From: Natronoarchaeum mannanilyticum
GTDB taxonomy: Archaea; Halobacteriota; Halobacteria; Halobacteriales; Natronoarchaeaceae
Reading direction: 5' to 3'
Assembly (NCBI RefSeq): GCF_039522665.1
Contig: NZ_BAAADV010000007.1
Coordinates: 62,001-126,000 of the forward strand
DNA: 64,000 bases
Shown here: piece after piece, positions 1 through 64,000 of the stretch
Layout of the letters: every line of letters starts with the position of its first letter
Numbering within the stretch: position 1 is the stretch's first letter
The notes under the pieces: generated by a model
What the model was told of the DNA's origin: nothing
Database searches by the model: none
Seen by the model: only the letters and a program-made list of their open reading frames with translations
Translations under genes and position numbers: made by a program

Positions 1-459
1 AGTGCGATTTCGGTCTCCCGTCGTCAGTTGCCCAACCGTTCGACCCGGGTCCGTGCAGCGTCTCGTTCCCCGTCGGCGTCAGCAGTTTACTGCTCTTCTT
101 CGTACTTTCGAGCGTTCCGGACTCGGCGGGGTCCGAACCGAAGCAACGAAATCGGCGGCTACTGGCACCACGTCGCTGCCAGTGAGTAGTAAAACTCGTA
201 GATTCCGGCCCGGGCCCGTTACTCGAAAGGCGGTGTTCAGTGCTTCCCTGTATCGTCCTTTGTCGGGCCTCAACTCTGGTTTTCCAAGAGTCAGCTACGT
301 TTTCTTCTTATGTTATACGATAACATATGACACGATACGGCGCCGCGTATCCAACTTCTATATCGCATATCGCTATAGCTAACTGCGTTCCATCTCTGCA
401 GATTCGCCAACCTCACGCGCGCGCGAAGACGAACCGACCCGCCGAGGCGTCCCGATCGG
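1..459. other. Gene-free left margin
   Basis: I see no convincing gene here. Open frames exist on both strands but have no recognisable protein character, and the sequence is more AT-rich than the coding parts. The one notable structure is a perfect inverted repeat at 309-327 (arms TATGTTAT/ATAACATA around ACG), described separately. The region lies downstream of the minus-strand DUF502 gene and may hold regulatory sequence for a gene beyond the left edge. Confidence 0.5.
309..327. repeat. Perfect AT-rich palindrome, operator-like
   Basis: Eight-base arms TATGTTAT and ATAACATA flank a 3-nt centre (ACG). A perfect AT-rich dyad in an intergenic stretch of a GC-rich genome is the usual form of a binding site for a dimeric transcription factor. 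No gene start is visible nearby within the window, so its target is unknown. Confidence 0.4.
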
Positions 460-1059
460 CTATTCGTCGTCCGAGGGCGAAAAGACGTTCCCCGGAACGT
501 TGGTCTGCCCGTTTTTCTCTCCGAACCCCGCACTGAGAACGCGCGTCAGAGCGTCCTCCACGGACTCGTCGAGCTCGATGACGTCTTCCTCGTCGACTTC
601 GACGACGATCCCGCTAGTCACGTTCGGGGACGTCGGAATGAATATCACGGGGTTCCCCTCGTCGGACTCGTGGCCCGTATCGAAGCCCGTCACCCGGAGG
701 TCGCCCCACGGCTTGAGTTTGACGGGGCGTTTCAGCCCGTCGGTGTCCGCGACGACGGTTTCGATCGCCATCTTCGAGGCGTTGTACACGACCCGGATCC
801 CTGGGACGCGGTTCATCAGGGCGTCCAGGCGCATCGCCAGCACCGTCCCCAGCGCGGTCCGCATCAGGTATCCGATGCCGAACACCCAGGTCACGAACAG
901 GGCGATGCTGAGTACGACGCCGACCGCAGGCGGCTGAATTCCCTCGACCAGCGGGAGCGCCGCCAGCTTCGTGTAGAGCCATCGAAGGGCGAAGACGCTG
1001 ACGAGGATCGGCAGCAGGATGACGAGCCCGCTCCCCAGATTCCGTTTCAGCCAGTCCAT
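460..1059 (-). CDS. DUF502 family membrane protein
   Basis: This 199-aa protein has two hydrophobic segments, about residues 10-31 and 45-67, followed by a soluble beta-rich domain and an acidic tail. The layout, and the post-membrane stretch with a V-x-Y-x-x-x-K core (RVVYNASKMAIETV) and the IFIPTSPNVTSG motif, match the DUF502 family found in many archaea and bacteria. Its function is not established. I chose the ATG at 1059 (MDWLKRNLGSG) because the membrane segment follows directly; an in-frame ATG at 1083 would add 8 residues. It sits 42 nt from the neighbouring regulator gene on the same strand, so co-transcription is possible. Confidence 0.8.
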   Translation of the reverse strand: MDWLKRNLGSGLVILLPILVSVFALRWLYTKLAALPLVEGIQPPAVGVVLSIALFVTWVFGIGYLMRTALGTVLAMRLDALMNRVPGIRVVYNASKMAIETVVADTDGLKRPVKLKPWGDLRVTGFDTGHESDEGNPVIFIPTSPNVTSGIVVEVDEEDVIELDESVEDALTRVLSAGFGEKNGQTNVPGNVFSPSDDE

Positions 1060-1101
1060 AGCTACGTCTAATCGCACGACCACATTAGCGTTCTCGTCGA
1101 G

Positions 1102-1641
1102 TTACGAGAGGCGCCCCGCGACGTCGGCTTCGGTGATGATCCCGACCGTCTCGCCCCGATCGGTCACCATCACGGCCTTGTAGTGTTCGAGCAGGCTCGT
1201 GATTTCGTCGAGCGTCGTGTCCTCCGAGACCGTCGGGAAGCTCTCGCTCATGAACTCCCGGACAGGTTCGGCGCGGTCGTCCTCGTCGGCGTGGACCAGA
1301 TCGCTCTGGCTGATGCTGCCGACGGGGATACCGTCCTGGAGGACGGGGAGCTGGGAGTACGCCTCCTCCTCCATCCGGTGGACGGCGACGCTGAGATCGT
1401 CGTCCGGAGACACGCGGATCACGTCCTCGTGCATTAGGTCTTCCGCGCGCACGATCCCGGTTTCGGCTTCCGCCAGCGCGTTGACGATCCGCCGGAGCGT
1501 CGAGAGTCGCGGATCGACGTCGCCGCCCTCGATCCGGGCGATCAGCGGCTGGGAGACGTCGGCCCGCTCGGCGAGTTCGCTCTGGGTCAGCCCGAGTTCG
1601 TTCCGGCGCTCGCGCAGGTCGGCCGGCGTCGGCAGTTCCAT
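1102..1641 (-). CDS. Xre-type HTH regulator with two CBS domains
   Basis: The 179-aa protein starts with a helix-turn-helix of the Cro/C1-Xre class (residues about 8-60, with LTQSELAERADVSQPLIARIE). It continues with two CBS motifs: about 65-120 (LMHEDVIRVSPDDDL) and 125-178 (FMSESFPTVSEDTTL). CBS pairs bind adenine nucleotides or SAM, so this is likely a transcription factor that senses an adenosyl ligand. This domain order is common in archaea. The target genes cannot be read from sequence; it could regulate itself or the adjacent DUF502 gene. The ATG lies next to an AT-rich segment (1655-1675) suitable as a promoter. Confidence 0.85.
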   Translation of the reverse strand: MELPTPADLRERRNELGLTQSELAERADVSQPLIARIEGGDVDPRLSTLRRIVNALAEAETGIVRAEDLMHEDVIRVSPDDDLSVAVHRMEEEAYSQLPVLQDGIPVGSISQSDLVHADEDDRAEPVREFMSESFPTVSEDTTLDEITSLLEHYKAVMVTDRGETVGIITEADVAGRLS

Positions 1642-1734
1642 ACCCGGAATTACTTTGGGTTATATTAAAAAGCTTGGGTCGCGGTAGCGGAACGCACGAA
1701 AGCGATCCCGCACTCGCTTCGGTCGTCGTGATGT

Positions 1735-1781
1735 CGCGGAACGGAGTTCCGCGAGCCCTGACTCGGCTTCGCCTCGTCAGG
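1735..1781. terminator. Two adjacent hairpins in the intergenic region
   Basis: A perfect 8-bp stem (CGCGGAAC/GTTCCGCG, GGA loop) lies at 1735-1753. An imperfect hairpin follows at about 1757-1781 (CCTGAC...GTCAGG with a TTC loop). They lie just downstream of the DUF555 stop codon (minus strand, 1777), the second overlapping its end, so they may act as a terminator or RNA-processing site for that gene. Confidence 0.35.
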
Positions 1782-2148
1782 ACGCCGATTCGAGTTCCTC
1801 GTCGTCCTCGTACTCGATCGTCTCGACGACCGACAGCGGGACGTCCCGCAGCGCGCCGCCGACTTCGCTCTTGGCGATGCGCTGGGCGTGTTCCTCGCTG
1901 TCGGCGTTGAACACCTTCATCTCCAGGACGAGTCCGACCAGCGCGGTGTCGGCCGCGACGAAGGCGGAGTCGAAGGGTTCTCCGCAGGCGGGACAGCCCG
2001 TCGCGCCGACCTCTACCTCGACGTAGTCCATGCTCTCTTCGTTCAGGCGCTTGCCGGCTTCGCTGACCGCGACGCCGATCGCGTCGTCGATCTCGGCGAC
2101 GTCGCGCACCAACCATGCCGCTTCCATCGCAACGAGGTAGTTGCTCAT
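1777..2148 (-). CDS. DUF555 (UPF0212) family protein
   Basis: The 123-aa protein matches the archaeal DUF555/UPF0212 family in length and key features: an N-terminal MSNYLVAMEAAW strand, a central CPACGEPF CxxC pair, and an ALVGLVLEMKVFNADS strand. The single CxxC pair suggests metal binding or a dimeric zinc site, but that is inference. No biochemical function is known for the family. The C-terminus is very acidic, as usual for haloarchaea. It appears to be a single-gene unit, 135 nt upstream of the CBS regulator. Confidence 0.85.
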   Translation of the reverse strand: MSNYLVAMEAAWLVRDVAEIDDAIGVAVSEAGKRLNEESMDYVEVEVGATGCPACGEPFDSAFVAADTALVGLVLEMKVFNADSEEHAQRIAKSEVGGALRDVPLSVVETIEYEDDEELESAS

Positions 2149-2394
2149 ACGTACTGTTCCGCGCCGGGGGTCCTCTTGCTTTGTGGTTCGCGCGCGTCAC
2201 GTTTCAGATGCGCACGGCATCCTGAGTATCCGCATAAGTTATGGCGAAGCCGCCGTTCAGCGAGTGCGTGCCTACCCGTGGACGGGCGTGAACGCGAGTG
2301 GAGATGGGCACAATGCAAGCTCGCTTGAACCGCAAGCGGGCGTCGACCTCGAACGCGCGACATCGACCGTTATGTTAGATATATTCAGGTATTC

Positions 2395-2401
2395 TTTTAT
2401 A
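2395..2401 (+). promoter_or_regulatory. TATA box for the small membrane-protein gene
   Basis: TTTTATA ends 30 nt before the ATG at 2432. This spacing fits an archaeal promoter giving a leaderless or near-leaderless transcript. Confidence 0.45.
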
Positions 2402-2431
2402 CGGTGGTCCGTTGCTCCAGAGCGAAGCAAG

Positions 2432-2605
2432 ATGATCGCACGGGTGTACCGATCCAGCGTGTTTGCCCTGTACCAGCTGACAATCGCAGTCGGCATCCTC
2501 GTGATGCCGCTCGCGCTCGCGGCCCAGCGGACCGCCGGCCGCGCGCCGCCGATCCACCGGATCGTCGAGCGCCTCGAGAGCGCCTACGAGGGAGCGAAAC
2601 CGTAA
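2432..2605 (+). CDS. Small single-span membrane protein
   Basis: This 57-aa protein (starting MIARVYRSSVFALYQ) has one hydrophobic segment, about residues 10-30, and a short basic and acidic C-terminal tail with an HRIVERLESAYE helix. Short proteins with this shape are widespread and conserved in haloarchaea, without known function. The frame stays open upstream to 2141, but the internal ATG at 2432 is preferred because a TATA-like box sits 30 nt before it and the upstream part has no protein character. Confidence 0.6.
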   Translation: MIARVYRSSVFALYQLTIAVGILVMPLALAAQRTAGRAPPIHRIVERLESAYEGAKP

Positions 2606-2704
2606 TCGGGTACGCCCGGAAAAAGTCGGGATTATCCGGTCGTTCGACGCCGCCGCTCGGGAGCCTGCGGCCCGCTCGCAGCGATTCGGCGACGCCGTCC
2701 GGAA

Positions 2705-2720
2705 CGCCGGCCATTTATAT
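2705..2720 (+). promoter_or_regulatory. BRE/TATA promoter of psmB
   Basis: TTTATA at 2714-2719 ends 25 nt before the psmB ATG at 2745. A short purine/C-rich stretch lies just upstream, as expected for a BRE. The distance indicates a near-leaderless mRNA. Confidence 0.55.
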
Positions 2721-2744
2721 GCGCGCGACGTGTAGACGCGGGCA

Positions 2745-3479
2745 ATGCGAACCCCGATGCACGACAACGAGTTCTCGCGAAACCGCGACCGGCTGTCGGG
2801 TGCCGACGACGATCCGCTGGGCCCCTCCATCGGCTCGCTGCCCGAGCCCGAGTTCTCCGAGGACGAACTGGAAAACGTGAACAAGACCGGGACGACGACG
2901 GTCGGCCTGACGACCGACGACGGCGTCGTCGTCGCGACGGACATGCGCGCCAGCCTCGGCGGACGGTTCGTCTCCAGCAAGGACGTCCAGAAGGTCGAGC
3001 AAATTCACCCCAGCGCCGTCCTCACGCTGGTCGGCTCGGTCGGCGGCGCCCAGTCCTTCATCAAGTATCTCCGCGTCGAGTCGAATCTCTACGAAACGCG
3101 CCGCGGCGAGCAGATGAGCATGCAGGCGCTGTCCTCGCTGGCGGGTAACTTCGCCCGCGGCGGCCCGTTCTTCGCGATCCATCCGATCCTCGCCGGCGTC
3201 GACGACGAGGGGAGCCACGTCTACAGCATCGACCCCGCGGGCGGCGTCGTCCGCGACGACTACACCGTCACCGGCAGCGGGATGCAGGTCGCCTACGGTA
3301 CTCTCGAACAGTACTACGAGGAAGGTCTCTCGAACGAGGAAGCCAAGGAAGTCGCGGCGCGCTCCGTCAAGAGCGCCGTCGAGCGCGACACCGGCAGCGG
3401 CAACGGCGTGTTCCTCGCCGAAGTGACCGACGAAGAGGTCACGATTCAGGGCCACAAGGACTTCGACGACGTGCTGTAG
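2745..3479 (+). CDS. psmB: 20S proteasome beta subunit
   Basis: This is the catalytic beta subunit of the archaeal 20S proteasome, which degrades unfolded or SAMP-tagged proteins in the cytoplasm. The 244-aa precursor has a 49-residue propeptide. Autocleavage is expected between Gly49 and Thr50 (KTG|TTTVG), leaving Thr50 as the N-terminal nucleophile. Asp66 (mature position 17) and Lys83 (the Lys33 equivalent by alignment) complete the active site, and the GSG-x-Q motif (TGSGMQVAYG) is present. The long acidic propeptide is usual in haloarchaea. No alpha subunit is nearby, also usual. A TATA box lies 25 nt upstream. Confidence 0.97.
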   Translation: MRTPMHDNEFSRNRDRLSGADDDPLGPSIGSLPEPEFSEDELENVNKTGTTTVGLTTDDGVVVATDMRASLGGRFVSSKDVQKVEQIHPSAVLTLVGSVGGAQSFIKYLRVESNLYETRRGEQMSMQALSSLAGNFARGGPFFAIHPILAGVDDEGSHVYSIDPAGGVVRDDYTVTGSGMQVAYGTLEQYYEEGLSNEEAKEVAARSVKSAVERDTGSGNGVFLAEVTDEEVTIQGHKDFDDVL

Positions 3480-3548
3480 CGCGGTTTCGGATCTTCTCTC
3501 CTCTCGGTGCTCGACCGCTGTAGCTGCGGCTGTCGGCGCCGTACTCGC

Positions 3549-3645
3549 GAGTTTCGGCGTCGCCGAGCCGAACGTCGGCGTCGCCAGACTGAACATCGGC
3601 ATCGACCAGTCGAACGTCGGCGTCCCACGCTGAACGTCGGTCCCC
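3549..3645. repeat. 21-bp imperfect tandem repeat
   Basis: Between psmB and the HD gene the core GAACRTCGGCRTC recurs at 3570, 3591, 3612 and 3632. A weaker copy (GAGTTTCGGCGTC) starts at 3549. The spacing is 21, 21, 21 and 20 nt. It reads as 7-residue repeats in several frames, but each frame is stopped or lacks protein character, so I treat it as noncoding. Confidence 0.65.
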
Positions 3646-3683
3646 GGCCACACTTTTTGTACGAACGGGCCGAAGCCCGCTCC

Positions 3684-4916
3684 ATGACCACGATCAAGGA
3701 CAGCGTCCACGACCACATCGCGGTCGAGGGCGTCGCGGCGGCGCTGCTCGACACCGCCGCGGTCCAGCGGCTCCGCCGGATCTCACAGTTAGGAACGGTG
3801 TCGCTGGCCTATCCCTCCGCCAACCACACGCGCTTCGAGCACAGCCTCGGCGTCTACCACCTCGCCTGCGAGGCTCTGGAGCACCTCGGCGTCCACGGGC
3901 GACAGGCCGAGCGCGTCAAGGCCGCCGCGCTGTTGCACGACGTGGGCCACAGCCCCTTCAGCCACAACGTCGAGGCGCTGCTGTACCGCCACACCGGGAA
4001 GTACCACGACGACGTCGAGGAGCTGCTGGCGTCGAACCCCGTCGGCGACGTCCTGCGCTCGCACGACCTCGATCCCGGGGCGGTCGCGGGGCTGATCGCC
4101 GGCGACGGCCAGTACGGCCAGCTCGTCTCGGGCGAACTCGACGTCGACCGGATGGACTACCTCGTGCGGGACGCCCACCACACCGGCGTCCCCTACGGGA
4201 CGATCGACCACGAGCGGCTCGTCCGGGAGCTGACGTTCCTCGACGGCGAACTCGTGCTCGCGGAGGGCAACGTCCAGACGGCCGAGAGCCTGCTGGTCGC
4301 GCGCGCGCTGATGAACCCGACGGTGTACAGCCATCCGGTCGCCCGGATCGGCAAGTCGATGCTCCGCCGGGCGACCGAGCGGCTGATCGAGGACGGCGTG
4401 GCGACGCCCGAGACGATCCGGCGGATGGACGACTACGATCTGATCGCCGCCCTGCGCTCCGCCGAGTCGACCGAGTCCTACGCCCGCGCGCTCGACGAGC
4501 GCGATCTGTTCAAGCGGGCCGTCTGGGCCGAAATCGACGACGTTCCCGACTCCCTGCTCGATACGGATCACGAGCGCGTGCGCGAGCTCGAAGCCGAGAT
4601 CGCGGATCGGGCGGGCGTGGCGCCCGAGCACGTCGTCATCGACGTCCCCTCGAAGCCCTCGATGACTGAATCGACGTCCCGGGTCGTCGTCAACGGCGAA
4701 ATCAGGCGACTGGGCCAGCAGTCCCCGCTCGTCGACGCGCTCCGTGCCGCCCAGCGGTCGCAGTGGCGCTTCGGCGTCTACGCGCCCGAGGCGGTCACCG
4801 ACGGCGTCGGCGGCGCCGCGGCGTCAGTCCTCGGGCTGGAGGCCGACGGCGGGCTGGTCACCGAGGTGCGGCGGGGCCACTACGCGACGCTCGACGAGTT
4901 CGAGCCCGACAAGTAG
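3684..4916 (+). CDS. HD-domain phosphohydrolase
   Basis: The 410-aa protein belongs to the HD superfamily of metal-dependent phosphohydrolases (dGTPase/YdhJ-like, COG1078). The metal site is visible as His53 in FEHSLGVYHL, His85-Asp86 in LLHDVGHSPFSH, and a later Asp in DVDRMDYLVRDAHHTG. N-terminal KDSVHDHIAVEG is also family-typical. Substrates in this family are (d)NTPs or other phosphoesters; which one is used here is not readable. The reading frame is open from 3507, but that upstream part is the 21-bp repeat, and the ATG at 3684 matches the family start. It probably has its own promoter. Confidence 0.88.
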   Translation: MTTIKDSVHDHIAVEGVAAALLDTAAVQRLRRISQLGTVSLAYPSANHTRFEHSLGVYHLACEALEHLGVHGRQAERVKAAALLHDVGHSPFSHNVEALLYRHTGKYHDDVEELLASNPVGDVLRSHDLDPGAVAGLIAGDGQYGQLVSGELDVDRMDYLVRDAHHTGVPYGTIDHERLVRELTFLDGELVLAEGNVQTAESLLVARALMNPTVYSHPVARIGKSMLRRATERLIEDGVATPETIRRMDDYDLIAALRSAESTESYARALDERDLFKRAVWAEIDDVPDSLLDTDHERVRELEAEIADRAGVAPEHVVIDVPSKPSMTESTSRVVVNGEIRRLGQQSPLVDALRAAQRSQWRFGVYAPEAVTDGVGGAAASVLGLEADGGLVTEVRRGHYATLDEFEPDK

Positions 4917-4994
4917 CGCCGGGGGGCGCTCTCAGGACCGTGCGCGCGTACGCGAAGGGTAAACGGAATGGTGCGGAAGCGCGTCCATCCCCCT

Positions 4995-6008
4995 ATGGAA
5001 CTGGAAGGAACTATTCTGCGCGGACGATCGTTCGACCCCGTCGAGGGTCGGGTCGTGATCGAGGACGGGGAAATCGCAGCCGTCGAGGAGACGAGCACGA
5101 ACAGCGACGACGTGATCCTGCCGGCGTTCGTCAACGCTCACACGCACCTGGGCGACTCGATCGCCAAGGAGGCCGGCGGCGGACTGACGCTCGAAGAGCT
5201 CGTCGCCCCGCCGGACGGGCTGAAACACCGGCTTCTCAGGGCGGCCTCGCGCGAAGAACTCGTCGACGGGATGCGTCGATCGCTGCAGTTCATGCGCTCG
5301 ACCGGCACGGGAACCTGCATCGAGTTCCGCGAGGGCGGCGTCGAAGGCGTCGAACAGCTGCGGGACGCCGCCGACGGGATCGACGTCGAGCCGGTGATCC
5401 TCGGTCGGGAGACCACCGACGCCATGGAGGCGAGCGACGGCTTCGGTGCGAGCGGCGCGAACGACGCCGACTTCGATCGCGAGCGCCGAGCCACCCGCGA
5501 GGCCGGCAAGCTCTTCGGCATCCACGCCGGCGAGGTCGACAGCTCGGACGTCGACCCGGCGCTCGATCTCGATCCGGACTTTCTGGTCCACATGGTTCAC
5601 CCCGAGCCCCACCAGCTCGACCGGATCGACGACAGCGAGGTGCCGATCGTCCTCTGCCCGCGCTCGAACGTCGTGACCGACGTGGGACTGGCGCCCGTAG
5701 CGGAACTGGCCGATCGGACGACGCTGGCGCTCGGGACGGACAACGTGATGACAAACAGCCCGTCGATGTTCCGGGAGATGGCCTTCGCCGCGAAGCTGTT
5801 CGACCTCTCGGCTCGCGAGGTGCTTCGGATGGCGACGATCAACGGCGCCGAGATCGCGGGGCTGGATCGCGGCGTCGTCGCCGAGGGGCGGGAGGCCAAA
5901 CTGCAGGTGCTCGACGGCGACTCCGACAACCTCGCCGGTGCGCAGGATATCGTGCGAGCCGTGGTTCGACGGGCGGGCCAGGCCGATGTAAACCAAATAG
6001 TGCTATAA
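4995..6008 (+). CDS. Amidohydrolase (SsnA/chlorohydrolase-like)
   Basis: This 337-aa protein is a TIM-barrel amidohydrolase. Visible metal ligands are His49/His51 (NAHTHLGDS), a His in FGIHAGEVD, a second in LVHMVHPEPH, and the Asp of LALGTDNVMTN. An N-terminal beta-sandwich part (residues 1-45) and a C-terminal INGAEIAGL segment are typical of cytosine/guanine/S-adenosylhomocysteine deaminase-type enzymes. At 337 aa it is shorter than characterised SAH or chlorohydrolase deaminases (about 430). The substrate is therefore unknown; deamination of a purine or nucleoside is likely. I chose ATG 4995 (MELEGTILRG); an upstream ATG at 4968 adds 9 basic residues with little family character. Confidence 0.82.
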   Translation: MELEGTILRGRSFDPVEGRVVIEDGEIAAVEETSTNSDDVILPAFVNAHTHLGDSIAKEAGGGLTLEELVAPPDGLKHRLLRAASREELVDGMRRSLQFMRSTGTGTCIEFREGGVEGVEQLRDAADGIDVEPVILGRETTDAMEASDGFGASGANDADFDRERRATREAGKLFGIHAGEVDSSDVDPALDLDPDFLVHMVHPEPHQLDRIDDSEVPIVLCPRSNVVTDVGLAPVAELADRTTLALGTDNVMTNSPSMFREMAFAAKLFDLSAREVLRMATINGAEIAGLDRGVVAEGREAKLQVLDGDSDNLAGAQDIVRAVVRRAGQADVNQIVL

Positions 6009-6103
6009 CAAATCGAAAATCTTCGTCTCGTTCGAGCCGGATATTTCCGCTCGGTTTCGCGGAACAGTTTTGACTCCGGAAGTCGTGTGGTAACGTACGA
6101 CAT

Positions 6104-6595
6104 ATGTACGATCGCATTCTGGTCCCGACCGACGGCTCCGCGGGCGTCGAGCGGGCCGTGGAACACGCCGTCGGGCTCGCCGAGGAACACGGGGCGACGG
6201 TCGAAGCGCTGTACGTCGTCAACGCCGCGACGTTCGGCGGGTTGCCCATGGAGACGTCCTGGGAGGGGATCAGCTCGGTGCTGCGCGAGGAGGGCCACGA
6301 GGCCGTCGAGCGGGTCGAGAAGATCGCCGAACGGGAGGGCGTCGACGTCGAGACGCGCATCGTCGAGGGGATGCCGAGCCGGACGATCTGCGAGCACGCC
6401 GCCAGCGAGGACTGCGACCTGATCGTGATGGGAACTCACGGGCGCGGCGGGATCGACCGGCTCCTGATGGGCAGCGTCACCGAGCGGGTGGTTCGAACGG
6501 CCGAGCCGCCGGTGCTCACGGTACGAATGGAATCCGACGATAGCGACGCCGACGCCGAGGAGCGCGCCGCGGAGGAACGAACTCCCCAGCCCTGA
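6104..6595 (+). CDS. Universal stress protein, UspA family
   Basis: The 163-aa protein has one Usp domain. MYDRILVPTDGS at the N-terminus and the ATP-binding signature GTHGRGGIDRLLMGSVTERV (G-x2-G-x9-GS) near residue 115-134 place it in the nucleotide-binding class. Such proteins bind ATP and form dimers in stress and growth-arrest responses; direct targets are usually unknown. The C-terminal 20 residues are acidic and probably disordered. It has its own upstream region (6009-6103) and no obvious operon partner. Confidence 0.9.
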   Translation: MYDRILVPTDGSAGVERAVEHAVGLAEEHGATVEALYVVNAATFGGLPMETSWEGISSVLREEGHEAVERVEKIAEREGVDVETRIVEGMPSRTICEHAASEDCDLIVMGTHGRGGIDRLLMGSVTERVVRTAEPPVLTVRMESDDSDADAEERAAEERTPQP

Positions 6596-6643
6596 GCTGG
6601 CGTCAGCGGTGCAGCAAACTCACGCCGGAGAAGCGGACAGCGC

Positions 6644-7564
6644 TTACGCCGGTCGGAGGTGTTCGCAGTCGCCGGCGTGGACGCGGACGACGCCGTCGTC
6701 GGTCTCGACGAGCAGCGTCCCCGGCAGCTCGACGTCTATCGCTTCGCCCTCGACGACGCCGTCGGGCGTCTCGACACGGACGTCCCGCCCGAGCGTCGAC
6801 GCCCGCTCCCGCCAGGCGTCGAGCACGGCCTCGGGATCAGAGCGCAGTTCGTCGAATCGTTCGAGAAGCCGCTGGACGAACAGCCGCCGTTCGATAACGC
6901 CGACCTCCGCTTGGATGCTCGTCGCGCCCTCTGGAAGCTCTTCGGCGTCGACGTTCGCGTTGATGCCGAGGCCGGGGATCACCCACGAGACGCGGTCGGC
7001 CTCGCCCTCCATCTCGGTGAGGATGCCCGCGAGCTTGCGCTCGCCGACGAGCACGTCGTTGGGCCACTTGATCTCGGCGTCGACGCCGGCCTCGCGGGCG
7101 GCGTCGGTGATCGCGACCGCCGCGGCGAGCGTGATCACCGGGACGCGGGCGGGCGGCAGATCGGGGCGGAGGACGATGCTCAGCCAGACGCCGCCGCTCG
7201 GCGAGGACCACTCGCGATCGAGGCGGCCTCTGCCGCCGGTCTGTTCGTCCGCGAGAACGACGACGTCGCTCGCCCCGTCGTCGGCTAGGTCGCGGGCGAC
7301 GGCGTTCGTGCTCGGCACGCTTTCGTGATACTCGACGTCGAACGGCGCTTCGAGCCCGTACTCGACGGCGGGGCCGCCGAACTCGGGGACCGATTCGAGT
7401 TCGTACCCGTCGTCGCGGCTCGCGATCTCGAAGCCGTCCTCGCGCAGCGCCTCGACGTGCTTCCAGATCGCCGCCCGCGAGACGCCGAGTCGCTCCGCGA
7501 GGTCCGGGCCGGTCACGGGGCCGTCGTCCAGGGCGTCGAGGACGCTCCGGCGCGTGTCGTTCAT
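6644..7564 (-). CDS. birA: Bifunctional biotin repressor/biotin-protein ligase
   Basis: The 306-aa protein joins an N-terminal winged helix (residues about 1-60, with LAERLGVSRAAIWKHVE) to a biotinyl-AMP synthetase/ligase domain. The biotin/AMP-binding loop GGRGRLDREW and the WPNDVLVGERKLAG motif are present, and an SH3-like C-terminal part closes the protein. It would attach biotin to the carrier subunit of acyl-CoA carboxylases, and the DNA-binding part suggests it also represses biotin genes or transporters. No biotin genes are adjacent in this window. The length is usual for the two-domain form. Confidence 0.92.
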   Translation of the reverse strand: MNDTRRSVLDALDDGPVTGPDLAERLGVSRAAIWKHVEALREDGFEIASRDDGYELESVPEFGGPAVEYGLEAPFDVEYHESVPSTNAVARDLADDGASDVVVLADEQTGGRGRLDREWSSPSGGVWLSIVLRPDLPPARVPVITLAAAVAITDAAREAGVDAEIKWPNDVLVGERKLAGILTEMEGEADRVSWVIPGLGINANVDAEELPEGATSIQAEVGVIERRLFVQRLLERFDELRSDPEAVLDAWRERASTLGRDVRVETPDGVVEGEAIDVELPGTLLVETDDGVVRVHAGDCEHLRPA

Positions 7565-7657
7565 GGCCGATAGTTTCGGCGGCGGGCCCTTATGCGTTGA
7601 CAGGCGCGGCCGACGGCTCCACCCCGGCCCTTTTTTCGTTCGATGATAACTATGCGT

Positions 7658-7942
7658 ATGGAACTACGCACGCTTTTCGGGACGGTGGTCGGCTACGCGT
7701 TCCTCGCGGTCGCACTCGGTGCCGCGCTCGGCGGGCTCGCGATGGCCGGTTCCGCAGTTCTCGGCGGTGTCACCGTCGGAAGAGCGTTCGTGACGCTGTC
7801 GCTGTTCGGGCTGGCGATGTGTTCCTGGTTCAGCGGGTACTTCCTGCTCCGGGCGACTCGCGGAACCGTGCTGTCGATCGATCCCGACAGGGGCCCGGCG
7901 TCGATCTTCACCCGAGGCGGCGGTGGCGGCGGCGGGCTGTAG
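7658..7942 (+). CDS. Two-span membrane protein with poly-Gly tail
   Basis: I do not recognise a named family. The 94-aa product has hydrophobic stretches at about residues 10-35 and 43-66, then a short hydrophilic part ending in a run of glycines (GGGGGGGL). ATG codons at 7643 and 7652 are alternative starts; 7658 (MELRTLFG) puts the first membrane span closest to the N-terminus. The gene lies 57 nt before tyrS on the same strand and may be co-transcribed with it, though a functional link is not evident. Confidence 0.6.
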   Translation: MELRTLFGTVVGYAFLAVALGAALGGLAMAGSAVLGGVTVGRAFVTLSLFGLAMCSWFSGYFLLRATRGTVLSIDPDRGPASIFTRGGGGGGGL

Positions 7943-7999
7943 TCCACCGCGGCGGTCCAGACGAGAAGCCCTAAATTGACGCCCTGTCAGAGTTCCCGT

Positions 8000-8995
8000 A
8001 TGGACGACTACGATCTGATCACGCGCAACGCCGAGGAGGTCGTCACCGAGGAGGAGGTCGAGGCCCTCGCGGCCGACCCCGACGGCAAGCGCGCGTACGT
8101 GGGCTACGAGCCCTCCGGCGTGCTCCACGTCGGCCACCTGCTGACCGCGAACAAGCTGATCGACCTGCAGGACGCGGGCATGGAGGTCGTCGTGCTGCTG
8201 GCCGACGTCCACGCCTACCTCAACGGCAAGGGGAGTTTCGAGGAGATCCGCGAGACGGCCGAGGTGATGCGCGAGCAGTTCCTCGCGTACGGGCTCGACG
8301 CCGAGCAGACCGAGTTCGTCTACGGCTCGGAGTTCCAGCTCGACGAGGAGTTCGCGCTCGATCTCCACCAGCTCGAACTGTCGACCTCCCTGAATCGCGC
8401 CCAGCGCGCGATGGCCGAACTGCAGGGCGGCGACACCGCGAAGGTCTCCCACGTCGTCTACCCGCTGATGCAGGCGCTGGACATCGAGTACCTCGACGTC
8501 GATCTCGCGGTCGGCGGCCTCGACCAGCGCAAGGTCCACATGCTCGCGCGCGAGGAGCTGCCCGACCTGGACTACGAGGTCCGCCCGGCGCTGCACACGC
8601 CGATAATCGCCGACCTGACGAGCGGCGAGGGCAAGATGTCGTCCAGCTCCGGCGAGACGATCTCGATGGAGGACTCGGCCGAGGAGCTCGAAGAGAAGGT
8701 CAACGCGGCCTTTTGCCCGCCGACGCGAGATCCCGAGCCCGACGACGAGGGCAACGAGCGCGAGAACCCCGTCCTCGAACTGTTCCGGTACCACGTCTTC
8801 CCGCGCTTCGAGTCGGTGACCGTCGAGCGCCCTGACGAGTACGGCGGCGACGTCACGTACGACGACTACGAGGCCCTGGCCGCCGCGCTCGAAAGCGGTG
8901 AACTGCATCCCGCGGACGCCAAGGGGACGCTGGCCGACTACCTTGACGAGCTGATCGCGCCCGGCCGCGAGCGCCTCGAAGAACTGCGAGCGTAG
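8000..8995 (+). CDS. tyrS: Tyrosine--tRNA ligase
   Basis: The 331-aa class I aminoacyl-tRNA synthetase charges tRNA-Tyr. The HIGH-like motif HVGH (residues 43-46) and KMSSS (212-216) are intact. The YVGYEPSG tyrosine-pocket segment and the LMQALDIEYLDVDLAVGG stretch are typical of archaeal/eukaryal TyrRS, which lacks the bacterial S4-like C-terminal domain; the length agrees. The start at ATG 8000 (MDDYDLITRNAEEV) matches archaeal homologues, whereas the frame extends upstream without family character. Confidence 0.95.
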   Translation: MDDYDLITRNAEEVVTEEEVEALAADPDGKRAYVGYEPSGVLHVGHLLTANKLIDLQDAGMEVVVLLADVHAYLNGKGSFEEIRETAEVMREQFLAYGLDAEQTEFVYGSEFQLDEEFALDLHQLELSTSLNRAQRAMAELQGGDTAKVSHVVYPLMQALDIEYLDVDLAVGGLDQRKVHMLAREELPDLDYEVRPALHTPIIADLTSGEGKMSSSSGETISMEDSAEELEEKVNAAFCPPTRDPEPDDEGNERENPVLELFRYHVFPRFESVTVERPDEYGGDVTYDDYEALAAALESGELHPADAKGTLADYLDELIAPGRERLEELRA

Positions 8996-9255
8996 CGACG
9001 CCGACACGGCCCCGCTTTCTTCCGACCGGTTGACAGAGCTTGTAACGAGTCCTCCTCCCGTTTCGGCGCCGTTCCTATCGATCTGTGCGGTGAGCACTCA
9101 TTCACGATGATGAATCGCCACCAGTGTATGATCTTCATAAGTTATAAGCTGAATTTGAATTGGCCAAACCTACTTCTGAACCAACTTCGAGAAAATGCCC
9201 GACGAAGGATTTTAGTGAGATAACGTAGTCACGTGTACACGAGGAGGTGTAGAAC
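8996..9255. other. AT-rich intergenic region
   Basis: No gene is visible. The stretch at about 9105-9190 is AT-rich, and GAGGAGGTG at 9241-9249 lies 7 nt before the ATG at 9256 as a good Shine-Dalgarno sequence. That makes the next gene a probable leadered transcript. Confidence 0.45.
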
Positions 9256-9510
9256 ATGGTCGAGAGAACACCCGATCGACGCCGAACGGAATCGACTGTG
9301 ACCGACAGCAGCTCGTTCCGGCCCCCCTCGGTGTCGAGAGCCGATATCGTGCTGGCGGTGATTCCGGCCGCCCTGTTCGCCGCGGTGTTGCTCGGGCAAC
9401 TGCTCTCGATCCCGTTCCAGAGCGCGCTGGTCGGCGGCGCGCTCGTCGCGGGCCTCGCGGTCGGCGACGGCCTGTTCCGAAACCCGCCCCGTCGCCCGCA
9501 GTCCGCCTGA
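9256..9510 (+). CDS. Small two-span membrane protein
   Basis: The 84-aa protein has a polar N-terminal 30 residues, then two hydrophobic segments (about 32-50 and 54-73) and a short basic proline-rich tail (RNPPRRPQSA). I recognise no function; proteins of this size and shape are common in haloarchaeal genomes. The strong ribosome-binding site GAGGAGG 7 nt before the ATG supports translation from this start. Confidence 0.65.
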   Translation: MVERTPDRRRTESTVTDSSSFRPPSVSRADIVLAVIPAALFAAVLLGQLLSIPFQSALVGGALVAGLAVGDGLFRNPPRRPQSA

Positions 9511-9587
9511 TCGTTTTCGTCCGGCCGTTCGACGCCGCTGTTCGGCGGTGCGCTCGAAAAAGAGCTCTCAGAGGGCGCAGAGAGGTA

Positions 9588-9932
9588 CTATTCGTCGAGC
9601 CAGCTGCCGGCCCAGCACTCGATTTCGTCGAACACCGGACAGAGCGACTGGCCCTTGTCGGTGAGGCTGTAGTACGTCGCGACCGGCGCGTCCTCCTCCA
9701 TCCGGCGGTCGACGAACCCGAGCTCTTCGAGGTCGTCGAGCACGCGCGAGAGCGTCCGCGAGCTCGCGTCGGTCGACCGTTTCAGTTCGTTGAAACGCTT
9801 CTCGCCGTCCTGCAGATCGTGGAGCACGACGAGGCGCCACTGTGAGCCGATCTGCTCGATCGATTCGATGACGGCGCAGGGCCCCTCTTCCTCCTCGGTT
9901 TCGGCGGTCGCCCGCTGGAGATCAGATGACAT
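9588..9932 (-). CDS. HxlR-family winged-helix regulator
   Basis: This 114-aa protein is an HxlR/MarR-like winged-helix repressor. It has the family Cys (GPCAVIESIEQIGSQW, Cys19), the FNELKRS...SRTLSRVLDDLEE recognition region and the wing YYSLTDKGQSL. HxlR proteins often respond to electrophiles or redox change through this Cys. It is divergent from the DoxX gene, so regulation of doxX and of itself is the simplest idea. The frame extends to 10160 across the intergenic region; ATG 9932 (MSSDLQRAT) fits family length. Confidence 0.88.
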   Translation of the reverse strand: MSSDLQRATAETEEEEGPCAVIESIEQIGSQWRLVVLHDLQDGEKRFNELKRSTDASSRTLSRVLDDLEELGFVDRRMEEDAPVATYYSLTDKGQSLCPVFDEIECWAGSWLDE

Positions 9933-9959
9933 CGGTGATACCTGATTACAGCATTGTCG

Positions 9960-10000
9960 CCGAACGGATATATAGGTTCGGTTCCTAACCAGGTAACGTG
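9960..10000. promoter_or_regulatory. Promoter/operator region between hxlR and doxX
   Basis: The intergenic DNA carries ATATATAG (about 9966-9974) followed by GGTTCCTAACC, a dyad of GGTT/AACC around CCT. This is a plausible TATA box plus operator for the divergent pair; the assignment is inference from position and symmetry only. Confidence 0.35.
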
Positions 10001-10068
10001 ATGATACCACAATCGACGCGTTCGATCGTACCGCGTTCCGACAGCGCCGCGACGACGGGGGTGGCGGC

Positions 10069-10500
10069 GTGAGCCTCGCGCCGCTCGCCCTCGAGAGCGC
10101 CGGCGCAGACGCCGCGTTCCTGCTCGCGCGGGTACTGTTCGGCGGGATTCTGGCGTTCATGGGACTGAATCACTTCCAGAACGCGGAGTCGATGAGCGGG
10201 TACGCGGAGATGAAAGGCGTGCCGGCGGCCTCGCTGGCGGTGCCGTTCACCGGCGGTATGTTGCTGTTGGGCGGCCTCGGGATCGCCCTCGGCGCCTTCC
10301 CGCTGCTCGCGGCCGGCGCGATCGCCGTCTTCCTGATCGTGACGACGCCGCTGATGCACGACTTCTGGGCGGTTCCGGAGGACCAGCAGCAAGACGAGAT
10401 GACCGCGTTCCTCAAGAACGTCGCCATGCTGGGCGGCGCGTTCGTCTTCCTCGCGCTCGCGGGCACCGACTGGGCGTACGCGCTCGGCGTCGGACTGTAA
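10069..10500 (+). CDS. DoxX family membrane protein
   Basis: The 143-aa protein has four hydrophobic segments (about 15-35, 58-80, 82-100 and 118-138). The family signature LLARVLFGGILAFMGLNHF near the N-terminus is followed by the polar MSGYAEMKGVP loop. DoxX-type proteins are quinone-linked or thiosulfate-oxidation-associated in some archaea, but most are membrane proteins of unknown redox or stress role. It starts with GTG at 10069. The divergent HxlR regulator, a family tied to electrophile stress, supports a stress or redox role. Confidence 0.82.
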   Translation: MSLAPLALESAGADAAFLLARVLFGGILAFMGLNHFQNAESMSGYAEMKGVPAASLAVPFTGGMLLLGGLGIALGAFPLLAAGAIAVFLIVTTPLMHDFWAVPEDQQQDEMTAFLKNVAMLGGAFVFLALAGTDWAYALGVGL

Positions 10501-10593
10501 GCTGTCGTCGCTTCGGGCGGGTTATTTTCCGCCTCGGGCGACACCTATCCATGCCGATAATTTAAATCGCCGGCACCCCACCGTGGCGATATC

Positions 10594-11478
10594 GTGATCG
10601 AGGTCGACTCGCTTCGGAAGGAGTACAGCGGGTTCGTCGCCGTCGAGGACAGCAGTTTCTCGGTCGAGTCGGGCGAGGTGTTCGGCATCGTCGGCCCCAA
10701 CGGAGCGGGCAAGACGACGACGCTGAAGATGCTCGCCGGGCTGATCGAGCCGACCAGCGGCGCCGCGACCGTCGCCGGCCGCCCCGCCGGGGAGACGGAG
10801 ATGCGTCGCAACCTGGGATGGGTCCCCGAGGAGTCGCCGCTGTACGAGGACATGACCGCCCACTCGTACCTGCGATTCTTCGCCGATCTCTACGACGTTC
10901 CCCGAAACGTTGCCGACGAGCGGATCACCGAGGCGCTCGACCGGCTCGACCTGGAACACCGCGAGCGCGCCATCGGCGACATGTCCAAGGGGATGAAGCG
11001 AAAGGTCGCCATCGCGCGGGCGCTGGTGAACGATCCGGACGTGCTGATCTTCGACGAGCCCGCGAGCGGCCTCGATCCGCTGACGACCAACTACATCATC
11101 GACTTCGTGCGCGAACTGAGCGACGAGGGCCGGACCGTCGTGTTCAGCGCACACAACCTGTTCCACGTCGAGAGCCTCTGCGATCGCATCCTCGTGATGA
11201 ACCGCGGCGAGGTCATCGCGCGGGGCAGCCTCGAAGAGATCCGCGAGCGCCACGGACGCACCGAGTACCGCGTCTACACCGACGTTCCCGTCGAGGGCGC
11301 CACGAAGGAGAACGGCCGGTTCCGCCGGGTCGTCGAGTCGATGGACGCCGTCGAGCGCACCCGGGAGAGCGCGCAAGCGGAGGGCGGGTCGGTCGTCGAC
11401 ATCCAGACCCACGAGCCGAGCCTCGAAGAGATCTTCCTGGAGATCGCCGGCGAGTCGCCGCGGGAGGCCGAGGCGTGA
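10594..11478 (+). CDS. ABC transporter ATP-binding protein (ABC-2 exporter)
   Basis: The 294-aa ATPase starts with GTG and drives the two permeases that follow. Walker A is GPNGAGKTTT (about residues 36-45), the signature loop is MSKGMKRKVAIARAL (a variant of LSGGQ), Walker B is VLIFDEPASGLDP, and the H-loop lies in VVFSAHNLFHVES. The sequence resembles NatA/CcmA-type export ATPases. Its last four bases overlap the next start codon (GTGA), so translation of the permease is coupled to it. The substrate is unknown. The low-GC start at 10556-10566 (ATAATTTAAAT) provides a TATA-like promoter. Confidence 0.93.
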   Translation: MIEVDSLRKEYSGFVAVEDSSFSVESGEVFGIVGPNGAGKTTTLKMLAGLIEPTSGAATVAGRPAGETEMRRNLGWVPEESPLYEDMTAHSYLRFFADLYDVPRNVADERITEALDRLDLEHRERAIGDMSKGMKRKVAIARALVNDPDVLIFDEPASGLDPLTTNYIIDFVRELSDEGRTVVFSAHNLFHVESLCDRILVMNRGEVIARGSLEEIRERHGRTEYRVYTDVPVEGATKENGRFRRVVESMDAVERTRESAQAEGGSVVDIQTHEPSLEEIFLEIAGESPREAEA

Positions 11479-13523
11479 CGCCCGGGCCGAGCCGGCGGAG
11501 CGTCCGCCAACGCGTCCGCGGCGTCGGCGCTCGGTTTCGGCGTCTCGCCGCCGCGGCGCGGGAGTTCGCCGCCAAGACGCTCCGGATCGCCCGCTGGGAG
11601 GTGACGCGCTCGGCGGGCACGCTCGACCGGCGAACCGTTCTGCTCGGACTCGCGGGCGTGTTGCTCGTCGGCCTGATCGCGCCCGCCGCAATGGGCGGCA
11701 GCGCCGCTCTCGACGAGGGGATCTACCGCGTCGGGGTCGACGATGAGAACCCCTACTACCCCGTCGTCGAGCACAGTTCGGCGTTCCGGCCGGTGGAACC
11801 GGACCAAGACGCGTTCAACCACAGCGACATGGAGCTGCTGATCGACGGTGGTACGATCCACTACAACAGTTCGATCGGCAAGAGCGAGGCGGCGCTCTCG
11901 GAGTTCGCCGGCGCCGTCGAGGCGTACAACTACGAGATGATGCGCCAGGAACGCAACCAGACCGCCGCGTTCCCCGTCGTCGTCGATTTGCGATACGAGG
12001 AGCGACCGCCGATCGACAGCACCGTCAGCGCGCCGGACGGGCAGGACGGGACGACCGGCGGCGGCGCCGGGGACGGGTCGAACGATTCCGGAACCGACGA
12101 CGGCAGCACGGACGGCGGTTCGGGCGACGGGTCCGGTGATGGAACGAACGGCTCCGGGACCGATGATGGAACGAACGGCTCCGGGACCGATGACGGGAAC
12201 GGGAGCACCGACGGGTCCGGTGATGGAACGAACGGCTCCGGGACCGATGATGGGAACGGGAGCACCGACGGGGCCAGTGATGGAACGAACGGCTCCGACG
12301 ATGGCGGCGGTACCGACGGCACAGAGTCGGGCGGCGGCCTGCTGGGCGGCGCACTCGGCGGCGACAGCACCGGGAACTCGCCGGCCGAGATCTCCCCGCC
12401 GTTCCCCATGCAGTCGCTCGTGCTCGCCTTTCTGTTCATCGTCCCGATGAACTTCGTCATCCAGCTGTACGGCGGCTCGATCATGAACGAGCGGATCAAC
12501 CGGCGGGGCGAGCTCATGCTGGTCGCGCCCGTCGGTCGCGGCGCCATCGTGGCGGGCAAGACGCTGCCGTACCTCGCGGCGCTGGCGATCGTCTCGACGG
12601 CGATCGCGCTCGCGATCGGCGGCGGCGGACTCGCGGTCGCCGCGGTGGTCCCGCTGGCGGTGTTGTTCCTGTCGGCGGCGTTCGTCGGCGCGATGTTCTC
12701 CCGGTCGTTCAAGGAGCTGACCTTCGTCACGGTGACGATCAGCGTCGGGCTGAGCTCCTACGCGTTCGTGCCGGCGATCTTCACGAACGTGACGCCGATC
12801 GCGATGATCTCGCCGCTGACGCTGGTCGTCTGGGACCTCCAGGGCGAGGCCGTCACGGCCGCGGAGTACGCGTTCTCGGCCGGCCCGCCGCTGTTGATCG
12901 GCGCGTTGCTGTTCGGGCTCGGCGCCGGCGTCTACCGCGAGGAGGACATGTTCAGCCAGCGCGCGGTCCACCTCAAGGCGCTGGACGCGCTGGCGAACTA
13001 CGCCCGATCTCCGCGGAGCGTCTTCGGCGTCACGGCGCTGTCGATCCCCTTCGTCCTGCTCGCCGAGCTGTTGGCGATCGCGATCCTGTTCGCGCTCCCG
13101 CTGGAGCTGTCAGCGCCCGTACTGCTGCTCTCGATCTCGATTATCGAGGAACTCGCCAAGAGTCTCCACGTGTACGCCGGGTTCGCGCACAACCGCTGGA
13201 CGCCGACGTTGCGCTCGGCCGCGATCGTCGGGTCGGCCAGCGGCGCCGGCTTCTTCGTCGCCGAGAAAGCGATGCACGTCGTCAGCGTCGCCGGCATCAC
13301 GACGCTCGATCTGGGGCGCATCGCGTTCCCCGAGAGCGCCGCCGGCGTGGACGCGCCGGTCGCCGTGGCGATGTTCTTCCTGCCGCTCGCGCTGCACGCC
13401 GTGACGGCGATCGTCTCGGCCGTCGGCGCGCGCCGCGGTCGCTGGCAGTATTCGGCGGCGCTCGGACTGGCGATCGCGATTCACACGCTGTACAACCTGG
13501 GGGTGACCCGCTATGTCGCGTGA
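11475..13523 (+). CDS. ABC-2 permease fused to a PrsW-type intramembrane protease
   Basis: The 682-aa protein starts with GTG overlapping the ATPase stop. Order of parts: one membrane span (about 53-72); a large outside domain (75-310) that ends in a Gly/Asp/Asn/Ser/Thr-rich repeat; five or six ABC-2 spans (about 312-490); and a C-terminal membrane region with all four PrsW protease motifs. These are Glu558-Glu559-x-x-Lys562 (IIEELAK), FFVAE597, His641 (LALHAVTAIV) and His670-xxx-Asn674 (IHTLYN). PrsW proteins are glutamic-type membrane proteases that cut within membranes. The fusion suggests cleavage of the exported substrate or of a regulator during export. ABC permeases fused to the related CPBP domain are known elsewhere, so the principle has precedent. 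Confidence 0.85.
   Translation: MTPGPSRRSVRQRVRGVGARFRRLAAAAREFAAKTLRIARWEVTRSAGTLDRRTVLLGLAGVLLVGLIAPAAMGGSAALDEGIYRVGVDDENPYYPVVEHSSAFRPVEPDQDAFNHSDMELLIDGGTIHYNSSIGKSEAALSEFAGAVEAYNYEMMRQERNQTAAFPVVVDLRYEERPPIDSTVSAPDGQDGTTGGGAGDGSNDSGTDDGSTDGGSGDGSGDGTNGSGTDDGTNGSGTDDGNGSTDGSGDGTNGSGTDDGNGSTDGASDGTNGSDDGGGTDGTESGGGLLGGALGGDSTGNSPAEISPPFPMQSLVLAFLFIVPMNFVIQLYGGSIMNERINRRGELMLVAPVGRGAIVAGKTLPYLAALAIVSTAIALAIGGGGLAVAAVVPLAVLFLSAAFVGAMFSRSFKELTFVTVTISVGLSSYAFVPAIFTNVTPIAMISPLTLVVWDLQGEAVTAAEYAFSAGPPLLIGALLFGLGAGVYREEDMFSQRAVHLKALDALANYARSPRSVFGVTALSIPFVLLAELLAIAILFALPLELSAPVLLLSISIIEELAKSLHVYAGFAHNRWTPTLRSAAIVGSASGAGFFVAEKAMHVVSVAGITTLDLGRIAFPESAAGVDAPVAVAMFFLPLALHAVTAIVSAVGARRGRWQYSAALGLAIAIHTLYNLGVTRYVA
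12138..12299 (+). repeat. Direct repeats encoding the NGSGTDD-type linker
   Basis: The sequence starting GATGGAACGAACGGCTCC recurs at 12138, 12165, 12222 and 12279. The interval is 27 nt once and 57 nt twice; 12165-12221 and 12222-12278 are near-identical 57-bp units in frame. They encode Asn-Gly-Ser/Thr-rich segments of the first permease. Such repeats expand and contract easily by slippage or recombination. Confidence 0.85.
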
Positions 13524-14595
13524 CGGCTCGCCGTGGGGATCGCGACTCACGATCGCGAAGCGAGAGCTCGCGACGCTCAAAAGCGAGAAGACGATCGTGC
13601 TCGCGCTGGTGATCCAGCTGTTCGTCGCGGCGTTCTCGTCGTTCCTCGTCGTCGGGCTCGTCTCCTTGTACGACCCCGGCGGCGCCGAGGGGCAGACCGT
13701 GACGGTCGGCGTCTCGGGCGAGCAGCGCCACGATCTCGCCGCGATCGCCAACCAGCAGGAGGGCGTTCGACCCGTAGTGTACGATACCGGCGAGAGCGCG
13801 CGCCAGGCGTACCGCGACCACGCGGTCGACGCCGCGATGATCGCCAACCAGCGGTCCGACGGGCGGATCCAGGTCGAGACGATCGCGCCCGATTCGGGCG
13901 TCGAGTCGACGCTCGTCGTCGTCTCGCTCCAGGAGACGCTCATGGAGTACGAGCGCTACGAGCGGGACCAGCGGAGCGCCCACCTCGACGCCCGACCGCT
14001 CGGCGTCCCCGAGGTGCCCTCGGAGAATCCCTACTACGGGTTCACCTACACGGTGCTCGTTCCGCTGCTCGTCCTCCTGCCGGTGTTCATCAGCGGCAGC
14101 CTCGCCGTCGACGCCGTCACCGAGGAGCTGGAGCGGGGAACGCTGGAACTGCTCGCGGTCGCGCCGGTGGAACTCCGCGAGATCGTCGACGGGAAGCTGC
14201 TGGCGGCGGCTGGACTGGCGCCCGTGCAGGCCGCGCTGTGGCTGGTGCTGCTGTCCGCGAACGGGACGCCCGTGGCGAACGCGCCCGCGCTGCTCGCGGT
14301 CGCCGGCGCGCTCTCGCTGGCGGTCGTCTCGATGGGGATCGCGCTCGCGCTGGTCACCGCCGACCGGCGCCAGGCGCAGTTCCTCTACTCGTTCGGTATC
14401 CTCACGATCGCCGGGGTGACGACGCTGCTGCCCGAGCATCCGCTGAACACGATCGCGAAGCTGGCGATCGGCAGCCCCGCAGAGACGACCTGGATCGCCG
14501 TCGCTGGCTACCTCTGCATCGGGCTGGCGGCGCTCGTCGGCGTCCAGTTCGCTGTCGGGCGCGTCGACGTCGACCGGCTGCTCGGCTCGGCGTGA
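13513..14595 (+). CDS. ABC-2 transporter permease
   Basis: The 360-aa permease overlaps the previous gene by 11 nt, so it belongs to the same operon. It has an N-terminal span (about 28-50), an outside domain (50-178) and a five-span ABC-2 membrane region (about 180-350), with the cytoplasmic coupling stretch AVTEELERGTLELLAVAPV. This is the NatB/ABC-2 exporter layout. It would pair with the larger permease-protease as a heterodimer under the shared ATPase. Confidence 0.9.
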   Translation: MSRDGSPWGSRLTIAKRELATLKSEKTIVLALVIQLFVAAFSSFLVVGLVSLYDPGGAEGQTVTVGVSGEQRHDLAAIANQQEGVRPVVYDTGESARQAYRDHAVDAAMIANQRSDGRIQVETIAPDSGVESTLVVVSLQETLMEYERYERDQRSAHLDARPLGVPEVPSENPYYGFTYTVLVPLLVLLPVFISGSLAVDAVTEELERGTLELLAVAPVELREIVDGKLLAAAGLAPVQAALWLVLLSANGTPVANAPALLAVAGALSLAVVSMGIALALVTADRRQAQFLYSFGILTIAGVTTLLPEHPLNTIAKLAIGSPAETTWIAVAGYLCIGLAALVGVQFAVGRVDVDRLLGSA

Positions 14596-14612
14596 GGGTG
14601 CGACCACTCGCC

Positions 14613-14666
14613 GCGGCGTGAGGACGCCGCTGCTGGGATAGCCGCGACGCGGCGTCGTGACGCCGC
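14613..14666. terminator. Paired hairpins between convergent genes
   Basis: GCGGCGT/ACGCCGC (14613-14630, GAGG loop) and GCGGCGTC/GACGCCGC (14649-14666, 2-nt loop) lie between the plus-strand ABC permease and the minus-strand macrodomain gene. The position suits a bidirectional terminator or processing site, although archaeal termination mostly relies on T-tracts. Confidence 0.4.
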
Positions 14667-14680
14667 CCCTCGTTCACTCC

Positions 14681-15190
14681 TCACTCACTGCGAACGTCCT
14701 CGGCGACGCGCTGGACGGTCTCGTACTCCTCGTCGCTGTAGGCGATGAACCGCACGTCTGCCAGCGACTCGGGATCGTAGGCGTCGATCTCCTCGCAGAT
14801 GATGCGGGCACCCTCGGCGAGCTCGAAGCCGGCGACGCCGCAGCCAAGCGCCGGAAGCACCAGCGACGCACAGTCGAGTTGGTCGGCGCGCTCCAGCGAG
14901 TTGCGCGTCGCCGATCGGATGCTCTCGGCGGTCGCCTCGCCGCTGCCGTAGTGTGGCATCGCGGCGGCGTGGATGACGTGCTCGGCATCCAGATCGTAGG
15001 CGTCGGTCACCGCTACCGCGCCCAGATCGACCGGTCCTTTCGAGACCGCTTCCTCGTTGATCTCCCTGCCGGCGCCGCGCCGCAGCGCGCCGGCGACGCC
15101 GCTGCCCATTTGCAGACTCGTCCCCGCCGCGTTGACCAGCGCGTCGGCCGACTGGGCGGCGATGTCGCCCCGTACTACCTCGAGCTCCAT
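14681..15190 (-). CDS. Macrodomain (ADP-ribose-binding) protein
   Basis: This 169-aa protein is a single macrodomain of the Af1521/MacroD type. It has the N-terminal VVRGDIAAQSADALVNAAG, the LQMGSGVAGALRRGAG loop, the AVAVTDAYDL strand and the SLVLPALGCGVAGF diphosphate loop. Such domains bind ADP-ribose or hydrolyse ADP-ribosyl esters and O-acetyl-ADP-ribose. Asn and Asp residues of the catalytic region (NAAG) are present, so enzymatic activity is possible. I chose ATG 15190 (MELEVVRGD) over the longer frame because it matches the fold start. It is divergent from trpB. Confidence 0.9.
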   Translation of the reverse strand: MELEVVRGDIAAQSADALVNAAGTSLQMGSGVAGALRRGAGREINEEAVSKGPVDLGAVAVTDAYDLDAEHVIHAAAMPHYGSGEATAESIRSATRNSLERADQLDCASLVLPALGCGVAGFELAEGARIICEEIDAYDPESLADVRFIAYSDEEYETVQRVAEDVRSE

Positions 15191-15308
15191 GTGCGGGCGT
15201 TGTACGGCCCGGCCCACAAACGTGACGCCGACCGGTATTTGTCGTTTGTTGACGGACGACACACATCGCGTCACAACTAAGTACGACAGGGAGAATCTTC
15301 GATCAACG

Positions 15309-16484
15309 ATGTCCAAGGAGACCCCGCAGCACGACGACGGGCAGTTCGAGCAGTACGGCGGCAGGCACGTCCCAGAACCGATGGAAGATGCGCTGGAGCA
15401 GTTGGCGGCGGGGTACGAGCAGATCGCGCAGTCGCCGGAGTTCGAGGCCGAGTTCCGCGACGTACTGGAACACTACGCCGGCCGTCCCACGCCGGTGTAC
15501 CACGCCGAGCGGCTCTCGGAGGAGTTCGGCGCGGAGATCTATCTCAAACGCGAGGACCTGCTCCACGGCGGCGCCCACAAGATCAACAACGCCGTCGGCC
15601 AGGCGCTGCTCGCCAAGAAGGCGGGCAAGGAGCGGCTGATCGCCGAGACCGGCGCCGGGCAGCACGGCACCGCGACGGCGATGGTCGGCGCGATGTTCGA
15701 CCTGGATACGGAGATCTACATGGGCGAGAAGGACGTCGAACGCCAGGAGATGAACGTGTTCAGGATGCGCCTGATGGGCGCCGAGGTCAACGAGGTGACC
15801 CGCGGCGGCGCCGGGCTGGCCGACGCCGTCGACGCCGCGCTGGAGGACATGATCGAGAACATCGACGACACGCACTACCTCGTGGGATCGGTCGTGGGGC
15901 CCGACCCGTTCCCGCGGATGGTCCGGGACTTCCAGTCGGTGCTGGGCCGCGAGGCCCGCGACCAGATCATCGAGCAGGCGGGCCAGCTCCCCGACGCCGC
16001 GGTCGCCTGCGTCGGCGGGGGGTCGAACGCGATGGGACTGTTCGACGCGTTCCGCGACGACGAGGAGGTCGCGCTCTACGGCGCCGAGGGCGGCGGCGAG
16101 GGGTCGGACTCGAAGCGCCACGCCGCGCCGCTCGATGCCGGCACCGACGACGTGCTCCACGGCATGAAGACCCGCGTCATCGACGACGACGTCGAGGTCC
16201 ACTCCGTGTCGGCGGGGCTGGACTACCCCGGCGTCGGCCCCGAGCACGCGATGTTCCGGTCGACCGGGCGCGCCGAGTACCGCGGCGTCGACGACGACGC
16301 CGCCCTCGAAGCGTTCCGGACGCTCAGCCGCACCGAGGGGATCATTCCCGCGCTGGAGACCAGCCACGCGATCGCGCTCGCCGAGGAGTTGGCCGACGAG
16401 CACGACGTGATCCTCGTCAACCTGAGCGGGCGCGGCGACAAGGACATGCAGACCGCCGCGGAGGAGTTCGACCTCGGCGCGTGA
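15309..16484 (+). CDS. trpB: Tryptophan synthase beta chain
   Basis: The 391-aa PLP enzyme joins serine and indole to make tryptophan. PLP-binding Lys91 lies in HGGAHKINN, the catalytic Glu113 in ETGAGQHG, and the phosphate loop is GGGSNAMG. The stretch SAGLDYPGVGPEHA and the TGRAEY segment (COMM-type alpha-chain interface) show the canonical TrpB1 type, not the TrpB2 variant. No trpA or other trp genes are adjacent, unlike the usual trpCBA order, so it either partners a distant TrpA or is a second copy. ATG 15309 gives the family length. Confidence 0.94.
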   Translation: MSKETPQHDDGQFEQYGGRHVPEPMEDALEQLAAGYEQIAQSPEFEAEFRDVLEHYAGRPTPVYHAERLSEEFGAEIYLKREDLLHGGAHKINNAVGQALLAKKAGKERLIAETGAGQHGTATAMVGAMFDLDTEIYMGEKDVERQEMNVFRMRLMGAEVNEVTRGGAGLADAVDAALEDMIENIDDTHYLVGSVVGPDPFPRMVRDFQSVLGREARDQIIEQAGQLPDAAVACVGGGSNAMGLFDAFRDDEEVALYGAEGGGEGSDSKRHAAPLDAGTDDVLHGMKTRVIDDDVEVHSVSAGLDYPGVGPEHAMFRSTGRAEYRGVDDDAALEAFRTLSRTEGIIPALETSHAIALAEELADEHDVILVNLSGRGDKDMQTAAEEFDLGA

Positions 16485-16604
16485 TCGCGACTTCCGGCCC
16501 CGCCCGTCGGTCCCAGCGTGGCCCGCCGACCGCCAGACCTCCATGAAAAAACAAAAATATCTCCGGCCGAAAGCGATATTAGACCGCTTCCAGGGGAGCC
16601 ACCA

Positions 16605-18053
16605 ATGACAGGGGATTCGTCGTCGGACCCGCTGACCGAGTACGTTGCGCTGCTGCGGGAGTTCGGGCTCCCGCCCGAGGACGTCCGGGAGCTGCACGCC
16701 GACGGGAACGCGCCGTCCGACGCGTCGCTGCGGGAGTTCGTCGCGCGCCGCGTCGACGGGAGTTCCCGCGAGGCGCTGTTTTCCGGCCTCGTCGAGACGC
16801 TGACCCAGTCCCGGCGCGGCATCAGCGCCACCGCGAGCTACTGGAACTACGCGCCCGAAGTCCACCTCGACGAGGTGTTCGAGCCGTACGGCTGCTCGGT
16901 GACGTTCCGCGACGCGGCCCACGGCGGCGACGGCGCCAGCGTCGAGATCGAACTCGAGGACGCAGGCGGGTCGAGCCACACGATGCGCTTCGAGTACCCC
17001 GACACGCCGCTGGGCGACGACAACCTGCCGGCGCTGCTCGACGCCGTCGAGCGCGAACTGCTCGCGAGCACGGACCTGACGTTCGCGCTGCTGTCGGCCA
17101 TCGACCGTCGCTGGCGCGTCGTGTTGCTCGAATCCGACCGGCTGGCCGAGCTCCGGCGTCGCCACGGCGAGCGGATCGAGTTCGCCGGACGCCCGCTGCT
17201 GCGGGAGGATCAGCCGCCGGCGTACGCCAGCGGCGAGTCCGCGGCCGCGTACCCCCAACCCCCCGAAACCCCCGGCGAAACGGCCGGAACGGCGCGGACG
17301 ACGATCGCGGACGACGACGCGCGGGAACCGACCGTCGTGCCGGCCGACCTGGTGGGTAACGGCGACGCGGGCAGCGACGACGTTGCCGAAACGGCCGCTG
17401 ACCCCGGCGCCGTCCTCGACGCCTCGCCGGCCGAGATCGCGGCCGACGAGGCCGCCGAGACGTCCGGCCGGTCCGGTACCGGCGTCGAAGCGAGCGACGA
17501 GGAACTCAGGCAGGTCTTCGGCGATCTCTCCGACGTTTCGCTGGAACCGACCGCGACCGACGAAACCGGCCGGGACCTTCGACCGAACGATCCACCCGTC
17601 CTCGAACTCGGGACCGGCGCCGACGACGCGGTGTCCGAATCGGGGTCCCGGGGCGGTCCGTCCGATCAGCGGACCGACGGCGAGGGGGAGGAGCCCGACG
17701 CCATCGACGGGCTGTTCGAGGAACTGGAACGCAAAGCGATCACGGGAGACGGCGGCGCGTCGGGCGGCGGAACAGCCGTCGTCGCCGGGGCCGCGAGCCC
17801 CGGAGGGCCGACCGCTGACATCGCCGACCCGGGGGTCCGCGGCGAGGACGACGACGAGCCGACGCTGGGAGAACTACTCGCGGAGGCCGACGCCGACGAT
17901 GCGGATTCCGCCACAGCTACCGGCGACGGAAACGCGGATACCCTCTCGACTGCCGACGGCGCGGACGCGGATTCACTCGCGCCCGCCGACGAGGGTGACG
18001 CCCCTGGCGAGTTCGAGTGGCTGAACGATCAGGAGCTGGCCGAGCGGGAGTGA
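16605..18053 (+). CDS. Unrecognised acidic haloarchaeal protein
   Basis: I do not recognise this 482-aa protein. The first 200 residues look folded: an alpha-helical start (LTEYVALLREFGLPPEDVRE, then ASLREFVARRVDGSSREALF), then a beta-rich part with SYWNYAPEVHLDEVFEPYG and a helix ending in FALLSAIDRRWRVVLLES. About residues 205-465 are very acidic, low in hydrophobics and probably disordered. The extreme C-terminus, FEWLNDQELAERE, looks like a short helical motif that could dock a partner. There is no signal peptide or membrane span. ATG 16605 is preferred over the longer frame from 16518. Confidence 0.7.
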   Translation: MTGDSSSDPLTEYVALLREFGLPPEDVRELHADGNAPSDASLREFVARRVDGSSREALFSGLVETLTQSRRGISATASYWNYAPEVHLDEVFEPYGCSVTFRDAAHGGDGASVEIELEDAGGSSHTMRFEYPDTPLGDDNLPALLDAVERELLASTDLTFALLSAIDRRWRVVLLESDRLAELRRRHGERIEFAGRPLLREDQPPAYASGESAAAYPQPPETPGETAGTARTTIADDDAREPTVVPADLVGNGDAGSDDVAETAADPGAVLDASPAEIAADEAAETSGRSGTGVEASDEELRQVFGDLSDVSLEPTATDETGRDLRPNDPPVLELGTGADDAVSESGSRGGPSDQRTDGEGEEPDAIDGLFEELERKAITGDGGASGGGTAVVAGAASPGGPTADIADPGVRGEDDDEPTLGELLAEADADDADSATATGDGNADTLSTADGADADSLAPADEGDAPGEFEWLNDQELAERE

Positions 18054-18140
18054 CGGCTCGGCGACGTCGAGCGGGTCAAACGGCGCGAAGACTCGGGTCG
18101 CTATTCGTAATTCTGCAGGAACTGAGACCGTAAGCGCCGA

Positions 18141-18773
18141 TCAGAGCTGCAACCAGTCCGTCGACACGTCGCCGTCCCGGAGGTGCCAGCGTTGTTCGGC
18201 GCCCGCTTCGGCGTCGCGCACCTCCACGACGGCGTCGAACAGCGGTTCGAGCAGGTTCACGTGATCGCTGTCGCGGTCGACGCGGAGGTGGAAGTGGCCC
18301 ATCCCGTCGACCTGGCGAATCCGCGACGTGACGACGTGGAGCAGGCGAAACAGACGCTCGGGTTCGTGGTCGACGAACAGCGGGCCGAGCGAGTCGAAAC
18401 AGAGCCGAAGTTCGCCGGGCTCGAAGCCCTCGGCGCGCGCTTCGAGGGCGTCGACGGCGTCGACGACGTCGGCGCCGAGGGCGCTCAGATCGTCGTCCGC
18501 GCCGCTCCCGTCGTCGGCGTCGTACCGGACGATTTCGCGCCCGTCGGCGTCGAGATCGTCGGGCGCATAGCCACAGACGCTCTCGCCCTGCGTGAACGCG
18601 ACCACGCGGTGACGGCCGGCGCAGTCGTCGCCCAGTAGATGTCGACAGACGCCGCTGTGGCCCTCGCTCGAGCGCTGTCCGACCACGAGCAGGTTGCTTC
18701 CGTCCCGCTTGAGCTCGGACAACTGCCGGGAGAACGCGGAGCGCTCCGACGCGCCGACCGGACCGTCTGGCAT
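18141..18773 (-). CDS. KaiC/RecA-like protein, DUF7504-type
   Basis: The 210-aa protein resembles the haloarchaeal family of small KaiC-like P-loop relatives. It has a NLLVVGQRSSEGHSGVCRHL start, a strand-helix layout, and LRLCFDSLGPLF at the Walker B position (FDSL). The Walker A loop is degenerate (GQRSSEGHSG, without GKT/S), so ATP hydrolysis is doubtful. Such proteins often sit near chemotaxis or light-signalling genes, but none are here. ATG 18773 (MPDGPVGASERS) is preferred to upstream options. Confidence 0.65.
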   Translation of the reverse strand: MPDGPVGASERSAFSRQLSELKRDGSNLLVVGQRSSEGHSGVCRHLLGDDCAGRHRVVAFTQGESVCGYAPDDLDADGREIVRYDADDGSGADDDLSALGADVVDAVDALEARAEGFEPGELRLCFDSLGPLFVDHEPERLFRLLHVVTSRIRQVDGMGHFHLRVDRDSDHVNLLEPLFDAVVEVRDAEAGAEQRWHLRDGDVSTDWLQL

Positions 18774-18935
18774 CCTCTCTTTCTTGGAGATTCCATATAA
18801 TAAGTATTGTGTCATTCTCCGGTGGATCCATTCGAAAACGGCCGCCGTACCGACCGATCCGTGGCCGTCGGACATGTCGGAGCGCAGTTACACGGGCTCC
18901 GCAGCTCGAGGGGCCTTCGCCCGCGCTTGAGCACG

Positions 18936-18941
18936 CTTAAG
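18936..18941 (+). promoter_or_regulatory. TATA-like box of hisC operon
   Basis: CTTAAG ends 24 nt before the hisC ATG at 18966. The same hexamer stands at the same distance before the small gene at 30013, which fits a leaderless archaeal promoter. Confidence 0.45.
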
Positions 18942-18965
18942 AGCCGCGGGTTACTTGGCCCGAAC

Positions 18966-20042
18966 ATGCAACCACGCGACCTGTCGGCCCACGACGAGTA
19001 CGTCGCGGGCCGGGGGATCGAGGAGGTCGCCCGCGAGCTCGGCCGGGAGCCCGACGATCTCGTAAAGCTCGCCTCCAACGAGAACGCGCTGGGCCCCTCG
19101 CCGAAGGCGGTCGAGGCGATCCGCGAGCGCGCCGAATCGGTCCACAGCTACCCGAAGGCGTCCCACGCCGACCTCGCGGAGCAACTCGCCGAGCGGTGGG
19201 ACGTCGCGCCCGAGCAGATCTGGCTGGCGAACGGCGGCGACGGCGCGCTGGACTACCTCTCGCGCGCCGCGCTCGAGCCGGGCGACGCCGTACTCGTCCC
19301 CTCTCCGGGGTTCGCGTACTACTCGATGAGCGCGCGGTACCACCACGGCGCCGTCCGCGAGTACGCGCTCTCGAAGGACGACGGCTTCGCCCAGACCGCC
19401 GAGACGGTGCTCTCGCAGTACGACGGCGAGCGGATCGTCTACCTGACCAGCCCGCACAACCCGACCGGCTCGGTCGTCGCCCCGGCGGACGTCGAGCGGA
19501 TCGCCGCAGGGACCGACGAGGAGACGCTGGTCGTCGTCGACGAGGCGTACGGCGAGTTCGCCGACGTCGACAGCGCGGTCGAACTCCTCGGCGAGCGCGA
19601 CGACGTCGCCGTCCTCAGGACGTTCTCGAAGGCGTACGGCCTCGCCGGGCTGCGCCTGGGCTACGCCGTCACGCCCGCCGAGTGGGCAGATGCCTACGCC
19701 CGGGTGAACACGCCGTTCGCCGCCAGCGAGATCGCCTGCCGGGCCGGGCTGGCCGCGCTCGACGACGACGAACACGTCGAGGGGACCGTCGAAACGGTCG
19801 AGTGGGCCCGCGAGTATCTCGCCGAGACCGTCGAGGCGCCGACCTACGACAGCCAGGGTAACTTCGTGCTGTTCGAGGTCGGCGACGCGAGCGCGGTCGC
19901 GGAGGCGCTCAAGCAGAAAGGCATCATCGTGCGCGACTGCACGAGCTTCGGGCTGGACGAGTGCATCCGCGTGACCTGCGGCACGAAGCCGGAGACGCGC
20001 CGGGCCGCCGAGGCGATCAACGAGGTGCTCGCTGAACGATGA
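18966..20042 (+). CDS. hisC: Histidinol-phosphate aminotransferase
   Basis: This 358-aa fold-type I PLP aminotransferase converts imidazole acetol phosphate to histidinol phosphate in histidine synthesis. PLP Lys222 lies in RTFSKAYGLAGLRLGY; LASNENALGPSP and TSPHNPTGSVV are the family substrate and cofactor loops, and RVTCGTKPE holds the C-terminal carboxylate-binding Arg. It opens an operon in which each gene overlaps the next by 4 nt (ATGA). No other his genes are in the operon; hisF lies 6 kb away. The ATG at 18966 is chosen from family alignment and the TATA box. Confidence 0.94.
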   Translation: MQPRDLSAHDEYVAGRGIEEVARELGREPDDLVKLASNENALGPSPKAVEAIRERAESVHSYPKASHADLAEQLAERWDVAPEQIWLANGGDGALDYLSRAALEPGDAVLVPSPGFAYYSMSARYHHGAVREYALSKDDGFAQTAETVLSQYDGERIVYLTSPHNPTGSVVAPADVERIAAGTDEETLVVVDEAYGEFADVDSAVELLGERDDVAVLRTFSKAYGLAGLRLGYAVTPAEWADAYARVNTPFAASEIACRAGLAALDDDEHVEGTVETVEWAREYLAETVEAPTYDSQGNFVLFEVGDASAVAEALKQKGIIVRDCTSFGLDECIRVTCGTKPETRRAAEAINEVLAER

Positions 20043-20548
20043 GAGTCGCAGTCACCGGGACGCCCGGGACCGGCAAGACGACGGCGACCGAGCGCCTGGA
20101 GACCGACCTCGACGTGGTCCACCTCAACGAGGCGGTCCGCGAACACGACCTGTACGAGGACGTCGACGAGGGACGCGGTAGCGTTATCGTCGACCTGGAG
20201 GCCGCAAGCGAGTGGCTGGGCGACCGCGACGACGTGGTGGTCGAGTCGCATCTCGCTCACCACCTCGACGTCGACCGCGTGGTCGTGTTGCGGTGCCACC
20301 CCGAGGATCTCGAGGAGCGCCTGCGCGAGCGGGGCGACGAGAGCGAGGCGTCGATCGTCGAGAACGCCGAGAGCGAGGCGCTCGACGTGATCCTCTCGGA
20401 GGCCGTCGACGAGCACGGGATCGAATCCGTGTACGAAATCGACGCCACAGATCGGAGTCCGGACGCCGTCGCCGCCGAGATCGACGCGGTCGTCCGCGGC
20501 GAGCGCGAACCGAGCGCCGGAACCGTCTCGTTCATCGAGTACCTATGA
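20039..20548 (+). CDS. Adenylate kinase, AK6/Fap7 family
   Basis: The 169-aa P-loop kinase has Walker A GTPGTGKTT (residues 7-15), and HLNEAVREHDLYEDVDEGRGS is typical of the archaeal AK6/Fap7 type. Members phosphorylate AMP/dAMP and help mature the small ribosomal subunit in archaea and eukaryotes. The lid is short, as in AK6. It overlaps hisC and the next gene by 4 nt each, so translation is coupled. Confidence 0.88.
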   Translation: MRVAVTGTPGTGKTTATERLETDLDVVHLNEAVREHDLYEDVDEGRGSVIVDLEAASEWLGDRDDVVVESHLAHHLDVDRVVVLRCHPEDLEERLRERGDESEASIVENAESEALDVILSEAVDEHGIESVYEIDATDRSPDAVAAEIDAVVRGEREPSAGTVSFIEYL

Positions 20549-21153
20549 CCCTGGACCAGTTCCGCCACGTGGCCGATCGGATGCTCGACCCGTTCGTCTC
20601 GCTGTCGACGAAACTCGGCGTCACGCCCGACGCCATCAGCACGCTCGCGTTCGTCGTCGCGGCCGCGGCGGGCGGCGCGTACTACCTCGCGGGCGACGCC
20701 GCGCTCTGGTACTTCGGCGGCGCGGTGCTGGTGGCGCTGAACGGCTGGCTCGACATCCTCGACGGCGCCGTCGCCCGCGAGATGGGCACCGACTCGAAGG
20801 CGGGCGACCTGCTCGATCACGTGCTCGATCGGTACGCCGACATCGTGATCGTCGCGGGACTAGCCGCGGGGATCGATCGCTACGGGATCGGCCTCGCGGC
20901 GGTGACGGGCGTGCTGATGACGTCGTATCTGGGAACGCAGTCACAGGCGGTCGGCCTCGATCGCGTGTACGGCGGGATGCTCGGGCGCGCCGACCGACTG
21001 GCGCTGATCGGGATCGTCACCGCGATCGCGGCGTTCGTCGACGTGACCCTCGCGGGCTTCGGACTGGTCGGCGTGCTCCTGATCGTGTTCGCCGTCGTCG
21101 GCCACGTCACGGCGCTCCAGCGCTTCTGGGGCGCCTGGCGCGCGCTCTCGTAG
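20545..21153 (+). CDS. CDP-alcohol phosphatidyltransferase
   Basis: The 202-aa integral membrane enzyme has the CDP-OH signature DG-x2-AR-x8-G-x3-D-x3-D, seen as LDGAVAREMG followed by GDLLDHVLDRYAD. It has about five or six membrane spans. It would move a CDP-activated archaeol unit onto an alcohol such as inositol phosphate, glycerol phosphate or serine in membrane lipid synthesis. The acceptor is not readable, though archaetidylinositol-phosphate synthase type is plausible. It ends the hisC-kinase-transferase operon. Confidence 0.88.
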   Translation: MTLDQFRHVADRMLDPFVSLSTKLGVTPDAISTLAFVVAAAAGGAYYLAGDAALWYFGGAVLVALNGWLDILDGAVAREMGTDSKAGDLLDHVLDRYADIVIVAGLAAGIDRYGIGLAAVTGVLMTSYLGTQSQAVGLDRVYGGMLGRADRLALIGIVTAIAAFVDVTLAGFGLVGVLLIVFAVVGHVTALQRFWGAWRALS

Positions 21154-21214
21154 TCGCGGCGATCGACCGTCGCCGTCGCGGACGCCGCTCCGCCGATCCG
21201 GACGCCGGCGCACC

Positions 21215-21220
21215 TTTTAT
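21215..21220 (+). promoter_or_regulatory. TATA-like box of the aMBF1 gene
   Basis: TTTTAT lies 27 nt before the ATG at 21248, typical for a leaderless haloarchaeal transcript. Confidence 0.5.
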
Positions 21221-21247
21221 CAGTGCTGCGAGCCAAGGTCCGACTAT

Positions 21248-21784
21248 ATGGTGCAGTGTGAAATGTGCGGCGCTGAGGTGTCGTCGCCGAAGACGGTCAA
21301 AGTCGAGGGGGCCGAGCTCGACGTCTGCGACGACTGCGCTGGCTTCGGGACCGAAGTCAAGACCCAGGACAGCTCCAGCACGTCGACGAAGTACTCCACG
21401 TCGTCGAGTTCGGGCGGGAGCTCCGGCGGCGACAGCTCCGGCTCCTCGAGCTCCGGCGGCGGCGGTGGCGGCGGGCGCCGCCGCTCGGACATGTTCGACG
21501 ACATGGACGAGATCACCACCGACTACGACGAGCGCATCCGGCAGGCACGCGAGGACCGGGACCTCTCGCAGTCCGATCTCGCGAACGAGCTCAACGAGAA
21601 GGCGAGTCTGATCCGCAAGCTCGAACGCGGCGACACGCTCCCCAGCGACGAGGTCCAGTCGAAGCTCGAGAAGTTCCTCGAGATCTCGCTGTCGGGCGGC
21701 GCCGGCGCCGACGACGAGGAGTGGAGCGGCGGCTCCTCGACCGGCGAGTACACGCTGGGCGACGTCGTCAAGCGGAAAGACTAG
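21248..21784 (+). CDS. Multiprotein bridging factor aMBF1
   Basis: The 178-aa protein has an N-terminal zinc ribbon (CEMCG at 4-8 and CDDC about 20 residues later), a Ser/Gly-rich flexible linker (about residues 45-80) and a C-terminal Xre-type helix-turn-helix (about 95-150, with REDRDLSQSDLANELNEK). This is the archaeal MBF1 layout. Eukaryotic MBF1 bridges TBP and activators; archaeal MBF1 associates with ribosomes and may act in translation. The linker length is longer than in many archaea. The ATG is supported by the TATA box. Confidence 0.93.
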   Translation: MVQCEMCGAEVSSPKTVKVEGAELDVCDDCAGFGTEVKTQDSSSTSTKYSTSSSSGGSSGGDSSGSSSSGGGGGGGRRRSDMFDDMDEITTDYDERIRQAREDRDLSQSDLANELNEKASLIRKLERGDTLPSDEVQSKLEKFLEISLSGGAGADDEEWSGGSSTGEYTLGDVVKRKD

Positions 21785-21829
21785 TCGGGTCTCGCAACCT
21801 ATTTGTCCGGCCGCGTTGGTTTTTGTGGC

Positions 21830-22474
21830 ATGTTCGTTCTCGTCAACCTCAAGGCGTACCCGTGCGATCCGGTCGAAGTAGCGACCGCCGCAGCAAACGT
21901 CGCGGACGATTCCGGCGTCGACGTCGGCATCGCGCCCCAGGCCGCACACCTTCCGGCCGTCGCTGAGACGGGCGTCGAGACGTGGGCCCAGCACGTCAGC
22001 CCCGTCGAGCACGGCAGCCACACCGGCTCGACGCTGGCGGAAGCCGTCGCCGACGCGGGCGCGACCGGGACGCTGCTCAACCACTCGGAGAACCGAATGA
22101 AGCTCGCGGACATCGACGCCTCGCTCGACGCCGCCGATCGGGCGGAGCTCGAGACGGTCGTCTGCGCGAACAACCCCGAGCAGATCGCGGCCGCCGCCGC
22201 GCTCGGCCCCGACGCCGTCGCGGTCGAGCCGCCGGAGCTGATCGGCGGCGACGTCTCCGTCGCGACCGCGGATCCGGGGATCGTCGAGGACGCCGTCGAC
22301 GCCGCCGCTGCGGTCGACGAATCGGTCGACGTCTACTGCGGCGCGGGCATCTCGACGGGCGACGACGTCGTCGCCGCCGAGGAGCTGGGCGCCGACGGCG
22401 TCCTGCTGGCCAGCGGCGTCGCCAAGGCCGACGATCCTCAGGCGGCGCTCGAGGACCTGGTCGACCCGCTGTAG
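21830..22474 (+). CDS. tpiA: Triosephosphate isomerase
   Basis: The 214-aa TIM-barrel enzyme interconverts DHAP and glyceraldehyde 3-phosphate. Active residues seen are Asn6 and Lys8 (LVNLKAYP), His85 (LLNHSENRM) and Glu133 ([11 protein letters not shown]), with the phosphate-binding GAGIST loop. The length fits the short archaeal form (tetrameric type). ATG 21830 is the family start. It is 45 nt after aMBF1 and has a TATA-like CCTATTTG about 30 nt upstream, so it may be transcribed separately. Confidence 0.95.
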
Positions 22475-22567
22475 CGGACTCGCTTCTACGGAAAGGAAAG
22501 AGATCGCGATCGTCGGATTCGGTACTCTCGCGCGCGGGTTCGCGCGGTGTCGCTCCGACGACGCGCG

Positions 22568-22864
22568 TTACAGTGAGACTTCGGCCGCTTCCGCGTCGAG
22601 GTACCGCTCCTCCCACTCCCGGCGGGCCTCGAGCTCGCGGTGGCCCCGCTGTGTCAGGGCGTAGTAGTTCGTTCGGCGGTCCAGTTCCCCCTTCTCGACG
22701 AGGCCCTTGTCGACCAGCGCGTCCAGATTCGGGTACAGCCGCCCGTGGTGGATCTCGCTCTCGTAGTAGTCTTCGAGTTCCTCCTTGATGGCGAGGCCGT
22801 GAGGATCGTCCTGTCCGGCGATCACGTACAGAAGGTCGCGCTGGAAGCCAGTTAGATCGTGCAT
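22568..22864 (-). CDS. PadR-family winged-helix regulator (paralogue 1)
   Basis: The 98-aa protein is a PadR-type repressor: LTGFQRDLLYVIAGQDDPHG (helix 1), the recognition region IHHGRLYPNLDALVDKG and the wing DRRTNYYALTQRG. Its short size and missing C-terminal dimer arm are usual in haloarchaea. It is close in sequence to the gene at 40026, differing at roughly a third of positions mostly near the C-terminus. A dyad overlapping its own promoter suggests autorepression. ATG 22864 (MHDLTG) matches the paralogue. Confidence 0.9.
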   Translation of the reverse strand: MHDLTGFQRDLLYVIAGQDDPHGLAIKEELEDYYESEIHHGRLYPNLDALVDKGLVEKGELDRRTNYYALTQRGHRELEARREWEERYLDAEAAEVSL

Positions 22865-23222
22865 TGCATTCCCCCACATTGTTATCTGACAATGATACTG
22901 ATAAATGTGTCGGGGATCGCATCAGGAACTCGTTAACTCTTCAGTATAGTTATCTTATCTCCTGACCGTAGGAGCTCGATATACTGGTTCAAAAGAGGTT
23001 TTTCGTACATCTCAGGAACTTAGGTTTGTGTAAACATAACTTCTTCATCATATTACTTGTTAGATAGCACCGACATTTCTGCTCCGGTTACTAAGCCCCG
23101 TGACCGGTCGGTTCGGAGGACGCTGTGGGGTGACAGTAAACTCGCACCCGAGGCGTGACGCTGGAAGTGAAACTTCCCGGGAACGGCGACGCCCGAGCGC
23201 GATCTAAAAAAGTGCGAGCGCG
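22865..23222. other. AT-rich intergenic region upstream of padR1
   Basis: No gene is visible. The first part holds the padR1 promoter and dyad. The rest (about 22930-23080) is unusually AT-rich and contains several short A/T runs but no ORF of note. Its end is the downstream flank of the minus-strand SOD gene. Confidence 0.45.
22877..22907 (-). promoter_or_regulatory. padR1 promoter and operator dyad
   Basis: CATTGT/ACAATG arms with a 6-nt spacer lie at 22877-22894. A TATA-like CATTTAT (minus strand) lies at about 22901-22907, 37 nt before the ATG. The dyad covers the expected transcription start, a typical place for an autorepressor. Confidence 0.5.
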
Positions 23223-23834
23223 TTACTCGACCCGACCGGAGACCTTCTGGTACTCCTCGGCGACCTTGTCGAAGTCGACGACCTCGAAGAAGGCGTCGAT
23301 GAAGTCGCCGCGGTCCGGACCGTAGTCGTAGTAGTAGGAGTGCTCCCAGACGTCCAGCGCCAGGATCGGGTGGCTGCCCCAGAGAGCACCCTGGTCGTGC
23401 TTGTCGACTTTCACGTTGCGGAGCTGCTTGGCGACGGGGTCGTAGACCAGCAGCGCCCAGCCGCCGGCGGCCGACGCGGCCGCCCGGAACTCGTCTTCCC
23501 AGCCCTCGTAGGAGCCGAAGTCCTCCTCGATGCGATCGCGGAGTTCGCCCTCGGGCTCGTCGCCGCCCTCGGGGTCCATGTTCTCCCAGAACAGCGTGTG
23601 GAGATAGTGGCCGCTCCCGTTGTGCGTGACGTTTCCGAGCGCACCGGCCGTCGAGGAGTGATCCCCGCTCTCGCGGTTCTCGGCGAGGGTCTCCTCGGCG
23701 CTCGCGAGACCGTTGACGTAGCCCTGGTGGTGGGTGTCGTGGTGCCAGGTGAGCACTTGCTCGGAGATGTGCGGTTCCAGCGCGTCGTAGTCGTACGGCA
23801 GCGGCGGTAGCTCTGGTTCGGATTGTTCGGGCAT
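23223..23834 (-). CDS. sod: Superoxide dismutase [Fe/Mn]
   Basis: The 203-aa enzyme dismutates superoxide. Metal ligands are His31 (TWHHDTHHQGYVN), His79 (LHTLFWENM), Asp161 and His165 (LDVWEHSYYYDYG). The gate residues His35 and Tyr39 are present. The sequence is the Mn-type common in haloarchaea (WGSHPILALDVWEH), but metal choice cannot be proven from sequence. There is no signal peptide, so it is cytoplasmic. AAGTTTAACAG about 40 nt upstream on the minus strand may be its TATA box. Confidence 0.96.
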   Translation of the reverse strand: MPEQSEPELPPLPYDYDALEPHISEQVLTWHHDTHHQGYVNGLASAEETLAENRESGDHSSTAGALGNVTHNGSGHYLHTLFWENMDPEGGDEPEGELRDRIEEDFGSYEGWEDEFRAAASAAGGWALLVYDPVAKQLRNVKVDKHDQGALWGSHPILALDVWEHSYYYDYGPDRGDFIDAFFEVVDFDKVAEEYQKVSGRVE

Positions 23835-23941
23835 GTTCAGGACCTCGTGAAATATATCACCGCGGCGGCTGTTAAACTTTTAGAAGCCAATCGTTGACAC
23901 GTCACACGATCCCTCGGAGCGCGAACCTGCCGCCGATCCGT

Positions 23942-25366
23942 TCAGTCGTCGCCGCGGGCCGCCTCGAACGTCTCGATCGCCAGTTCCCGCCGCTCGGCGT
24001 GGTCGACGATCGGCGCGGGGTAGTCGGGCGCGATCCGCTCGCGCTCGGCGTCCGCGAGTTCGGGCCAGTCGTGGATTTGCTCCGGGTCGGCGTCGCGCAG
24101 TTCGGGGACGTACCGCTTGACGTACTCGGCGTCGGGATCGTAGCGCTCGCCCTGCGTCATCGGATTGAAGATGCGGAAGTACGGCTGGGCGTCGGTGCCG
24201 GTCGAGGCCGCCCACTGCCAGCCGCCGTTGTCGTTCGCGGTGTCGTGATCGACGAGCTTCTCGCGGAACCAGTCGTACCCCTCGCGCCAGTCGACGAGCA
24301 GGTCCTTGGTGAGGAAGGCGGCGACCAGCATCCGGACGCGGTTGTGCACGTACCCCTCCTCGCGGAGCTGGCGCATTCCGGCGTCGACGATCGGATAACC
24401 CGTCTCGCCGTCCTTCCAGGCCTGCAGCGCCTCGGGATCCGACCGCCACTCGATCTCGTGCTCGTAGTCTTTGAAGTTCTCCGAGACGACCTCGGGGTTG
24501 AAGTTCAGGACGTGCGCGTAGAACTCGCGCCACGCGAGCTGTGACTGGAACTCCTCGACCGACTCGATCTCGGCCTCGCCGTCCGCGAACGCCTTCGCGT
24601 CGTCCGTGGCGTCGTACACCTCTCGGACGCCGATCGTCCCCCACTTGAGGTCCGCCGAGAGCCGCGAGGTGCACTCGTCAGCCGGGTAGTCCCGGCGCTC
24701 CTCGTACCGGTAGATGTCGCCCTCGCAAAAGTCGGCGAGCCTGTCGCGAGCCGGCTCGGGACCCGCCTCGGGGATCGACGCCTCCGGTTCCTCGAAGCCG
24801 AGATCGTCGAGCGTCGGGAGCGACGGCAGGGTCACGTCCGGCAGGTCGTCGGGCTCCGGCGACGCCAGCGCGTCGGCGTCGGGCGCGGGAAACGGGTCGT
24901 CTTTCGCCCGGTCGCGCCACTTCTTCCAGAAGTACGTGTACACCGAGTAGTGGTCGCCCTCGTTGGTCGTGATCGACCCCGGCTCGTGGATGATCGCGTC
25001 GTGATAGCTCGCCCGCTCGACGTCGGCGTCGTCGAGCGCCCGCCGAACCGCGGCGTCGCGCTCGCGGGCCAGTCCTGAGTAGTCCTTGTTCCAGACCACT
25101 CGCTCGGCGTCGAGCGCGTCGGCGATCGCCGGCAGCACCTCGCGCGGGTCGCCGCGGGCCAGCAGCAGGTCCCCGCCGCGCTCCCAGTACCAGGTGCGAA
25201 GCGAGAGGAGCGCGTCGAGCATGAACGCCACCCGCGGGGGCGAGGCGTGGTCCAGCACCGCGTCGTCGAACACGAACACCGGACAGACCGGGCCGTCCTC
25301 GGCGGCGGCCGCCAGCGCCCTGTTGTCGTCGGCCCGCAGATCGCGCCGGTGCCAGTGGAGTTGCAT
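23942..25366 (-). CDS. phr: Deoxyribodipyrimidine photolyase
   Basis: The 474-aa flavoprotein repairs cyclobutane pyrimidine dimers using light. The N-terminal alpha/beta antenna domain starts MQLHWHRRDLRADDNRAL. The C-terminal FAD domain carries QLAWREFYAHVL, the HNRVRMLVAAFLTKDLL signature and DNGGWQWAASTGTDAQPYFR. These are class I CPD-photolyase features. The antenna in haloarchaea is usually the F420-type deazaflavin, which is inference here. A long N-linker of acidic residues is present at about 155-195. The start at 25366 is supported by a TATA-like box 26-31 nt upstream. Confidence 0.95.
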   Translation of the reverse strand: MQLHWHRRDLRADDNRALAAAAEDGPVCPVFVFDDAVLDHASPPRVAFMLDALLSLRTWYWERGGDLLLARGDPREVLPAIADALDAERVVWNKDYSGLARERDAAVRRALDDADVERASYHDAIIHEPGSITTNEGDHYSVYTYFWKKWRDRAKDDPFPAPDADALASPEPDDLPDVTLPSLPTLDDLGFEEPEASIPEAGPEPARDRLADFCEGDIYRYEERRDYPADECTSRLSADLKWGTIGVREVYDATDDAKAFADGEAEIESVEEFQSQLAWREFYAHVLNFNPEVVSENFKDYEHEIEWRSDPEALQAWKDGETGYPIVDAGMRQLREEGYVHNRVRMLVAAFLTKDLLVDWREGYDWFREKLVDHDTANDNGGWQWAASTGTDAQPYFRIFNPMTQGERYDPDAEYVKRYVPELRDADPEQIHDWPELADAERERIAPDYPAPIVDHAERRELAIETFEAARGDD

Positions 25367-25391
25367 ACCGGCCTCTGAGGACTCGTGCGGC

Positions 25392-25397
25392 ATAAAT
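25392..25397 (-). promoter_or_regulatory. TATA-like box of phr
   Basis: ATTTAT on the minus strand ends 25 nt before the phr ATG, consistent with a leaderless transcript. It lies between the divergent phr and rpoL genes. Confidence 0.5.
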
Positions 25398-25468
25398 CAC
25401 CGTCACGCCCCGCCGGAACGTCTCTCGCTATCGAAAGCTACAAGCGATCCACGGGCGAATCACCGCCC

Positions 25469-25753
25469 ATGGAACTGCGGGTTATCGAGAGCAGCGACGA
25501 GGAGATCTCTATCGAGATCGGCGGGGAGGACCACACGTTCATGAACGTGCTGAAGGGCGCACTGCTGGAGACGGAGGGCGTCACCGCGGCGACGTACGAC
25601 GTGAACCCCGAGCAGTCCGGCGGTCAGACCGAGCCGATTCTCTCGGTCAAGACCGACGAGACGATCGAACCGCTCGACGCGATCGAGGACGCAGCCGGTC
25701 GAATCCGCGACAAGACGACGGCGTTCAAGGACGCGTACGACGCCGCCGCGTAA
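25469..25753 (+). CDS. rpoL: DNA-directed RNA polymerase subunit L
   Basis: The 94-aa protein is the archaeal RpoL (Rpb11/Rpc19-like) subunit, which pairs with RpoD in the assembly platform of RNA polymerase. [15 protein letters not shown] and [20 protein letters not shown] are conserved family segments. The C-terminal helix ([20 protein letters not shown]) forms the dimer helix. Length is as expected. It is divergent from phr and convergent with the small gene that follows. Confidence 0.95.
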
Positions 25754-25780
25754 CCGACGGGGATTTCCTTCTGATCGCCG

Positions 25781-26053
25781 CTACTCGCCGTCGAGCGCCG
25801 CCGCCAGCGTTTCGAGTTCGGCCTTTCGGAGCGCGCGGTCGGCGTCGATCGAGTCGTCCAGGGCGTCGACGCGCTCGCGAATCGCCGCGCGCATCTCCGA
25901 CTTGGCGGGGAACGGCTTCGCACCCACATCGTGACCGACGGTCTCAGCGATCGCCGCGAGATCTTCCTTGGTGAACCCGGCCGACCCCTCGCGCTCGAAG
26001 CGGCCGACGCCGACGCGGATTTCGTTGCGCAACTCGTTGACGGTCGGGCTCAT
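25781..26053 (-). CDS. Small conserved-looking haloarchaeal protein
   Basis: I do not recognise a family for this 90-aa protein. It is highly charged and predicted helical: MSPTVNELRNEIRVGVGRFE, then FTKEDLAAIAETVGHDV and a C-terminal coiled-coil-like stretch (RALRKAELETLAAALDGE). It has no membrane span, Cys or metal motif. Its ATG overlaps (ATGA) the stop codon of the 45-codon ORF just upstream, and originally may have overlapped hisF in the same way, implying translational coupling to hisF. Confidence 0.6.
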   Translation of the reverse strand: MSPTVNELRNEIRVGVGRFEREGSAGFTKEDLAAIAETVGHDVGAKPFPAKSEMRAAIRERVDALDDSIDADRALRKAELETLAAALDGE

Positions 26054-26215
26054 AGCCGCACCGGCACCCCGCGTTCGTCCAGAACCACCTTTTTCCGCCT
26101 CGGGTGCGCTGACGCGCACCACTCGGCGCAAAAATCTGGGCCAAAAAGCTCCTCGCTCACTTCGTTCGCTCGGAGTACACTACTCATAGCCGCACCGGCA
26201 CCCCGCGCTCGTCCA
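26049..26215. repeat. 33-bp direct repeat of the hisF 3' end
   Basis: The sequence at 26183-26215, containing the last codons and stop of hisF, is repeated at 26049-26081 with 32 of 33 bases identical. The copies are 134 nt apart start to start. Between them lies a haloarchaeal-type repeat string (CGAACGAAGTGAGCG on the minus strand). Confidence 0.9.
26050..26187 (-). CDS. 45-codon ORF ending in a copy of the HisF C-terminus
   Basis: This frame starts at an ATG overlapping the hisF stop (ATGA), runs 45 codons and ends with a TGA overlapping the next gene's ATG. Its last ten residues, [10 protein letters not shown], are identical to the end of HisF because the DNA is duplicated. The middle ([21 protein letters not shown]) comes from the inserted segment. 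It has no homologous fold I can name. It may be a by-product of the duplication that happens to keep translation coupled across the operon; whether a stable peptide is made is unknown. Confidence 0.35.
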   Translation of the reverse strand: MSSVLRANEVSEELFGPDFCAEWCASAHPRRKKVVLDERGVPVRL

Positions 26216-26999
26216 AGTATTCTTTCACGTCCCGGATCGAGTACTCGTCGAAGTGGAAGATCGACGCCGCCAGCGCCGCGTCGGCGTCGGCCTCGGTGAA
26301 CACCTCGTAGGCGTCTTCCGGGCCGCCACAGCCCGACGAGGCGATGACCGGCGTGTCGACGGCGTCGCAGACCGCGTCCGTGAGGGGAACGTCGTACCCC
26401 TCCTTGGTGCCGTCCTTGTCGATCGAGTTGACGAACAGCTCGCCGGCGCCCCGGGACTCAGCCTCTTTAGCCCACTTGATGACGTCGATGCCGGTGCCCT
26501 CTCGGCCGCCTTTCTTGGTACACTCGAACCAGCAGGACTCGCCGTCGACGTCGAAGTAGTGCTCGCCGCCCTCGTCGAACCGCCGCTTGGCGTCGACGCT
26601 GATCACGATGCACTGGCTGCCGAACGCCGCAGCGCCCTCGTTTATCAGCTCGGGGCGTTCGAGCGCGCCGGTGGTGATCGAGACCTTGTCCGCGCCGGCC
26701 CGGAGCGTCTCTTTGATGTCCTCGCGCGTCCGGATGCCGCCGCCGACGGTGAGCGGGATGAACACCTCGTCGGCGACGTCTTCGACGACGCCGAGCATCG
26801 TTTCGCGACCGTCCGCGCTGGCGGTGATGTCGAGGAAGACGAACTCGTCTGCGCCGGCCTCGTTGTATCGCTTGGCCATCTCGACCGGATCCCCGGTGTA
26901 TTCGAGGTCCTCGAAATGAACGCCGGTGTACACCGCCGGGTTCCCGTCGTCGTCGAGGTCCACGTCGATACAGGGGATGATCCGTTTCGTGAGACCCAT
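26184..26999 (-). CDS. hisF: Imidazole glycerol phosphate synthase, cyclase subunit
   Basis: The 271-aa beta/alpha barrel closes the imidazole ring to give IGP and AICAR, using ammonia from HisH. Catalytic Asp12 lies in [10 protein letters not shown], and the second catalytic Asp in VISVDAKRR. Phosphate loops GGGIRT and ASSGCGG are visible. The start [13 protein letters not shown] at 26999 is the family start; the frame continues upstream without family character. hisH is not adjacent. The 3' end is duplicated just downstream. Confidence 0.95.
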
Positions 27000-27135
27000 T
27001 CTGAACGAATCTACTCGCCCGGGGTATACAAAGGGACCGCTACGGGGCGAAATTAGCCAAGCGCGCGTCCGCGGTCGGTCCGCCGCACGATCACTGGTCG
27101 GTCGCCGCACGATCGCCGAACCGCGATCGGCGGCG

Positions 27136-28017
27136 TCACCCCTCGACCAGCGGCTCCAGTGCGCCGGCGAACGCGACGCCGAGGACGAACCCCGCGCCGT
27201 GGGCGTACACGTTGACGAACATGCCGTCGCGAACGGTCTGCTGCGGGAACAGCCCGATCACGAACGTCCCCAGCAGCACCGCGACCAGCGCGACCGGGAC
27301 GGCCCGCACGGCGACGCGACGCAGCTGGCCGGCGTCGGGACGGAGCGGAACGTCGCCGCCGGACGCCAGTGCGAGCACGCAGAGCGCGGCGCTGACGCCG
27401 ACCGCGCCCAGCACCAGCGGATCGACGGCGTCGGCGTGGACGACGTAGAACGTCGTCGCGAGCGCGAGCCAGACGAGCGCGCCGGCGAACGTCGCGGTCG
27501 ACCGGGAGTAGAGCGCCCGCAGCCAGACGAGCAGCGCGACGAACACGAACCCGCCGGTGGCCGCGACGACCGCCGAGAAGCCGCTGCTGGTCGGCGCCGG
27601 CCCGGCGTACCAGAGCCGGAGCGTCGCGTAGTTCGCGAGGTTGACCGCGACGGGGACCGCGACGAGCAGCGCGGCCGTGGTCGCGTGGAACCAGCGGCGT
27701 CGCCGCGCGCGGAGACAGAGCATGTACGCCATCGGCGCCCCCGCGAGGAACCCGAGCACGTTGTTACGCAGGTGTATCGGCGTCGCGTGGACGTACGCGG
27801 CGGTCAGGAACTCCGCAAGCTCGGGATCGGCGTGGTAGAGCGCGAGCCGGGCGCGCTGGTCGGGCGTCGTGAGCGCGTAGACGACCAGCAGCCCGAGCGG
27901 GACGGCGAGCAGGACGAGCAGATCCAGCGCGACGGCGTCGCGGCCGTACCCGAGACTCGCGGGACCGGCGTCGCCGTCGCCCAGCGGCTCCTCGGTCGTC
28001 TCGTTTTCGGTCGCCAC
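27136..28017 (-). CDS. Rhomboid-like membrane protein
   Basis: The 293-aa protein has about seven or eight membrane spans. His77, His82 and Asn86 in YVHATPIHLRNN match the rhomboid H-x4-H-x3-N motif. GFSA (146-149) puts Ser148 where the serine nucleophile of GxSG stands, and His273 in VYAHGAGFVLG matches the catalytic His. The final Gly of GxSG is Ala here, so activity is uncertain. If active it would cut membrane-spanning substrates. It stands alone, 118 nt from hisF on the same strand. Confidence 0.75.
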   Translation of the reverse strand: MATENETTEEPLGDGDAGPASLGYGRDAVALDLLVLLAVPLGLLVVYALTTPDQRARLALYHADPELAEFLTAAYVHATPIHLRNNVLGFLAGAPMAYMLCLRARRRRWFHATTAALLVAVPVAVNLANYATLRLWYAGPAPTSSGFSAVVAATGGFVFVALLVWLRALYSRSTATFAGALVWLALATTFYVVHADAVDPLVLGAVGVSAALCVLALASGGDVPLRPDAGQLRRVAVRAVPVALVAVLLGTFVIGLFPQQTVRDGMFVNVYAHGAGFVLGVAFAGALEPLVEG

Positions 28018-28174
28018 AGTCGTCCTCCGCCGCGGCGTCGCGCGCGGCTATCGGGAGTTCGGTCGGGCGCCGTATCTTTCTTTCCCGGGTCGGGACGCCG
28101 TCGGCGACCTGCCGCTACTTCGGCGGGACGCCGAAGCGCCCTCATCGCAGCGGTAACGGCGTCTCTCCGATCGG

Positions 28175-29863
28175 TCAGGAGAGGTCGTAGACGCGCGCCT
28201 CGTAGGGCCGCAGCCGGATCGGCTCCGCGAGGTCGCCGCCCTCGGCGTCGTAGTTTCCGACCAGCAGGTCGGCCTCTCGATCGCCGGCGAACTCGGAGAG
28301 GTCGAGTTCGGGTTCGCCGTCGAAGAAGTTGCAGACGACCAGCAGCTCCCCGTCGCCGAGCGTCCGGCGGTAGGCGAACACCTCGGAGTGATCGGACAAC
28401 AGGAGTTCGTAGTCGCCGTAGACGAAGATGTCCCGATCCTCGCGCAGGTCGATCAGCTCGCGGTAGTAGTGCCAGATCGAGGTCTCGTCGGCGCGGGCGG
28501 CTTCGACGTTGATCTCGTCGTGGCGTTCGTTGACCTTGATCCACGGCTCGCCTTCCGAGAACCCCGCGTTCTTCTCGGCGGACCACTGCATCGGCGTCCG
28601 GGCGTTGTCGCGGCTGCGCGCCTCGATCTGGTGTCGAACGCCCTCGTAGGAGTCGGCCCACTCGTCGAGCGCGATGTCGACGTGATTGGCCGCCTCGACG
28701 TCGCGGATCTCCTCGCGCTCCCAGTCGGCGTTGGTCATGCCGATCTCCTGGCCCTGGAAGACGAAGGGCGTCCCCTGCAGGGTAAAGAGGAAGGTTGCGA
28801 GCATCTTCGCCGACTCGCGTCGATACTCGCCGTCGTCGCCGAACCGCGAGACGGCGCGGGGCTGGTCGTGGTTCGAGAGGTAGAGGCAGTTCCAGCCGTC
28901 GCCGGCGAGTTGCTCCTGCCAGTCGGTGATGATCCGCTTGAGCTCGCCCAGATCGAGGTCGTCGACGTTCCACTTCCCGCCGTCGCCGGTGTCGACGCCC
29001 ATGTGCTCGAAGTGGATCAGCATCGAGAACCCCTCGGGGCCGACGTACTCGGTCGCCCGCTCGGCGTCGACGTTGATCATCTCGCCGACGGTCATCACGT
29101 CCCGCCCGTCCAGCGTGCGCTCGTACATCTCCTCGAAGTACTGCTCGATGTTCGGACCGTCGACGAAGTGCTCCTCGCCGGTGAGGCCGCCGTTCTCCTC
29201 GCCGTCGGGGAGGCCATCGGTCTTGGAGATCAGGTTGACGACGTCCATGCGGAAGCCGTCGATCCCTTTCTCTAACCACCAGTTCATCATCTCGAAGACC
29301 TCGTCGCGGACGTCCTCGTTGCGCCAGTTGAGGTCGGGCTGCTTCTCGTCGAACAGGTGGAGGTAGTACTCGCCGCGCTCGTCGTCGTAGGACCACGCCG
29401 AGCCGCCGAAGAAGGAGTCCCAGTTGTTGGGCGTCTCGCCGTCCTTCTCGCCCTCGTGCCAGTGGTAGTAGTCGTCGTACCGCTCGTCGCCCTCGCGGGA
29501 GTTGACGAACCACTCGTGTTCGTCGGAGGTGTGGTTGACGACGAGGTCCATGATCAGCCGCATGTCTCGATCGTGGAGCTCCTCCAGTAGGCGCTCCCAG
29601 TCGTCCATCGTGCCGAACTCGGGATGGATCGACTGGTAGTCGGCGATGTCGTACCCGTTGTCGGCCATCGGCGACTCGTAGACGGGGTTGAGCCAGACGA
29701 CGTCGACGCCGAGCTCGTCGAGGTAGTCGACCTTCTCGACGATCCCGGGAATGTCGCCGATCCCGTCGCCGTCCGAGTCGTTGAAGCTGCGCGGGTACAC
29801 CTGGTAGACGACCGCTTCCTTCCACCACTCGCGGTCGACGTCGGGCGCGTCTGCCTCGGTCAT
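28175..29863 (-). CDS. Alpha-glucosidase, GH13
   Basis: The 562-aa protein is a GH13 enzyme of the oligo-1,6-glucosidase/alpha-glucosidase type: WWKEAVVYQVYPRSF at the start, GVDVVWLNPVYESPM, then nucleophile Asp in GFRMDVVNLI, acid Glu in MTVGEMINV and the transition-state Asp in LSNHDQPR. Short-chain maltose or isomaltose hydrolysis, possibly with transglycosylation, is expected. There is no signal peptide, so it is cytoplasmic. ATG 29863 is the family start. It is divergent from the small gene at 30013 and begins the glucan block. Confidence 0.92.
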   Translation of the reverse strand: MTEADAPDVDREWWKEAVVYQVYPRSFNDSDGDGIGDIPGIVEKVDYLDELGVDVVWLNPVYESPMADNGYDIADYQSIHPEFGTMDDWERLLEELHDRDMRLIMDLVVNHTSDEHEWFVNSREGDERYDDYYHWHEGEKDGETPNNWDSFFGGSAWSYDDERGEYYLHLFDEKQPDLNWRNEDVRDEVFEMMNWWLEKGIDGFRMDVVNLISKTDGLPDGEENGGLTGEEHFVDGPNIEQYFEEMYERTLDGRDVMTVGEMINVDAERATEYVGPEGFSMLIHFEHMGVDTGDGGKWNVDDLDLGELKRIITDWQEQLAGDGWNCLYLSNHDQPRAVSRFGDDGEYRRESAKMLATFLFTLQGTPFVFQGQEIGMTNADWEREEIRDVEAANHVDIALDEWADSYEGVRHQIEARSRDNARTPMQWSAEKNAGFSEGEPWIKVNERHDEINVEAARADETSIWHYYRELIDLREDRDIFVYGDYELLLSDHSEVFAYRRTLGDGELLVVCNFFDGEPELDLSEFAGDREADLLVGNYDAEGGDLAEPIRLRPYEARVYDLS

Positions 29864-29982
29864 AGTCCGGTGGTCCGCCGCCCAGAAGCAAAAGCGGCGC
29901 GATACGTCGGGTCGCGTGACAGACGCGTCTCGGAAACCGACCCTCGATCGGGCATCCCGCTCGGCGGGCGAAGACAGCATCG

Positions 29983-29988
29983 CTTAAG
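29983..29988 (+). promoter_or_regulatory. TATA-like box of the 78-aa gene
   Basis: CTTAAG ends 24 nt before the ATG at 30013, matching the spacing seen for hisC. Confidence 0.4.
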
Positions 29989-30012
29989 TTCGCACGGCGG
30001 AAAATCTCGATC

Positions 30013-30249
30013 ATGACCGATCAGGACGTTCCGGACCACGAAACGGAGGACGTTCACTCGTCCGACGAACCGCACGGCGAGACCGTCGAGGCACCCGACT
30101 CGGAGTTCGCCGAGGGCGAGAAAGTCCCGACCGAGGCCCGGACGACCGCTCCCCAGAGCCCCTACGGGATGCGCGAGGTCGGCATCGGCGCCGTCGTCAC
30201 GGCGGTCGGACTGCTCGTGGCGTTCGTGATCCCGTTCCTGCTGGCCTAA
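30013..30249 (+). CDS. Small C-terminally anchored acidic protein
   Basis: The 78-aa protein is acidic for its first 45 residues and has one hydrophobic segment at the C-terminus (about 55-77, IGAVVTAVGLLVAFVIPFLL), so it should be a tail-anchored membrane protein. Proteins of this form are common in haloarchaea and have no known function. The CTTAAG box 24 nt upstream supports the start. Confidence 0.65.
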   Translation: MTDQDVPDHETEDVHSSDEPHGETVEAPDSEFAEGEKVPTEARTTAPQSPYGMREVGIGAVVTAVGLLVAFVIPFLLA

Positions 30250-30439
30250 CAAAGAACCGACGCGTTCGAGTCCCCGACTCGCGCGTCGATGGGAAGGGCG
30301 ATAGTCGCCCCGAAACTGAGCCTGTCTTGCTCCGTCGCCAGTCTCCCGGCAGCTTTCGGATTCTTGCTCTTGTAACAAAAATCTTCCGGCAGGTGGCCGC
30401 GAAAACAACCTCGACACGCGTAGCACCGCCCCCTGCTCA

Positions 30440-30796
30440 CTACCCGACCAACAGCGTCGCAGCGCCCCAGGCGACCCCGACGGCTGCGGCGCTCAGTCCG
30501 AAGTTCCCGACCGCGTGGACCGCTGCGAGTCGCCGCTCGCCCGACTCCCAGAGACGGACCCCAGCGACTGAAAAGGACGAGAACGTTGTGAACGCACCGC
30601 AGGCGCCGGTACCGACCAGCAGCGCGGCGTCGCCGCCGACACCGCCGAACACGACAAGGCCCAGCGCGAAACTACCCACGACGTTGACGGCGAGCGTGCC
30701 CCAGGGGAACGGATCGGCGGGCAGCGATTCTCCAAGGAGGTATCGCAGGACGGCGCCGACCGCACCGCCGAGGCCCACGAGAACGACCGGCTCCAT
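30440..30796 (-). CDS. crcB: Fluoride exporter CrcB/Fluc, subunit A
   Basis: The 118-aa four-span protein belongs to the Fluc family of fluoride channels. GGAVGAVLRYLLG, the WGTLAVNVVGSFALG motif and GACGAFTTFSSFS (Phe-box and central Na+ site) are all present. Fluc channels work as antiparallel dimers; here two different subunits are encoded side by side, as often seen. The start codon directly abuts the stop of the upstream crcB gene, so they form one transcript. Confidence 0.93.
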   Translation of the reverse strand: MEPVVLVGLGGAVGAVLRYLLGESLPADPFPWGTLAVNVVGSFALGLVVFGGVGGDAALLVGTGACGAFTTFSSFSVAGVRLWESGERRLAAVHAVGNFGLSAAAVGVAWGAATLLVG

Positions 30797-31198
30797 TCAG
30801 GCCACCACCTCGCCGCGGGGGTTCGCGATCGCCCGAACCGAGGCGCGCGCGGCCAGCACGGCGCCGAAACCGGTGGCGTAGCTCGCGAACAGGTACGCCA
30901 GTCCCAGCGGCGGCGCCGCCGTCAGCGCGTCGACGACGAACGTGCTGTAGGTCGTGAAGGACGACAGAAAGCCCGTCCCGAAGACGAACCGGGCGCGCTT
31001 CGAAAACGAACCGACCAGTCTGTTCTCGTAGACGATCGCCCCTAGCGCGAAGCTCCCGACGACGTTGACCGCGAGCGTCGAGAGCAGCGAGGACGAGATC
31101 GCGAGTTCGACGCCGTAACGCGCGGCGGCCCCAGCGAACCCGCCGACTGCGATCAGAAGTATCGTCTCGCCCCGCCCCGGTGCGTTCGTTCGGGACAC
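30797..31198 (-). CDS. crcB: Fluoride exporter CrcB/Fluc, subunit B
   Basis: The 133-aa partner has GGFAGAAARYGVEL, TLAVNVVGSFALGAIV and GTGFLSSFTTYSTF, the Fluc signature motifs, and four spans. The start is uncertain: GTG at 31198 (VSRTNAPGR) leaves a CTTTTGC TATA-like box about 33 nt upstream, while ATG 31231 would add 11 residues. I saw no fluoride riboswitch upstream. The pair protects against environmental fluoride. Confidence 0.9.
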   Translation of the reverse strand: MSRTNAPGRGETILLIAVGGFAGAAARYGVELAISSSLLSTLAVNVVGSFALGAIVYENRLVGSFSKRARFVFGTGFLSSFTTYSTFVVDALTAAPPLGLAYLFASYATGFGAVLAARASVRAIANPRGEVVA

Positions 31199-31318
31199 GT
31201 CTCTACCGGCTCGGACGGACGGGGATCGCAAAAGGCGTTCGCAATCGTCGGCGCGGACCGCGGTAGCGCGGCGGATCGCGATCGTCGGGCGGTTCCGGAC
31301 TACAGTACGACGCCGCGC

Positions 31319-33259
31319 TCAGGCCCGCAGGACGACGACGTCGTCGACCTCGACGTCGGCGGCGGGCGCGTTGACGTCCTCGCCGGAGACCAGGTCGGTC
31401 GTGTCGACGTCGGCGTCGACGGCGACGGACTCCGCGACGGGGCCGAAGTTCAGCACGACGACCACTCGCTCGCCCTCGGCCTGGCGGGCGTACGCGACGA
31501 CGCCGCCGTGGCTCGCCTCGACCTCGACGGGCTCGTAGTCGCCCTCGTAGCCCAGCGCGGGGTGGGCGTCGCGCGTCTCGATCAGGCTGCGGTAGTGGTC
31601 GCGCAGTTCCTCGTCGGCGGCCTCCCACTCGACTTTCTCGCGGCGGGTCTCCTCGGCGATCTCCTGGCCGGCGTACAGCAGCGGGACGCCGGGCAGCGTG
31701 AAGAGCGCGCCCGCGGCGGTGAACGCCTGCTTGCGGCCGCAGTCCTCGGCGTAGCGCGTCTCGTCGTGGTTCTCGATGTACAGCAGGAAGCCGGCGTGGT
31801 CGGGGAACCCGGTCTCGGCGCGGTTGTCGATGGCGTCGTGGATCGCCGTCGCGTCCGCCGCCCCGTTGCCGATCTGTCGCAGGTTGTGGTACAGCGTCGT
31901 GTCGAAGTGAACGTCGAAGCAGAGTTCGTGGAAGTCGGCGATGTAGGGGATCGTCTCGTCGAGCAGCAGGAACTCCGAGTCGTGGGATTTGACGCGGTCG
32001 CGGACCTCCTTCCAGAAGCTCGTGGGAACCGCCCAGGCCATGTCGCAGCGGAACCCGTCGACGACGGGCGCCCACTCGTCGACGGCGTCGAGCAGGTGCC
32101 GGCGAACCTCCAGGTTGTCGAAGTTGAAGTTCGCGATGTAGGGCCAGTCGAAGTACGTCGCGGGCACGTCCTCCTCGGGATCGTCCCACTCGTACCAGTC
32201 GCGGTACTCGGGATCGCCGTCCTCGGCGCGTTTGAAGTACTCGTGTTCGCGCGCGGAGTGGTTGAGCACGAGGTCGAACAGCACGTTGATGCCGTGGTCG
32301 TGGGCCTCGTCGACGAACGCCTCGAACTCCTCGCGCGTCCCCAGATCGTCGGCGATCGAGAAGAAGTCCGTGATGTTGTAGCCGTGGTCGAAGTCGTCGT
32401 TCTGCAGCACGGGCGAGAGCCAGATGCAGTCGACGCCCATCTCGGCGAGATACTCCAGCCGGTCGGCGATGGCGTCGAACGTCGCGGCCTCGCCGCCCGT
32501 GAACGTCCGGACGTACACCTCGTAGAGGGTCACCTCCTTGCCCCACTCCGGGGGTTCGTTCAGCCGCTCGATCTCGACGTCCTCGCCGACCGCGACGCCG
32601 ACGGTGTCGGCCACGCTGAACGTCTCGCCGAGCGCGACCACGTGGACGCGGCTGTACTCGCCGAGCGCGTCGAGCGACGCTCGGGCCTCGTGTCCGTCCA
32701 CCTCGAGTTCGTCGGTGTCGAGGGGGTCGCGGTCGTCGGCGTGGAACTCGACGTCCAGGTTCTCGGACGGAACGTCGCTGCTGGGTGCCGATGCGGGCTC
32801 GGCCTCGAACACGATCTCGTCGCCCTCGACGCGGGCGAACAGCTGGACGCGCGGACGGCCGCCGCTGTCGTAGCCGGCCGCCGTCGTCGCCGAACCGCTC
32901 GCGTAGCCCGAGCGCAGGCCCGAGCCCGACTGGAACCCCGACCCGGAGCGCAGTCCCGACCCGGAGATGCCCGAACCGGACTTCGTCGGGTCGGGCTCCG
33001 GCGGCGCGTATGACGCGGGGAACGCACGGATCGTCAGCTCGTGGGTGCCGTCGGGTGCGTCGAGCTCGACCGTGTACGTGCCGGGCTTGTCCGGCGTGAA
33101 CTGTTCGACCGGATCGTCGCCGAGTTCGGCGACGCTCCGGTCGGGCGCGTCGGCGAGACGCCACTGGTAGGCGCCGGCGGGGTCGGGGTCGCGCGGCGCC
33201 AGATCGACGGTCGATCCGACTGCCTCGAACCGAGGGGGGCCTGGATGGTGCATTGTCAC
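31319..33259 (-). CDS. Alpha-amylase family GH13 protein
   Basis: The 646-aa protein has an N-terminal Ig/CBM-like part (1-80), a Gly/Ser-rich linker of SGSGLRSG-type repeats (about 92-123), a second beta domain (135-225), then the GH13 barrel. Catalytic residues are Asp in GFRCDMAWAV, Glu in LLLDETIPY and Asp in YIENHDETR; LVLNHSA precedes them. It resembles cyclomaltodextrinase/neopullulanase-type cytoplasmic amylases. There is no signal peptide. ATG 33259 and an ATG six bases in (33253) are both possible. It is divergent from the GH15 gene. Confidence 0.88.
   Translation of the reverse strand: MTMHHPGPPRFEAVGSTVDLAPRDPDPAGAYQWRLADAPDRSVAELGDDPVEQFTPDKPGTYTVELDAPDGTHELTIRAFPASYAPPEPDPTKSGSGISGSGLRSGSGFQSGSGLRSGYASGSATTAAGYDSGGRPRVQLFARVEGDEIVFEAEPASAPSSDVPSENLDVEFHADDRDPLDTDELEVDGHEARASLDALGEYSRVHVVALGETFSVADTVGVAVGEDVEIERLNEPPEWGKEVTLYEVYVRTFTGGEAATFDAIADRLEYLAEMGVDCIWLSPVLQNDDFDHGYNITDFFSIADDLGTREEFEAFVDEAHDHGINVLFDLVLNHSAREHEYFKRAEDGDPEYRDWYEWDDPEEDVPATYFDWPYIANFNFDNLEVRRHLLDAVDEWAPVVDGFRCDMAWAVPTSFWKEVRDRVKSHDSEFLLLDETIPYIADFHELCFDVHFDTTLYHNLRQIGNGAADATAIHDAIDNRAETGFPDHAGFLLYIENHDETRYAEDCGRKQAFTAAGALFTLPGVPLLYAGQEIAEETRREKVEWEAADEELRDHYRSLIETRDAHPALGYEGDYEPVEVEASHGGVVAYARQAEGERVVVVLNFGPVAESVAVDADVDTTDLVSGEDVNAPAADVEVDDVVVLRA
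32885..32990 (-). repeat. SG-rich linker repeat in GH13 protein
   Basis: Codons for SGSGxxSG-type units recur in the linker (residues about 92-123), giving short imperfect DNA repeats of about 24 nt. The linker separates the N-terminal beta domain from the rest. Confidence 0.6.
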
Positions 33260-33582
33260 CTAGATGGTGAGTGGGAGGGGTCTTTTATTTCCCGATTCCC
33301 GACGCGGTACGTTATCGTCAGGCTCTATCATACTGATTCATCAGGTCTGTCACTGGCCATATACGTCGTACTGTCTATGTTACAACAGATCCGCGCGGGT
33401 TCGTTACGACGAAACGGCGCCTTCGTTTAGTTATCAGTTCGAACGAAGTCGTCACAAACCCCTCGCTCTGTGAATAGATGGCAAGTTCCGTGATGGCATA
33501 GGCAAGTTTATATGCCGCACACGGCTAAGTCGTGACGAACAATTTCCGCCTTCTTTGCAGGCGGGGGACTGGTCTTCACAGC
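33260..33582. promoter_or_regulatory. Divergent promoter region, GH13/GH15
   Basis: No gene is visible. This 323-nt gap separates two divergent glucan genes and must hold both promoters. AT-rich segments occur at 33280-33295 (TCTTTTATTTCCC, near the GH13 start) and 33500-33515 (AAGTTTATATGCC, about 70 nt before the GH15 start). ATCATACT at 33327-33334 matches a motif seen near both PadR genes and malQ. Confidence 0.45.
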
Positions 33583-36500
33583 ATGACGATGCGCATCGCG
33601 ATCAACGAGTACAAGCGGGACCGAAGCGACGACTCTCATCCGGGCGAGCGGCCGTCGACCGACGGCCTGTTCTCCGGCGACGAGGGGCGGCTGGTGTACG
33701 TCGACCGATCCGGGGCGGTTCGAGATTACTCCGGGTCGACGCTGGACATGCACGGGATCGACAGCTCCCGGTACGGGATCCGGTCGGGCGACGGCGTGAC
33801 CTGGTTCGACGAGCTGGAGACGACCCGGCAGGCCTACGAAGGCGAGACGACGATGGTCGTCACCCGCCACCAGGCGGACGGCTACTCGATCCACCAGTAC
33901 GACTACACGCTGGAGAAGGCCCACCTCACCCACCTGGAGCTGCGCGGCGACGTTCCGGAGCGACCGAGCCTCGTCGCCGCGGTGGCCTTCGCCCCCGACG
34001 GCCAGACCGACAGCGTCGGACATCTGCACCACGACGACGTGGTCGAGGTGTTCCACGACGCAGAGCACGACTATCTCACCGCCTCGACCGGCATCGCGCG
34101 CGCGGTCAGCCAGCGCCGCGACGGGTTCGACGAGCTGCTGGCCGACGACCCAGACGCGCTCCCGACCGGGCAGGGCGCCACCGACGACCTCTCGGACACC
34201 GTTGTCGCCGAAGTCCCCCTCGACGACGAGGGGAGCCTCGCCCAGACGACGCTGGTCTCGCTGGTCGCCGATCACGAGGAGACCTCGCGCTCGGACGCGC
34301 TCGCGCACGTCCACGCGTTCGCCGACCACTACCAGACGGATCGGGCGATCCGGAACCGCGCGATGTCGCGCAACCGGTTCGACGTCCCGGACGTTCCCCA
34401 CCGCCAGACCGTCGTGTCGGACCTGCGGACCCTCTCCCTGCTGACGGCGCCGACGGGCGCCCGCATCAAAGGCCCCGAGTTCGATCCCCACCACGTCTAC
34501 TCCGGCGGCTACGGCTACAGCTGGTTCCGCGACGACGCCGAGGTCGCCCGGCACCTGCTGACCGTCGACGCGAACTTCGGCATCGACCTCGAGGACCAGC
34601 ACGCCGCCAGCGCCCGGTTTTACGCCGACGCCCAGCTTTCGGACGGCACCTGGCCCCAGCGCGTCTGGGCGCACAACGGACGACTCGCGCCGGGCTGGGG
34701 CAACGCCCGCGTGGCCGGCGGCGACAGCGTGCAGTACCCCGCCGACGGCACCGCGAGCGTGCTCGCGTATCTCGCACGCTACCTGCGCCTGGGCTCGCCG
34801 GACACCGATCTGGTCGCCCGGATCACCGGCACCGTCGAGGACGGTCTCGACGCGCTCGACGGGATGATCGCCGACGACGGGTTCCCGAAGCCCTGCCAGG
34901 ACGTCTGGGAGAGCGACACGGGACGATTCACCCACACTGCGGCCTCGATACTGCTGGCGCTCTCGGCGATCGGCCGGGCGCCGGTCGACGAGACGCTGCA
35001 GTCGCGAGCGCAGGAGCTGGCGACCGAGGTGTACGGCGCGATCGGCGAGCGCTGGAGCGACCGCGGCGTCTTCGAGCGCGCGCCCGGCGACGACCGGCTC
35101 GACGTCGGGACGCTCGTCCTCGTCTGCGCGCACCGCGCGTACGCGGAGCTCACCGACTCGCTCGACGCCGAGCGCGCCGATCGACTCCGGCGGCACGTCG
35201 AGACGACCGTCGAGGGGCTCTCGCGGTACGGGGCGGACGGCGAACTGCTCGGCCTCGTCCGCTACGAGGGCGACGAGTGGCGGCGTCGCGGCCAGGACCA
35301 GCCGAAGATCTGGCCGCTCGCGGTCGGCTGGGCGGCGTCGGCCAACGCCGACCTCGCCGGGATGATCGACGAGTACGGCCTCGACGCGGTCGGCGACGGG
35401 GCGGATGCGGACGGCGACAGCGCGGCGGACTCGCCGGACGCCGAAGCGTCGCCGGTCGAGGCGGCCTTCGAGCGCGCCCGGATGCTGCTGGACCTGATCC
35501 AGCCCGACGGTCGCCTCTCCGGACCGGGCGGCTACCTCTCCGAGCAGGTGTTCGACGACGGCCGGAAGGACAGCGCGACGCCGTTCGCGTGGGCCCACGG
35601 CCTGCGCTCGGCCGTCGTCGCGCGACTCCACGAGAACGGCGCGCTGGAGTCCTCGGCCGAACTCACCCAACCCAGCGGACCGGCGGCCCACTCGACGTGG
35701 ACCACTGGCGAGACCTACGGCGTCGGCACGGCGGCCGACCACTGGGAGTCGAACTCCTCGCGCGTCTGGTTCACGCTGACCGAGGGCGCGATGACCGAGC
35801 CGCGGTTCCCGCGGGTCGACCTGATGAACTTTCGGACTGTGGACTTCCTCGTCGTCGACGCCGACGACGAGTCGACCTACACCGCCCGGACGCACAACGA
35901 GGAGCGCACCGACGACGCCATCGAGACGATCGAGCGCTCGACGCGGATGGTCGGCTCGGAGTCGCCGGTGTACCGCCAGACGATCACCGAGACCGGCGCC
36001 GACGGCCACGAGTGGGAGCTCGTCGTCGAGTACGTCACCGACCCCGACAGCGAGTCGATCGTGATGGACGTCGACTTCGCGGCCGACGACAACAACCAGT
36101 ACGACGTGTACGTCGTCGGCGACGCCGCGCTCTCGGGGTACATCGAGGACAAAAGCGCCGAGCTGGTCGACGAGGGCGACGGCTACGCGCTGGCGGCCTG
36201 GGACACCGGTGCCGCCCACGAGCCCGCGTTCGTCGACCCGAACGGCGAACCGTACCAGGTCGCCGCGGCGATCGCCTCCCAGCGGTCGTTCGACTGGGCG
36301 ACGGTCGGCGAGGCCACCGACGAACACCTCGCGGCGCTATTTAGCGAGGGCGAGGCCGTCGACGGCGAGCCGAAAGCGGGACCGGGCCACAGCGTGCTCG
36401 TCGGCCGCGTCGGCCAGCGCGCGACCTCGATCGCCGACACGATCGCGCTCGGGTTCGCCGAGGACGCCGACACCGAGATGGCGCTGACGGAGGCCCAGCG

Positions 36501-38169
36501 GGCGCTCTCGCGGGGCTACGTCGGCGTCCGCGACGCCTACGTCGACGGCTGGCGCGAGTATCTCGAGGCGGTCGAACTGCCCGAGTCGGTTCGCGACGAC
36601 CCCGACCTCGCGAACCAGTACCGCGCGGCGGTGATGGTGCTCAAGGCGGTCGAGGACAAGACGTTCCTCGGCGCCGGCATCGCCAGCCCGTGCGTGCCGT
36701 GGGGCGACAACGTCGACGCGACCGAGCCCCGCGACTTCGGCTACAACTTCACCTGGGCGCGGGACCTCTACCAGGTCTTCACCGCCCTGGAGACGATCGG
36801 CGACGTCCGCAGCGCCACCGAGGCCACGGAGTACATCTACGAGTACCAGCAGCGGCCCAACGGGTTCGTCTCGCAGAACACGTTCCTCGACGGCCGGATC
36901 CGCTGGGGCGGCGAGCAGCTCGACAACGTCGCGTTCCCGTCGGTGATGGCCTACCAGCTCTGGAACCGCCACGGCGTCGCGTTCGACGACGTCGGGTACG
37001 AGTACGAGCACGTCCGCCGGTCGGTCGAGTACCTCCTGCGCTCGGGGCCGCGGAGCGGCCAGGAGCGCTGGGAGGAGGAGGCCGGCTACTCGCCGTCGAC
37101 GATCGCCGCCGAGATCGCCGGCGCGGCCTGCGCGGCGCCGCTGGCGGCCGCCGAGGGCGAGCGGGCCGACGCGCTGGCGTACCTCGGGTTCGCGGACTAC
37201 TGGCGCACCGGCGTCGACCGCTGGTGTGCGACCCGCGAGGGGACCGAACGCCACGACCGGACGCCGTACTACATCCGGGTGTCCCGGAACGGCGACCCCG
37301 ACAGCGGCGTCAAGCGCGAACTCGCGAACAACGGGCCGACGCTCGACGAGCGCGACATCATCGACGGCGGGTTCCTCGAGCTCGTCCGGCTCGGGATCCG
37401 CGACCCCGACTACGACCTGATCCGCAACTCGCTGGCGGTCGCCGACGACACGATCGAGGTCGACACGCCGAACGGACCGGGCTGGTACCGCTACAACGGC
37501 GACGGCTACGGCGAGATGGGCGAGATCGAGCCCGACGAGGGCGGCCCGTGGTCGATCGACCGCAACGGTTCGGGGCGACTCTGGCCGATCTTTACCGGCG
37601 AGCGCGGCGAGTACGAGCTCACCGCGGCCGCCGCCGACGCCGAAACCGACGACCACGACGAGATCGGCGACTACGAGCCCGCGGAGCTGCTCAAGACGAT
37701 GCAGCGGTTCGCCAACAGCGGCCGGATGATCCCCGAGCAGGTCTGGGACCGCGAGTACCCGACCGACTTCGGCTGGGAGATCGGCGAGGGGACCGGCGCT
37801 GCGACGCCGCTGGCCTGGAGCATGGCGCAGTTCGTGCGCCTGGCCGACGCGCTGGACGCGGGAAGCCCCGTCGAGACGCCGACGTTCCTCGAGCGTCGCT
37901 ACCGCGAGATCGACCCCGACGGGCCGCCGCTGTCGGTCGACGACGTGGAGCTCTCCGAGGGCGAGGCGACCGTCGCCGGGACGACGCGCGGCGACGAGGT
38001 CGTACTGTGGACGGCCGACGACACCGCGCTCGCGACCGTCGAGGACGACGAGTTCGAGGCGACCGTCGAGGTCCGGCCCGGCACGGAGACGGTCTCCGTG
38101 ATCGCGGCGTCCGACTCGGAGGATCTCGCCGGCGTGGGCACGACGCTCACGAGCGTCCGGTTCGACTGA
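33583..38169 (+). CDS. Double-module GH15 glucoamylase
   Basis: This 1528-aa protein has two GH15-related modules. The first (about 1-720) has an N-terminal beta part and an (alpha/alpha)6-type region with HHVYSGGYGYSWFRDDAE near 300 and DQPKIWPLAVGWA near 570. The second (about 735-1445) starts with a glucodextranase-like N domain and continues into GH15 with FTWARDLYQVF, the catalytic-Glu segment WPIFTGERGEYEL (about 1333) and MIPEQVWD (about 1382). A short Ig-like domain follows to the end. No signal peptide is present, so it should act in the cytoplasm, releasing glucose from alpha-glucan ends. ATG 33589 is an equally good start. Confidence 0.9.
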   Translation: MTMRIAINEYKRDRSDDSHPGERPSTDGLFSGDEGRLVYVDRSGAVRDYSGSTLDMHGIDSSRYGIRSGDGVTWFDELETTRQAYEGETTMVVTRHQADGYSIHQYDYTLEKAHLTHLELRGDVPERPSLVAAVAFAPDGQTDSVGHLHHDDVVEVFHDAEHDYLTASTGIARAVSQRRDGFDELLADDPDALPTGQGATDDLSDTVVAEVPLDDEGSLAQTTLVSLVADHEETSRSDALAHVHAFADHYQTDRAIRNRAMSRNRFDVPDVPHRQTVVSDLRTLSLLTAPTGARIKGPEFDPHHVYSGGYGYSWFRDDAEVARHLLTVDANFGIDLEDQHAASARFYADAQLSDGTWPQRVWAHNGRLAPGWGNARVAGGDSVQYPADGTASVLAYLARYLRLGSPDTDLVARITGTVEDGLDALDGMIADDGFPKPCQDVWESDTGRFTHTAASILLALSAIGRAPVDETLQSRAQELATEVYGAIGERWSDRGVFERAPGDDRLDVGTLVLVCAHRAYAELTDSLDAERADRLRRHVETTVEGLSRYGADGELLGLVRYEGDEWRRRGQDQPKIWPLAVGWAASANADLAGMIDEYGLDAVGDGADADGDSAADSPDAEASPVEAAFERARMLLDLIQPDGRLSGPGGYLSEQVFDDGRKDSATPFAWAHGLRSAVVARLHENGALESSAELTQPSGPAAHSTWTTGETYGVGTAADHWESNSSRVWFTLTEGAMTEPRFPRVDLMNFRTVDFLVVDADDESTYTARTHNEERTDDAIETIERSTRMVGSESPVYRQTITETGADGHEWELVVEYVTDPDSESIVMDVDFAADDNNQYDVYVVGDAALSGYIEDKSAELVDEGDGYALAAWDTGAAHEPAFVDPNGEPYQVAAAIASQRSFDWATVGEATDEHLAALFSEGEAVDGEPKAGPGHSVLVGRVGQRATSIADTIALGFAEDADTEMALTEAQRALSRGYVGVRDAYVDGWREYLEAVELPESVRDDPDLANQYRAAVMVLKAVEDKTFLGAGIASPCVPWGDNVDATEPRDFGYNFTWARDLYQVFTALETIGDVRSATEATEYIYEYQQRPNGFVSQNTFLDGRIRWGGEQLDNVAFPSVMAYQLWNRHGVAFDDVGYEYEHVRRSVEYLLRSGPRSGQERWEEEAGYSPSTIAAEIAGAACAAPLAAAEGERADALAYLGFADYWRTGVDRWCATREGTERHDRTPYYIRVSRNGDPDSGVKRELANNGPTLDERDIIDGGFLELVRLGIRDPDYDLIRNSLAVADDTIEVDTPNGPGWYRYNGDGYGEMGEIEPDEGGPWSIDRNGSGRLWPIFTGERGEYELTAAAADAETDDHDEIGDYEPAELLKTMQRFANSGRMIPEQVWDREYPTDFGWEIGEGTGAATPLAWSMAQFVRLADALDAGSPVETPTFLERRYREIDPDGPPLSVDDVELSEGEATVAGTTRGDEVVLWTADDTALATVEDDEFEATVEVRPGTETVSVIAASDSEDLAGVGTTLTSVRFD

Positions 38170-38239
38170 GGCGTCGCGCTCGACCGCGACGGGTCGGCCG
38201 AAGCGTCTTTTCGAGCCAGTTAGTCACACGCGGGCTGAC

Positions 38240-38256
38240 AGTATAATTTATCTGCC
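38240..38256 (+). promoter_or_regulatory. AT-rich promoter element before malQ
   Basis: AGTATAATTTATCTG sits about 48-62 nt before the malQ ATG. It can serve as a TATA box and shares AGTATNAT with sites near both padR genes. Confidence 0.4.
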
Positions 38257-38301
38257 GAATTATTGCAGCATCCTTACAATGGGGGACGACGTACACCCTC
38301 T

Positions 38302-39795
38302 ATGAGCAGCTTTTCGCGACAGAGCGGAGTGTACCTGCACCCGACGGCGTTGCCGGGGCGGCACGGCGTCGGATCGTTCGGCGAGCCGGCGAAGCGATTC
38401 GTCGACGCGGCGGCCGACGCCGGCCAGTCGCTGTGGCAACTGTGTCCCCTGAGCCCCGTCGCGGAGGTCCACGGCTTCTCGCCGTACCAGGCCTACTCCG
38501 CGTTCGCGCTGGAACCGCTCCTGATCGACCTCGACGACCTCGTCGAGCGGGGTCTACTCGACGAGGCCGACATCGCGACCGACCAAACGTTCCCCGACGA
38601 GCGCGTGGACTACGAGGCGGTCCGCGAGTTCAAGTACCCGCTACTCCGCGAGGCCTACGAGCGGTTCGACGCCGAGGAGCCCGAGGACGTGGCGTCGGAG
38701 TTCGCCGCGTTCGAAGAGCGGGTCGACTGGCTCGACAACTACGCGCTGTTCCGCTCGCTCAAGGACCACTTCGGCGACGTCGCCTGGACCGACTGGCCCG
38801 ACCCGATCCGCTCGCGCGAGCCCGAGGCCATGGCGGAGTACCGCGAGGAGTTGGCCGACGAGATCCGCTACCGGAAGTTCCGCCAGTTCCTCGCCGTCGA
38901 CCAGTGGGACGAGCTCCACGAGTACGCCGCCGAACGGGGGATCGATATCGTCGGCGACCTGCCGATCTACGTCGCCCAGGACAGCGCCGACGTCTGGGCG
39001 AACCCCGAGCTGTTCGAGCTCGACGAGGCGGGCGAGCCGGCGCTGATCTCGGGCGTCCCCGCCGACGCGAACAACCCCGCCCAGGAGTGGGGGATGCCGG
39101 TGTACGACTGGGACGCCGTCGTCGCCGAGGACTACGAGTGGTGGATCGACCGGGTCGCCTGGCAGCTGGAGCTGTCGGATCTGATCCGGATCGACCACTT
39201 CCGCGGGTTCGACGAGTACTACGCGATCGGCGCCGACGAGGACCCCTCGCAGGGCCGGTGGTACGAGGGGCCGGGACTGGACTTTTTCCGGCGGCTCGAG
39301 GACGAACTCGGCGAGCTGCCCGTGATCGCCGAAGACATCGGGTTCATCAACGAGTCGGTCGAGCAGCTTCGCCGGGACGTCGACGCGCCCGGCATGAAGG
39401 TGCTCCAGTACGCCGACTGGTGTTCCGAGGACCACATCTACCTGCCCCACACGTTCGACGAGGCCACCGTCGCGTACCCCGGCACCCACGACACCAACAC
39501 CGTCCGGGGCTGGTACGAGAACCTCTCGGAGGAGCACCGGGACTGCCTGCACTACTATCTCGGCGCCGACGGCGAGGAGATCAACTGGAAGCTGATCGAC
39601 GCGGCCTGGCACTCTGATTCGGTGCTCGCGGTCGTTCCGGTCCAGGACCTGTTCGACCTGGGCGAGTGGGCCAGGTTCAATTCGCCGGGGACGGACACGG
39701 GCAACTGGGAGTGGCGCTGTACGACCGACCAGCTCGAATCGTTCCCGACCGAGCGACTGCGCGAGCTGACGGCCGACGCCGACCGGCTGGAGTAA
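38302..39795 (+). CDS. malQ: 4-alpha-glucanotransferase, GH77
   Basis: The 497-aa enzyme (amylomaltase/D-enzyme) disproportionates maltodextrins. SGVYLHPTALPGRHGVGSFG at the start and QLCPLSPVAEVHGFSPYQAYSAFA are family hallmarks. The nucleophile Asp lies in LIRIDHFRGF, the acid Glu in VIAEDIGFI, and TMPGTHDTN-like YPGTHDTNTVRGWY carries the third Asp. It would feed glucoamylase and alpha-glucosidase with longer or shorter chains. It is 132 nt after the GH15 gene, with its own AT-rich promoter region (38240-38256). Confidence 0.95.
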   Translation: MSSFSRQSGVYLHPTALPGRHGVGSFGEPAKRFVDAAADAGQSLWQLCPLSPVAEVHGFSPYQAYSAFALEPLLIDLDDLVERGLLDEADIATDQTFPDERVDYEAVREFKYPLLREAYERFDAEEPEDVASEFAAFEERVDWLDNYALFRSLKDHFGDVAWTDWPDPIRSREPEAMAEYREELADEIRYRKFRQFLAVDQWDELHEYAAERGIDIVGDLPIYVAQDSADVWANPELFELDEAGEPALISGVPADANNPAQEWGMPVYDWDAVVAEDYEWWIDRVAWQLELSDLIRIDHFRGFDEYYAIGADEDPSQGRWYEGPGLDFFRRLEDELGELPVIAEDIGFINESVEQLRRDVDAPGMKVLQYADWCSEDHIYLPHTFDEATVAYPGTHDTNTVRGWYENLSEEHRDCLHYYLGADGEEINWKLIDAAWHSDSVLAVVPVQDLFDLGEWARFNSPGTDTGNWEWRCTTDQLESFPTERLRELTADADRLE

Positions 39796-39994
39796 CCTTC
39801 ACTCGATCGGGGGATTCGAAGGACGTAACGAAGGGCTGTCACGATATCGACAGTCATCTCGCGGATTCGTATTGGTGCCCCGTGCACCGCCCGATCCGGA
39901 TCCCAGCGCCGGCCGATCCATTTTGAAACGCGATCCGGTCCGAAACCTTCGACGGGAAGAACCGGTGCTCGCTCGTCGGAGCGACAGACTTAAC

Positions 39995-40014
39995 ATATAA
40001 CAGATAGTATAATG
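39995..40014 (+). promoter_or_regulatory. padR2 promoter with possible operator
   Basis: ATATAA at 39995-40000 is 25 nt before the ATG at 40026, a leaderless spacing. AGTATAATG at 40006-40014 lies between the TATA box and the start, where a bound repressor would block transcription. Confidence 0.45.
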
Positions 40015-40025
40015 AAGACAGAGCA

Positions 40026-40325
40026 ATGTACGACCTGACCGGATTTCAGCGCGACCTTCTGTACGTGATCGCCGGACTGGACGATCCTCACGGCCTCGCG
40101 ATCAAGGAGGAACTCGAGGAGTACTACGAGAAGGAGATCCACCACGGGCGGCTGTACCCGAACCTCGACACGCTCGTCGAAAAAGGGCTCGCCGAGAAGG
40201 GCCAGCTCGACCGGCGAACCAACTACTACTCGCTGACGGCCCGAGGCCGCCGGGAGATCGAAGCCCGGCGCGACTGGGAAGCCCAGTACGTCGACGAGGC
40301 GCTGGAAGCCGCCGAAGCCAACTGA
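40026..40325 (+). CDS. PadR-family winged-helix regulator (paralogue 2)
   Basis: The 99-aa protein closely resembles the PadR gene at 22568 (for example LTGFQRDLLYVIAG, DDPHGLAIKEELE, IHHGRLYPNL and LDRRTNYY are shared exactly). Its place at the end of the glucan block suggests it controls these enzymes, but the almost identical DNA-reading helix implies both PadRs share targets. Effector unknown; PadR proteins often bind phenolics or other small molecules. Confidence 0.9.
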   Translation: MYDLTGFQRDLLYVIAGLDDPHGLAIKEELEEYYEKEIHHGRLYPNLDTLVEKGLAEKGQLDRRTNYYSLTARGRREIEARRDWEAQYVDEALEAAEAN

Positions 40326-40329
40326 CGAC

Positions 40330-40467
40330 TTACTGTTTCGCCGCGCCCGACTTGAGATCGCGCCCAGTCGTGCACTCGACGCAGGCGCTGACGTTCTCTT
40401 TGTTGTCGCCGAACACGCGCGCGAAGTCGCGGGTCACGAACGAACCGCAGTTGTTGCAGGTGGGCAT
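40330..40467 (-). CDS. Zinc-ribbon microprotein (DUF7563-type)
   Basis: The 45-aa protein has two CxxC pairs: CNNC at residues 4-7 and CVEC near 31-34, enough for one zinc. The FVTRDFARVFGDNKENVSAC segment is typical of the small zinc-finger proteins that are abundant in haloarchaea. Function unknown; nucleic-acid binding or protein contact is likely. It is convergent with padR2, with only 4 nt between stops. Confidence 0.75.
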   Translation of the reverse strand: MPTCNNCGSFVTRDFARVFGDNKENVSACVECTTGRDLKSGAAKQ

Positions 40468-40701
40468 ACGGGAGTACACAGGGGGTGGGATCCGCTTAGT
40501 TACTGACCGGGTACGAACAAACGGTGCTGAACGATCGTCGTACAGCTGTGGTTGTCCAAGCCTATCCCGACCTTTCCGGCGGTAACGCAGGCTTACGGTC
40601 AGCATTTCGTGCCCGTTACGGGGACGCCCGGCAACGTTCGCTGCCCCGGCGAACACGTTCGGGCCGAACTGCAAAGGGCGCGCAGGCCAACTGTCGACCG
40701 G

Positions 40702-41901
40702 ATGGCGGGAACGCAGGCGATCTCTCGGCGCGTCCGCTGGTTCGTCGCCGCGAGCGTCTGCTTTCTCGTGTCGTGGCAGGTCGCCGCGGTCGCCGGGCTT
40801 CCGGCGGGCGTCGGCGTTCGCCTCGGCGTCTACGGCTTCGTCCTCCACGCAGTGTTCGGGCAGGCGTACTCGCTCGTCCCGGCGTACTTCGAGGCTGAAC
40901 TGGACGGCGCCGCGCCGCTCGCGGCGCAGTTTCCAGCGACCGCGCTCGGTACGCTGTTGCTGGCGGCGGACGCCGTACGACCCGCGGCTGAACTTGCCGG
41001 GGTCGGGCTCGCCGCCATCGGAAGCGCGCTGTGGCTCGCCGGCGTCGTCGTCTTCGTCGCGACGCTGCTATGGACGCTCCGCGGAAATCTCTCGGGGCGG
41101 CGGACGGGAACAGGTGATCACAATGCCCACCGTCGGGAGCTCGATCGCCTCGCCAACGCGTTCGTCCCGATCGCGCTGGCGTACCTGCTCGTCGGCTCGT
41201 ACGCGACGGCCGCCGGCGCGACGCCGCTCCCGCCGCTGCTCGACGGCTACCCGCCGCGCGCCGTTCACCTGCTCGCCGCGGGCGCCGGCGCGCTGCTCGT
41301 GTTCGCGATCGGCTTCCGGCTGCTCCCGCGCCTGCTCGTCGCGACGCCGCCGCGAGCGCTCGCGTGGCTCGTGCTGCCGACCGGCGCCGCCGGGCCCGCG
41401 CTGCTGGCGACCGGCATCGGAACGTCCCGGCTGCTCGTCGGCGCCGCGATCGAGGCGGTCGCGGTCGTCGGCTTCGCGCTGGCCGTCGCCGCGCTGCTCC
41501 GCCGGTCCGACCGCGAGCGCGTCGGCCGCTACGGCGTCGGGATCGGCGCCCTGGCGGGGTTTCTCGGCGTCTTGCTGGGGCTTCACTTCGCGACCGCGGG
41601 GCCGACCGCGGCGCTGGCGGCGGTCCACGCCCGGCTGAACGTGCTGGGCTTTCTCGGCCTGACGATCGTCGGCGTCTCCTATCACTTCTACCCGCCCGCG
41701 GTCGGACGGCTCCCGGGCGTCGGCGACCGGCTCGCAGCGGCGTCGATCGCTGCGATCGCGGTCGGGCTAGCGCTGGAAGTCGCGGGCGCAGTCGCCGCGG
41801 TCGAGCTGGCGGTGACGGTCGGCCGGTTCGGAGCGCTCGTCGGAAGCCTGCTCGTGGCCTACGTCCTCGCCGCGGCGTTCAGGGCGAGCGCGAACCGGTG
41901 A
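40702..41901 (+). CDS. Polytopic membrane protein, heme-copper oxidase/NnrS-like
   Basis: The 399-aa protein has about 11-12 membrane spans. Histidines lie at span starts in three similar units: LHAVFGQAYSLVPAYF, AVHLLAAGAGALLVF followed by LLPRLL, and AVHARLNVLGFLGL followed by YHFYPPAVGRLPG. This pattern recalls cytochrome oxidase subunit I or NnrS-type heme proteins, but the catalytic copper and tyrosine residues are not seen. A heme-binding or NO-response role is therefore inference. ATG 40702 is chosen; the frame extends upstream without membrane character. Confidence 0.55.
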   Translation: MAGTQAISRRVRWFVAASVCFLVSWQVAAVAGLPAGVGVRLGVYGFVLHAVFGQAYSLVPAYFEAELDGAAPLAAQFPATALGTLLLAADAVRPAAELAGVGLAAIGSALWLAGVVVFVATLLWTLRGNLSGRRTGTGDHNAHRRELDRLANAFVPIALAYLLVGSYATAAGATPLPPLLDGYPPRAVHLLAAGAGALLVFAIGFRLLPRLLVATPPRALAWLVLPTGAAGPALLATGIGTSRLLVGAAIEAVAVVGFALAVAALLRRSDRERVGRYGVGIGALAGFLGVLLGLHFATAGPTAALAAVHARLNVLGFLGLTIVGVSYHFYPPAVGRLPGVGDRLAAASIAAIAVGLALEVAGAVAAVELAVTVGRFGALVGSLLVAYVLAAAFRASANR

Positions 41902-41931
41902 CCGCAGCGTGGCGACCGGGTCGGACGGCGG

Positions 41932-43467
41932 TCACCGCCGCCAGAACGTCGGCGTCAGCAGCACCAGCACGGAGATGATCTCCAGGCGGCCGATCCACAT
42001 CAGGAACACCATGTACAGCCTCGCGGCGGCGGAAAACTCACCGTAGCTGTTCATCGGTCCGACGGGACCGAAGCCCGGCCCGATGTTGCCCAGCGTCGCC
42101 ATCGTGACGCTCATCGCCTCCAGCCCGTTCAGCGATAGTCCCGGCGTCCGCAGCGTGTCGAGGTAGATGAGAACCGTCGAGAACGCAAACAGCAGCAAGA
42201 ACAGCAGCGTGAAGCCGACCAGTCCGGTGATGGTGTCCTCGTCGATGACCGACCCGGAAACCCGGATCGGCCGAACCGCCTCGGGGTGGACCGTCGTGTA
42301 CAGCTCTCGGTCGACCATCCGGTAGATCACGTACCAGCGGACGATCTTGATCCCGCCGGCGGCCGATCCGACCGATCCCCCGAGGAACATCGCGAACAGG
42401 AGTATGGTCTGGGCCGGCGCGCTCCAGGTGTTGAAGTCCATGCTCGCGTACCCGGTCGTCGTGACGATGGCGACGACCTGGAACAGCGCCTGCCGGAGCG
42501 CGGGCTCGACCGCGCCGACGATCGGCGCGACCTCGCTCGGCGTCGAGTCGAGACCGGGGCCGGCGTACAGCAGCGCAGCGATCAGCGCCCCGATCCCGGT
42601 CAGCGCCGCGAGGTACGTCCGGAACTCCGAGTCGCCGAGCAGGCGCGAGGGATGCCCGTCGAGCGCGTACCACAGTAGCGCGAAGTTCGTCCCGGCGACG
42701 ATCATGAACGGGATCATCGCCCACTGGACGACCGGCGCGAACGCCTCGGCGCTCCTGGCTTCCGGTGAGAACCCGCCGGTCGGCATCGTCGTCAGCGCGT
42801 GGGCGACGGCGTTGTAGGCGCTCATCTCGGGGGCCGCACCGAAAAGGCCCAGCCCGTAGTACACCAGCGCCGCGAGCAGCGTCAGTCCCGCGTAGATCTT
42901 CCACAGCGTCCGCGCCGTCTGTGCGATTCGCGGCTTGAGCCGGTCGATACCGAAGCCTGGCGCCTCCTCCTTCATCAACTGGGCGCCGCCGACCGACAGT
43001 TCGGGGAGGATCGCGACCATCAGCACGACGATCCCCATCCCGCCGAGCCACTGCGTTAACTGCCGGTACATCATGATCCCTCGGCCGTGGCGGTCGATCG
43101 AAATCTCGCCCAGCACCGTCGCGCCGGTCGTCGTGAACCCGCTCATGCTCTCGAACAGCGCGTCGACCGGTTGGGCGATGGTCCCCTGCCCGGCGACGAG
43201 GTAGGGCAGCGTCCCGATCAGAGGAACCGCGAGCCAGGTCGCGCCCACGAGCAAGAACCCCTCGCGGTGGCCGAGCTGAGGGTCGGGTTCGAGGCGTTCG
43301 AGTCCCTCGCCGACTGCGAGCGCGACCAAAATCGTCACGACGAACGGGATCGGGCTTTCACCGTACCACACTGCCGCAAGCAGGGGGAACGCGAACGGGA
43401 CGGAGATGTACTTCAGGACGGTCCCGACGAAGCTGAGCGAGGACCTGTAGTCGACGTGGCTCGGCAT
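41932..43467 (-). CDS. trkH: TrkH-family potassium uptake subunit (1)
   Basis: The 511-aa protein is a Trk/Ktr-type K+ channel subunit with four M1-P-M2 repeats. Pore-loop Gly residues are seen in SGFTTTGAT, TMPTGGFSP, TTTGYASMDF and NIGPGFGPVG. It would import K+ under the control of a TrkA (RCK) ring. It is closely related to the TrkH at 47311 and is divergent from the usp-trkA-trkH cluster. ATG 43467 (MPSHVDYRSSL) matches that paralogue. Confidence 0.93.
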   Translation of the reverse strand: MPSHVDYRSSLSFVGTVLKYISVPFAFPLLAAVWYGESPIPFVVTILVALAVGEGLERLEPDPQLGHREGFLLVGATWLAVPLIGTLPYLVAGQGTIAQPVDALFESMSGFTTTGATVLGEISIDRHGRGIMMYRQLTQWLGGMGIVVLMVAILPELSVGGAQLMKEEAPGFGIDRLKPRIAQTARTLWKIYAGLTLLAALVYYGLGLFGAAPEMSAYNAVAHALTTMPTGGFSPEARSAEAFAPVVQWAMIPFMIVAGTNFALLWYALDGHPSRLLGDSEFRTYLAALTGIGALIAALLYAGPGLDSTPSEVAPIVGAVEPALRQALFQVVAIVTTTGYASMDFNTWSAPAQTILLFAMFLGGSVGSAAGGIKIVRWYVIYRMVDRELYTTVHPEAVRPIRVSGSVIDEDTITGLVGFTLLFLLLFAFSTVLIYLDTLRTPGLSLNGLEAMSVTMATLGNIGPGFGPVGPMNSYGEFSAAARLYMVFLMWIGRLEIISVLVLLTPTFWRR

Positions 43468-43780
43468 TGATCCGTGGGTACCGACGGGGTAGTGAAAAAA
43501 CGGCGTCATCCAGATCGGATCGGCCCTCGAACGATTAGAGCGTCGACATCGGGACGCCGCGGAAGAACACCGAGTCCACCGGTCTCGAGGCGGTATTGGT
43601 CTCGTACCATCGCCTTGGCGTGAGCCCTCGGGGGCGAACGACGGACGGTGTCCAGTCCGTGCTGGAAGCACGGTTGACGTGATCTATACGCAACTTTCGA
43701 TCGCGTAACCGTGGATATCTAGATTAACAAACGGAGGTGTGAGGTCCACATTTAATACCCGCGGCCTCAACCCACCGACC
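43468..43780. other. Intergenic region between divergent trkH and usp
   Basis: No gene is visible in these 313 nt. The end nearest the usp gene has TTTAATACC at about 43751-43759, some 22-30 nt before its ATG, a likely TATA box. I saw no dyad or repeat of note in the rest. Confidence 0.45.
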
Positions 43781-44638
43781 ATGGAATCCGCCGACAGGGG
43801 CCTCGATATTGAGCACCCCGACGACGCGGTAGGCGGCGAGGACGGGACGCAGTCGATCCTCTATCCGGTGTTCGAGGACCACGACGCGTACACGTTTGAG
43901 ATCGCCCGCGATGTCGCCGAGGGCGCCGACGCCGGACTGATCGTCCTCGATCTCGTGGAGGACGAAGAGTCCCTCACGGACGAGGCCCACACCGTCGGCA
44001 AGCAGCTCTTGCGGTCAAAGCTCGACGAGCATCACGACGTCAGCGTCAGTTCGCTGATCGAGACGACGTCGGATCCCCCAGAGACCGTCGCGAAAATCGC
44101 GCAGGCGTACGACGTGCACCTGATCGTGTTCGATCGCCACACGCCGGACGCGCTCGTCGATTCGCTCCGGGGCGACGTCGCGGAGCGCATCAGCGACCGC
44201 GTCCACTGCGACGCGGTGTCCGTCGATCACGCGGGCGACGACCGCCTCTCGTCGATTCTCGTTCCGATCGCCGACGGCCCCCACTCCCCGCTCGCCGTGT
44301 CGGTCGCCGGCGCTCTCGGGAAAGGGGCGGACGCCGCCGTCGAACTGTTCCACGTGTCCACGGGTGGCGATACCGACCGAGTCGATGAACTCTTCGAACG
44401 CGCGCTCGCTCGGCTACCGGACGACGTCGACGCCGACACGTGGCACCTCGAACGCGCGGACGTCGCGGACGCCATCGTCGAACAGTCCGAGTACTACGAC
44501 GTGACGGCGATCGGAGAGCCACAGAAGAACCGGCTCAAGCGGTTCGTTCTCGGTTCGGTCACCGACGATATCAGCGATCGCGCGGACAACACGGTTCTCG
44601 TCTGTCGGCGAAGCGACGGCCAGAAATTCGATATTTGA
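43781..44638 (+). CDS. Tandem UspA-domain protein
   Basis: The 285-aa protein holds two Usp folds: about 20-150 (SILYPVFEDHDAY...DVHLIVFDRHTPD) and 158-280 (SSILVPIADGPHSP...). The second has a G-x9-GS element, GEPQKNRLKRFVLGS, while the first lacks a clear ATP loop. Usp proteins next to transporters often regulate them, so a role with the Trk K+ system that follows is plausible. It is 102 nt before trkA, possibly a separate transcript. Confidence 0.82.
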   Translation: MESADRGLDIEHPDDAVGGEDGTQSILYPVFEDHDAYTFEIARDVAEGADAGLIVLDLVEDEESLTDEAHTVGKQLLRSKLDEHHDVSVSSLIETTSDPPETVAKIAQAYDVHLIVFDRHTPDALVDSLRGDVAERISDRVHCDAVSVDHAGDDRLSSILVPIADGPHSPLAVSVAGALGKGADAAVELFHVSTGGDTDRVDELFERALARLPDDVDADTWHLERADVADAIVEQSEYYDVTAIGEPQKNRLKRFVLGSVTDDISDRADNTVLVCRRSDGQKFDI

Positions 44639-44740
44639 CCGCGAGTCAGAATCCATGTTCCCGACGATACTGAACCTCGTAGGCGCGCCAGAGCGAGAAC
44701 GGCATCTTTTCGTACTCCTCATAGAATACTGAATCCAATA

Positions 44741-45442
44741 ATGTACATCGTCATCGTCGGCGCCGGGAGCATCGGCACCCCTCTGATCGAGATCGCGACG
44801 ACGGGCGGCAACAACGTGGTCGTGATCGAAGAGGACGAACAGAAGGCGGAACGTGCGGCAACGGAGTACGACTGCCTGGTCCTCAACGACGACGCGACGT
44901 CAAAGGAGACGCTGCTCGACGCCGAAGCCGACCGAGCGGACGCGCTCATCTCCACGACCGATCAGGACGCGACCAACATCATGGTCAGCCTGCTCGCGAA
45001 GGAACTCGACGTCCCCCACATCGTCTCGGTCGTCCACAACCCCGATCACATGAACCTGTTTAGCCGGATTGGCGTGAACACGATGCAGAATCCACAGCGG
45101 CTCATCGCGGAATATCTCTACCGTGCGGTCAAACGCCCCACCATCGTCGATTACATGCGCATCGGCGAGGAGGCCGAGGTATTCGAGATCCGCGTCGGCG
45201 AGGAGGCGACCGTCGTCGGCAAGACCATCCAAGAAGCCGCCCAGGAGGGGCTACTCGAGGATGACATGCTCATCGTCGCGATCGAGCGGGAGGGAACGGA
45301 TCACCCGATCACCCCGCGCGGGAACACGGAAATTCACGCCGGCGACCTCGTGACGGTGTACTCCGGGCACGGCGCGACGCCCGAGGTGACGGACATGTTC
45401 GGCCACTTCGAGGATCACGACGGCTCGACGGACGAACGTTGA
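44741..45442 (+). CDS. trkA: Trk potassium uptake regulatory subunit TrkA
   Basis: The 233-aa protein has an RCK-N Rossmann domain (GAGSIGTPL; acidic VIEEDE for NAD(H)/ATP ribose) and an RCK-C domain (about 145-220, FEIRVGEEATVVGKTI). It forms the cytoplasmic gating ring of TrkH channels. One TrkA-N/TrkA-C unit is normal for archaea. It is 1 nt from the downstream trkH, so the two are coupled. Confidence 0.95.
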   Translation: MYIVIVGAGSIGTPLIEIATTGGNNVVVIEEDEQKAERAATEYDCLVLNDDATSKETLLDAEADRADALISTTDQDATNIMVSLLAKELDVPHIVSVVHNPDHMNLFSRIGVNTMQNPQRLIAEYLYRAVKRPTIVDYMRIGEEAEVFEIRVGEEATVVGKTIQEAAQEGLLEDDMLIVAIEREGTDHPITPRGNTEIHAGDLVTVYSGHGATPEVTDMFGHFEDHDGSTDER

Positions 45443-45443
45443 T

Positions 45444-47129
45444 ATGGCGCGAAATCGATCGGACGGTATAATTCCGACGGACCTCGCGATCATCGCGAGA
45501 GACGTCGGGTCGCTGCTCGCCATGGAGGGCGCGCTGATGACGTTCACGTTCGCCGTCGCGCTCCTGTTTACCGAGTGGTACCCCGCGCTGGCGTTTCTCG
45601 TCGCCGGCGGCGTCACCGCCGCGGTCGGCCTCGGCGCTCGACGAGCGTTCGCCGACGCTCCCAATCCGCGGATGAAACACGGGATGGTGATCGCGGCCGC
45701 GGGCTGGTTCTGCGTCGCCGTTTTCGGGGCGATCCCGTTCCTCCTGTCGGCGTATCTGACGCCGGCGGAGGCCATGCAGTCGTACGTCCTCTCGGCGCCC
45801 AGTCCCGAGGACTACGAGGCGGTCACCGTCTTCGGGATGCAGTCGCGCTCCAGCCTGGTGTACTTCAGGAACCCGCTGCACGCGATGTTCGAGAGCATGA
45901 GCGGCTGGACCGGCTCGGGGCTGACGATGGCGGTCCACGAGCCGACGCTCCCCCGCGCGATCCAGTGGTGGCGCTCGCTGATGCAGTGGGTCGGCGGCGT
46001 CGGCGTGATCGTCCTCACGACGGCGATCCTCGCCCGCCCTGGCAGCGGGAGCTACGCGCTGTACCGGAGCGAGGCCCGAGAGGAGAAGATCCACCCGAGC
46101 ATCATCGACACGGTCCAGACGGTCTGGAAGATCTTCGTGCTCTACACTGCACTCGCGGTCGTCGCGATGTTTGTCGCGATCTCACTGTCGGACTACGGTT
46201 CCCAGTTACCGACGTGGCAAGCCTTCTGGCAGGCGCTCAACCACGCGATGACGGGGCTATCGACCGGCGGGTTCTCCGTCACGGACAACTCCATCGGCAC
46301 GTACGACTCGACGCTCATCGAGACCGTCCTACTGCCGATCATGACCCTCGGCGCGATCGCGTTCCCGATCCACTACGGCATCCTCGCGAACCGCGACACC
46401 AGCCTCCTTTGGGAGGATCTCCAGACACGGTGGCTGTTCGTGCTGTTCGGCGCCGGCGTCGTCGTCCTCTCGCTCCAGAACGCGGTCGCCGTCACCGAGG
46501 TGTTCGACCCGACCGACTACGGGGGATTGCAGGCGGTCGGCCTGTCGGCGGCCCAGACGACGGCTATCCGCGATTCGGTGTTCCAGTGGATCAGCGCCCT
46601 CTCCTGTACGGGCTTTCAGTCGTCGTCGATCGGCGGCTGGAGCGACGCCGGAAAGTTCGTGCTCACGCTGCCCATGGTGATCGGCGGCGCCGCCGGGTCG
46701 ACCGTCGGCGGCATCAAGATCATCCGGGCGTACACGATCGGCCGCGGCATCGTCTGGCAGTTCGCGAGGGTGTTCCTCCCCGAAAGCGCGGTCGTCACGG
46801 CGACGATCGACGGCCGCACCCTCTCGCGCAACGAGATGGAACGAGAGTTCAGCGAGGCGGCGATCGTCAGCCTGCTGTGGATCGCACTACTCGTCGCCAG
46901 CGCGATCGTCCTGGTGAACGTCGCCGGCCCCGACTTCGGTCTCGCTGATGCCGTCTTCGAGGTCGCCAGCGCGCAGGGCAACGTCGGCCTCTCCTCAGGG
47001 ATCACCGGCCCCTCAATGAACCCCTTCGCCGAGTCCATGTTCGTGTTCAATATGTGGATCGGCCGCCTGGAGATCATCCCGGTGCTGGTGTTCGGCCGTT
47101 CGCTAATCTACGGGCTTCACCCGCAGTAA
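45444..47129 (+). CDS. trkH: TrkH-family potassium uptake subunit (2)
   Basis: The 561-aa protein is a more divergent TrkH. Pore segments are SGWTGSGLTM, GLSTGGFSVT, LSCTGFQSSS and QGNVGLSSGIT. The third, with CTGF, and the fourth, lacking GxGF, differ from the other two TrkH proteins. It is longer than they are because of an N-terminal extra segment and the loop EDYEAVTVFGMQSRS. It forms an operon with trkA and would be the main partner of this TrkA. Confidence 0.92.
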   Translation: MARNRSDGIIPTDLAIIARDVGSLLAMEGALMTFTFAVALLFTEWYPALAFLVAGGVTAAVGLGARRAFADAPNPRMKHGMVIAAAGWFCVAVFGAIPFLLSAYLTPAEAMQSYVLSAPSPEDYEAVTVFGMQSRSSLVYFRNPLHAMFESMSGWTGSGLTMAVHEPTLPRAIQWWRSLMQWVGGVGVIVLTTAILARPGSGSYALYRSEAREEKIHPSIIDTVQTVWKIFVLYTALAVVAMFVAISLSDYGSQLPTWQAFWQALNHAMTGLSTGGFSVTDNSIGTYDSTLIETVLLPIMTLGAIAFPIHYGILANRDTSLLWEDLQTRWLFVLFGAGVVVLSLQNAVAVTEVFDPTDYGGLQAVGLSAAQTTAIRDSVFQWISALSCTGFQSSSIGGWSDAGKFVLTLPMVIGGAAGSTVGGIKIIRAYTIGRGIVWQFARVFLPESAVVTATIDGRTLSRNEMEREFSEAAIVSLLWIALLVASAIVLVNVAGPDFGLADAVFEVASAQGNVGLSSGITGPSMNPFAESMFVFNMWIGRLEIIPVLVFGRSLIYGLHPQ

Positions 47130-47310
47130 GCGTCCTGGACCCGACGGCCAGTTCGACGACGCATGAAGCTATCGCGTAGCGTGGCGAACTGTCGCCGGCA
47201 ACCAGTACAGACATCCCACGCGAGCACACAGTTAGGATCTGCGCACGACCGATGTACAACTCGTCACTTCGAGAGGACTCTGCGCTGGACCGGAATGGTC
47301 CACCGGAGCC

Positions 47311-48807
47311 ATGAGGATCCGCGTCGACTGGCGCACCAGCTGTAGCCTCGTCGGGACGGTCCTCAAGTGGCTCTCGGTGCCGCTCCTGCTACCGCTCGCG
47401 CTCGCCGCGTACGAAGCCGAGGACGTCGTCCCGTTCCTCCTGACGATCGCCGTCACGGTCGCGGTCGGAACGCTCCTCGAACGGCTCACCGACGAGCGGG
47501 ACCTCGGCAACCGGGAGGCGTTCCTCATGGTTTCGCTCACGTGGCTCTCGGTCGCGCTCGTCGGCGCGATCCCGTTCGTCGCGGCGGGCGAGGGGGCGCT
47601 CGCCCACCCGATCAACGCGCTGTTCGAGAGCATGAGCGGCATCACGACCACGGGCGCGACCGCCGCCGTCGACTTCTCGGTCCACTCGCGGGCGATACTG
47701 CTGTGGCGTCAGCTCATCCAGTGGCTCGGCGGGCTGGGCATCCTGATTCTCGCGACCGCGATCCTCTCGCAGCTCGGCGTCGCCGGCGCGCAGCTCATGG
47801 AGACCGAATCGCAGACTCGAAACGTCAACCGGCTCACGCCGAAGATCTCGAACACGGCGCAGCTCCTGTGGAGTCTGTACATCGGGCTGACGCTCCTGCT
47901 GATCGGGATCCTCTACGGGCTCGGGCTAGTCGGCGCCGCGCCGAACATGACGCCGTTCGACGCCGTCGCCCACGCGTTCACCACCATCTCGACCAGCGGG
48001 TTCTCGCCCCGCGGGGAGAGTCTGGGCGCGTTCGCGCCGATCGTCCAGTGGACCGTGACGGTATTCATGGCGATCGGCGCGACGAGTTTCGTCCTGATCT
48101 ACCTGGTCCTGCAGGGCGACTTCGAGCGCCTCCGCGAGAGCGACGAGTTCCGGTTCTACCTCGGCGTTCTGGCGTTCTTCAGCGTCGGCGTCGTCGCGAT
48201 CCTCTTCTCGGACGGGACCTACGCGGGCGACGTCGAGCGGACGATCCGCCACGGCGTCTTCCAGGTCGTCTCGATCACGACCACGACGGGCTACGCGAGC
48301 ACGGACTTCAACGTGTGGTCCTCGCCCGCCAAGCACCTCCTCTTTATCTGCATGTTCATCGGCGGAATGGCCGGGTCCACGACCTGCTCGATCAAGGCGC
48401 TGCGCTGGCTGATCGTTCTGAAGGGGTTCCGGCGGGACCTGTTCGTCGCCAGCCACCCCTCGGTCGTCAAGCCGGTTCGCCTGAGCGGCGACGTCGTTGA
48501 CGAGCAGACGATCCGCGACGTCTACGCCTACACCCTGATCAGCCTCGTCTTTTTCATCGCCACCACCGTCTTCCTGGTGTTCGACAGCTCCCGCGTCGGC
48601 TTCCAGCTCACCGAGTTCGAGGCGCTGGGCGCCGCGGCGGCGACGTTCTTCAACATCGGTCCGGGGTTCGGGGTCGCCGGCCCCTACGAGACCTACGAGG
48701 TGTTCCCCGAGAGCACGAAGGTCGCGATGATCCTCCTGATGTGGATCGGCCGGATCGAGATCATCCCGGTGCTGGTGCTGCTGACGCCGTCGTACTGGCG
48801 GTCGTAG
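47311..48807 (+). CDS. trkH: TrkH-family potassium uptake subunit (3)
   Basis: The 498-aa protein has four pore loops: SGITTTGATAA, TISTSGFSPRG, TTTGYASTDF and NIGPGFGVAG. In the second loop Ser replaces the first Gly seen in its paralogue (TMPTGGF). MRIRVDWRTSCSLVGTVLK at the N-terminus parallels the TrkH at 41932, so these two arose by duplication. It lies 181 nt downstream of trkH(2) on the same strand. Confidence 0.92.
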   Translation: MRIRVDWRTSCSLVGTVLKWLSVPLLLPLALAAYEAEDVVPFLLTIAVTVAVGTLLERLTDERDLGNREAFLMVSLTWLSVALVGAIPFVAAGEGALAHPINALFESMSGITTTGATAAVDFSVHSRAILLWRQLIQWLGGLGILILATAILSQLGVAGAQLMETESQTRNVNRLTPKISNTAQLLWSLYIGLTLLLIGILYGLGLVGAAPNMTPFDAVAHAFTTISTSGFSPRGESLGAFAPIVQWTVTVFMAIGATSFVLIYLVLQGDFERLRESDEFRFYLGVLAFFSVGVVAILFSDGTYAGDVERTIRHGVFQVVSITTTTGYASTDFNVWSSPAKHLLFICMFIGGMAGSTTCSIKALRWLIVLKGFRRDLFVASHPSVVKPVRLSGDVVDEQTIRDVYAYTLISLVFFIATTVFLVFDSSRVGFQLTEFEALGAAAATFFNIGPGFGVAGPYETYEVFPESTKVAMILLMWIGRIEIIPVLVLLTPSYWRS

Positions 48808-48858
48808 CGGCTGTGGAAAGGAGATAGAAGTGCAACTATAGCGTTTGAAATCTAGAAG

Positions 48859-48872
48859 TGCGCCGGCCGGGA
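48859..48872 (-). repeat. 14-bp copy of tRNA-Gly 3' end
   Basis: TGCGCCGGCCGGGA is identical to 49085-49098, the 3' acceptor end of the tRNA-Gly gene in the same orientation, 226 nt downstream of it. This looks like an att-type duplicate. Confidence 0.6.
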
Positions 48873-48979
48873 CCGAGCGAACGCGAAGCGTTCGCGAGAG
48901 TCGGAACGGCTTCGCCGTTCCGGGAGTTCACCGCGCGGAGCGAGGTGACCGTCGGTCGGCAAACGACCGCAGGGAGTGG

Positions 48980-49000
48980 GCCGACCGGGATTTGAACTCG
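48980..49000 (-). repeat. 21-bp near-copy of tRNA-Gly T-arm/3' end
   Basis: The sequence matches 49088-49108 of the tRNA-Gly gene at 19 of 21 bases, same orientation. It includes GGGATTTGAAC (the T-loop on the minus strand). Confidence 0.6.
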
Positions 49001-49043
49001 ATGGCGAGACTCGCTGGCGCTCGTCTCGCGTAGTTCAAATCCC
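48987..49043. repeat. Inverted repeat of T-arm-like sequence
   Basis: Perfect 12-bp arms GGGATTTGAACT/AGTTCAAATCCC are separated by 33 nt that contain an inner GCGAGAC/GTCTCGC pair. Each arm is a tRNA T-arm sequence, one per strand. Confidence 0.75.
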
Positions 49044-49084
49044 GCCGTCCCGCAGATGTCTCTCACGTCCGTTCGAGACAATCA

Positions 49085-49155
49085 TGCGCCGGCCGGGATT
49101 TGAACCCGGGCCATGAGCTTGGAAGGCTCAGGTCCTACCACTAGACCACCGGCGC
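49085..49155 (-). tRNA. tRNA-Gly (anticodon UCC)
   Basis: The 71-nt gene folds as a standard cloverleaf on the minus strand. Acceptor GCGCCGG pairs with CCGGCGC, with discriminator A. The D-arm has GGTCTAGTGGTAGGACC, the anticodon stem-loop is TGAGC-CTTCCAA-GCTCA (anticodon TCC), and the T-arm is CCGGG-TTCAAAT-CCCGG. CCA is not encoded. It reads GGA (and GGG) codons. Confidence 0.95.
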
Positions 49156-49284
49156 TGTGGCGCGTGCTGTGGCGTGTACTGAAACCGAGCGATCGAACGA
49201 TCGCCCGGGGGATCGCGCGACCGCGATCCGCCGGTGGGCCATTTAGCCCACACCAGCGTGCGTCCTGTCTTTTACCGCCGCCGG

Positions 49285-49929
49285 TTAAGGGTGTTTCCCT
49301 TTTCCGACGACCGCGTAGCAGTTGCCGCTGGAGAGGAATGCGTCCTCGACCGCGAGATCGCTCGCCGAGAGGTCGGCGCGGAACTCGTCGGGATCGTACA
49401 CGTGGTAGAACCGCGGAACCGTCTCGCCGCCCGGCAGCGTCCAGTCGACCGTCGTGTCGAACCCCTCCGAGCGGTCGAAGCGGTCGTGGGCCGTGCTCCA
49501 CGCCGAGACGAGGGCGCGGCCCTCCGGCGCGAGGGCGCGGGCGAGCTCGTCCAGGCTTCGGCGTCGCGCCGCGCGGTCCGGGAGGTGGTGGAGCGTGGCG
49601 ACGTACACCGCGACGTCGACGACGCCGTCGGCGATCGGCAGCCGCCCGGCGTCGCCCTGCACGAGATCGACGCCGAAGTCGCGCTCGCCGCGGCGCTCCC
49701 GGGCGGTTTCGAGCAGCCCGCGGCTGACGTCGACGCCGACGACCCGGTCGACGTACTCGGCCATCGGCTCGGCGTGGCGGGCGTTGCCGCAGCCGAGATC
49801 GAGGCCGAGCGCGCCGTCGACGCCGTCGAGGAACTCCTCGACCTCCGGCCAGGGGTACTCCCGGGTCGACGCGAAGTGCTCGGCGATGTCGTCGTACGTC
49901 TCGCGAACGCGATCGGGCGCCCGGTCCAT
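49285..49929 (-). CDS. Trm9-like SAM methyltransferase
   Basis: The 214-aa class I methyltransferase begins VRETYDDIAEHFASTREYPW, very like the Trm9/ALKBH8 tRNA methyltransferases. The SAM loop is LDLGCGNARH (motif I), and IADGVVDVAVYVATLHHL gives motif IV. Trm9 methylates a wobble-uridine modification and needs the Trm112 partner; archaeal Trm112 has Trm9-type partners. Direct tRNA activity here is inference. The gene neighbours tRNA-Gly(UCC), a wobble-U tRNA, perhaps by chance. Confidence 0.8.
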   Translation of the reverse strand: MDRAPDRVRETYDDIAEHFASTREYPWPEVEEFLDGVDGALGLDLGCGNARHAEPMAEYVDRVVGVDVSRGLLETARERRGERDFGVDLVQGDAGRLPIADGVVDVAVYVATLHHLPDRAARRRSLDELARALAPEGRALVSAWSTAHDRFDRSEGFDTTVDWTLPGGETVPRFYHVYDPDEFRADLSASDLAVEDAFLSSGNCYAVVGKGKHP

Positions 49930-50015
49930 GCCGGTCCGGAGTACCGCAGCGACCAAAGTCGCGGCGATCCGGCGGCGACTCTCCGACGCCGCCGGACGCC
50001 GAACGCCCAGCGCGC

Positions 50016-52169
50016 TCAGATGAACAGGAAGGTGAGATACGCGACCGAGAGCAGGACGGCGGCGTGCTTGGCGCCGTCGGCCAGCCGGCCGCCGCTCATC
50101 TGCCCGGCGATCAGCCCCGAGAACAGCGCCTGCAGCGAGGTCGTGTGGAAGAAGATCACCGTGTACGCCGACTGGTTGATCGACCCGAGATCCTGCAGGA
50201 CCTGCGTGATGGCGAACTGGCCGGCCGCGCCGCTGGCCTCGGGCAGCACGCTCTCGTCGGGGAGGTTCGGAATGAGGACGGTGTCGAGCGCGCCGACGAT
50301 CAACAGGAACACCCCGAACGCGACGTAGACGACCACGACGTACGTTAGCATCTCGTCCTTGCGTGCGCGCTTGAGTCGGCGGTCGGACTTGGCTTGCGAG
50401 GCGGCGATCCGCAGCACGCGGGCGAGATCGCCGCTGGCGTTGATCGCGTTCGTGATCAGGGTGACGACCCGCGAGATCGTCCGCGTCCGGACGCGGTGCT
50501 CGAACCGCCGCAGCGCCAGCTCGACGTCGGCGCCCCACCGGATGTCCGCCCAGACGCGGTCGAGTTCCGGGTTGAGCGCGCCGAGGTCGCTCTTGCGAAC
50601 CCGGTCGATGCTCTCGACGACGGTCATGCCGGCCTCGTTGACGCTCGCGAGGCGATCGAGGAAGTCCGGCACCGCCGCCTCGATCGTCTCGATCCGGCGC
50701 CGGTGGACCTCGTAGGCGATCGCGAACGTCCCGACGACGAACAGCGTCGCCTGGAGCAGGAAGTCGTCGACGATCAGCCGCAGCGGGACGCCCAGCCGGA
50801 CGGCCACCGCGAATCGCAGGGCGGTCAGGACGCCGACGACCGGGATCGTCGCCCACAGCAGCGTTTTCGGGCGTTCGACGATCGTCTGGATCGGAGTTCC
50901 GAACGTCTCCCGTAGCCACTTGTACTGGCGGTAGAGCCGAAGGCGTTCGAGGTTCTTCGATTGGCGGTCTGACGCCGACGCCGCAGGGACGCCGCTATCG
51001 GGACGGGACGTTCCGCCGTCGGAGCGGGTCAGCCCGCCGTCGGAGCGAGTTTCCGCGTCCTCGGCGCGACGCACGCCCGACAGCCGGATCGAGGGGTCGA
51101 ACGTGGGTTCGAACTGCCCGCCGCCGCTCGACTCGCCCATCGCCGAGCCGAGATAGATGATGAAGGCGACGTTCGCGACCGGCAACAGGACGTAGACCGT
51201 GACTCGCAGCAGCGTCAGCGTGTCGGTCATCGAGATGCCGATCACGACGAGGATCGTGATCAGAAAGAGCGGCAGCACCACCAGCAGCGTGACGTACACC
51301 TCAGCGAGCGTCGCGAGCTCGTTGAGCAGGCGGTCCTGCTGATCTTCGGCGTCCTGCCGGAACTCGGCGTGTTGCTGTTCGAGGAAATCGGCGAGGCTCT
51401 GGCCGCTCTGGAGAACGCTCGAGAGGTTCTCGGCGAACTCCTTGAACTTCGGGCTCGGCGTCCGGCGGGCCATCGTCCGGATCGCGGTGACCATGTCCTT
51501 GCCGAACATATCCATATTTCTGACGGCCACGCCGACTTCCGCCGCCGGCTCGCCGTACACGTGCTCGTGGTCGGCGAGGATCCGTAGCACCGTCGGGAAC
51601 TCCATCCCGCTCCGGGAGAGCGCGTACATGAACGAGACCGTCTCGGGGAGGTTCGCCTCGATGTTCCGCCGGCGCCGCCCGGCGAGGTAGGAGGGGTACC
51701 ACCACCGGAGGTAGTACGTGGCGACCGCGACGGCGACGGCCATCGCGATCGCCGACCCAACCTGGATCGCAAGCAACGTCGTCCCGGTCGGCTGTGGCTG
51801 CCCGAACGCGCCGGCGACGAACTCGACGGTGCTGGGAAGGGTCGCACTGACGGTCTCCTGTGGCGTTTCGAGCAGCAGGACGGCGCCCCACTGGAGGTAC
51901 AGGCCGGCCGCGGCGCCGACGACCGCCCCGGCGGCGGCGTACAGCAGCGTCCGCGCGGCGTAGATGCGATAGGTCGTCGGAACGTGCGCGGTTCGAAGCC
52001 GTCGTTTTCGCCGCTGACGATTCCGCCCGACCCGGTGGACGAAGTCGCCGAACGCGAGCAGGGAAAGCCGAGAGAGCACTCGCTCGACGCGCGTGCTCAG
52101 CGGCGCGAGCGCGACCGGCACGAGGACGACGAGCGCGATCGCCAGCGGGACGAGGTCGTACGGCGCCAT
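50016..52169 (-). CDS. Type IV pilus-type membrane platform protein (PilC/TadC-like)
   Basis: The 717-aa protein has two T2SSF domains (about 170-320 and 520-690) with membrane-span groups before and after each. Motifs include LPETVSFMYALSRSGM and VPDFLDRLASVNEAGM. The acidic loop at about 345-415 (SDGGLTRSDGGTSRPD) is a disordered linker. This is the archaeal PilC/TadC double-domain platform that anchors pilus or archaellum-like fibres. It directly follows its ATPase with no gap. Confidence 0.9.
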   Translation of the reverse strand: MAPYDLVPLAIALVVLVPVALAPLSTRVERVLSRLSLLAFGDFVHRVGRNRQRRKRRLRTAHVPTTYRIYAARTLLYAAAGAVVGAAAGLYLQWGAVLLLETPQETVSATLPSTVEFVAGAFGQPQPTGTTLLAIQVGSAIAMAVAVAVATYYLRWWYPSYLAGRRRRNIEANLPETVSFMYALSRSGMEFPTVLRILADHEHVYGEPAAEVGVAVRNMDMFGKDMVTAIRTMARRTPSPKFKEFAENLSSVLQSGQSLADFLEQQHAEFRQDAEDQQDRLLNELATLAEVYVTLLVVLPLFLITILVVIGISMTDTLTLLRVTVYVLLPVANVAFIIYLGSAMGESSGGGQFEPTFDPSIRLSGVRRAEDAETRSDGGLTRSDGGTSRPDSGVPAASASDRQSKNLERLRLYRQYKWLRETFGTPIQTIVERPKTLLWATIPVVGVLTALRFAVAVRLGVPLRLIVDDFLLQATLFVVGTFAIAYEVHRRRIETIEAAVPDFLDRLASVNEAGMTVVESIDRVRKSDLGALNPELDRVWADIRWGADVELALRRFEHRVRTRTISRVVTLITNAINASGDLARVLRIAASQAKSDRRLKRARKDEMLTYVVVVYVAFGVFLLIVGALDTVLIPNLPDESVLPEASGAAGQFAITQVLQDLGSINQSAYTVIFFHTTSLQALFSGLIAGQMSGGRLADGAKHAAVLLSVAYLTFLFI

Positions 52170-53858
52170 CTACTCGACCGTCGGTACGGGCGCCGCGTCT
52201 TCCTCGTCGATCCGGTCCATCACGGTCGCGGCGTCGGCGTAGTACTCGTTGACCAGCGCCGTGAACCGGCGGTAGTCGGTGACGTCGTTGTCCCGGAGGT
52301 ACTGCAGGAAGCGGCGGCGATCGCGCAGTTCCGACAGGAGTTCGGCCTGCGTCCAGCCGCGATCCTCCCGGATCTCCTCCAAGACGACGCTGCTGCCGTT
52401 GTCGGTGAACGAGTCGTCGTCGCCGTTCCAGGAGTACGTCGTCGAGTAGTCGAGTTCGCCGGTGCGCTGGTCGATCCCCTCGATCTCGGCGACCGTCTTG
52501 TTCCGGCGGACGCGCTCGTCGTCGAAGCGGGTCAGCGTCTGGACGCAGAGCACGTCCAGCGACTGGACCATCGCGCGGGGGACGTTGATCGGCTCGTTTT
52601 CCAGCCGGTTGATCACCGTCTGGACCGAGTCGGCGTGCATCGTCGAGTAGGTGGTGTGGCCGGTGTTCATCGCCTGGAACAGCGTGATCGCCTCCTCGCC
52701 CCGGACCTCGCCGACCACGATGTACTCGGGACGGTGGCGCAGCGCCGACCGCAGCAGGTCGTACATCGTGATGTCGTTGCCCTCGTGGAGCCGCTCGCGC
52801 GTGACCGAAGAGAGCCAGTTGCCGTGGTACAGCGTCAGCTCGCGGGTGTCCTCGATCGAGAGCACCTTCGAGCGCGGCGGGATGAACATCGAGATGGCGT
52901 TCATCGACGTCGTCTTCCCCGAGGCCGTCCCGCCGGCGAAGATCAGCGACTTGTTGTGCTCGATCGCCAGCCAGAGGTAGGCCATCTGGTCGACGCTGAA
53001 CGTGCCGTACTCGATCAGGTCGATCGGGGTGAACGGTTCGTCGGAGTACTTCCGGATCGTAAAGGCCGAGCCGCGCGGCGTGACCTCCTCGCCGAGCGCG
53101 AGTTCGGCGCGGCTCCCGTCGGGCAGCGTGCTCTCGACCATCGGCTCGCCGACGCTGATGTGGCGACCCGACTGCTGGGCCAGCCGCACGACGAAGTTGT
53201 CCAGCGCCTCCTGCTCGAAGGAGACGTTCGTCTTCACGTCGGTGTACTCGTCGTGGTAGACGAAGATCGGCAGGTCGTAGCCGTCGCAGGAGATGTCCTC
53301 GACGTGCGGGTCGTTGATGATCGGATCGATCTTCCCGAAGCCGCGGAACGCCCGGTAGAGGTAGTAGAAGAGGCGGTGGAACGTCGCGACGTCGATCTCG
53401 GCCCCGTAGCGTTCGAGGTGCTCGCGCAGCTCGTCGCGCAGCACGGCCTCGACGTCCTCGTCGGCGACGTCCGGCCGGTAGACGAGCGGGTCGCGGATGT
53501 CCTCGAACAGCAGCTCCAGCAGCTCGTACTCGTCGGCCGCGAGTTCGGGCTCGACGACGTAGTAGAGGTGCTCGTTTTCCTCGTGGTCGTAGTTGATCGA
53601 GACGAACGCGAACGGCGCGTTCACCCAGTACCGCTCGATCTCTTCGTACCCCTCCAGCCCGTCGAACGAGACGATCTCGCCGTGGCGGCCCGGCGCGTAC
53701 AGCTCCCCGGGGACGGTCGATCCCTCGAGCAGCTCGATCGCGCGTCGGAGGCGACGCTTGAGTCGATCGATCCGCGTTTCGGGCGCTTCGTCGTCGCTAG
53801 TCGGCCCGTCGGCGCCCAGCTGGATTCCCCGCGGTTCGGTCGTGTCTGTGTCCGTCAT
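52170..53858 (-). CDS. Type II/IV secretion ATPase (PilB/TadA-like)
   Basis: The 562-aa ATPase powers pilus-type assembly. Walker A is FAGGTASGKTTSMNAI, the Asp box/Walker B region is KVLSIEDTRELTLYH, and the His box is TGHTTYSTMHADS. The N-terminal domain (1-180) is the archaeal N1/N2 type, and the C-terminal end (about 495-550) carries an added helical region. With PilC it makes the core of an archaeal type IV pilus system. No prepilin gene with a class III signal is adjacent, so the fibre subunits are elsewhere. Confidence 0.93.
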   Translation of the reverse strand: MTDTDTTEPRGIQLGADGPTSDDEAPETRIDRLKRRLRRAIELLEGSTVPGELYAPGRHGEIVSFDGLEGYEEIERYWVNAPFAFVSINYDHEENEHLYYVVEPELAADEYELLELLFEDIRDPLVYRPDVADEDVEAVLRDELREHLERYGAEIDVATFHRLFYYLYRAFRGFGKIDPIINDPHVEDISCDGYDLPIFVYHDEYTDVKTNVSFEQEALDNFVVRLAQQSGRHISVGEPMVESTLPDGSRAELALGEEVTPRGSAFTIRKYSDEPFTPIDLIEYGTFSVDQMAYLWLAIEHNKSLIFAGGTASGKTTSMNAISMFIPPRSKVLSIEDTRELTLYHGNWLSSVTRERLHEGNDITMYDLLRSALRHRPEYIVVGEVRGEEAITLFQAMNTGHTTYSTMHADSVQTVINRLENEPINVPRAMVQSLDVLCVQTLTRFDDERVRRNKTVAEIEGIDQRTGELDYSTTYSWNGDDDSFTDNGSSVVLEEIREDRGWTQAELLSELRDRRRFLQYLRDNDVTDYRRFTALVNEYYADAATVMDRIDEEDAAPVPTVE

Positions 53859-53929
53859 GGATAGGTGCGCACCGACCGTAGGGACGCCTTACCGTCGGTA
53901 CGCTGATGTAACCGTGGTAACGGAGGCAG

Positions 53930-54034
53930 GACCCTTAAATTGGGCGGCCGGAGCGAAGTGTGGCGACCGGGACGAGGCGAAGCGGGACGAGGCAAAGCGG
54001 GGCAGGGCGACAGGAGCGAGACGAGGCGGCCGAC
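53930..54034. other. Promoter and purine-rich tandem repeat
   Basis: AATTTAAG on the minus strand (about 53934-53941) may be the TATA box of the secretion ATPase, with a 75-nt leader. A 15-bp tandem pair CGGGACGAGGCRAAG lies at about 53969-53998 in a purine-rich stretch. Confidence 0.4.
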
Positions 54035-54547
54035 TCAGACGAGATCGGCGCGGAGCAACACGCCGGCCAGCAGCCCCAGCACCGCGAGGCCGATCGGGAT
54101 CGGGACGCCGCCGCCGAAGTCGCCGCTGGTTGCGATGGCGACCGTCGCGGCGGTCAGCAGCGCGGTCGCGACGGCGAGCAGGCCGCCCATCACGCGCACC
54201 GGGTGGGCGGGCGAGCGCCTCTCGACGGCGTCCTCGGCCGCGTACATCGCGAACGACAGCATAACCGCCAGTGCCACGACCGCGGCGCCGGCGATCCAGA
54301 CGTAGTACAGCGTCTCCGAGACGCCCGAGACCAGATCGAGCGCCGCGATCGGATGGCGGAACAGCTGCTGCTGGTCCCGGGGGATCCCGAAGATGTATCG
54401 GACCTGCAGGAAGGGAAATCGAAGGAACAGTGCCGACAGCTCGGTGCCCGGAATCGAGGTGTAGGTCACGTTCCAGGGCAACACGGCCGCAAGCCAGGCC
54501 GACACGACCGCCAGCTCGCCGGCGTACTCGGAGCGAACCCAGGCCAT
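54035..54547 (-). CDS. Four-span haloarchaeal membrane protein
   Basis: This 170-aa protein has about four membrane spans: 12-27, 80-103, 116-135 and 145-165. An extracytoplasmic loop between the first two includes TYTSIPGTELSALFLRFP and FGIPRDQQQLFRHP. I recognise no enzyme motif. It may be of the DUF7548-type haloarchaeal membrane family; this is uncertain. It is downstream of no clear operon and divergent from the gene at 54676. Confidence 0.65.
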   Translation of the reverse strand: MAWVRSEYAGELAVVSAWLAAVLPWNVTYTSIPGTELSALFLRFPFLQVRYIFGIPRDQQQLFRHPIAALDLVSGVSETLYYVWIAGAAVVALAVMLSFAMYAAEDAVERRSPAHPVRVMGGLLAVATALLTAATVAIATSGDFGGGVPIPIGLAVLGLLAGVLLRADLV

Positions 54548-54675
54548 TATACCAGACGAGCGCGGACCCCGGCGGCTAAAAGATTCCGTCTCGGCGTCGC
54601 GCCGGGCCGGCCGAACGCGACGCTTTCAGGCGTTACGTTCATTGCCCGTGAGCCCCAACCTGATTCACACAGGGA

Positions 54676-55146
54676 ATGAGGCGCGATTACTTCACGCTGG
54701 AGGTCAGCAACGTCGACTGGGTCGAAGACGACGGCGAGCCCGCGAAGCCGACGGTACGGATCGACTTCGAGGGCCCCGCCTCGACGCTCCGCGAGCGCCT
54801 CACAGGAACGGACGACGAACTGCTCGACGCCGACCAGACCGACGTGGCCTACCGGCTCCAGACGTCGCTCGACGACGACGCGACCGGCGTCGTCAGCGTC
54901 ACCAACCGGATCACCGGCGACTTCGTGCTCGAACTCAACGAGGACGCCGACGACGTGCTCAAGTTCATCCGGGCGGCCCGCCGCTACGGCGAACACGACC
55001 CCGACTCCGACGGCCGCTACGGCGTCCGGATCCACATTGAGGGCGACGAGCTCGTCACCTACGATAAGCGCACCTTCCTCGTGTACAACGAGGAGGGGAA
55101 CCTGCTGCGGAACCACAGCCTCATTCCGAGCGGCGTCGAGCTGTAA
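54676..55146 (+). CDS. DUF5793-type haloarchaeal protein
   Basis: The 156-aa soluble protein starts MRRDYFTLEVSNVDW and has mixed alpha/beta character, with segments AYRLQTSLDDDATGVVSVTN and DDVLKFIRAARRYGEHD. It has no membrane span, Cys or catalytic motif. It resembles the DUF5793 family, conserved across haloarchaea without known function. Strong acid content fits a cytoplasmic haloarchaeal protein. Confidence 0.72.
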   Translation: MRRDYFTLEVSNVDWVEDDGEPAKPTVRIDFEGPASTLRERLTGTDDELLDADQTDVAYRLQTSLDDDATGVVSVTNRITGDFVLELNEDADDVLKFIRAARRYGEHDPDSDGRYGVRIHIEGDELVTYDKRTFLVYNEEGNLLRNHSLIPSGVEL

Positions 55147-55215
55147 CGCCGCCCGATCCAATCGATTTCTTCTCTCACCAGTTCGTTTTTGATCGTGGGC
55201 TGTGCGGATGGTATC

Positions 55216-55461
55216 ATGGGCATTTCTCGATCGAGTGAAGATCACACCGGAACCGCCCTCGTTTCGGTACTTCTGTCGACCCTGGTGTTACTCACGAATG
55301 AGATACTGTACCGATTGAGCCTCCTCGCCGACGCCGACCCCGGTATCATCAACGAGATCGCAGCCGTCATCGGCTGGGTAGCGCTCGTCGCATCCGCGGC
55401 GTATCTGCTCGTCGGCCTCCGGACGTACCTTCCCATCCGTGATTTCACGGACGGGCAGTAG
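55216..55461 (+). CDS. Two-span small membrane protein
   Basis: The 81-aa product has spans at about 15-35 and 48-70 and short polar ends (ending IRDFTDGQ). I recognise no family. An in-frame TTG at 55189 is an alternative start; ATG 55216 (MGISRSSEDH) is preferred. The upstream gap to the previous gene is 69 nt. Confidence 0.55.
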   Translation: MGISRSSEDHTGTALVSVLLSTLVLLTNEILYRLSLLADADPGIINEIAAVIGWVALVASAAYLLVGLRTYLPIRDFTDGQ

Positions 55462-55545
55462 TTCACGCCCGGTGTCGTCTAGTTTTTCAGCCCATCTCGT
55501 GTCCGTTCGGGTGCATTTACGGTGGTCCGGCCCGGTCGTTTCAGT

Positions 55546-56973
55546 ATGAACCTGTTCGGAACGGCCGGGATTCGGGGCCCGGTCAGCGAGCGAGTGACGC
55601 CGGAGCTGGCGCTGTCGGTCGGGCGGGCGGTCGCCACGCACGCGCGAGACGCCGACGCGAACGCGACCGCCCGGAGCGACGCCGACGCCGCTACGGCGTC
55701 ACGCCCGACGGTCGTCCTCGGCCAGGACGGCCGCGAAACCAGCGACGGGATCGCCGCCGCCGTCGAGGCGGGCCTGGAGAGCGCGGGCGCCGACTGCCGC
55801 CGCGTCGGCGTCGTGCCGACGCCCGCGCTGGCGTACGCCTCGCGCGGACGCCGCGGCGTGATGATCACCGCGAGCCACAACCCGCCGACCGACAACGGCA
55901 TCAAGCTGTTCGACGACGGCGTCGAGTACGACCGAGCGGCCGAACGGCAGATCGAGTCGCTGGTCGCCGACCACCAGCACTCGGCGCCGTGGGACGAGTG
56001 GGGCTCGACCGGCTCGACCGACGTGATCGGCGTCTACTGCGACGACGTCGTCGAGTACGCCCGCAAGTTCTTCGGAGCGTCGACGCCGCTCGACGGCCTG
56101 TCGATCATCGTCGACTGCGGCAACGGGATGGCGAGCCTGGGCACGCCCCAGGTGCTCCGGGAGCTGGGCGCCCGCGTCGTCACCCTCAACGCGAACGTCG
56201 ACGGCCACTTCCCCGGCCGCGAGAGCAAGCCGACCCGCGAGTCGCTGGGGGACTTCCTAGCCTTCCTCGCTGACGGCGAGTTCGACTTCGGCGTCGCCCA
56301 CGACGGGGACGCCGACCGGATCGTGGTCGCAGACGGCGACGGCGAGGTCGTCGACGAGAACACCGTGCTGGCCGTACTTGCGGCGCGGTACGTCCGGGAG
56401 TCCGACGCCGCCGACCCCGTCGTCGTGACGACGCCCGACACCTCGGCGCGGATCGACGAGCTCGTTCGAGAGTCCGGCGGCCGCACCGAGCGCGTCCGCC
56501 TCGGCGCGCTCCACGAGGGGATGGCCCGGGAGCGAACGGCGGGCGGCCGGGGCACCGAGATCGCCTTCGCCGCGGAACCCTGGAAGCACATCCACCCCAA
56601 CTTCGGCGGGTGGATCGACGGCATCGTCAGCGCGGCGGTGTTCTCGGGGCTGGTCGCCGAAGCGGGCGACGTCGAGGGCGTTCGAGCGCCCGTCACCGAG
56701 CGACCGTACCGGCAGGTCAACGTCGAGTGCCCCGACGACGCCAAGGACGCCGCGATGCGGCGCCTGGAAACGGAGCTTCCGGAGCTGTTTCCCGAGGGCG
56801 ACGTCTCGACGGAGTACGGCGTCCGGATCGAGCTGCCCGACGCGGCGTGGGTGCTCGTCCGGCCGAGCGGCACCGAGCCGTACGTCCGGGTGTACGCCGA
56901 AAGCGAGGATATCGACGCGCTGGTCGACGAGACCGTCGACGCCGTTGGGTCGGCCGTCGCGGAGAGTCAGTAA
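55546..56973 (+). CDS. glmM: Phosphohexomutase (phosphoglucosamine/phosphomannomutase)
   Basis: The 475-aa alpha-D-phosphohexomutase starts MNLFGTAGIRGPVSERVTPE. The phosphoserine is Ser110 (TASHNPP), the Mg2+ loop is DGDADR (Asp253, Asp255, Asp257), the sugar-binding loop is AEPWKHIHPNFGGW, and the C-terminal phosphate loop is RPSGTEPYVRVY. It interconverts hexose-1- and -6-phosphates; glucosamine or mannose as substrate cannot be settled. An Ala/Asp/Thr-rich insert (about 35-55) is unusual but without effect on the core. Confidence 0.88.
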   Translation: MNLFGTAGIRGPVSERVTPELALSVGRAVATHARDADANATARSDADAATASRPTVVLGQDGRETSDGIAAAVEAGLESAGADCRRVGVVPTPALAYASRGRRGVMITASHNPPTDNGIKLFDDGVEYDRAAERQIESLVADHQHSAPWDEWGSTGSTDVIGVYCDDVVEYARKFFGASTPLDGLSIIVDCGNGMASLGTPQVLRELGARVVTLNANVDGHFPGRESKPTRESLGDFLAFLADGEFDFGVAHDGDADRIVVADGDGEVVDENTVLAVLAARYVRESDAADPVVVTTPDTSARIDELVRESGGRTERVRLGALHEGMARERTAGGRGTEIAFAAEPWKHIHPNFGGWIDGIVSAAVFSGLVAEAGDVEGVRAPVTERPYRQVNVECPDDAKDAAMRRLETELPELFPEGDVSTEYGVRIELPDAAWVLVRPSGTEPYVRVYAESEDIDALVDETVDAVGSAVAESQ

Positions 56974-56999
56974 CTGCCGCCGCTCCTTCGTCTGGCCGG

Positions 57000-58004
57000 T
57001 CAGATTCCCCGGACCGTGTCGATAACTCCCATCGACTCCAGCGTCATCCAGACCAGAAACAGTCCGTACAGCCCGAGAAAGCCGTAGGCTTCGAGGTCGG
57101 TCAGTTCGAGATCCGTCCGGGCGAACACGACGAACACCAGCGTCGCGAAGGCGAGAAAGCCCATCGTCGGGATCGCCGCGTAGAAGTTGATGGTCGTCTC
57201 CCCGGCCAGCAGGACGCCGACGGGGATCGCGACCAGCAGATTGAACGTGTTGCTCCCGAGGACGTTCGTGATGCTGGTGACGCTCTCGCCGGCCTTGGCG
57301 GCGTTGATGCTCACGAACGCGTCGGGGAGGCTCGTCGCCGCGGCGATCACGGTCAGCCCCCAGAGGAACGACGGCGTCCCGAAGGCATCGCCGAAGGTCA
57401 GCGCCGCACGGACGATCCCCTCGACGCCGACCGCGATCAGCGCGAGCGCGACGGCGAGCACGGCCCACTCCCGACGGTGGTCGACGTCGACGGTCGGCGC
57501 GGCGTACTCGCTGGCGTCCTGCTGGTGAAGGAAGACGTAGACCCCGTAGGTCGCGATTGGCAGTACGGCGAGTACTCGCGTCAGTCTCGCCTCGCTGTTG
57601 GTCCCGCCGGGGACGTACGTCGCGCCGAGCGCGAACACGATAAACAGCACGAGCACACTGATGATGTAGAACTGGGCGTCCTTGTGGACGATGTCGCGAG
57701 TCGCCTCCAGCTCGTCGGTCGAGAGCGCCGAGACGGCCGGGATCACGAGCAGGTTGAAGATCGCGCTCCCGACGATCGCGCCGACGCCCAGCGAGAACTC
57801 CTGGTGGACGAGCGTGCTGATGACGACCGAGCTGAGCTCGGGGAAGCTCGACCCGATCGCGACGACGACGGCGCCGTGGACGGCGACCGGCAGCCCGTAG
57901 TACTTGCTGAGCCGCTCGGCCGACCGTTCGAGGTACTCGCTGCCCTTCCAGATGACGCCCGTCGCGACGATCGCCAGCCCGAAGGCAACGAGGAGACCGG
58001 TCAT
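57000..58004 (-). CDS. Sodium/calcium exchanger family protein
   Basis: The 334-aa CaCA-family antiporter has ten predicted spans in two inverted halves. The alpha-1 repeat is AIGSSFPELSSVVIS, while the alpha-2 repeat is AAATSLPDAFVSI. Asp stands in alpha-2 where Glu is typical, and this could alter ion choice. GSNTFNL is present. It would exchange Na+ or H+ for Ca2+. Convergent with glmM, 26 nt apart. Confidence 0.88.
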   Translation of the reverse strand: MTGLLVAFGLAIVATGVIWKGSEYLERSAERLSKYYGLPVAVHGAVVVAIGSSFPELSSVVISTLVHQEFSLGVGAIVGSAIFNLLVIPAVSALSTDELEATRDIVHKDAQFYIISVLVLFIVFALGATYVPGGTNSEARLTRVLAVLPIATYGVYVFLHQQDASEYAAPTVDVDHRREWAVLAVALALIAVGVEGIVRAALTFGDAFGTPSFLWGLTVIAAATSLPDAFVSINAAKAGESVTSITNVLGSNTFNLLVAIPVGVLLAGETTINFYAAIPTMGFLAFATLVFVVFARTDLELTDLEAYGFLGLYGLFLVWMTLESMGVIDTVRGI

Positions 58005-58098
58005 CGGCCCAACCTACTCGGCAGGGGCTGAAAGGTGTGGGTCATTCGAGACGACGCCGAGCGCCGGCTACTTGTGGCCCGTGCTCGAACACGCTGCC

Positions 58099-58485
58099 AT
58101 GACCGATCTGATCGAAGCCGCTCGCGAGGCGCGCGAGGCGTCGTACGCTCCCTACTCCGAGTACGAGGTCGGCGCCGCGCTGCGAACCGAGGACGGCACC
58201 GTCTTCACCGGCTGCAACATCGAGAACGCCAACTACTCCAATAGCCTCCACGCCGAGGAGGTCGCGCTGGCCGAGGCGATCCGCGAGGGTCACCGCTCGT
58301 TCGACGCGCTCGCGGTCTCGACCAGCGAACTGGACGGCCAGACGCCCTGCGGGATGTGTCGCCAGTCGCTGACGGAGTTCTGCGACGACGATCTGCCCGT
58401 CATCTGCGACGAGGGCGAGGACAACAGCGAGTACACGCTGGGCGAACTGCTACCGAACACGATCTCGCGGGACGACCTGAGCTAG
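58099..58485 (+). CDS. cdd: Cytidine deaminase
   Basis: The 128-aa zinc enzyme deaminates cytidine and deoxycytidine in pyrimidine salvage. The zinc ligands are His51 (LHAEEVALA, with catalytic Glu53), Cys84 and Cys87 (TPCGMCRQ). Typical tetrameric enzymes of this size have Cys at the first position, so His51 is a variation. SYAPYSEYEVGAAL and TGCNIENANYSNSLHAEE are family signatures. ATG 58099 fits. Confidence 0.95.
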   Translation: MTDLIEAAREAREASYAPYSEYEVGAALRTEDGTVFTGCNIENANYSNSLHAEEVALAEAIREGHRSFDALAVSTSELDGQTPCGMCRQSLTEFCDDDLPVICDEGEDNSEYTLGELLPNTISRDDLS

Positions 58486-58489
58486 CGCG

Positions 58490-58852
58490 TCAGCGTCGAA
58501 CTTCGGGGTCGTCGGCGTCGTCACCCCACCCGTCGTTTCCGTCGTTCCAGCCGTCGTTACCATCGTCCCACCCGCCGTTTCCGTCGTTTCTATCGTTCCA
58601 GCCGTCGTTCGCTCCGGGGCCGCTCCCCACACCTTGACCGCCGCGCCCGCCGCTCCCGCCGGTCCTGTCACGGCCGATGAGTAGGTACAATAGCAAGCCG
58701 AGTATACCGCCGAAGAATGCGACGAGCGCCCAGAGGAGTGCGCTGTGCGAACTGTTCTGCTCTGCGTCGTTGTACACCCAGAATGGGATGACGATCGCGA
58801 AGAGGGCAAACATCAGGACGCCGATCAGGGCGACTGCGCCACCTGCGGGCAT
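58490..58852 (-). CDS. PLDc_N-type membrane protein with WND repeat tail
   Basis: The 120-aa protein has two spans (about 7-27 and 38-60) with the FWVYNDAEQNSSHSALLWA loop of phospholipase D N-terminal (PLDc_N) anchors. The rest is a Gly-rich linker then NDGW-type repeats (NDGWNDGNDGWGDD), low in complexity. The tail probably lies outside or in the cytoplasm as a flexible extension. Function unknown. Confidence 0.65.
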   Translation of the reverse strand: MPAGGAVALIGVLMFALFAIVIPFWVYNDAEQNSSHSALLWALVAFFGGILGLLLYLLIGRDRTGGSGGRGGQGVGSGPGANDGWNDRNDGNGGWDDGNDGWNDGNDGWGDDADDPEVRR

Positions 58853-58951
58853 ACGAACGACCTGTTGCTATAGTGCCAAATGTTTTGTCCTCTGCCGCGC
58901 CGCGCGTATCGGCGGGGGCACGTATTTCCCCGTCGCGTCACAGTCCCACGT

Positions 58952-60268
58952 ATGAACGACCGCGTCGGTCGACGCCGGTTCTTGGGCGCCGGACTCGCGG
59001 GTACGGCGACCGGTCTCGCCGGCTGCGGACAGCTGCTCGGGTCTTCGAACGCCGGCAACCAGCCGCTGATCGACGGCTCGCTGCCGGACTCGGTACGGCT
59101 TCGACAGGTCGCCGGCGGCTTCGACGCGCCGCTGGCGCTCGTCGACGTGCCGGACGCCGATCTCCGGTACGTCGCCGACCAGTCGGGCAGCGTCTCGGTC
59201 CTCGATTCCGACGGCGTCCGCGACGACCCGCTGCTGGAGTTTGGCAACGCCGTCGAGTTCGGCGGCGAGAAGGGACTGCTCGGCGTGGCGCTCCACCCGA
59301 ACTTCGAGGAAACCCGGCGGCTATTCGTTCGCTACAGCGCACCGTCGCGCGACGGGACACCCGAAAACTTCAGCCACACGTTCGTCCTCGCGGAGTTCCT
59401 GGTCGACGAGAGCGGTCTTCAGGCGCTTCCCGACAGCGAGCGAACGCTCCTCGAAATCCCCGAGCCCCAGTCGAATCACAACGCCGGCGCGCTGGCGTTC
59501 GGCCCTGACAACAACCTCTACGTTGCGGTCGGCGACGGCGGCGCGGGCGCCGACGCCGGACTCGGGCACGCCGACGACTGGTACGACGCCGTCGAGGGCG
59601 GCAACGGACAGGACGTCACCGAGAACCTGCTGGGGAGCCTGCTGCGCATCGACGTCGACGCCGATAGCGAGCGCGGCGCGTACTCGATTCCCGACGACAA
59701 CCCCCTGACCGACGCCGACGGACTGGCCGAGCAGTACGCCTGGGGGTTCCGGAACCCGTGGCGCTTCTCGTTCGACGGCGACGCCCTGCTCGTCGCCGAC
59801 GTGGGACAGTCCGAGTTCGAGGAAGTAAATCTCGTCGAGCGCGGCGGCAACTACGGCTGGAACGTCCGCGAAGGCTCGCGGTGCTTCCGCGCTGACGACT
59901 GCCCGACCGAGACGCCCGAGAGCGTCCGCGGCGGCGAGCCGCTCGTCGATCCGGTCGTCGAGTACGCCCACGGCGGCGATCCGGTCGACGGCGTCGCCGT
60001 CGTCGGCGGATACGTCTACCGCGGTTCGGCGCTGTCGGATCTGGACGGGCGGTACGTCTTCGCCGACCTGCGACCCGACGGTCGGCTGTTCGTCGCCGAT
60101 CCCTCGGGGCCGGACGAGCGCTGGCCGATGGGCACCGTCGAGATGGACGCCGACGGCGGGGTGCCGGACCAGATCTACTCGCTCGGCCGCGGGCGGGACG
60201 GCGAGCTGTTCGTTTTCGGCATCGAGGCGGGCGACGGGCGGGTGTATCGGGTCGATCCCGCCGAGTAG
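58952..60268 (+). CDS. PQQ-dependent sugar dehydrogenase-like lipoprotein
   Basis: The 438-aa protein has a Tat signal (VGRRRFLGAGLAG) and a lipobox ending at Cys25 (GLAGC), so it should be folded, exported and lipid-anchored. The mature part is a six-bladed glucose/sorbosone dehydrogenase propeller: GGEKGLLGVALHPNF, SNHNAGALAFGPDNNLYV, WGFRNPWRFSFD and AHGGDPVDGVAVVGGYVY. Such enzymes oxidise aldoses; use of PQQ is family knowledge, and PQQ supply in haloarchaea is uncertain. ATG 58952 is the Tat-compatible start. Confidence 0.9.
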   Translation: MNDRVGRRRFLGAGLAGTATGLAGCGQLLGSSNAGNQPLIDGSLPDSVRLRQVAGGFDAPLALVDVPDADLRYVADQSGSVSVLDSDGVRDDPLLEFGNAVEFGGEKGLLGVALHPNFEETRRLFVRYSAPSRDGTPENFSHTFVLAEFLVDESGLQALPDSERTLLEIPEPQSNHNAGALAFGPDNNLYVAVGDGGAGADAGLGHADDWYDAVEGGNGQDVTENLLGSLLRIDVDADSERGAYSIPDDNPLTDADGLAEQYAWGFRNPWRFSFDGDALLVADVGQSEFEEVNLVERGGNYGWNVREGSRCFRADDCPTETPESVRGGEPLVDPVVEYAHGGDPVDGVAVVGGYVYRGSALSDLDGRYVFADLRPDGRLFVADPSGPDERWPMGTVEMDADGGVPDQIYSLGRGRDGELFVFGIEAGDGRVYRVDPAE

Positions 60269-60362
60269 CGACCGGGTATCGTACCCGGGTCCGGTCGCAC
60301 GCCGCACCGCGAAACGGCGTCCGGCGACGACCTATTTACCGGCGGCTGACAAACGACCGGAC

Positions 60363-61244
60363 ATGACCGACCGAGACGACGCCGAGGGATCAGCGAACGC
60401 CGAACCCGGGGCCGACACCGAGGTGCCGGGCGACAGCGAGGACCCGAACGAGGGCGAGCAGTACCACCTCGAAGTCGAGCCGGGCGACGTCGCCGACGCC
60501 GTGCTCCTGCCGGGCAACCCCGAGCGCGTCCCGAAGATCACCGCATTCTGGGACGACAGCGAGGAAGTGGGACACCACCGCGAGTACCGGACCGTGACCG
60601 GCACCTACGAGGGCGCGCCGATCAGCGTCACGTCGACCGGGATCGGGTCGCCCTCCGCCGCCATCGCCGTCGAGGAGCTGGCCCGCGTCGGCGCGGACAC
60701 GCTGCTGCGGGTGGGCTCGTGCGGCGCAATCCAGCCGGAGATGTCGGTCGGCGACCTAGTGATCACAACCGGCGCGGTCCGCCAGGAGGGCACCAGCGCT
60801 GAGTACGTCCGCGAGGACTACCCCTCCAGCGCCGACCACGAGGTCGTCTCGGCGCTGATCGCGGCTGCCGAGCGGCTGGGCTACGACTACCACACCGGGA
60901 TCACGATGAGCGCCGACAGCTTCTACGCCGGGCAGGGCCGCCCCGGGTTCGAGGGGTTCGAGGCCGCCGGGAGCGACCGGCTGGTCGACGACCTCCGGGA
61001 GGCCAACGTCGCGAACATCGAGATGGAGGCCAGCGCGATCCTGACGCTGGCGAACGTGTACGACCTGCGCGCCGGCGCGGTCTGTACGGTGTACGCCAAC
61101 CGGGAGACGGGCGAGTTCCGAACCGAGGGCGAACAGCGGGCCGCCGAGACGGCGTCGCTGGCGGTGAAGCTGCTCGCGCGGATGGACGAGATCAAGCGCG
61201 AGCGCGGCGTCGACCGGTGGCACGCCGGACTCAGTCTGGAGTGA
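60363..61244 (+). CDS. udp: Uridine phosphorylase-type nucleoside phosphorylase
   Basis: The 293-aa PNP/UDP-family enzyme has a 35-residue acidic N-terminal extension (residues 1-37), then LLPGNPERVPKI, STGIGSPSAAIAVEEL, LRVGSCGAIQPEMSVGDLVI and the ribose-binding EMEASAILTLANV. It cleaves nucleosides with phosphate to ribose-1-phosphate. Uridine is likely since it is near cytidine deaminase, but purine use is not excluded. The stops and starts around it show a stand-alone gene. Confidence 0.9.
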   Translation: MTDRDDAEGSANAEPGADTEVPGDSEDPNEGEQYHLEVEPGDVADAVLLPGNPERVPKITAFWDDSEEVGHHREYRTVTGTYEGAPISVTSTGIGSPSAAIAVEELARVGADTLLRVGSCGAIQPEMSVGDLVITTGAVRQEGTSAEYVREDYPSSADHEVVSALIAAAERLGYDYHTGITMSADSFYAGQGRPGFEGFEAAGSDRLVDDLREANVANIEMEASAILTLANVYDLRAGAVCTVYANRETGEFRTEGEQRAAETASLAVKLLARMDEIKRERGVDRWHAGLSLE

Positions 61245-61306
61245 ATTCGATCTCGTGCCGGAACTGAGGCGCGATCGCCGTCAGCGCGACAGTTCCGTCT
61301 CCGTCG

Positions 61307-61732
61307 CTACGATGCGTCCGTCCCGTTCGTCCATCGGGAGACGACGGCGTCTGCCGTCCACCCGCCGACGCGGCCGAACCCCATCCCGAACAGCGAGGCC
61401 ACGAACACCATCAGTCCACCGCCGAAGACGAAGAAGACGGCTTTGGGGAGTCCCCACGTCACCGTCGTACCCTCCGTCAGAAGGAAGACGAGCAGGCCGA
61501 GGATGGCGCCCACGAACCCCGCGCGTATTCCGACGTCGTCCGGGTCCGACGACCGGACCGCGGCGATCGCCCCGCCGATGAACGCCCCGAAAATCATGAC
61601 GCCGCCGCCGACGGTCGCCTCCGAGTCGGGCAGCAGGTTCAGAACGGCGGTGACCGGTAGCGAAGCTATCGCACCGACGAGTGCGAACCGCCACGTGGCG
61701 GAAAGCGCCTCGACGCGGAGCGGAGACTCCAT
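61307..61732 (-). CDS. DUF5518-type membrane protein
   Basis: The 141-aa protein has four hydrophobic segments (about 15-33, 38-58, 67-85 and 97-118) and a Gly-rich GGGVMIFGAFIGGAIAA motif, typical of DUF5518/haloarchaeal small membrane proteins. Function unknown. ATG 61732 (MESPLRVEAL) is chosen because spans begin soon after it. Confidence 0.7.
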   Translation of the reverse strand: MESPLRVEALSATWRFALVGAIASLPVTAVLNLLPDSEATVGGGVMIFGAFIGGAIAAVRSSDPDDVGIRAGFVGAILGLLVFLLTEGTTVTWGLPKAVFFVFGGGLMVFVASLFGMGFGRVGGWTADAVVSRWTNGTDAS

Positions 61733-61895
61733 ACTTGTTTCCGAGAATCTCCCACAGGATAAATGTTCGCTGGGACGGACGAGAGGAGTTCCTCGGCAGA
61801 TCAATCGCCGGTATGGAACGTATGCTGGGACGCCGCCGTAGATGCCACCGCCGCTTATTGGCCCGTCTCCCGTTGTGTCCGACGGGGGAGACCAC

Positions 61896-62792
61896 GTGAG
61901 CCAGCAACAGCAAGAGGAGCCCGGGGAAGCCGACAGGGAAGAGGGGGTGCCGGACCGCGAGATGTACGGCCAGCAGTCGCCCCAGCAGGAGCGCATGGCC
62001 GAGAAGACGCGCCGAGCGAACGAGGACGCCGAGCGTCGGGAGCGCGAGGCCGAGGAGGGGATCGAGACGGCGAGTATCAAGGTGTTCCGGTACGATCCCG
62101 AGGTCGAGGGCAAACAGGAACCCCGCTTCGACACATTTCGGGTTCCCTTCGAGAAGGGGATGACCGTGCTCGACGCGCTGATGTACGCCCGCGATCACTT
62201 CGACTCCTCGCTAACCTTTCGCCACTCCTGCCGGCAGGCGATCTGCGGGTCGGACGCGTTCTTCATCAACGGCCGCCAGCGTCTGGGCTGCAAGACTCAG
62301 ATCCAGGCCTTAGAGGAGCCGGTGCGGGTCGAGCCGCTGCCACACATGGACGTGGTCAAGGACCTCGTCGTGGAGATGGAGGACTTCTACGAGCAGATGG
62401 AGGCCGTCGAGCCCTACTTCCAGGACGAGGACACGCCGCCGATCGAGGAGTTAGAGGAGCAGCGCCAGAGCCCCGAAAATCGCGAGCACGTCAAGATGTC
62501 GACGCGCTGCATCTGGTGTGGCGCCTGCACGTCCTCGTGTAACATCGCCGCCGACAGCATGTATCTGGGACCGGCCTCCGTGAACAAGGCCTACAAGTTC
62601 ATCATGGACGAGCGGGAGGACGACGCCGATATCACCCAGCACCGCATGGAGATCATGGAATCCGAACGCGGCGTCTGGCGCTGCCAGACCCAGTTCTCCT
62701 GTACCGAGGTGTGCCCGAAGGACATTCCGCTGACCGAGCACATTCAGGAGCTCAAGCGAGAAGCGGTGAAGCGGAACCTCAAGTTCTGGTAG
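61896..62792 (+). CDS. sdhB: Succinate dehydrogenase iron-sulfur subunit
   Basis: The 298-aa protein carries the three Fe-S clusters of complex II. The N-terminal [2Fe-2S] motif is SCRQAICGSDAFFINGRQ with the later Cys of GCKT; Asp replaces the third Cys, as in E. coli SdhB. CIWCGACTSSC and FSCTEVCPKDI bind the [4Fe-4S] and [3Fe-4S] clusters. A 60-residue Gln/Glu-rich extension precedes the core. GTG 61896 is preferred (GGGGGAG 5-11 nt upstream); ATG 61842 would extend it. Other sdh genes are not in this window. Confidence 0.92.
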   Translation: MSQQQQEEPGEADREEGVPDREMYGQQSPQQERMAEKTRRANEDAERREREAEEGIETASIKVFRYDPEVEGKQEPRFDTFRVPFEKGMTVLDALMYARDHFDSSLTFRHSCRQAICGSDAFFINGRQRLGCKTQIQALEEPVRVEPLPHMDVVKDLVVEMEDFYEQMEAVEPYFQDEDTPPIEELEEQRQSPENREHVKMSTRCIWCGACTSSCNIAADSMYLGPASVNKAYKFIMDEREDDADITQHRMEIMESERGVWRCQTQFSCTEVCPKDIPLTEHIQELKREAVKRNLKFW

Positions 62793-62834
62793 CTCGTCCC
62801 GAGCGCCGCGACCGTCACTCGGTTCGACGCCGCG

Positions 62835-64000
62835 CTACAGCGCGTCCCAGGCCTTCCGGGCGCGGTTCCAGGACGTGATGTCGGCGATCCAGCGGGCGGC
62901 GATGACCTTCTTCAGCGTCTCGGCGGGCTTGCCGTCGAACGTGCCGAGCGTCTCGAACAGCACGCCGGCGCCGTAGCCGGGGTCGACGTCGGTCGCGACG
63001 GCCTCGTCGCCGATCGAGATGACCGTCCCCTTGTCCTTGTGCGTCCAGGTCTTCAGCGGCCGATCGTCGACGGCGCGGGCGACGTTCTCTCCGGCGACCT
63101 CCGCGGCCTGCCAGGCGGCCTGCGCGGTCGGCGGCGCGGGGTTCTCGCCCTGGTCGATCACCGCAGAGTCGCCGATGGCGAACACGCGGTCGTCGCTGGT
63201 CTCGAACGTCGAGGAGGCAGTAACGCGGTTGTGTTCGTTGTCGAGATCGACGCCGTCCATCGCGTCGCGGCCGGTGATGCCGCCGGTCCAGACGAACACG
63301 TCGTAATCGATCGCGTCGCGCTCGTCGAACTCGATGGCGTCCTCGGTGGCCTCGGTGATCGGGTCGTCGGTGAGGATGTTCACGCCGGCGTCCTCGAGCT
63401 TCTCGCGGAGCGCCGCCTGGATTTCCTCGGAGCCCGGCGGGAAGATCTCCTCGAGCGCCTCGACGAGCGTGATCTCGATCGGCGCGTTCGTCCTGTCGCG
63501 GAACTCGGCGACCTCGCCGGCGCTCTGGATGCCCGAGAGCCCCGCGCCGCCGATGACGACCTCGGCGGGATCGCTACGCGTCGCGTCCTCGGCGGCGTCC
63601 TTGACACGCTCGTGGATATCCAGAGCGTCGTCGAGGCTCTTGAGCGTCATCGAGTGCTCCTCGAGGCCGGGGATGCCGTAGTAGGCGGTCTGGCTGCCCA
63701 GCGCGACCAGCGCGTAGTCGTAGTCGATCGTCTCGCCGTCGGCCAGCTCGATCTCGCGGTCGTCGACGTCCATCCCGGTCACCTCGCCCTCGACGAACGT
63801 CGTCGCGGGCGACTTGATCTCCTCGACCGGGATGGTGATCTTGTGCTGGACCGAGGGATCGCGGATCACGCGGTGGGACTCGTGGAGCACGAGATGGTAG
63901 TCCGTATCGGAGACCCAGACGATCTCCGTGCTGCCGTTCAGTTCCTCCTCGAGTTGCTGGACCGCGCCGGCGCCAGCGTAGCCTGCGCCGAGAACGACGA
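62835..64000 (-). CDS. NAD(P)/FAD-dependent oxidoreductase (NDH-2-like), partial
   Basis: The gene runs off the right edge, so the N-terminus is missing; at least 388 residues are visible. The FAD Rossmann loop VVLGAGYAGAGAVQQLE is at the edge, the NAD-binding loop is VIGGAGLSGIQSAGEVAEF, and FAIGDSAVIDQGENP is the second FAD motif. This fits type II NADH dehydrogenases, which pass electrons from NADH to the quinone pool without proton pumping. The C-terminal amphipathic end would bind the membrane. Confidence 0.9.
   Translation of the reverse strand, partial: VVLGAGYAGAGAVQQLEEELNGSTEIVWVSDTDYHLVLHESHRVIRDPSVQHKITIPVEEIKSPATTFVEGEVTGMDVDDREIELADGETIDYDYALVALGSQTAYYGIPGLEEHSMTLKSLDDALDIHERVKDAAEDATRSDPAEVVIGGAGLSGIQSAGEVAEFRDRTNAPIEITLVEALEEIFPPGSEEIQAALREKLEDAGVNILTDDPITEATEDAIEFDERDAIDYDVFVWTGGITGRDAMDGVDLDNEHNRVTASSTFETSDDRVFAIGDSAVIDQGENPAPPTAQAAWQAAEVAGENVARAVDDRPLKTWTHKDKGTVISIGDEAVATDVDPGYGAGVLFETLGTFDGKPAETLKKVIAARWIADITSWNRARKAWDAL

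Follow-up and report, generated by a model that had tools for sequence, protein, structure and literature searches.

Known systems linking intramembrane proteolysis with export

In Staphylococcus aureus, the membrane protease Eep and the ABC exporter EcsAB are both required for the conversion of lipoprotein leaders to secreted peptides (PMC7157817), and inactivation of Ecs in Bacillus subtilis is reported in PMC2996298 to inhibit intramembrane proteolysis. Fusions of ABC permeases with CPBP proteases already constitute a named NCBIfam family, NF041647, whose model spans about 636 positions. The PrsW proteases, APH-1 and the CAAX proteases belong to one superfamily, and ABC exporter domains have the topology of this superfamily without its polar residues (PMC6588880; PMC4602095). 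Most PrsW proteins have eight transmembrane (TM) helices, and PrsW has been proposed to link processing with export of polymorphic toxins (Zhang et al. 2012, PMC3482391). A review of the membrane proteases of Haloferax volcanii names HVO_0408 as the only PrsW-like protein and includes no fusion of PrsW with an ABC permease (PMC9263693).

The window analyzed here, a stretch of 64,000 nucleotides from Natronoarchaeum mannanilyticum, encodes an ABC permease with a C-terminal PrsW-type domain. Comparison of this fusion protein with the known systems revealed both common and distinctive features: (i) as for Eep with EcsAB of S. aureus, and also PptAB of streptococci, intramembrane cleavage may be followed by export through an ABC transporter, but the bacterial partners are separate proteins and Eep belongs to a different protease family, whereas the archaeal partners form one polypeptide for which peptide release is suggested by analogy; (ii) as in NF041647, an ABC-2 permease is followed by a C-terminal protease of the same superfamily, but that protease is of the CPBP type (EExxxR) in NF041647 and of the PrsW type (EExxK, FxxxE, H, HxxxN) in the fusion; (iii) the PrsW proteases of B. 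subtilis and the standalone haloarchaeal ones share with the fusion the motif residues in register and the superfamily fold, but have eight helices rather than about five and an Asn in place of K598, whereas the fusion domain is joined to an ABC permease within an exporter gene set; and (iv) in the proposed export of polymorphic toxins, PrsW is N-terminal to the toxin domains and is itself the conduit, whereas here it forms the C-terminus of an exporter protein and no toxin is present.

The fusion protein did not match NF041647 (cut-off 435 bits), and this model exceeded its cut-off in none of 40 related genomes. The permease half of NF041647 distantly resembles the protease-free second permease of the operon, which gives a partial match of 46.7 bits. 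Among open-licence papers, none was found that describes an ABC permease fused to PrsW.

Fusion gene and its operon

The reading frame at 11475-13523 on the forward strand, from which the preliminary description had started, is a genuine gene: it is open throughout, starts with GTG and encodes 682 amino acids. By sequence comparison, we confirm the product as an ABC-2 (type V exporter) permease with a putative C-terminal protease domain of the PrsW type. The stop of the ATPase gene and the start of the fusion gene overlap by 4 bp, and the overlap between the fusion gene and the second permease gene is 11 bp; such overlaps resemble those of translationally coupled operons. In the ATPase sequence, the Walker A motif (GPNGAGKTT), the Walker B motif (LIFDEP) and the signature motif (MSKGMKRK) are all intact. 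The second permease, which had been proposed as a further component of this export operon, is indeed encoded immediately downstream (Table 1). Upstream of the module, at positions 9588-10500 of the window, two divergent genes are present: one on the reverse strand for an HxlR-type regulator, and the other, at 10069-10500 on the forward strand, for a DoxX-like membrane protein.

Table 1. Coordinates and residue ranges of the three-gene module and of the motifs in the fusion protein
Feature	Position	Strand	Residues	Remarks
ABC transporter ATPase	10594-11478	+	294 aa	PF00005, 115.8 bits; DrrA-like
Permease part of fusion	11562-12965	+	about 30-497	six-helix type V exporter TM domain (TMD); full-length model
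Extracytoplasmic domain of permease part			about 76-310	full-length model
Low-complexity Gly/Ser/Thr/Asp loop	12036-12374	+	about 188-300	predicted extracellular, within a disordered loop at about 181-305 of the full-length model; pLDDT < 50
PrsW-type protease domain (putative)	13017-13520	+	about 515-682	PF13367 match; model; APH-1 match; loop charges
Motif 1, EExxK	13146-13160	+	E558, E559, K562	in 100/100 haloarchaeal homologues, 18/18 elsewhere in the phylum, 28/28 standalone PrsW
Motif 2, FxxxE, then K598	13251-13265	+	F593, E597	F593 and E597 invariant in homologue alignments
Motif 3, H in PLxLH	13395-13397	+	H641	invariant in homologue alignments
Motif 4, HxxYN	13482-13496	+	H670, Y673, N674	H and Y invariant
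Second ABC-2 permease	13513-14595	+	360 aa	PF12698, 69.1 bits

In the full-length model, the permease part matched ABCA4 (VIA Z 16.8), ABCA7 (16-17) and NosY (15.9). Its matches to PF12698 and PF12679 are only weak, and several relatives exceed the Pfam cut-off. As a modeled six-helix TMD adjoining an ABC ATPase gene, it has the features by which a type V exporter is recognized. The external loop contains an in-frame tandem repeat at 12128-12297 (57-bp unit, 94% matches). This repeat is rich in Asn-Gly-Ser sequons and could be N-glycosylated.

Assignment of the C-terminal domain to the PrsW family

When the C-terminal 184 amino acids were searched alone, PF13367 (PrsW) was the sole Pfam match, with 30.3 bits against a gathering score of 23.5 (E 3.8e-7); in the genome search the domain scored 26.8 bits. 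The full-length fusion protein gave no PrsW match with hmmscan. The same pattern was observed for the homologues, where PrsW was detected in 2 of 59 full-length proteins at E 0.1, but in 29 of the 59 when their domain segments alone were searched at E 1; of five non-haloarchaeal domain segments, one exceeded the PF13367 cut-off and four had no match. Since the full-length protein lacks a PrsW match, the predicted PrsW domain is a diverged one that is easily overlooked. The only annotated record that we found, on a Haladaptatus plasmid, names the fusion just 'ABC transporter permease subunit', and this plain name fits the missing match at full length. Besides the fusion, contig 3 of the source genome encodes two ordinary standalone PrsW proteins, which match PF13367 with 147 and 139 bits.

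Profile-profile comparison by hhalign aligned the domain to standalone haloarchaeal PrsW proteins with a probability of 92.8 and a pairwise E-value of 4e-7, with the motifs in register, versus a probability of 7.6 for haloarchaeal CPBP proteins; PrsW against CPBP gave 31 under the same setting. A CPBP identity was ruled out by this low probability, by the lack of a PF02517 match, and by the presence of EExxK and FxxxE rather than EExxxR, FxxxH and HxxxN. The fusion of a permease to a PrsW-type rather than a CPBP-type protease, as suggested in the preliminary description, is therefore upheld by the domain-only profile search.

The four PrsW motifs (EExxK, FxxxE, H, HxxxN/D) occur in the domain in the expected order. 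Residues E558, E559, K562, F593, E597, H641 and H670 are conserved in 100% of 100 aligned haloarchaeal sequences, whose residue at the position of N674 is Asn (97%) or Asp (3%). The same seven residues are invariant in 18 homologues from other families of the phylum, where domain identity is 26-36%. Across 77 domains (59 haloarchaeal ones plus these 18), 11 of 168 alignment columns are invariant, and these include all seven motif positions tested; the hypergeometric probability of this overlap is about 5e-10, a rough value because the sequences are related. By these sequence alignments, conservation of the putative PrsW motifs exceeds chance. The preliminary description had listed E558, E559, K562, E597, H641, H670 and N674 and had held that the motif residues should be conserved among close homologues; all these residues are at the positions it gave, and seven motif residues proved to be invariant in the 100 haloarchaeal and 18 distant proteins.

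The motif residues also share alignment columns with those of all 28 standalone haloarchaeal PrsW proteins. The Lys following FxxxE (K598) is a marker of the fusion group, this position being Asn in every standalone PrsW, and F594 additionally distinguishes the group in haloarchaea. In a tree with standalone PrsW proteins, the 77 fusion domains form one group, with modest support (0.71) and a remote outgroup.

Predicted structure of the C-terminal domain

The domain was modeled with confidence (pLDDT 89.7, pTM 0.85) and contains five long predicted TM helices. The eight-helix architecture is thus absent, but it is a trait of 'most' PrsW proteins and hence not strictly defining. The top VIA-align match of the domain is human gamma-secretase APH-1 (Z 11.8, 157 aligned residues, rmsd 4.3), although helical bundles may reach such Z values through a common arrangement. 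With APH-1 as the best match, the model supports the fold of the APH-1/Rce1/PrsW superfamily, short of proof. Rce1 is absent among the VIA matches listed, Foldseek against PDB gave no match under E 0.001, and a sequence search of solved structures returned nothing useful.

The ABC-type TM domains reach Z values of about 7-9 against the domain model, a moderate margin below APH-1. A duplicated ABC permease domain is a less likely identity for the C-terminal part, given this difference and the exact alignment of the PrsW residues. Lys and Arg residues together average 2.9 and 2.3 in the two loops assigned to the inside, compared with 0.01 and 0.35 in the two assigned to the outside. Because these residues are concentrated in the inside loops, the predicted orientation of the protease domain with N-terminus in and C-terminus out is supported.

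Distribution and gene context of the module

When the phylum Halobacteriota was scanned with the domain profile, 197 of 393 genomes had a match, in 82 of the 137 genera. Orthologues were identified in Haloferax prahovense, Hfx. gibbonsii, Hfx. larsenii, Hfx. mucosum and Hfx. marinum, among others. In haloarchaeal loci, the order ATPase, fusion, second permease is retained nearly everywhere the sequence extends far enough; at one exceptional locus neither neighbor of the fusion was found. The same second permease follows the fusion on the 3' side in all 20 extracted loci, 18 of them from outside the haloarchaeal group. In 16 of these 18 non-haloarchaeal loci, a relative of the ATPase is located upstream on the opposite strand, and no such gene was detected in the stretches around the other two. 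Among 30 genomes tested, the second permease gave strong matches in all seven that have the fusion and was marginal (E about 1e-4) or absent in the 23 that lack it. This co-distribution indicates that the fusion and the second permease are gained and lost together, as a unit.

Outside the haloarchaeal order, 17 of 19 genomes encode MCR, which marks methanogenesis or the anaerobic oxidation of alkanes. Because the module reaches methanogens, the fusion is older than haloarchaea. As the same gene set recurs across Halobacteriota, a lone oddity of one genome is ruled out. The preliminary description had left it to a survey whether the fusion is conserved; it is, and its range extends well beyond haloarchaea. 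Many near-complete haloarchaeal genomes lack the whole module.

One copy of the module is located on a 540-kb plasmid of Haladaptatus salinisoli (NZ_CP085330.1). Another contig, CAJXLK010000024.1, titled as an uncultured Bacteroidetes MAG, carries a clearly haloarchaeal fusion gene with the second permease and is probably misbinned.

Comparison of the neighbors at 100 loci identified no substrate-like gene conserved beside the three-gene module, in a six-frame clustering that is noisy owing to antisense frames in GC-rich DNA. The only recurrent neighbors, each at a minority of loci, were the HxlR-type regulator (24 of 100 loci) and the DoxX-like protein (18 of 100). A module with no substrate gene nearby fits substrates that are encoded elsewhere, such as signal peptides. 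A role as the universal lipoprotein signal peptidase is disfavored by the many near-complete haloarchaeal genomes without the module.

Proposed function of the module

The most likely interpretation of the gene content is export coupled to membrane proteolysis, with a putative activity and substrate. Such coupling had been proposed in the preliminary description; the fusion, the PrsW motifs and the gene set on which it was built are now established, whereas proteolytic activity, transport and the substrate stay conjectural, and the halocin-like peptide suggested as one substrate finds no support, since the neighborhood of the module holds no conserved substrate-like gene. We propose, with about even chances, a three-gene type V exporter of the cut-and-export kind, composed of the ATPase and permeases A and B, in which permease A bears the C-terminal intramembrane protease of the PrsW subfamily. 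The PrsW-type domain would be an active intramembrane protease located in cis with the exporter, and permeases A and B would heterodimerize and be driven by the ATPase. Within the membrane and next to the pump, the protease would cleave a hydrophobic substrate, be it a signal peptide, a lipoprotein leader or another membrane segment; the pump would then take up the cleaved fragment and expel it. Against this mechanism speak the presence of five helices rather than eight and the weak match to PF13367, mostly missing outside haloarchaea.

The module might instead be a signaling device: the exporter half would act as a sensor of envelope stress or of a peptide, the PrsW domain would be the first to cleave a regulator bound to the membrane, and export would be secondary. 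PrsW of B. subtilis is such an enzyme, being the site-1 protease of the anti-sigma factor RsiW (PMC9263693; PMC4602095). No regulator gene is conserved by the module, however, HxlR-type genes being present at less than a quarter of the loci, and the strict pairing with the second permease and the ATPase points to transport as the core function. To our knowledge, archaea lack sigma/anti-sigma pairs, which also counts against signaling, and we consider it unlikely. A rather unlikely role is general membrane clean-up, in which leftover signal peptides and orphan TM segments are degraded and expelled without specific substrates. It agrees with the lack of a linked substrate gene and with the presence of the module across the phylum, where its carriers differ widely in lifestyle, but the patchy distribution among near-complete haloarchaeal genomes would be unusual for a housekeeping function.

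The structural match raises the question of whether the domain is an inactive scaffold, like APH-1 in gamma-secretase, with the fold and polar residues kept for assembly or substrate holding. APH-1, the best match of the model, retains polar residues and histidines that are conserved in the superfamily, but it has QExxR where EExxK/R is expected (PMC6588880), whereas E558, E559, K562, E597, H641 and H670 of the fusion domain are invariant in the haloarchaeal and distant homologues and identical to those of standalone PrsW. We thus regard a scaffold as quite improbable.

Implications

Under the cut-and-export interpretation, we tentatively suggest, at somewhat less than even probability, that the module is an ancient archaeal machine inherited over much of Halobacteriota, which combines an ABC exporter and a PrsW/APH-1 superfamily intramembrane protease within a single polypeptide and makes and expels membrane-derived peptides, such as fragments of signal peptides or lipoprotein leaders, possibly serving as signals. 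If so, one conserved archaeal protein, the protease half of which is invisible to full-length annotation, would unite activities that are separate yet interdependent in Firmicutes (Eep/RasP with Ecs/Ppt).

Follow-up and report, generated by a model that had tools for sequence, protein, structure and literature searches.

Background

In integron arrays, tandem cassettes of variable content, each ending in an oriented palindromic site, are found beside a fixed primary site (attI × attC). REP sequences are short, oriented extragenic hairpins that are non-autonomous and mobilised by RAYT transposases; to our knowledge they are neither bound to tRNA genes nor flanked by copies of their target. CRISPR loci and casposons duplicate a repeat with each new insert, and casposons target tRNA 3′ ends. 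Within the archaea, integrons have been reported in MAGs of nine phyla, in an article whose main text holds no words starting with tRNA, halobacter or haloarchaea (PMC9668308). Haloquadratum walsbyi carries PATEs, MITEs and small mobile repeats (SMRs), which are gene-free palindromic or inverted-repeat mobile elements; in the sections of the article that deal with them, PATEs and SMRs are stated to make no target duplication (PMC3119063). The att site of the halovirus SNJ2 consists of 13–14 nt of a tRNA 3′ end, according to the att-site passages of PMC8371274.

The arrays described here, which lie behind tRNA genes of Halobacteria, share with integrons the tandem cassettes at a fixed primary site, the palindromic ends, the variable content and the one-way hairpin. 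Unlike in integrons, the primary site is a tRNA gene, the core of the units is tRNA sequence, no gene was seen in the units and the locus in our window has no integrase match. The unit ends show a palindrome and one orientation and would, on the integron model, be candidate recombination sites. As with REPs, the hairpins are short, oriented and apparently non-autonomous, but they are bound to tRNAs and flanked by target copies. Duplication of a repeat with a new insert recalls CRISPR arrays and casposons, whereas the present arrays are also found in genomes without a Cas1 match. The Haloquadratum elements are likewise gene-free palindromic or inverted-repeat elements of a haloarchaeon but, in the passages of PMC3119063 that describe them, are not linked with tRNA genes or with copying of the target's own 3′ end. 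In haloarchaea the SNJ2-type integrases, too, take short tRNA 3′ ends for their att sites (att-site passages of PMC8371274); the betapleolipoviruses, however, are viruses of ~15–17 kb and carry no inverted T-loop copy in the ends examined. A published description of these units was not found in searches covering open PMC text, and we file the arrays as a variant of tRNA-targeting non-autonomous mobile elements that we did not find described.

The array behind tRNA-Gly(UCC)

The window, the whole stretch of DNA analysed here, comprises 64,000 nt from Natronoarchaeum mannanilyticum, the genome of which (G000; 3.57 Mb in 10 contigs) is assembled to 95.75% completeness. Within it, tRNA-Gly(UCC) is flanked by two TrkH genes on one side and by a methyltransferase on the other. 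Genes for Usp, TrkA and the two TrkH proteins stand in one row on the plus strand at window positions 43739–48807 (Pfam). Two units can be delimited downstream of the tRNA (Table 1).

Table 1. Parts of the tRNA-Gly(UCC) array, in window coordinates
Feature	Positions	Strand	Basis or remark
tRNA-Gly(UCC), array anchor	49085–49155	-	ARAGORN; Rfam RF00005, 71 bits
Unit 1, leader module A, 41 nt, stem GTCTC..GAGAC around GAACGGACGTGA	49044–49084	-	sequence, segmentation; like leaders at other tRNAs
Unit 1, T′, inverted copy of tRNA nt 54–63, GGGATTTGAA	49034–49043	-	within 13-nt inverted arm 49032–49044; edge profile
Unit 1, hairpin module B, CTACGCGAGACGAGCGCCAGCGAGTCTCGCCATCGA	48998–49033	-	similar hairpins behind Glu, Gly, His and further tRNAs
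Unit 1, end: direct copy of tRNA nt 53–73, GTTCAAATCCCGGTCGGCCCA, 19/21	48977–48997	-	
Unit 2, 118 nt, kind without T-loop copy: several short hairpins, then the tRNA's last 14 nt	48859–48976	-	
Unit 2, hairpin with perfect 9-nt arms, CGGAACGGCTTCGCCGTTCCG	48902–48922	.	sequence, fold
Unit 2, hairpin with perfect 8-nt arms, GCGAACGCGAAGCGTTCGC	48877–48895	.	sequence, fold
Unit 2, end: exact 14-nt copy of tRNA 3′ end, TCCCGGCCGGCGCA, 14/14	48859–48872	-	

A preliminary description of this locus had listed two copies of the tRNA 3′ end in the same orientation, and both were reproduced, at 108 nt (19/21) and 226 nt (14/14) downstream. Its list of direct copies was thus correct, while an inverted copy at 49032–49044 was absent from it. 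This copy matches 48986–48998 at 13/13 positions, the two bracketing hairpin B, so that the middle "copy" at 48977–48997 is one arm of a palindrome; inverted-arm matches at the locus are 13/13 and 12/12. Folded as single-stranded DNA, 48840–49090 has a z of -3.26 and folds better than 200 of 200 shuffles. Stretches resembling unit 2 were seen by eye behind a Gly tRNA of a related genome (G008) and behind Asp of G000, units without a T-loop copy having been identified by eye and not by systematic count. The in-window pattern is weak when considered in isolation: allowing up to 2 mismatches, a 13-nt core has 3 matches in the window, a number reached by 7 of 100 shuffles. By itself this count is not beyond chance, whereas the comparison across tRNAs is.

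Copies of the tRNA's own 3′ end downstream of tRNA genes

Searching the genome of the window with a 251-nt stretch of the locus returned further places, several of them right behind Asp, Glu, His, Gly-CCC and Pro tRNAs. In G000 alone, 24 of 43 RF00005 matches repeat their own 3′ end within 400 nt on the downstream side, and 1 of 43 on the upstream side, the threshold being at least 15/21 or 16/16 positions.

For a wider comparison, 200 tRNA loci were taken from nine genomes of the family (G000 to G008) with ARAGORN on bacterial settings, under which some tRNAs are missed and some doubtful ones added. The set holds 44 loci from G000 and, from the matches listed, 29 from G002, 28 from G004, 30 each from G006 and G007 and 29 from G008; the remainder, again among the matches listed, are Gly only (3 from G001, 3 from G003 and 4 from G005). 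Loci with less than 250 nt downstream, or without GTTC/ATTC near the 3′ end, were excluded from locus counts and unit parsing. Within 450 nt downstream, the tRNA's own 3′ end recurs with at least 17/21 matches at 89 of the 200 loci, the other 111 being without such a copy. If a perfect match to the final 13 nt is accepted as well, the count is 102/200, and the same test applied upstream gives 1/200.

At a threshold of at least 18/21 within the same distance, the own 21-nt 3′ end recurs downstream of 115 of 235 loci, a set made up of the 200 family loci and 35 class-level loci that were picked for carrying the palindrome. The corresponding controls over the 235 loci gave 4 hits upstream, 1 with the 3′ end of a foreign tRNA and 0 in shuffled downstream sequence. 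Chance as the source of the copies is ruled out by this comparison across tRNAs.

Unit architecture and edges

The typical order of elements is the tRNA, a leader A, the inverted T-loop copy T′ (about nt 54–62), the hairpin B and a direct copy (T) of nt 53–73. A stricter parser recovered 138 units with T′, B and T, which come from 80 loci of the family set (200) and 31 of the class set (35). The edge profile drawn from them consists of 142 comparisons, a few of the units being counted twice, and the parser thresholds force high identity inside the copy windows, not outside them. Across nt 53–73 identity to the tRNA is 0.87–1.00. On the 5′ flank of the copy it falls within four positions, from 0.68 through 0.48 and 0.46 to 0.15–0.32. 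The sequence after the nt 73 copy is 0.34–0.56 identical to the sequence after the tRNA, which is above chance because leaders often start alike. T′ is the complement of nt 54–62 at 0.89–1.00 and of nt 63 at 0.73; the adjoining one or two positions are at 0.51–0.61 and those farther out at 0.08–0.42.

Not only the core of the units but also the inverted arms are made of tRNA sequence, and they follow the tRNA at which they lie. Two Ala isoacceptors (loci L039 and L040) differ by one acceptor base, and their units differ likewise on both the inverted and the direct arms. Similarly, the Gly-UCC acceptor variants of G002/G004 and G006/G007 are mirrored in the host species' own copies. The Phe unit of G006 is an exception to this tracking, its arms not matching nt 62 of its tRNA.

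Hairpin orientation and decay of the two copies

Out of 137 units, 132 could be classified for the orientation of B and 5 were left unclassified. The orientation relative to the tRNA is the same in 128 of the 132; the other 4 hairpins were flagged as inverted, two of them clearly. A freely invertible B is not supported by this distribution. In 108 of 138 units the strand in tRNA sense has a better fold than its complement. Across the 33 members of one B family, changes fall on both sides of the stem and pairing is mostly retained; as the stem split was chosen to favour pairing, weight is placed on the both-sided changes and not on a percentage.

The two copies of the T-loop end do not change together. 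In the 30 columns at which the T of a unit differs from the tRNA, T′ has the tRNA letter in 25, the letter of the unit's own T in 1 and neither in 4. Conversely, T′ departs from the tRNA in 77 columns, 50 of which are at its two end positions, and T shares the change in 1 of the 77. With departures so rarely shared, T′ and T look like two copies taken separately from the tRNA, each decaying on its own. For the same reason, neither quasi-palindrome correction nor selection for continued T′–T pairing is supported.

These data bear on a possible function of the units in the tRNA 3′ trailer, as RNA or DNA structures that selection would keep for processing, for termination or as decoy hairpins. 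The both-sided changes in B, its one-way orientation and the better fold of the sense strand are what such a role would lead one to expect. The absence of covariation between T′ and T argues against it, as do the many tRNAs that are free of units, the differences between orthologues and the Rfam search of the window locus, in which only the tRNA, and no other family, reached the gathering score. On balance we consider a trailer function fairly unlikely.

Distribution within Halobacteria

Among 194 genomes sampled from the class, 155, representing 58 of 65 genera, contain the exact T′..T signature, GGATTTGAA-N22-50-GTTCAAATCC, and the reversed-pattern control gave 0 in every row of that sample. 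In a phylum sample of 148 genomes the signature matched 19 of the 24 belonging to the same order and 0 of the 124 others, a scan in which the exact T-loop letters may miss other archaea. A narrow hairpin pattern searched in named genomes returned 3 loci, in Halobellus rarus, Haloarcula salina and Haloarcula amylolytica.

Thirty signature loci of the class were examined for their surroundings. At 27 of them a tRNA on the same strand precedes the signature by 69–320 nt, with at least 18/21 matches in 25 cases and with 14 and 15 in two. Of the remaining three, L137 is a chance match inside a reading frame, and an att-like end precedes both L132 and L154. The preliminary description had named a dispersed repeat, with the same fragments near many non-tRNA loci, as the finding that would overturn it; such a random dispersed repeat is ruled out here, the units sitting behind tRNAs apart from the three exceptions.

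Module exchange and turnover

Tandem arrays of at least two units were found at many loci. Many other tRNAs have no units, and presence or absence also varies between orthologues in related species. Behind Gly-UCC there are three units in G008 and none in G003. Comparison of the tRNA-Gly/trkH neighbourhood in relatives, proposed in the preliminary description, draws on two genomes: among the nine, the neighbourhood was found in G000 and G008 only.

Leaders and hairpins are distributed differently. Leaders at least 85% alike make up 28 of 532 same-tRNA pairs and 9 of 8,648 different-tRNA pairs, versus 47 of 532 and 85 of 8,648 for hairpins B at the same level, the comparison leaving out units with a very short or long A or a short B. 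In all 85 of the 85 different-tRNA pairs with like hairpins, A is less than 85% alike, and 9 of the 532 same-tRNA pairs combine A at 85% or more with B below 65%. Similar hairpins are thus shared between different tRNAs more often than similar leaders are. An example of a shared leader with differing hairpins comes from G000, where two tRNA-Asp genes lie 1.6 kb apart (contig C2, 28029–28101 and 29616–29688): the leader is shared at 77 of 78 positions, the hairpins are only 51% alike, and the break falls at T′ and T. A close pair of tRNA-Asp genes is also found in G002, G004, G006, G007 and G008.

Leader orders and leader duplications were judged by eye and not systematically counted. Among the 26 isoacceptors available from both G000 and G008, four (Ser-TGA, Asp, Phe and Ser-CGA) have a leader that stands first in one genome and later in the other, and extra leaders or units adjoin the tRNA in one of the two (by eye). 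Val-TAC of the same genomes differs distally, and in Ser-GGA and Ser-CGA of G006 and G007 the order of leaders is swapped around a like hairpin (both by eye). Addition of cassettes next to the tRNA would therefore fit four tRNAs and not three of these comparisons, again by eye. The match of the copies to the tRNA shows little age gradient with array position, at 19.2/20 for position 1 (111 units), 19.0 for position 2 (23) and 17.0 for position 3 or beyond (4). Turnover of array content is clear; strict polarity is not.

One filled and one empty site can be compared directly: Gly-CCC carries one 104-nt unit in G007 and none in G006, with near-identical sequence beyond. Deletion between short direct repeats has been reported in haloarchaea, namely in Haloquadratum (PMC3119063), so that filled/empty differences are equally explicable as deletions. 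Such deletions also speak for an enzyme-free origin, in which template switching, slippage and homologous or microhomology-mediated recombination would build, exchange and delete the units. The arrays of Arg-CCT, Phe and Ser-TGA in G007 fit such an origin, with successive units that have identical leaders (~49–54 nt) and different hairpins (by eye) and hence an exact leader duplication; so do the swaps of B, which lie between short identical arms. Against it speaks the recurrence of the same signature in 58 of the 65 sampled genera, and the placed inverted T-loop copies with defined edges, together with the preferred orientation of B, suggest a directed step. We therefore regard an origin by such processes alone as unlikely.

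The three G007 arrays can also be read in terms of a Cas1 integrase acting as in CRISPR adaptation or in casposons, with the block T–acceptor–A–T′ as the repeat and B as the spacer. The block with the identical leader stands on both sides of different hairpins, Cas1 is present in G007 (as in G003 and G004), and casposases target tRNA 3′ ends. However, Cas1 (PF01867) was not found in G000, G002, G006 and G008, all of which bear arrays, and the B hairpins form related families, unlike the diverse spacers of CRISPR. We hold a Cas1-driven origin to be highly improbable.

Integrases, viruses and plasmids

In one genome of the class (G168), tRNA-Val(CAC) is separated from its array by an element of ~10.5 kb (L224:8609–19150). 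A tyrosine recombinase gene stands beside the far, att-like end of the element, and a 1276-aa reading frame within it may encode a methyltransferase/restriction protein. In a second genome (G084) an att-like end and a recombinase gene precede an array; the 20 kb examined do not reach the matching tRNA, and we infer that here too an element separates the tRNA from its array. PF00589 is below the family cut-off in both recombinases, and the G168 protein additionally has PF02899, above its cut-off. The G168 enzyme is 32–39% identical to halovirus integrases, including those of SNJ2, HRPV9 and HHPV4. A tRNA-like end is recognisable in the SNJ2 and HHPV4 records (12/13 and 13/13), the att site of HRPV9 not being clearly located. 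T′ (8 of 9 positions) is absent from six end pieces of these three viruses, ~2.9 kb in all, which indicates, on this small sample, that such viruses share the target and do not carry the units.

The window gave no PF00589 match in its 64 kb; the nearest lies ~1.6 kb beyond its left edge and 51 kb from tRNA-Gly(UCC). G000 has 11 PF00589 matches, 9 of them above the cut-off and all outside the window. A tyrosine integrase match on contig C7 (402519–403133) lies ~1.4 kb from the 3′ end of tRNA-Arg(UCG) (404549–404623) and may belong to an ordinary integrated element. Searches by tblastn with two integrases gave non-significant matches only, with a best E of 0.47 in the window and of 0.62 within 1.5 kb of tRNA-Gly(UCC) in the nine family genomes.

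Mobile-element sequences were also searched for the units themselves. A scan of IMG/VR with one pattern returned 24 loci, none with haloarchaeal-type units on our reading. Six of these (L111, L112, L118, L119, L123 and L125) have two inverted tRNA-like 3′ ends (GCATGGATTTGAACC..GGTTCAAATCCATG) separated by a short spacer; they look like an analogue of independent origin, on contigs that we take to be Bifidobacterium prophages. With the 226 nt of the window locus, blastn matched 13 phage records at E 3–9 and 3 plasmid records at E 0.05–0.2, all weak and short. The best plasmid match (NZ_CP024045.1:58825–58873, Natrarchaeobaculum) covers 48 nt of the query at 84% with an E of 0.05, and no feature is annotated there.

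The preliminary description had taken the tRNA 3′ end for a used integration site and the sequence between the copies for leftovers of one or two deleted elements, that is, of ordinary viruses or plasmids with the tRNA as attB. Its first half is borne out in that SNJ2-like integrases do use such ends in relatives: an SNJ2-like element lies at one in G168 and, by inference, in G084. The length of the SNJ2 att site (13–14 nt; att-site passages of PMC8371274), moreover, corresponds to that of the 14-nt copy. Of the marks of an integrative-element scar, the 226-nt locus shows the direct 3′-end copy downstream and gave no significant match to an integrase, the gene that was to be looked for as a check. 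The second half is unsupported. The same gene-free modules occur at many isotypes across the class with arms matching their own tRNA, which independent deletions are not expected to leave behind, and the virus ends and integrase searches above speak against it as well. For the general case a leftover-element origin is already hard to hold, and we judge it quite improbable.

Proposed origin of the arrays

The arrays have a constant architecture with defined edges, match their own tRNAs, exchange modules, carry an oriented hairpin and arms that decay independently, and are spread across the class. We put it at an even chance that the window locus is a two-unit member of such widespread haloarchaeal, tRNA-anchored, gene-free arrays and that these consist of non-autonomous hairpin cassettes added by site-specific recombination. 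Under this proposal, hairpin cassettes would be inserted repeatedly at the T-loop/acceptor end of the tRNA by a recombinase acting in trans, putatively either a tyrosine integrase (for example SNJ2-like) or an enzyme that reads a folded single strand. Every insertion would restore the tRNA and leave a copy of its 3′ end downstream; the copies would then decay, and units might be lost by recombination between the 21-nt direct repeats. A direct copy starting at nt 53/54 would fit strand exchange at the T-loop.

Cassette recombination is favoured by the copies of the own tRNA downstream, which are scarce upstream or with foreign ends, and by the copy edges at nt 53 and 73. It also draws support from copies that mirror the host's tRNA variants, the filled and empty Gly-CCC sites, the four leader comparisons of G000 and G008, the G007 units with identical leaders, the differing distributions of A and B, the orientation and stem changes of B, the agreement of T′ with the tRNA, and the SNJ2-like element between tRNA and array. 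Against it, swaps of B alone need more than the insertion of whole A–B units. Counting against it as well are the virus searches, which gave no unit, the swapped leader orders, the distal difference at Val-TAC, the weak age gradient, the resemblance of the sequence beyond nt 73, the Phe unit of G006, the 111 family loci without a copy and the alternative reading of filled/empty differences as deletions. A more specific form of the proposal, which we offer tentatively and think somewhat doubtful, is that the arrays constitute a separate type of genetic array within Halobacteria: the tRNA would be an attI-like primary site at which a hitherto unrecognised recombinase inserts folded hairpins with direct and inverted copies of the T-loop end, and gain, loss and exchange of modules would follow an integron-like grammar.

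Implications

For annotators, repeats of tRNA 3′ ends in these genomes are by themselves no proof that a virus or island was once present. The arrays add further att-like copies, which bears on why tRNA genes are frequent integration sites. If cassette recombination is the true origin, much of the sequence just downstream of the haloarchaeal tRNA genes examined would be a patterned array system with turnover, and it would become testable how a recombinase inserts hairpins flanked by copies of its own target.
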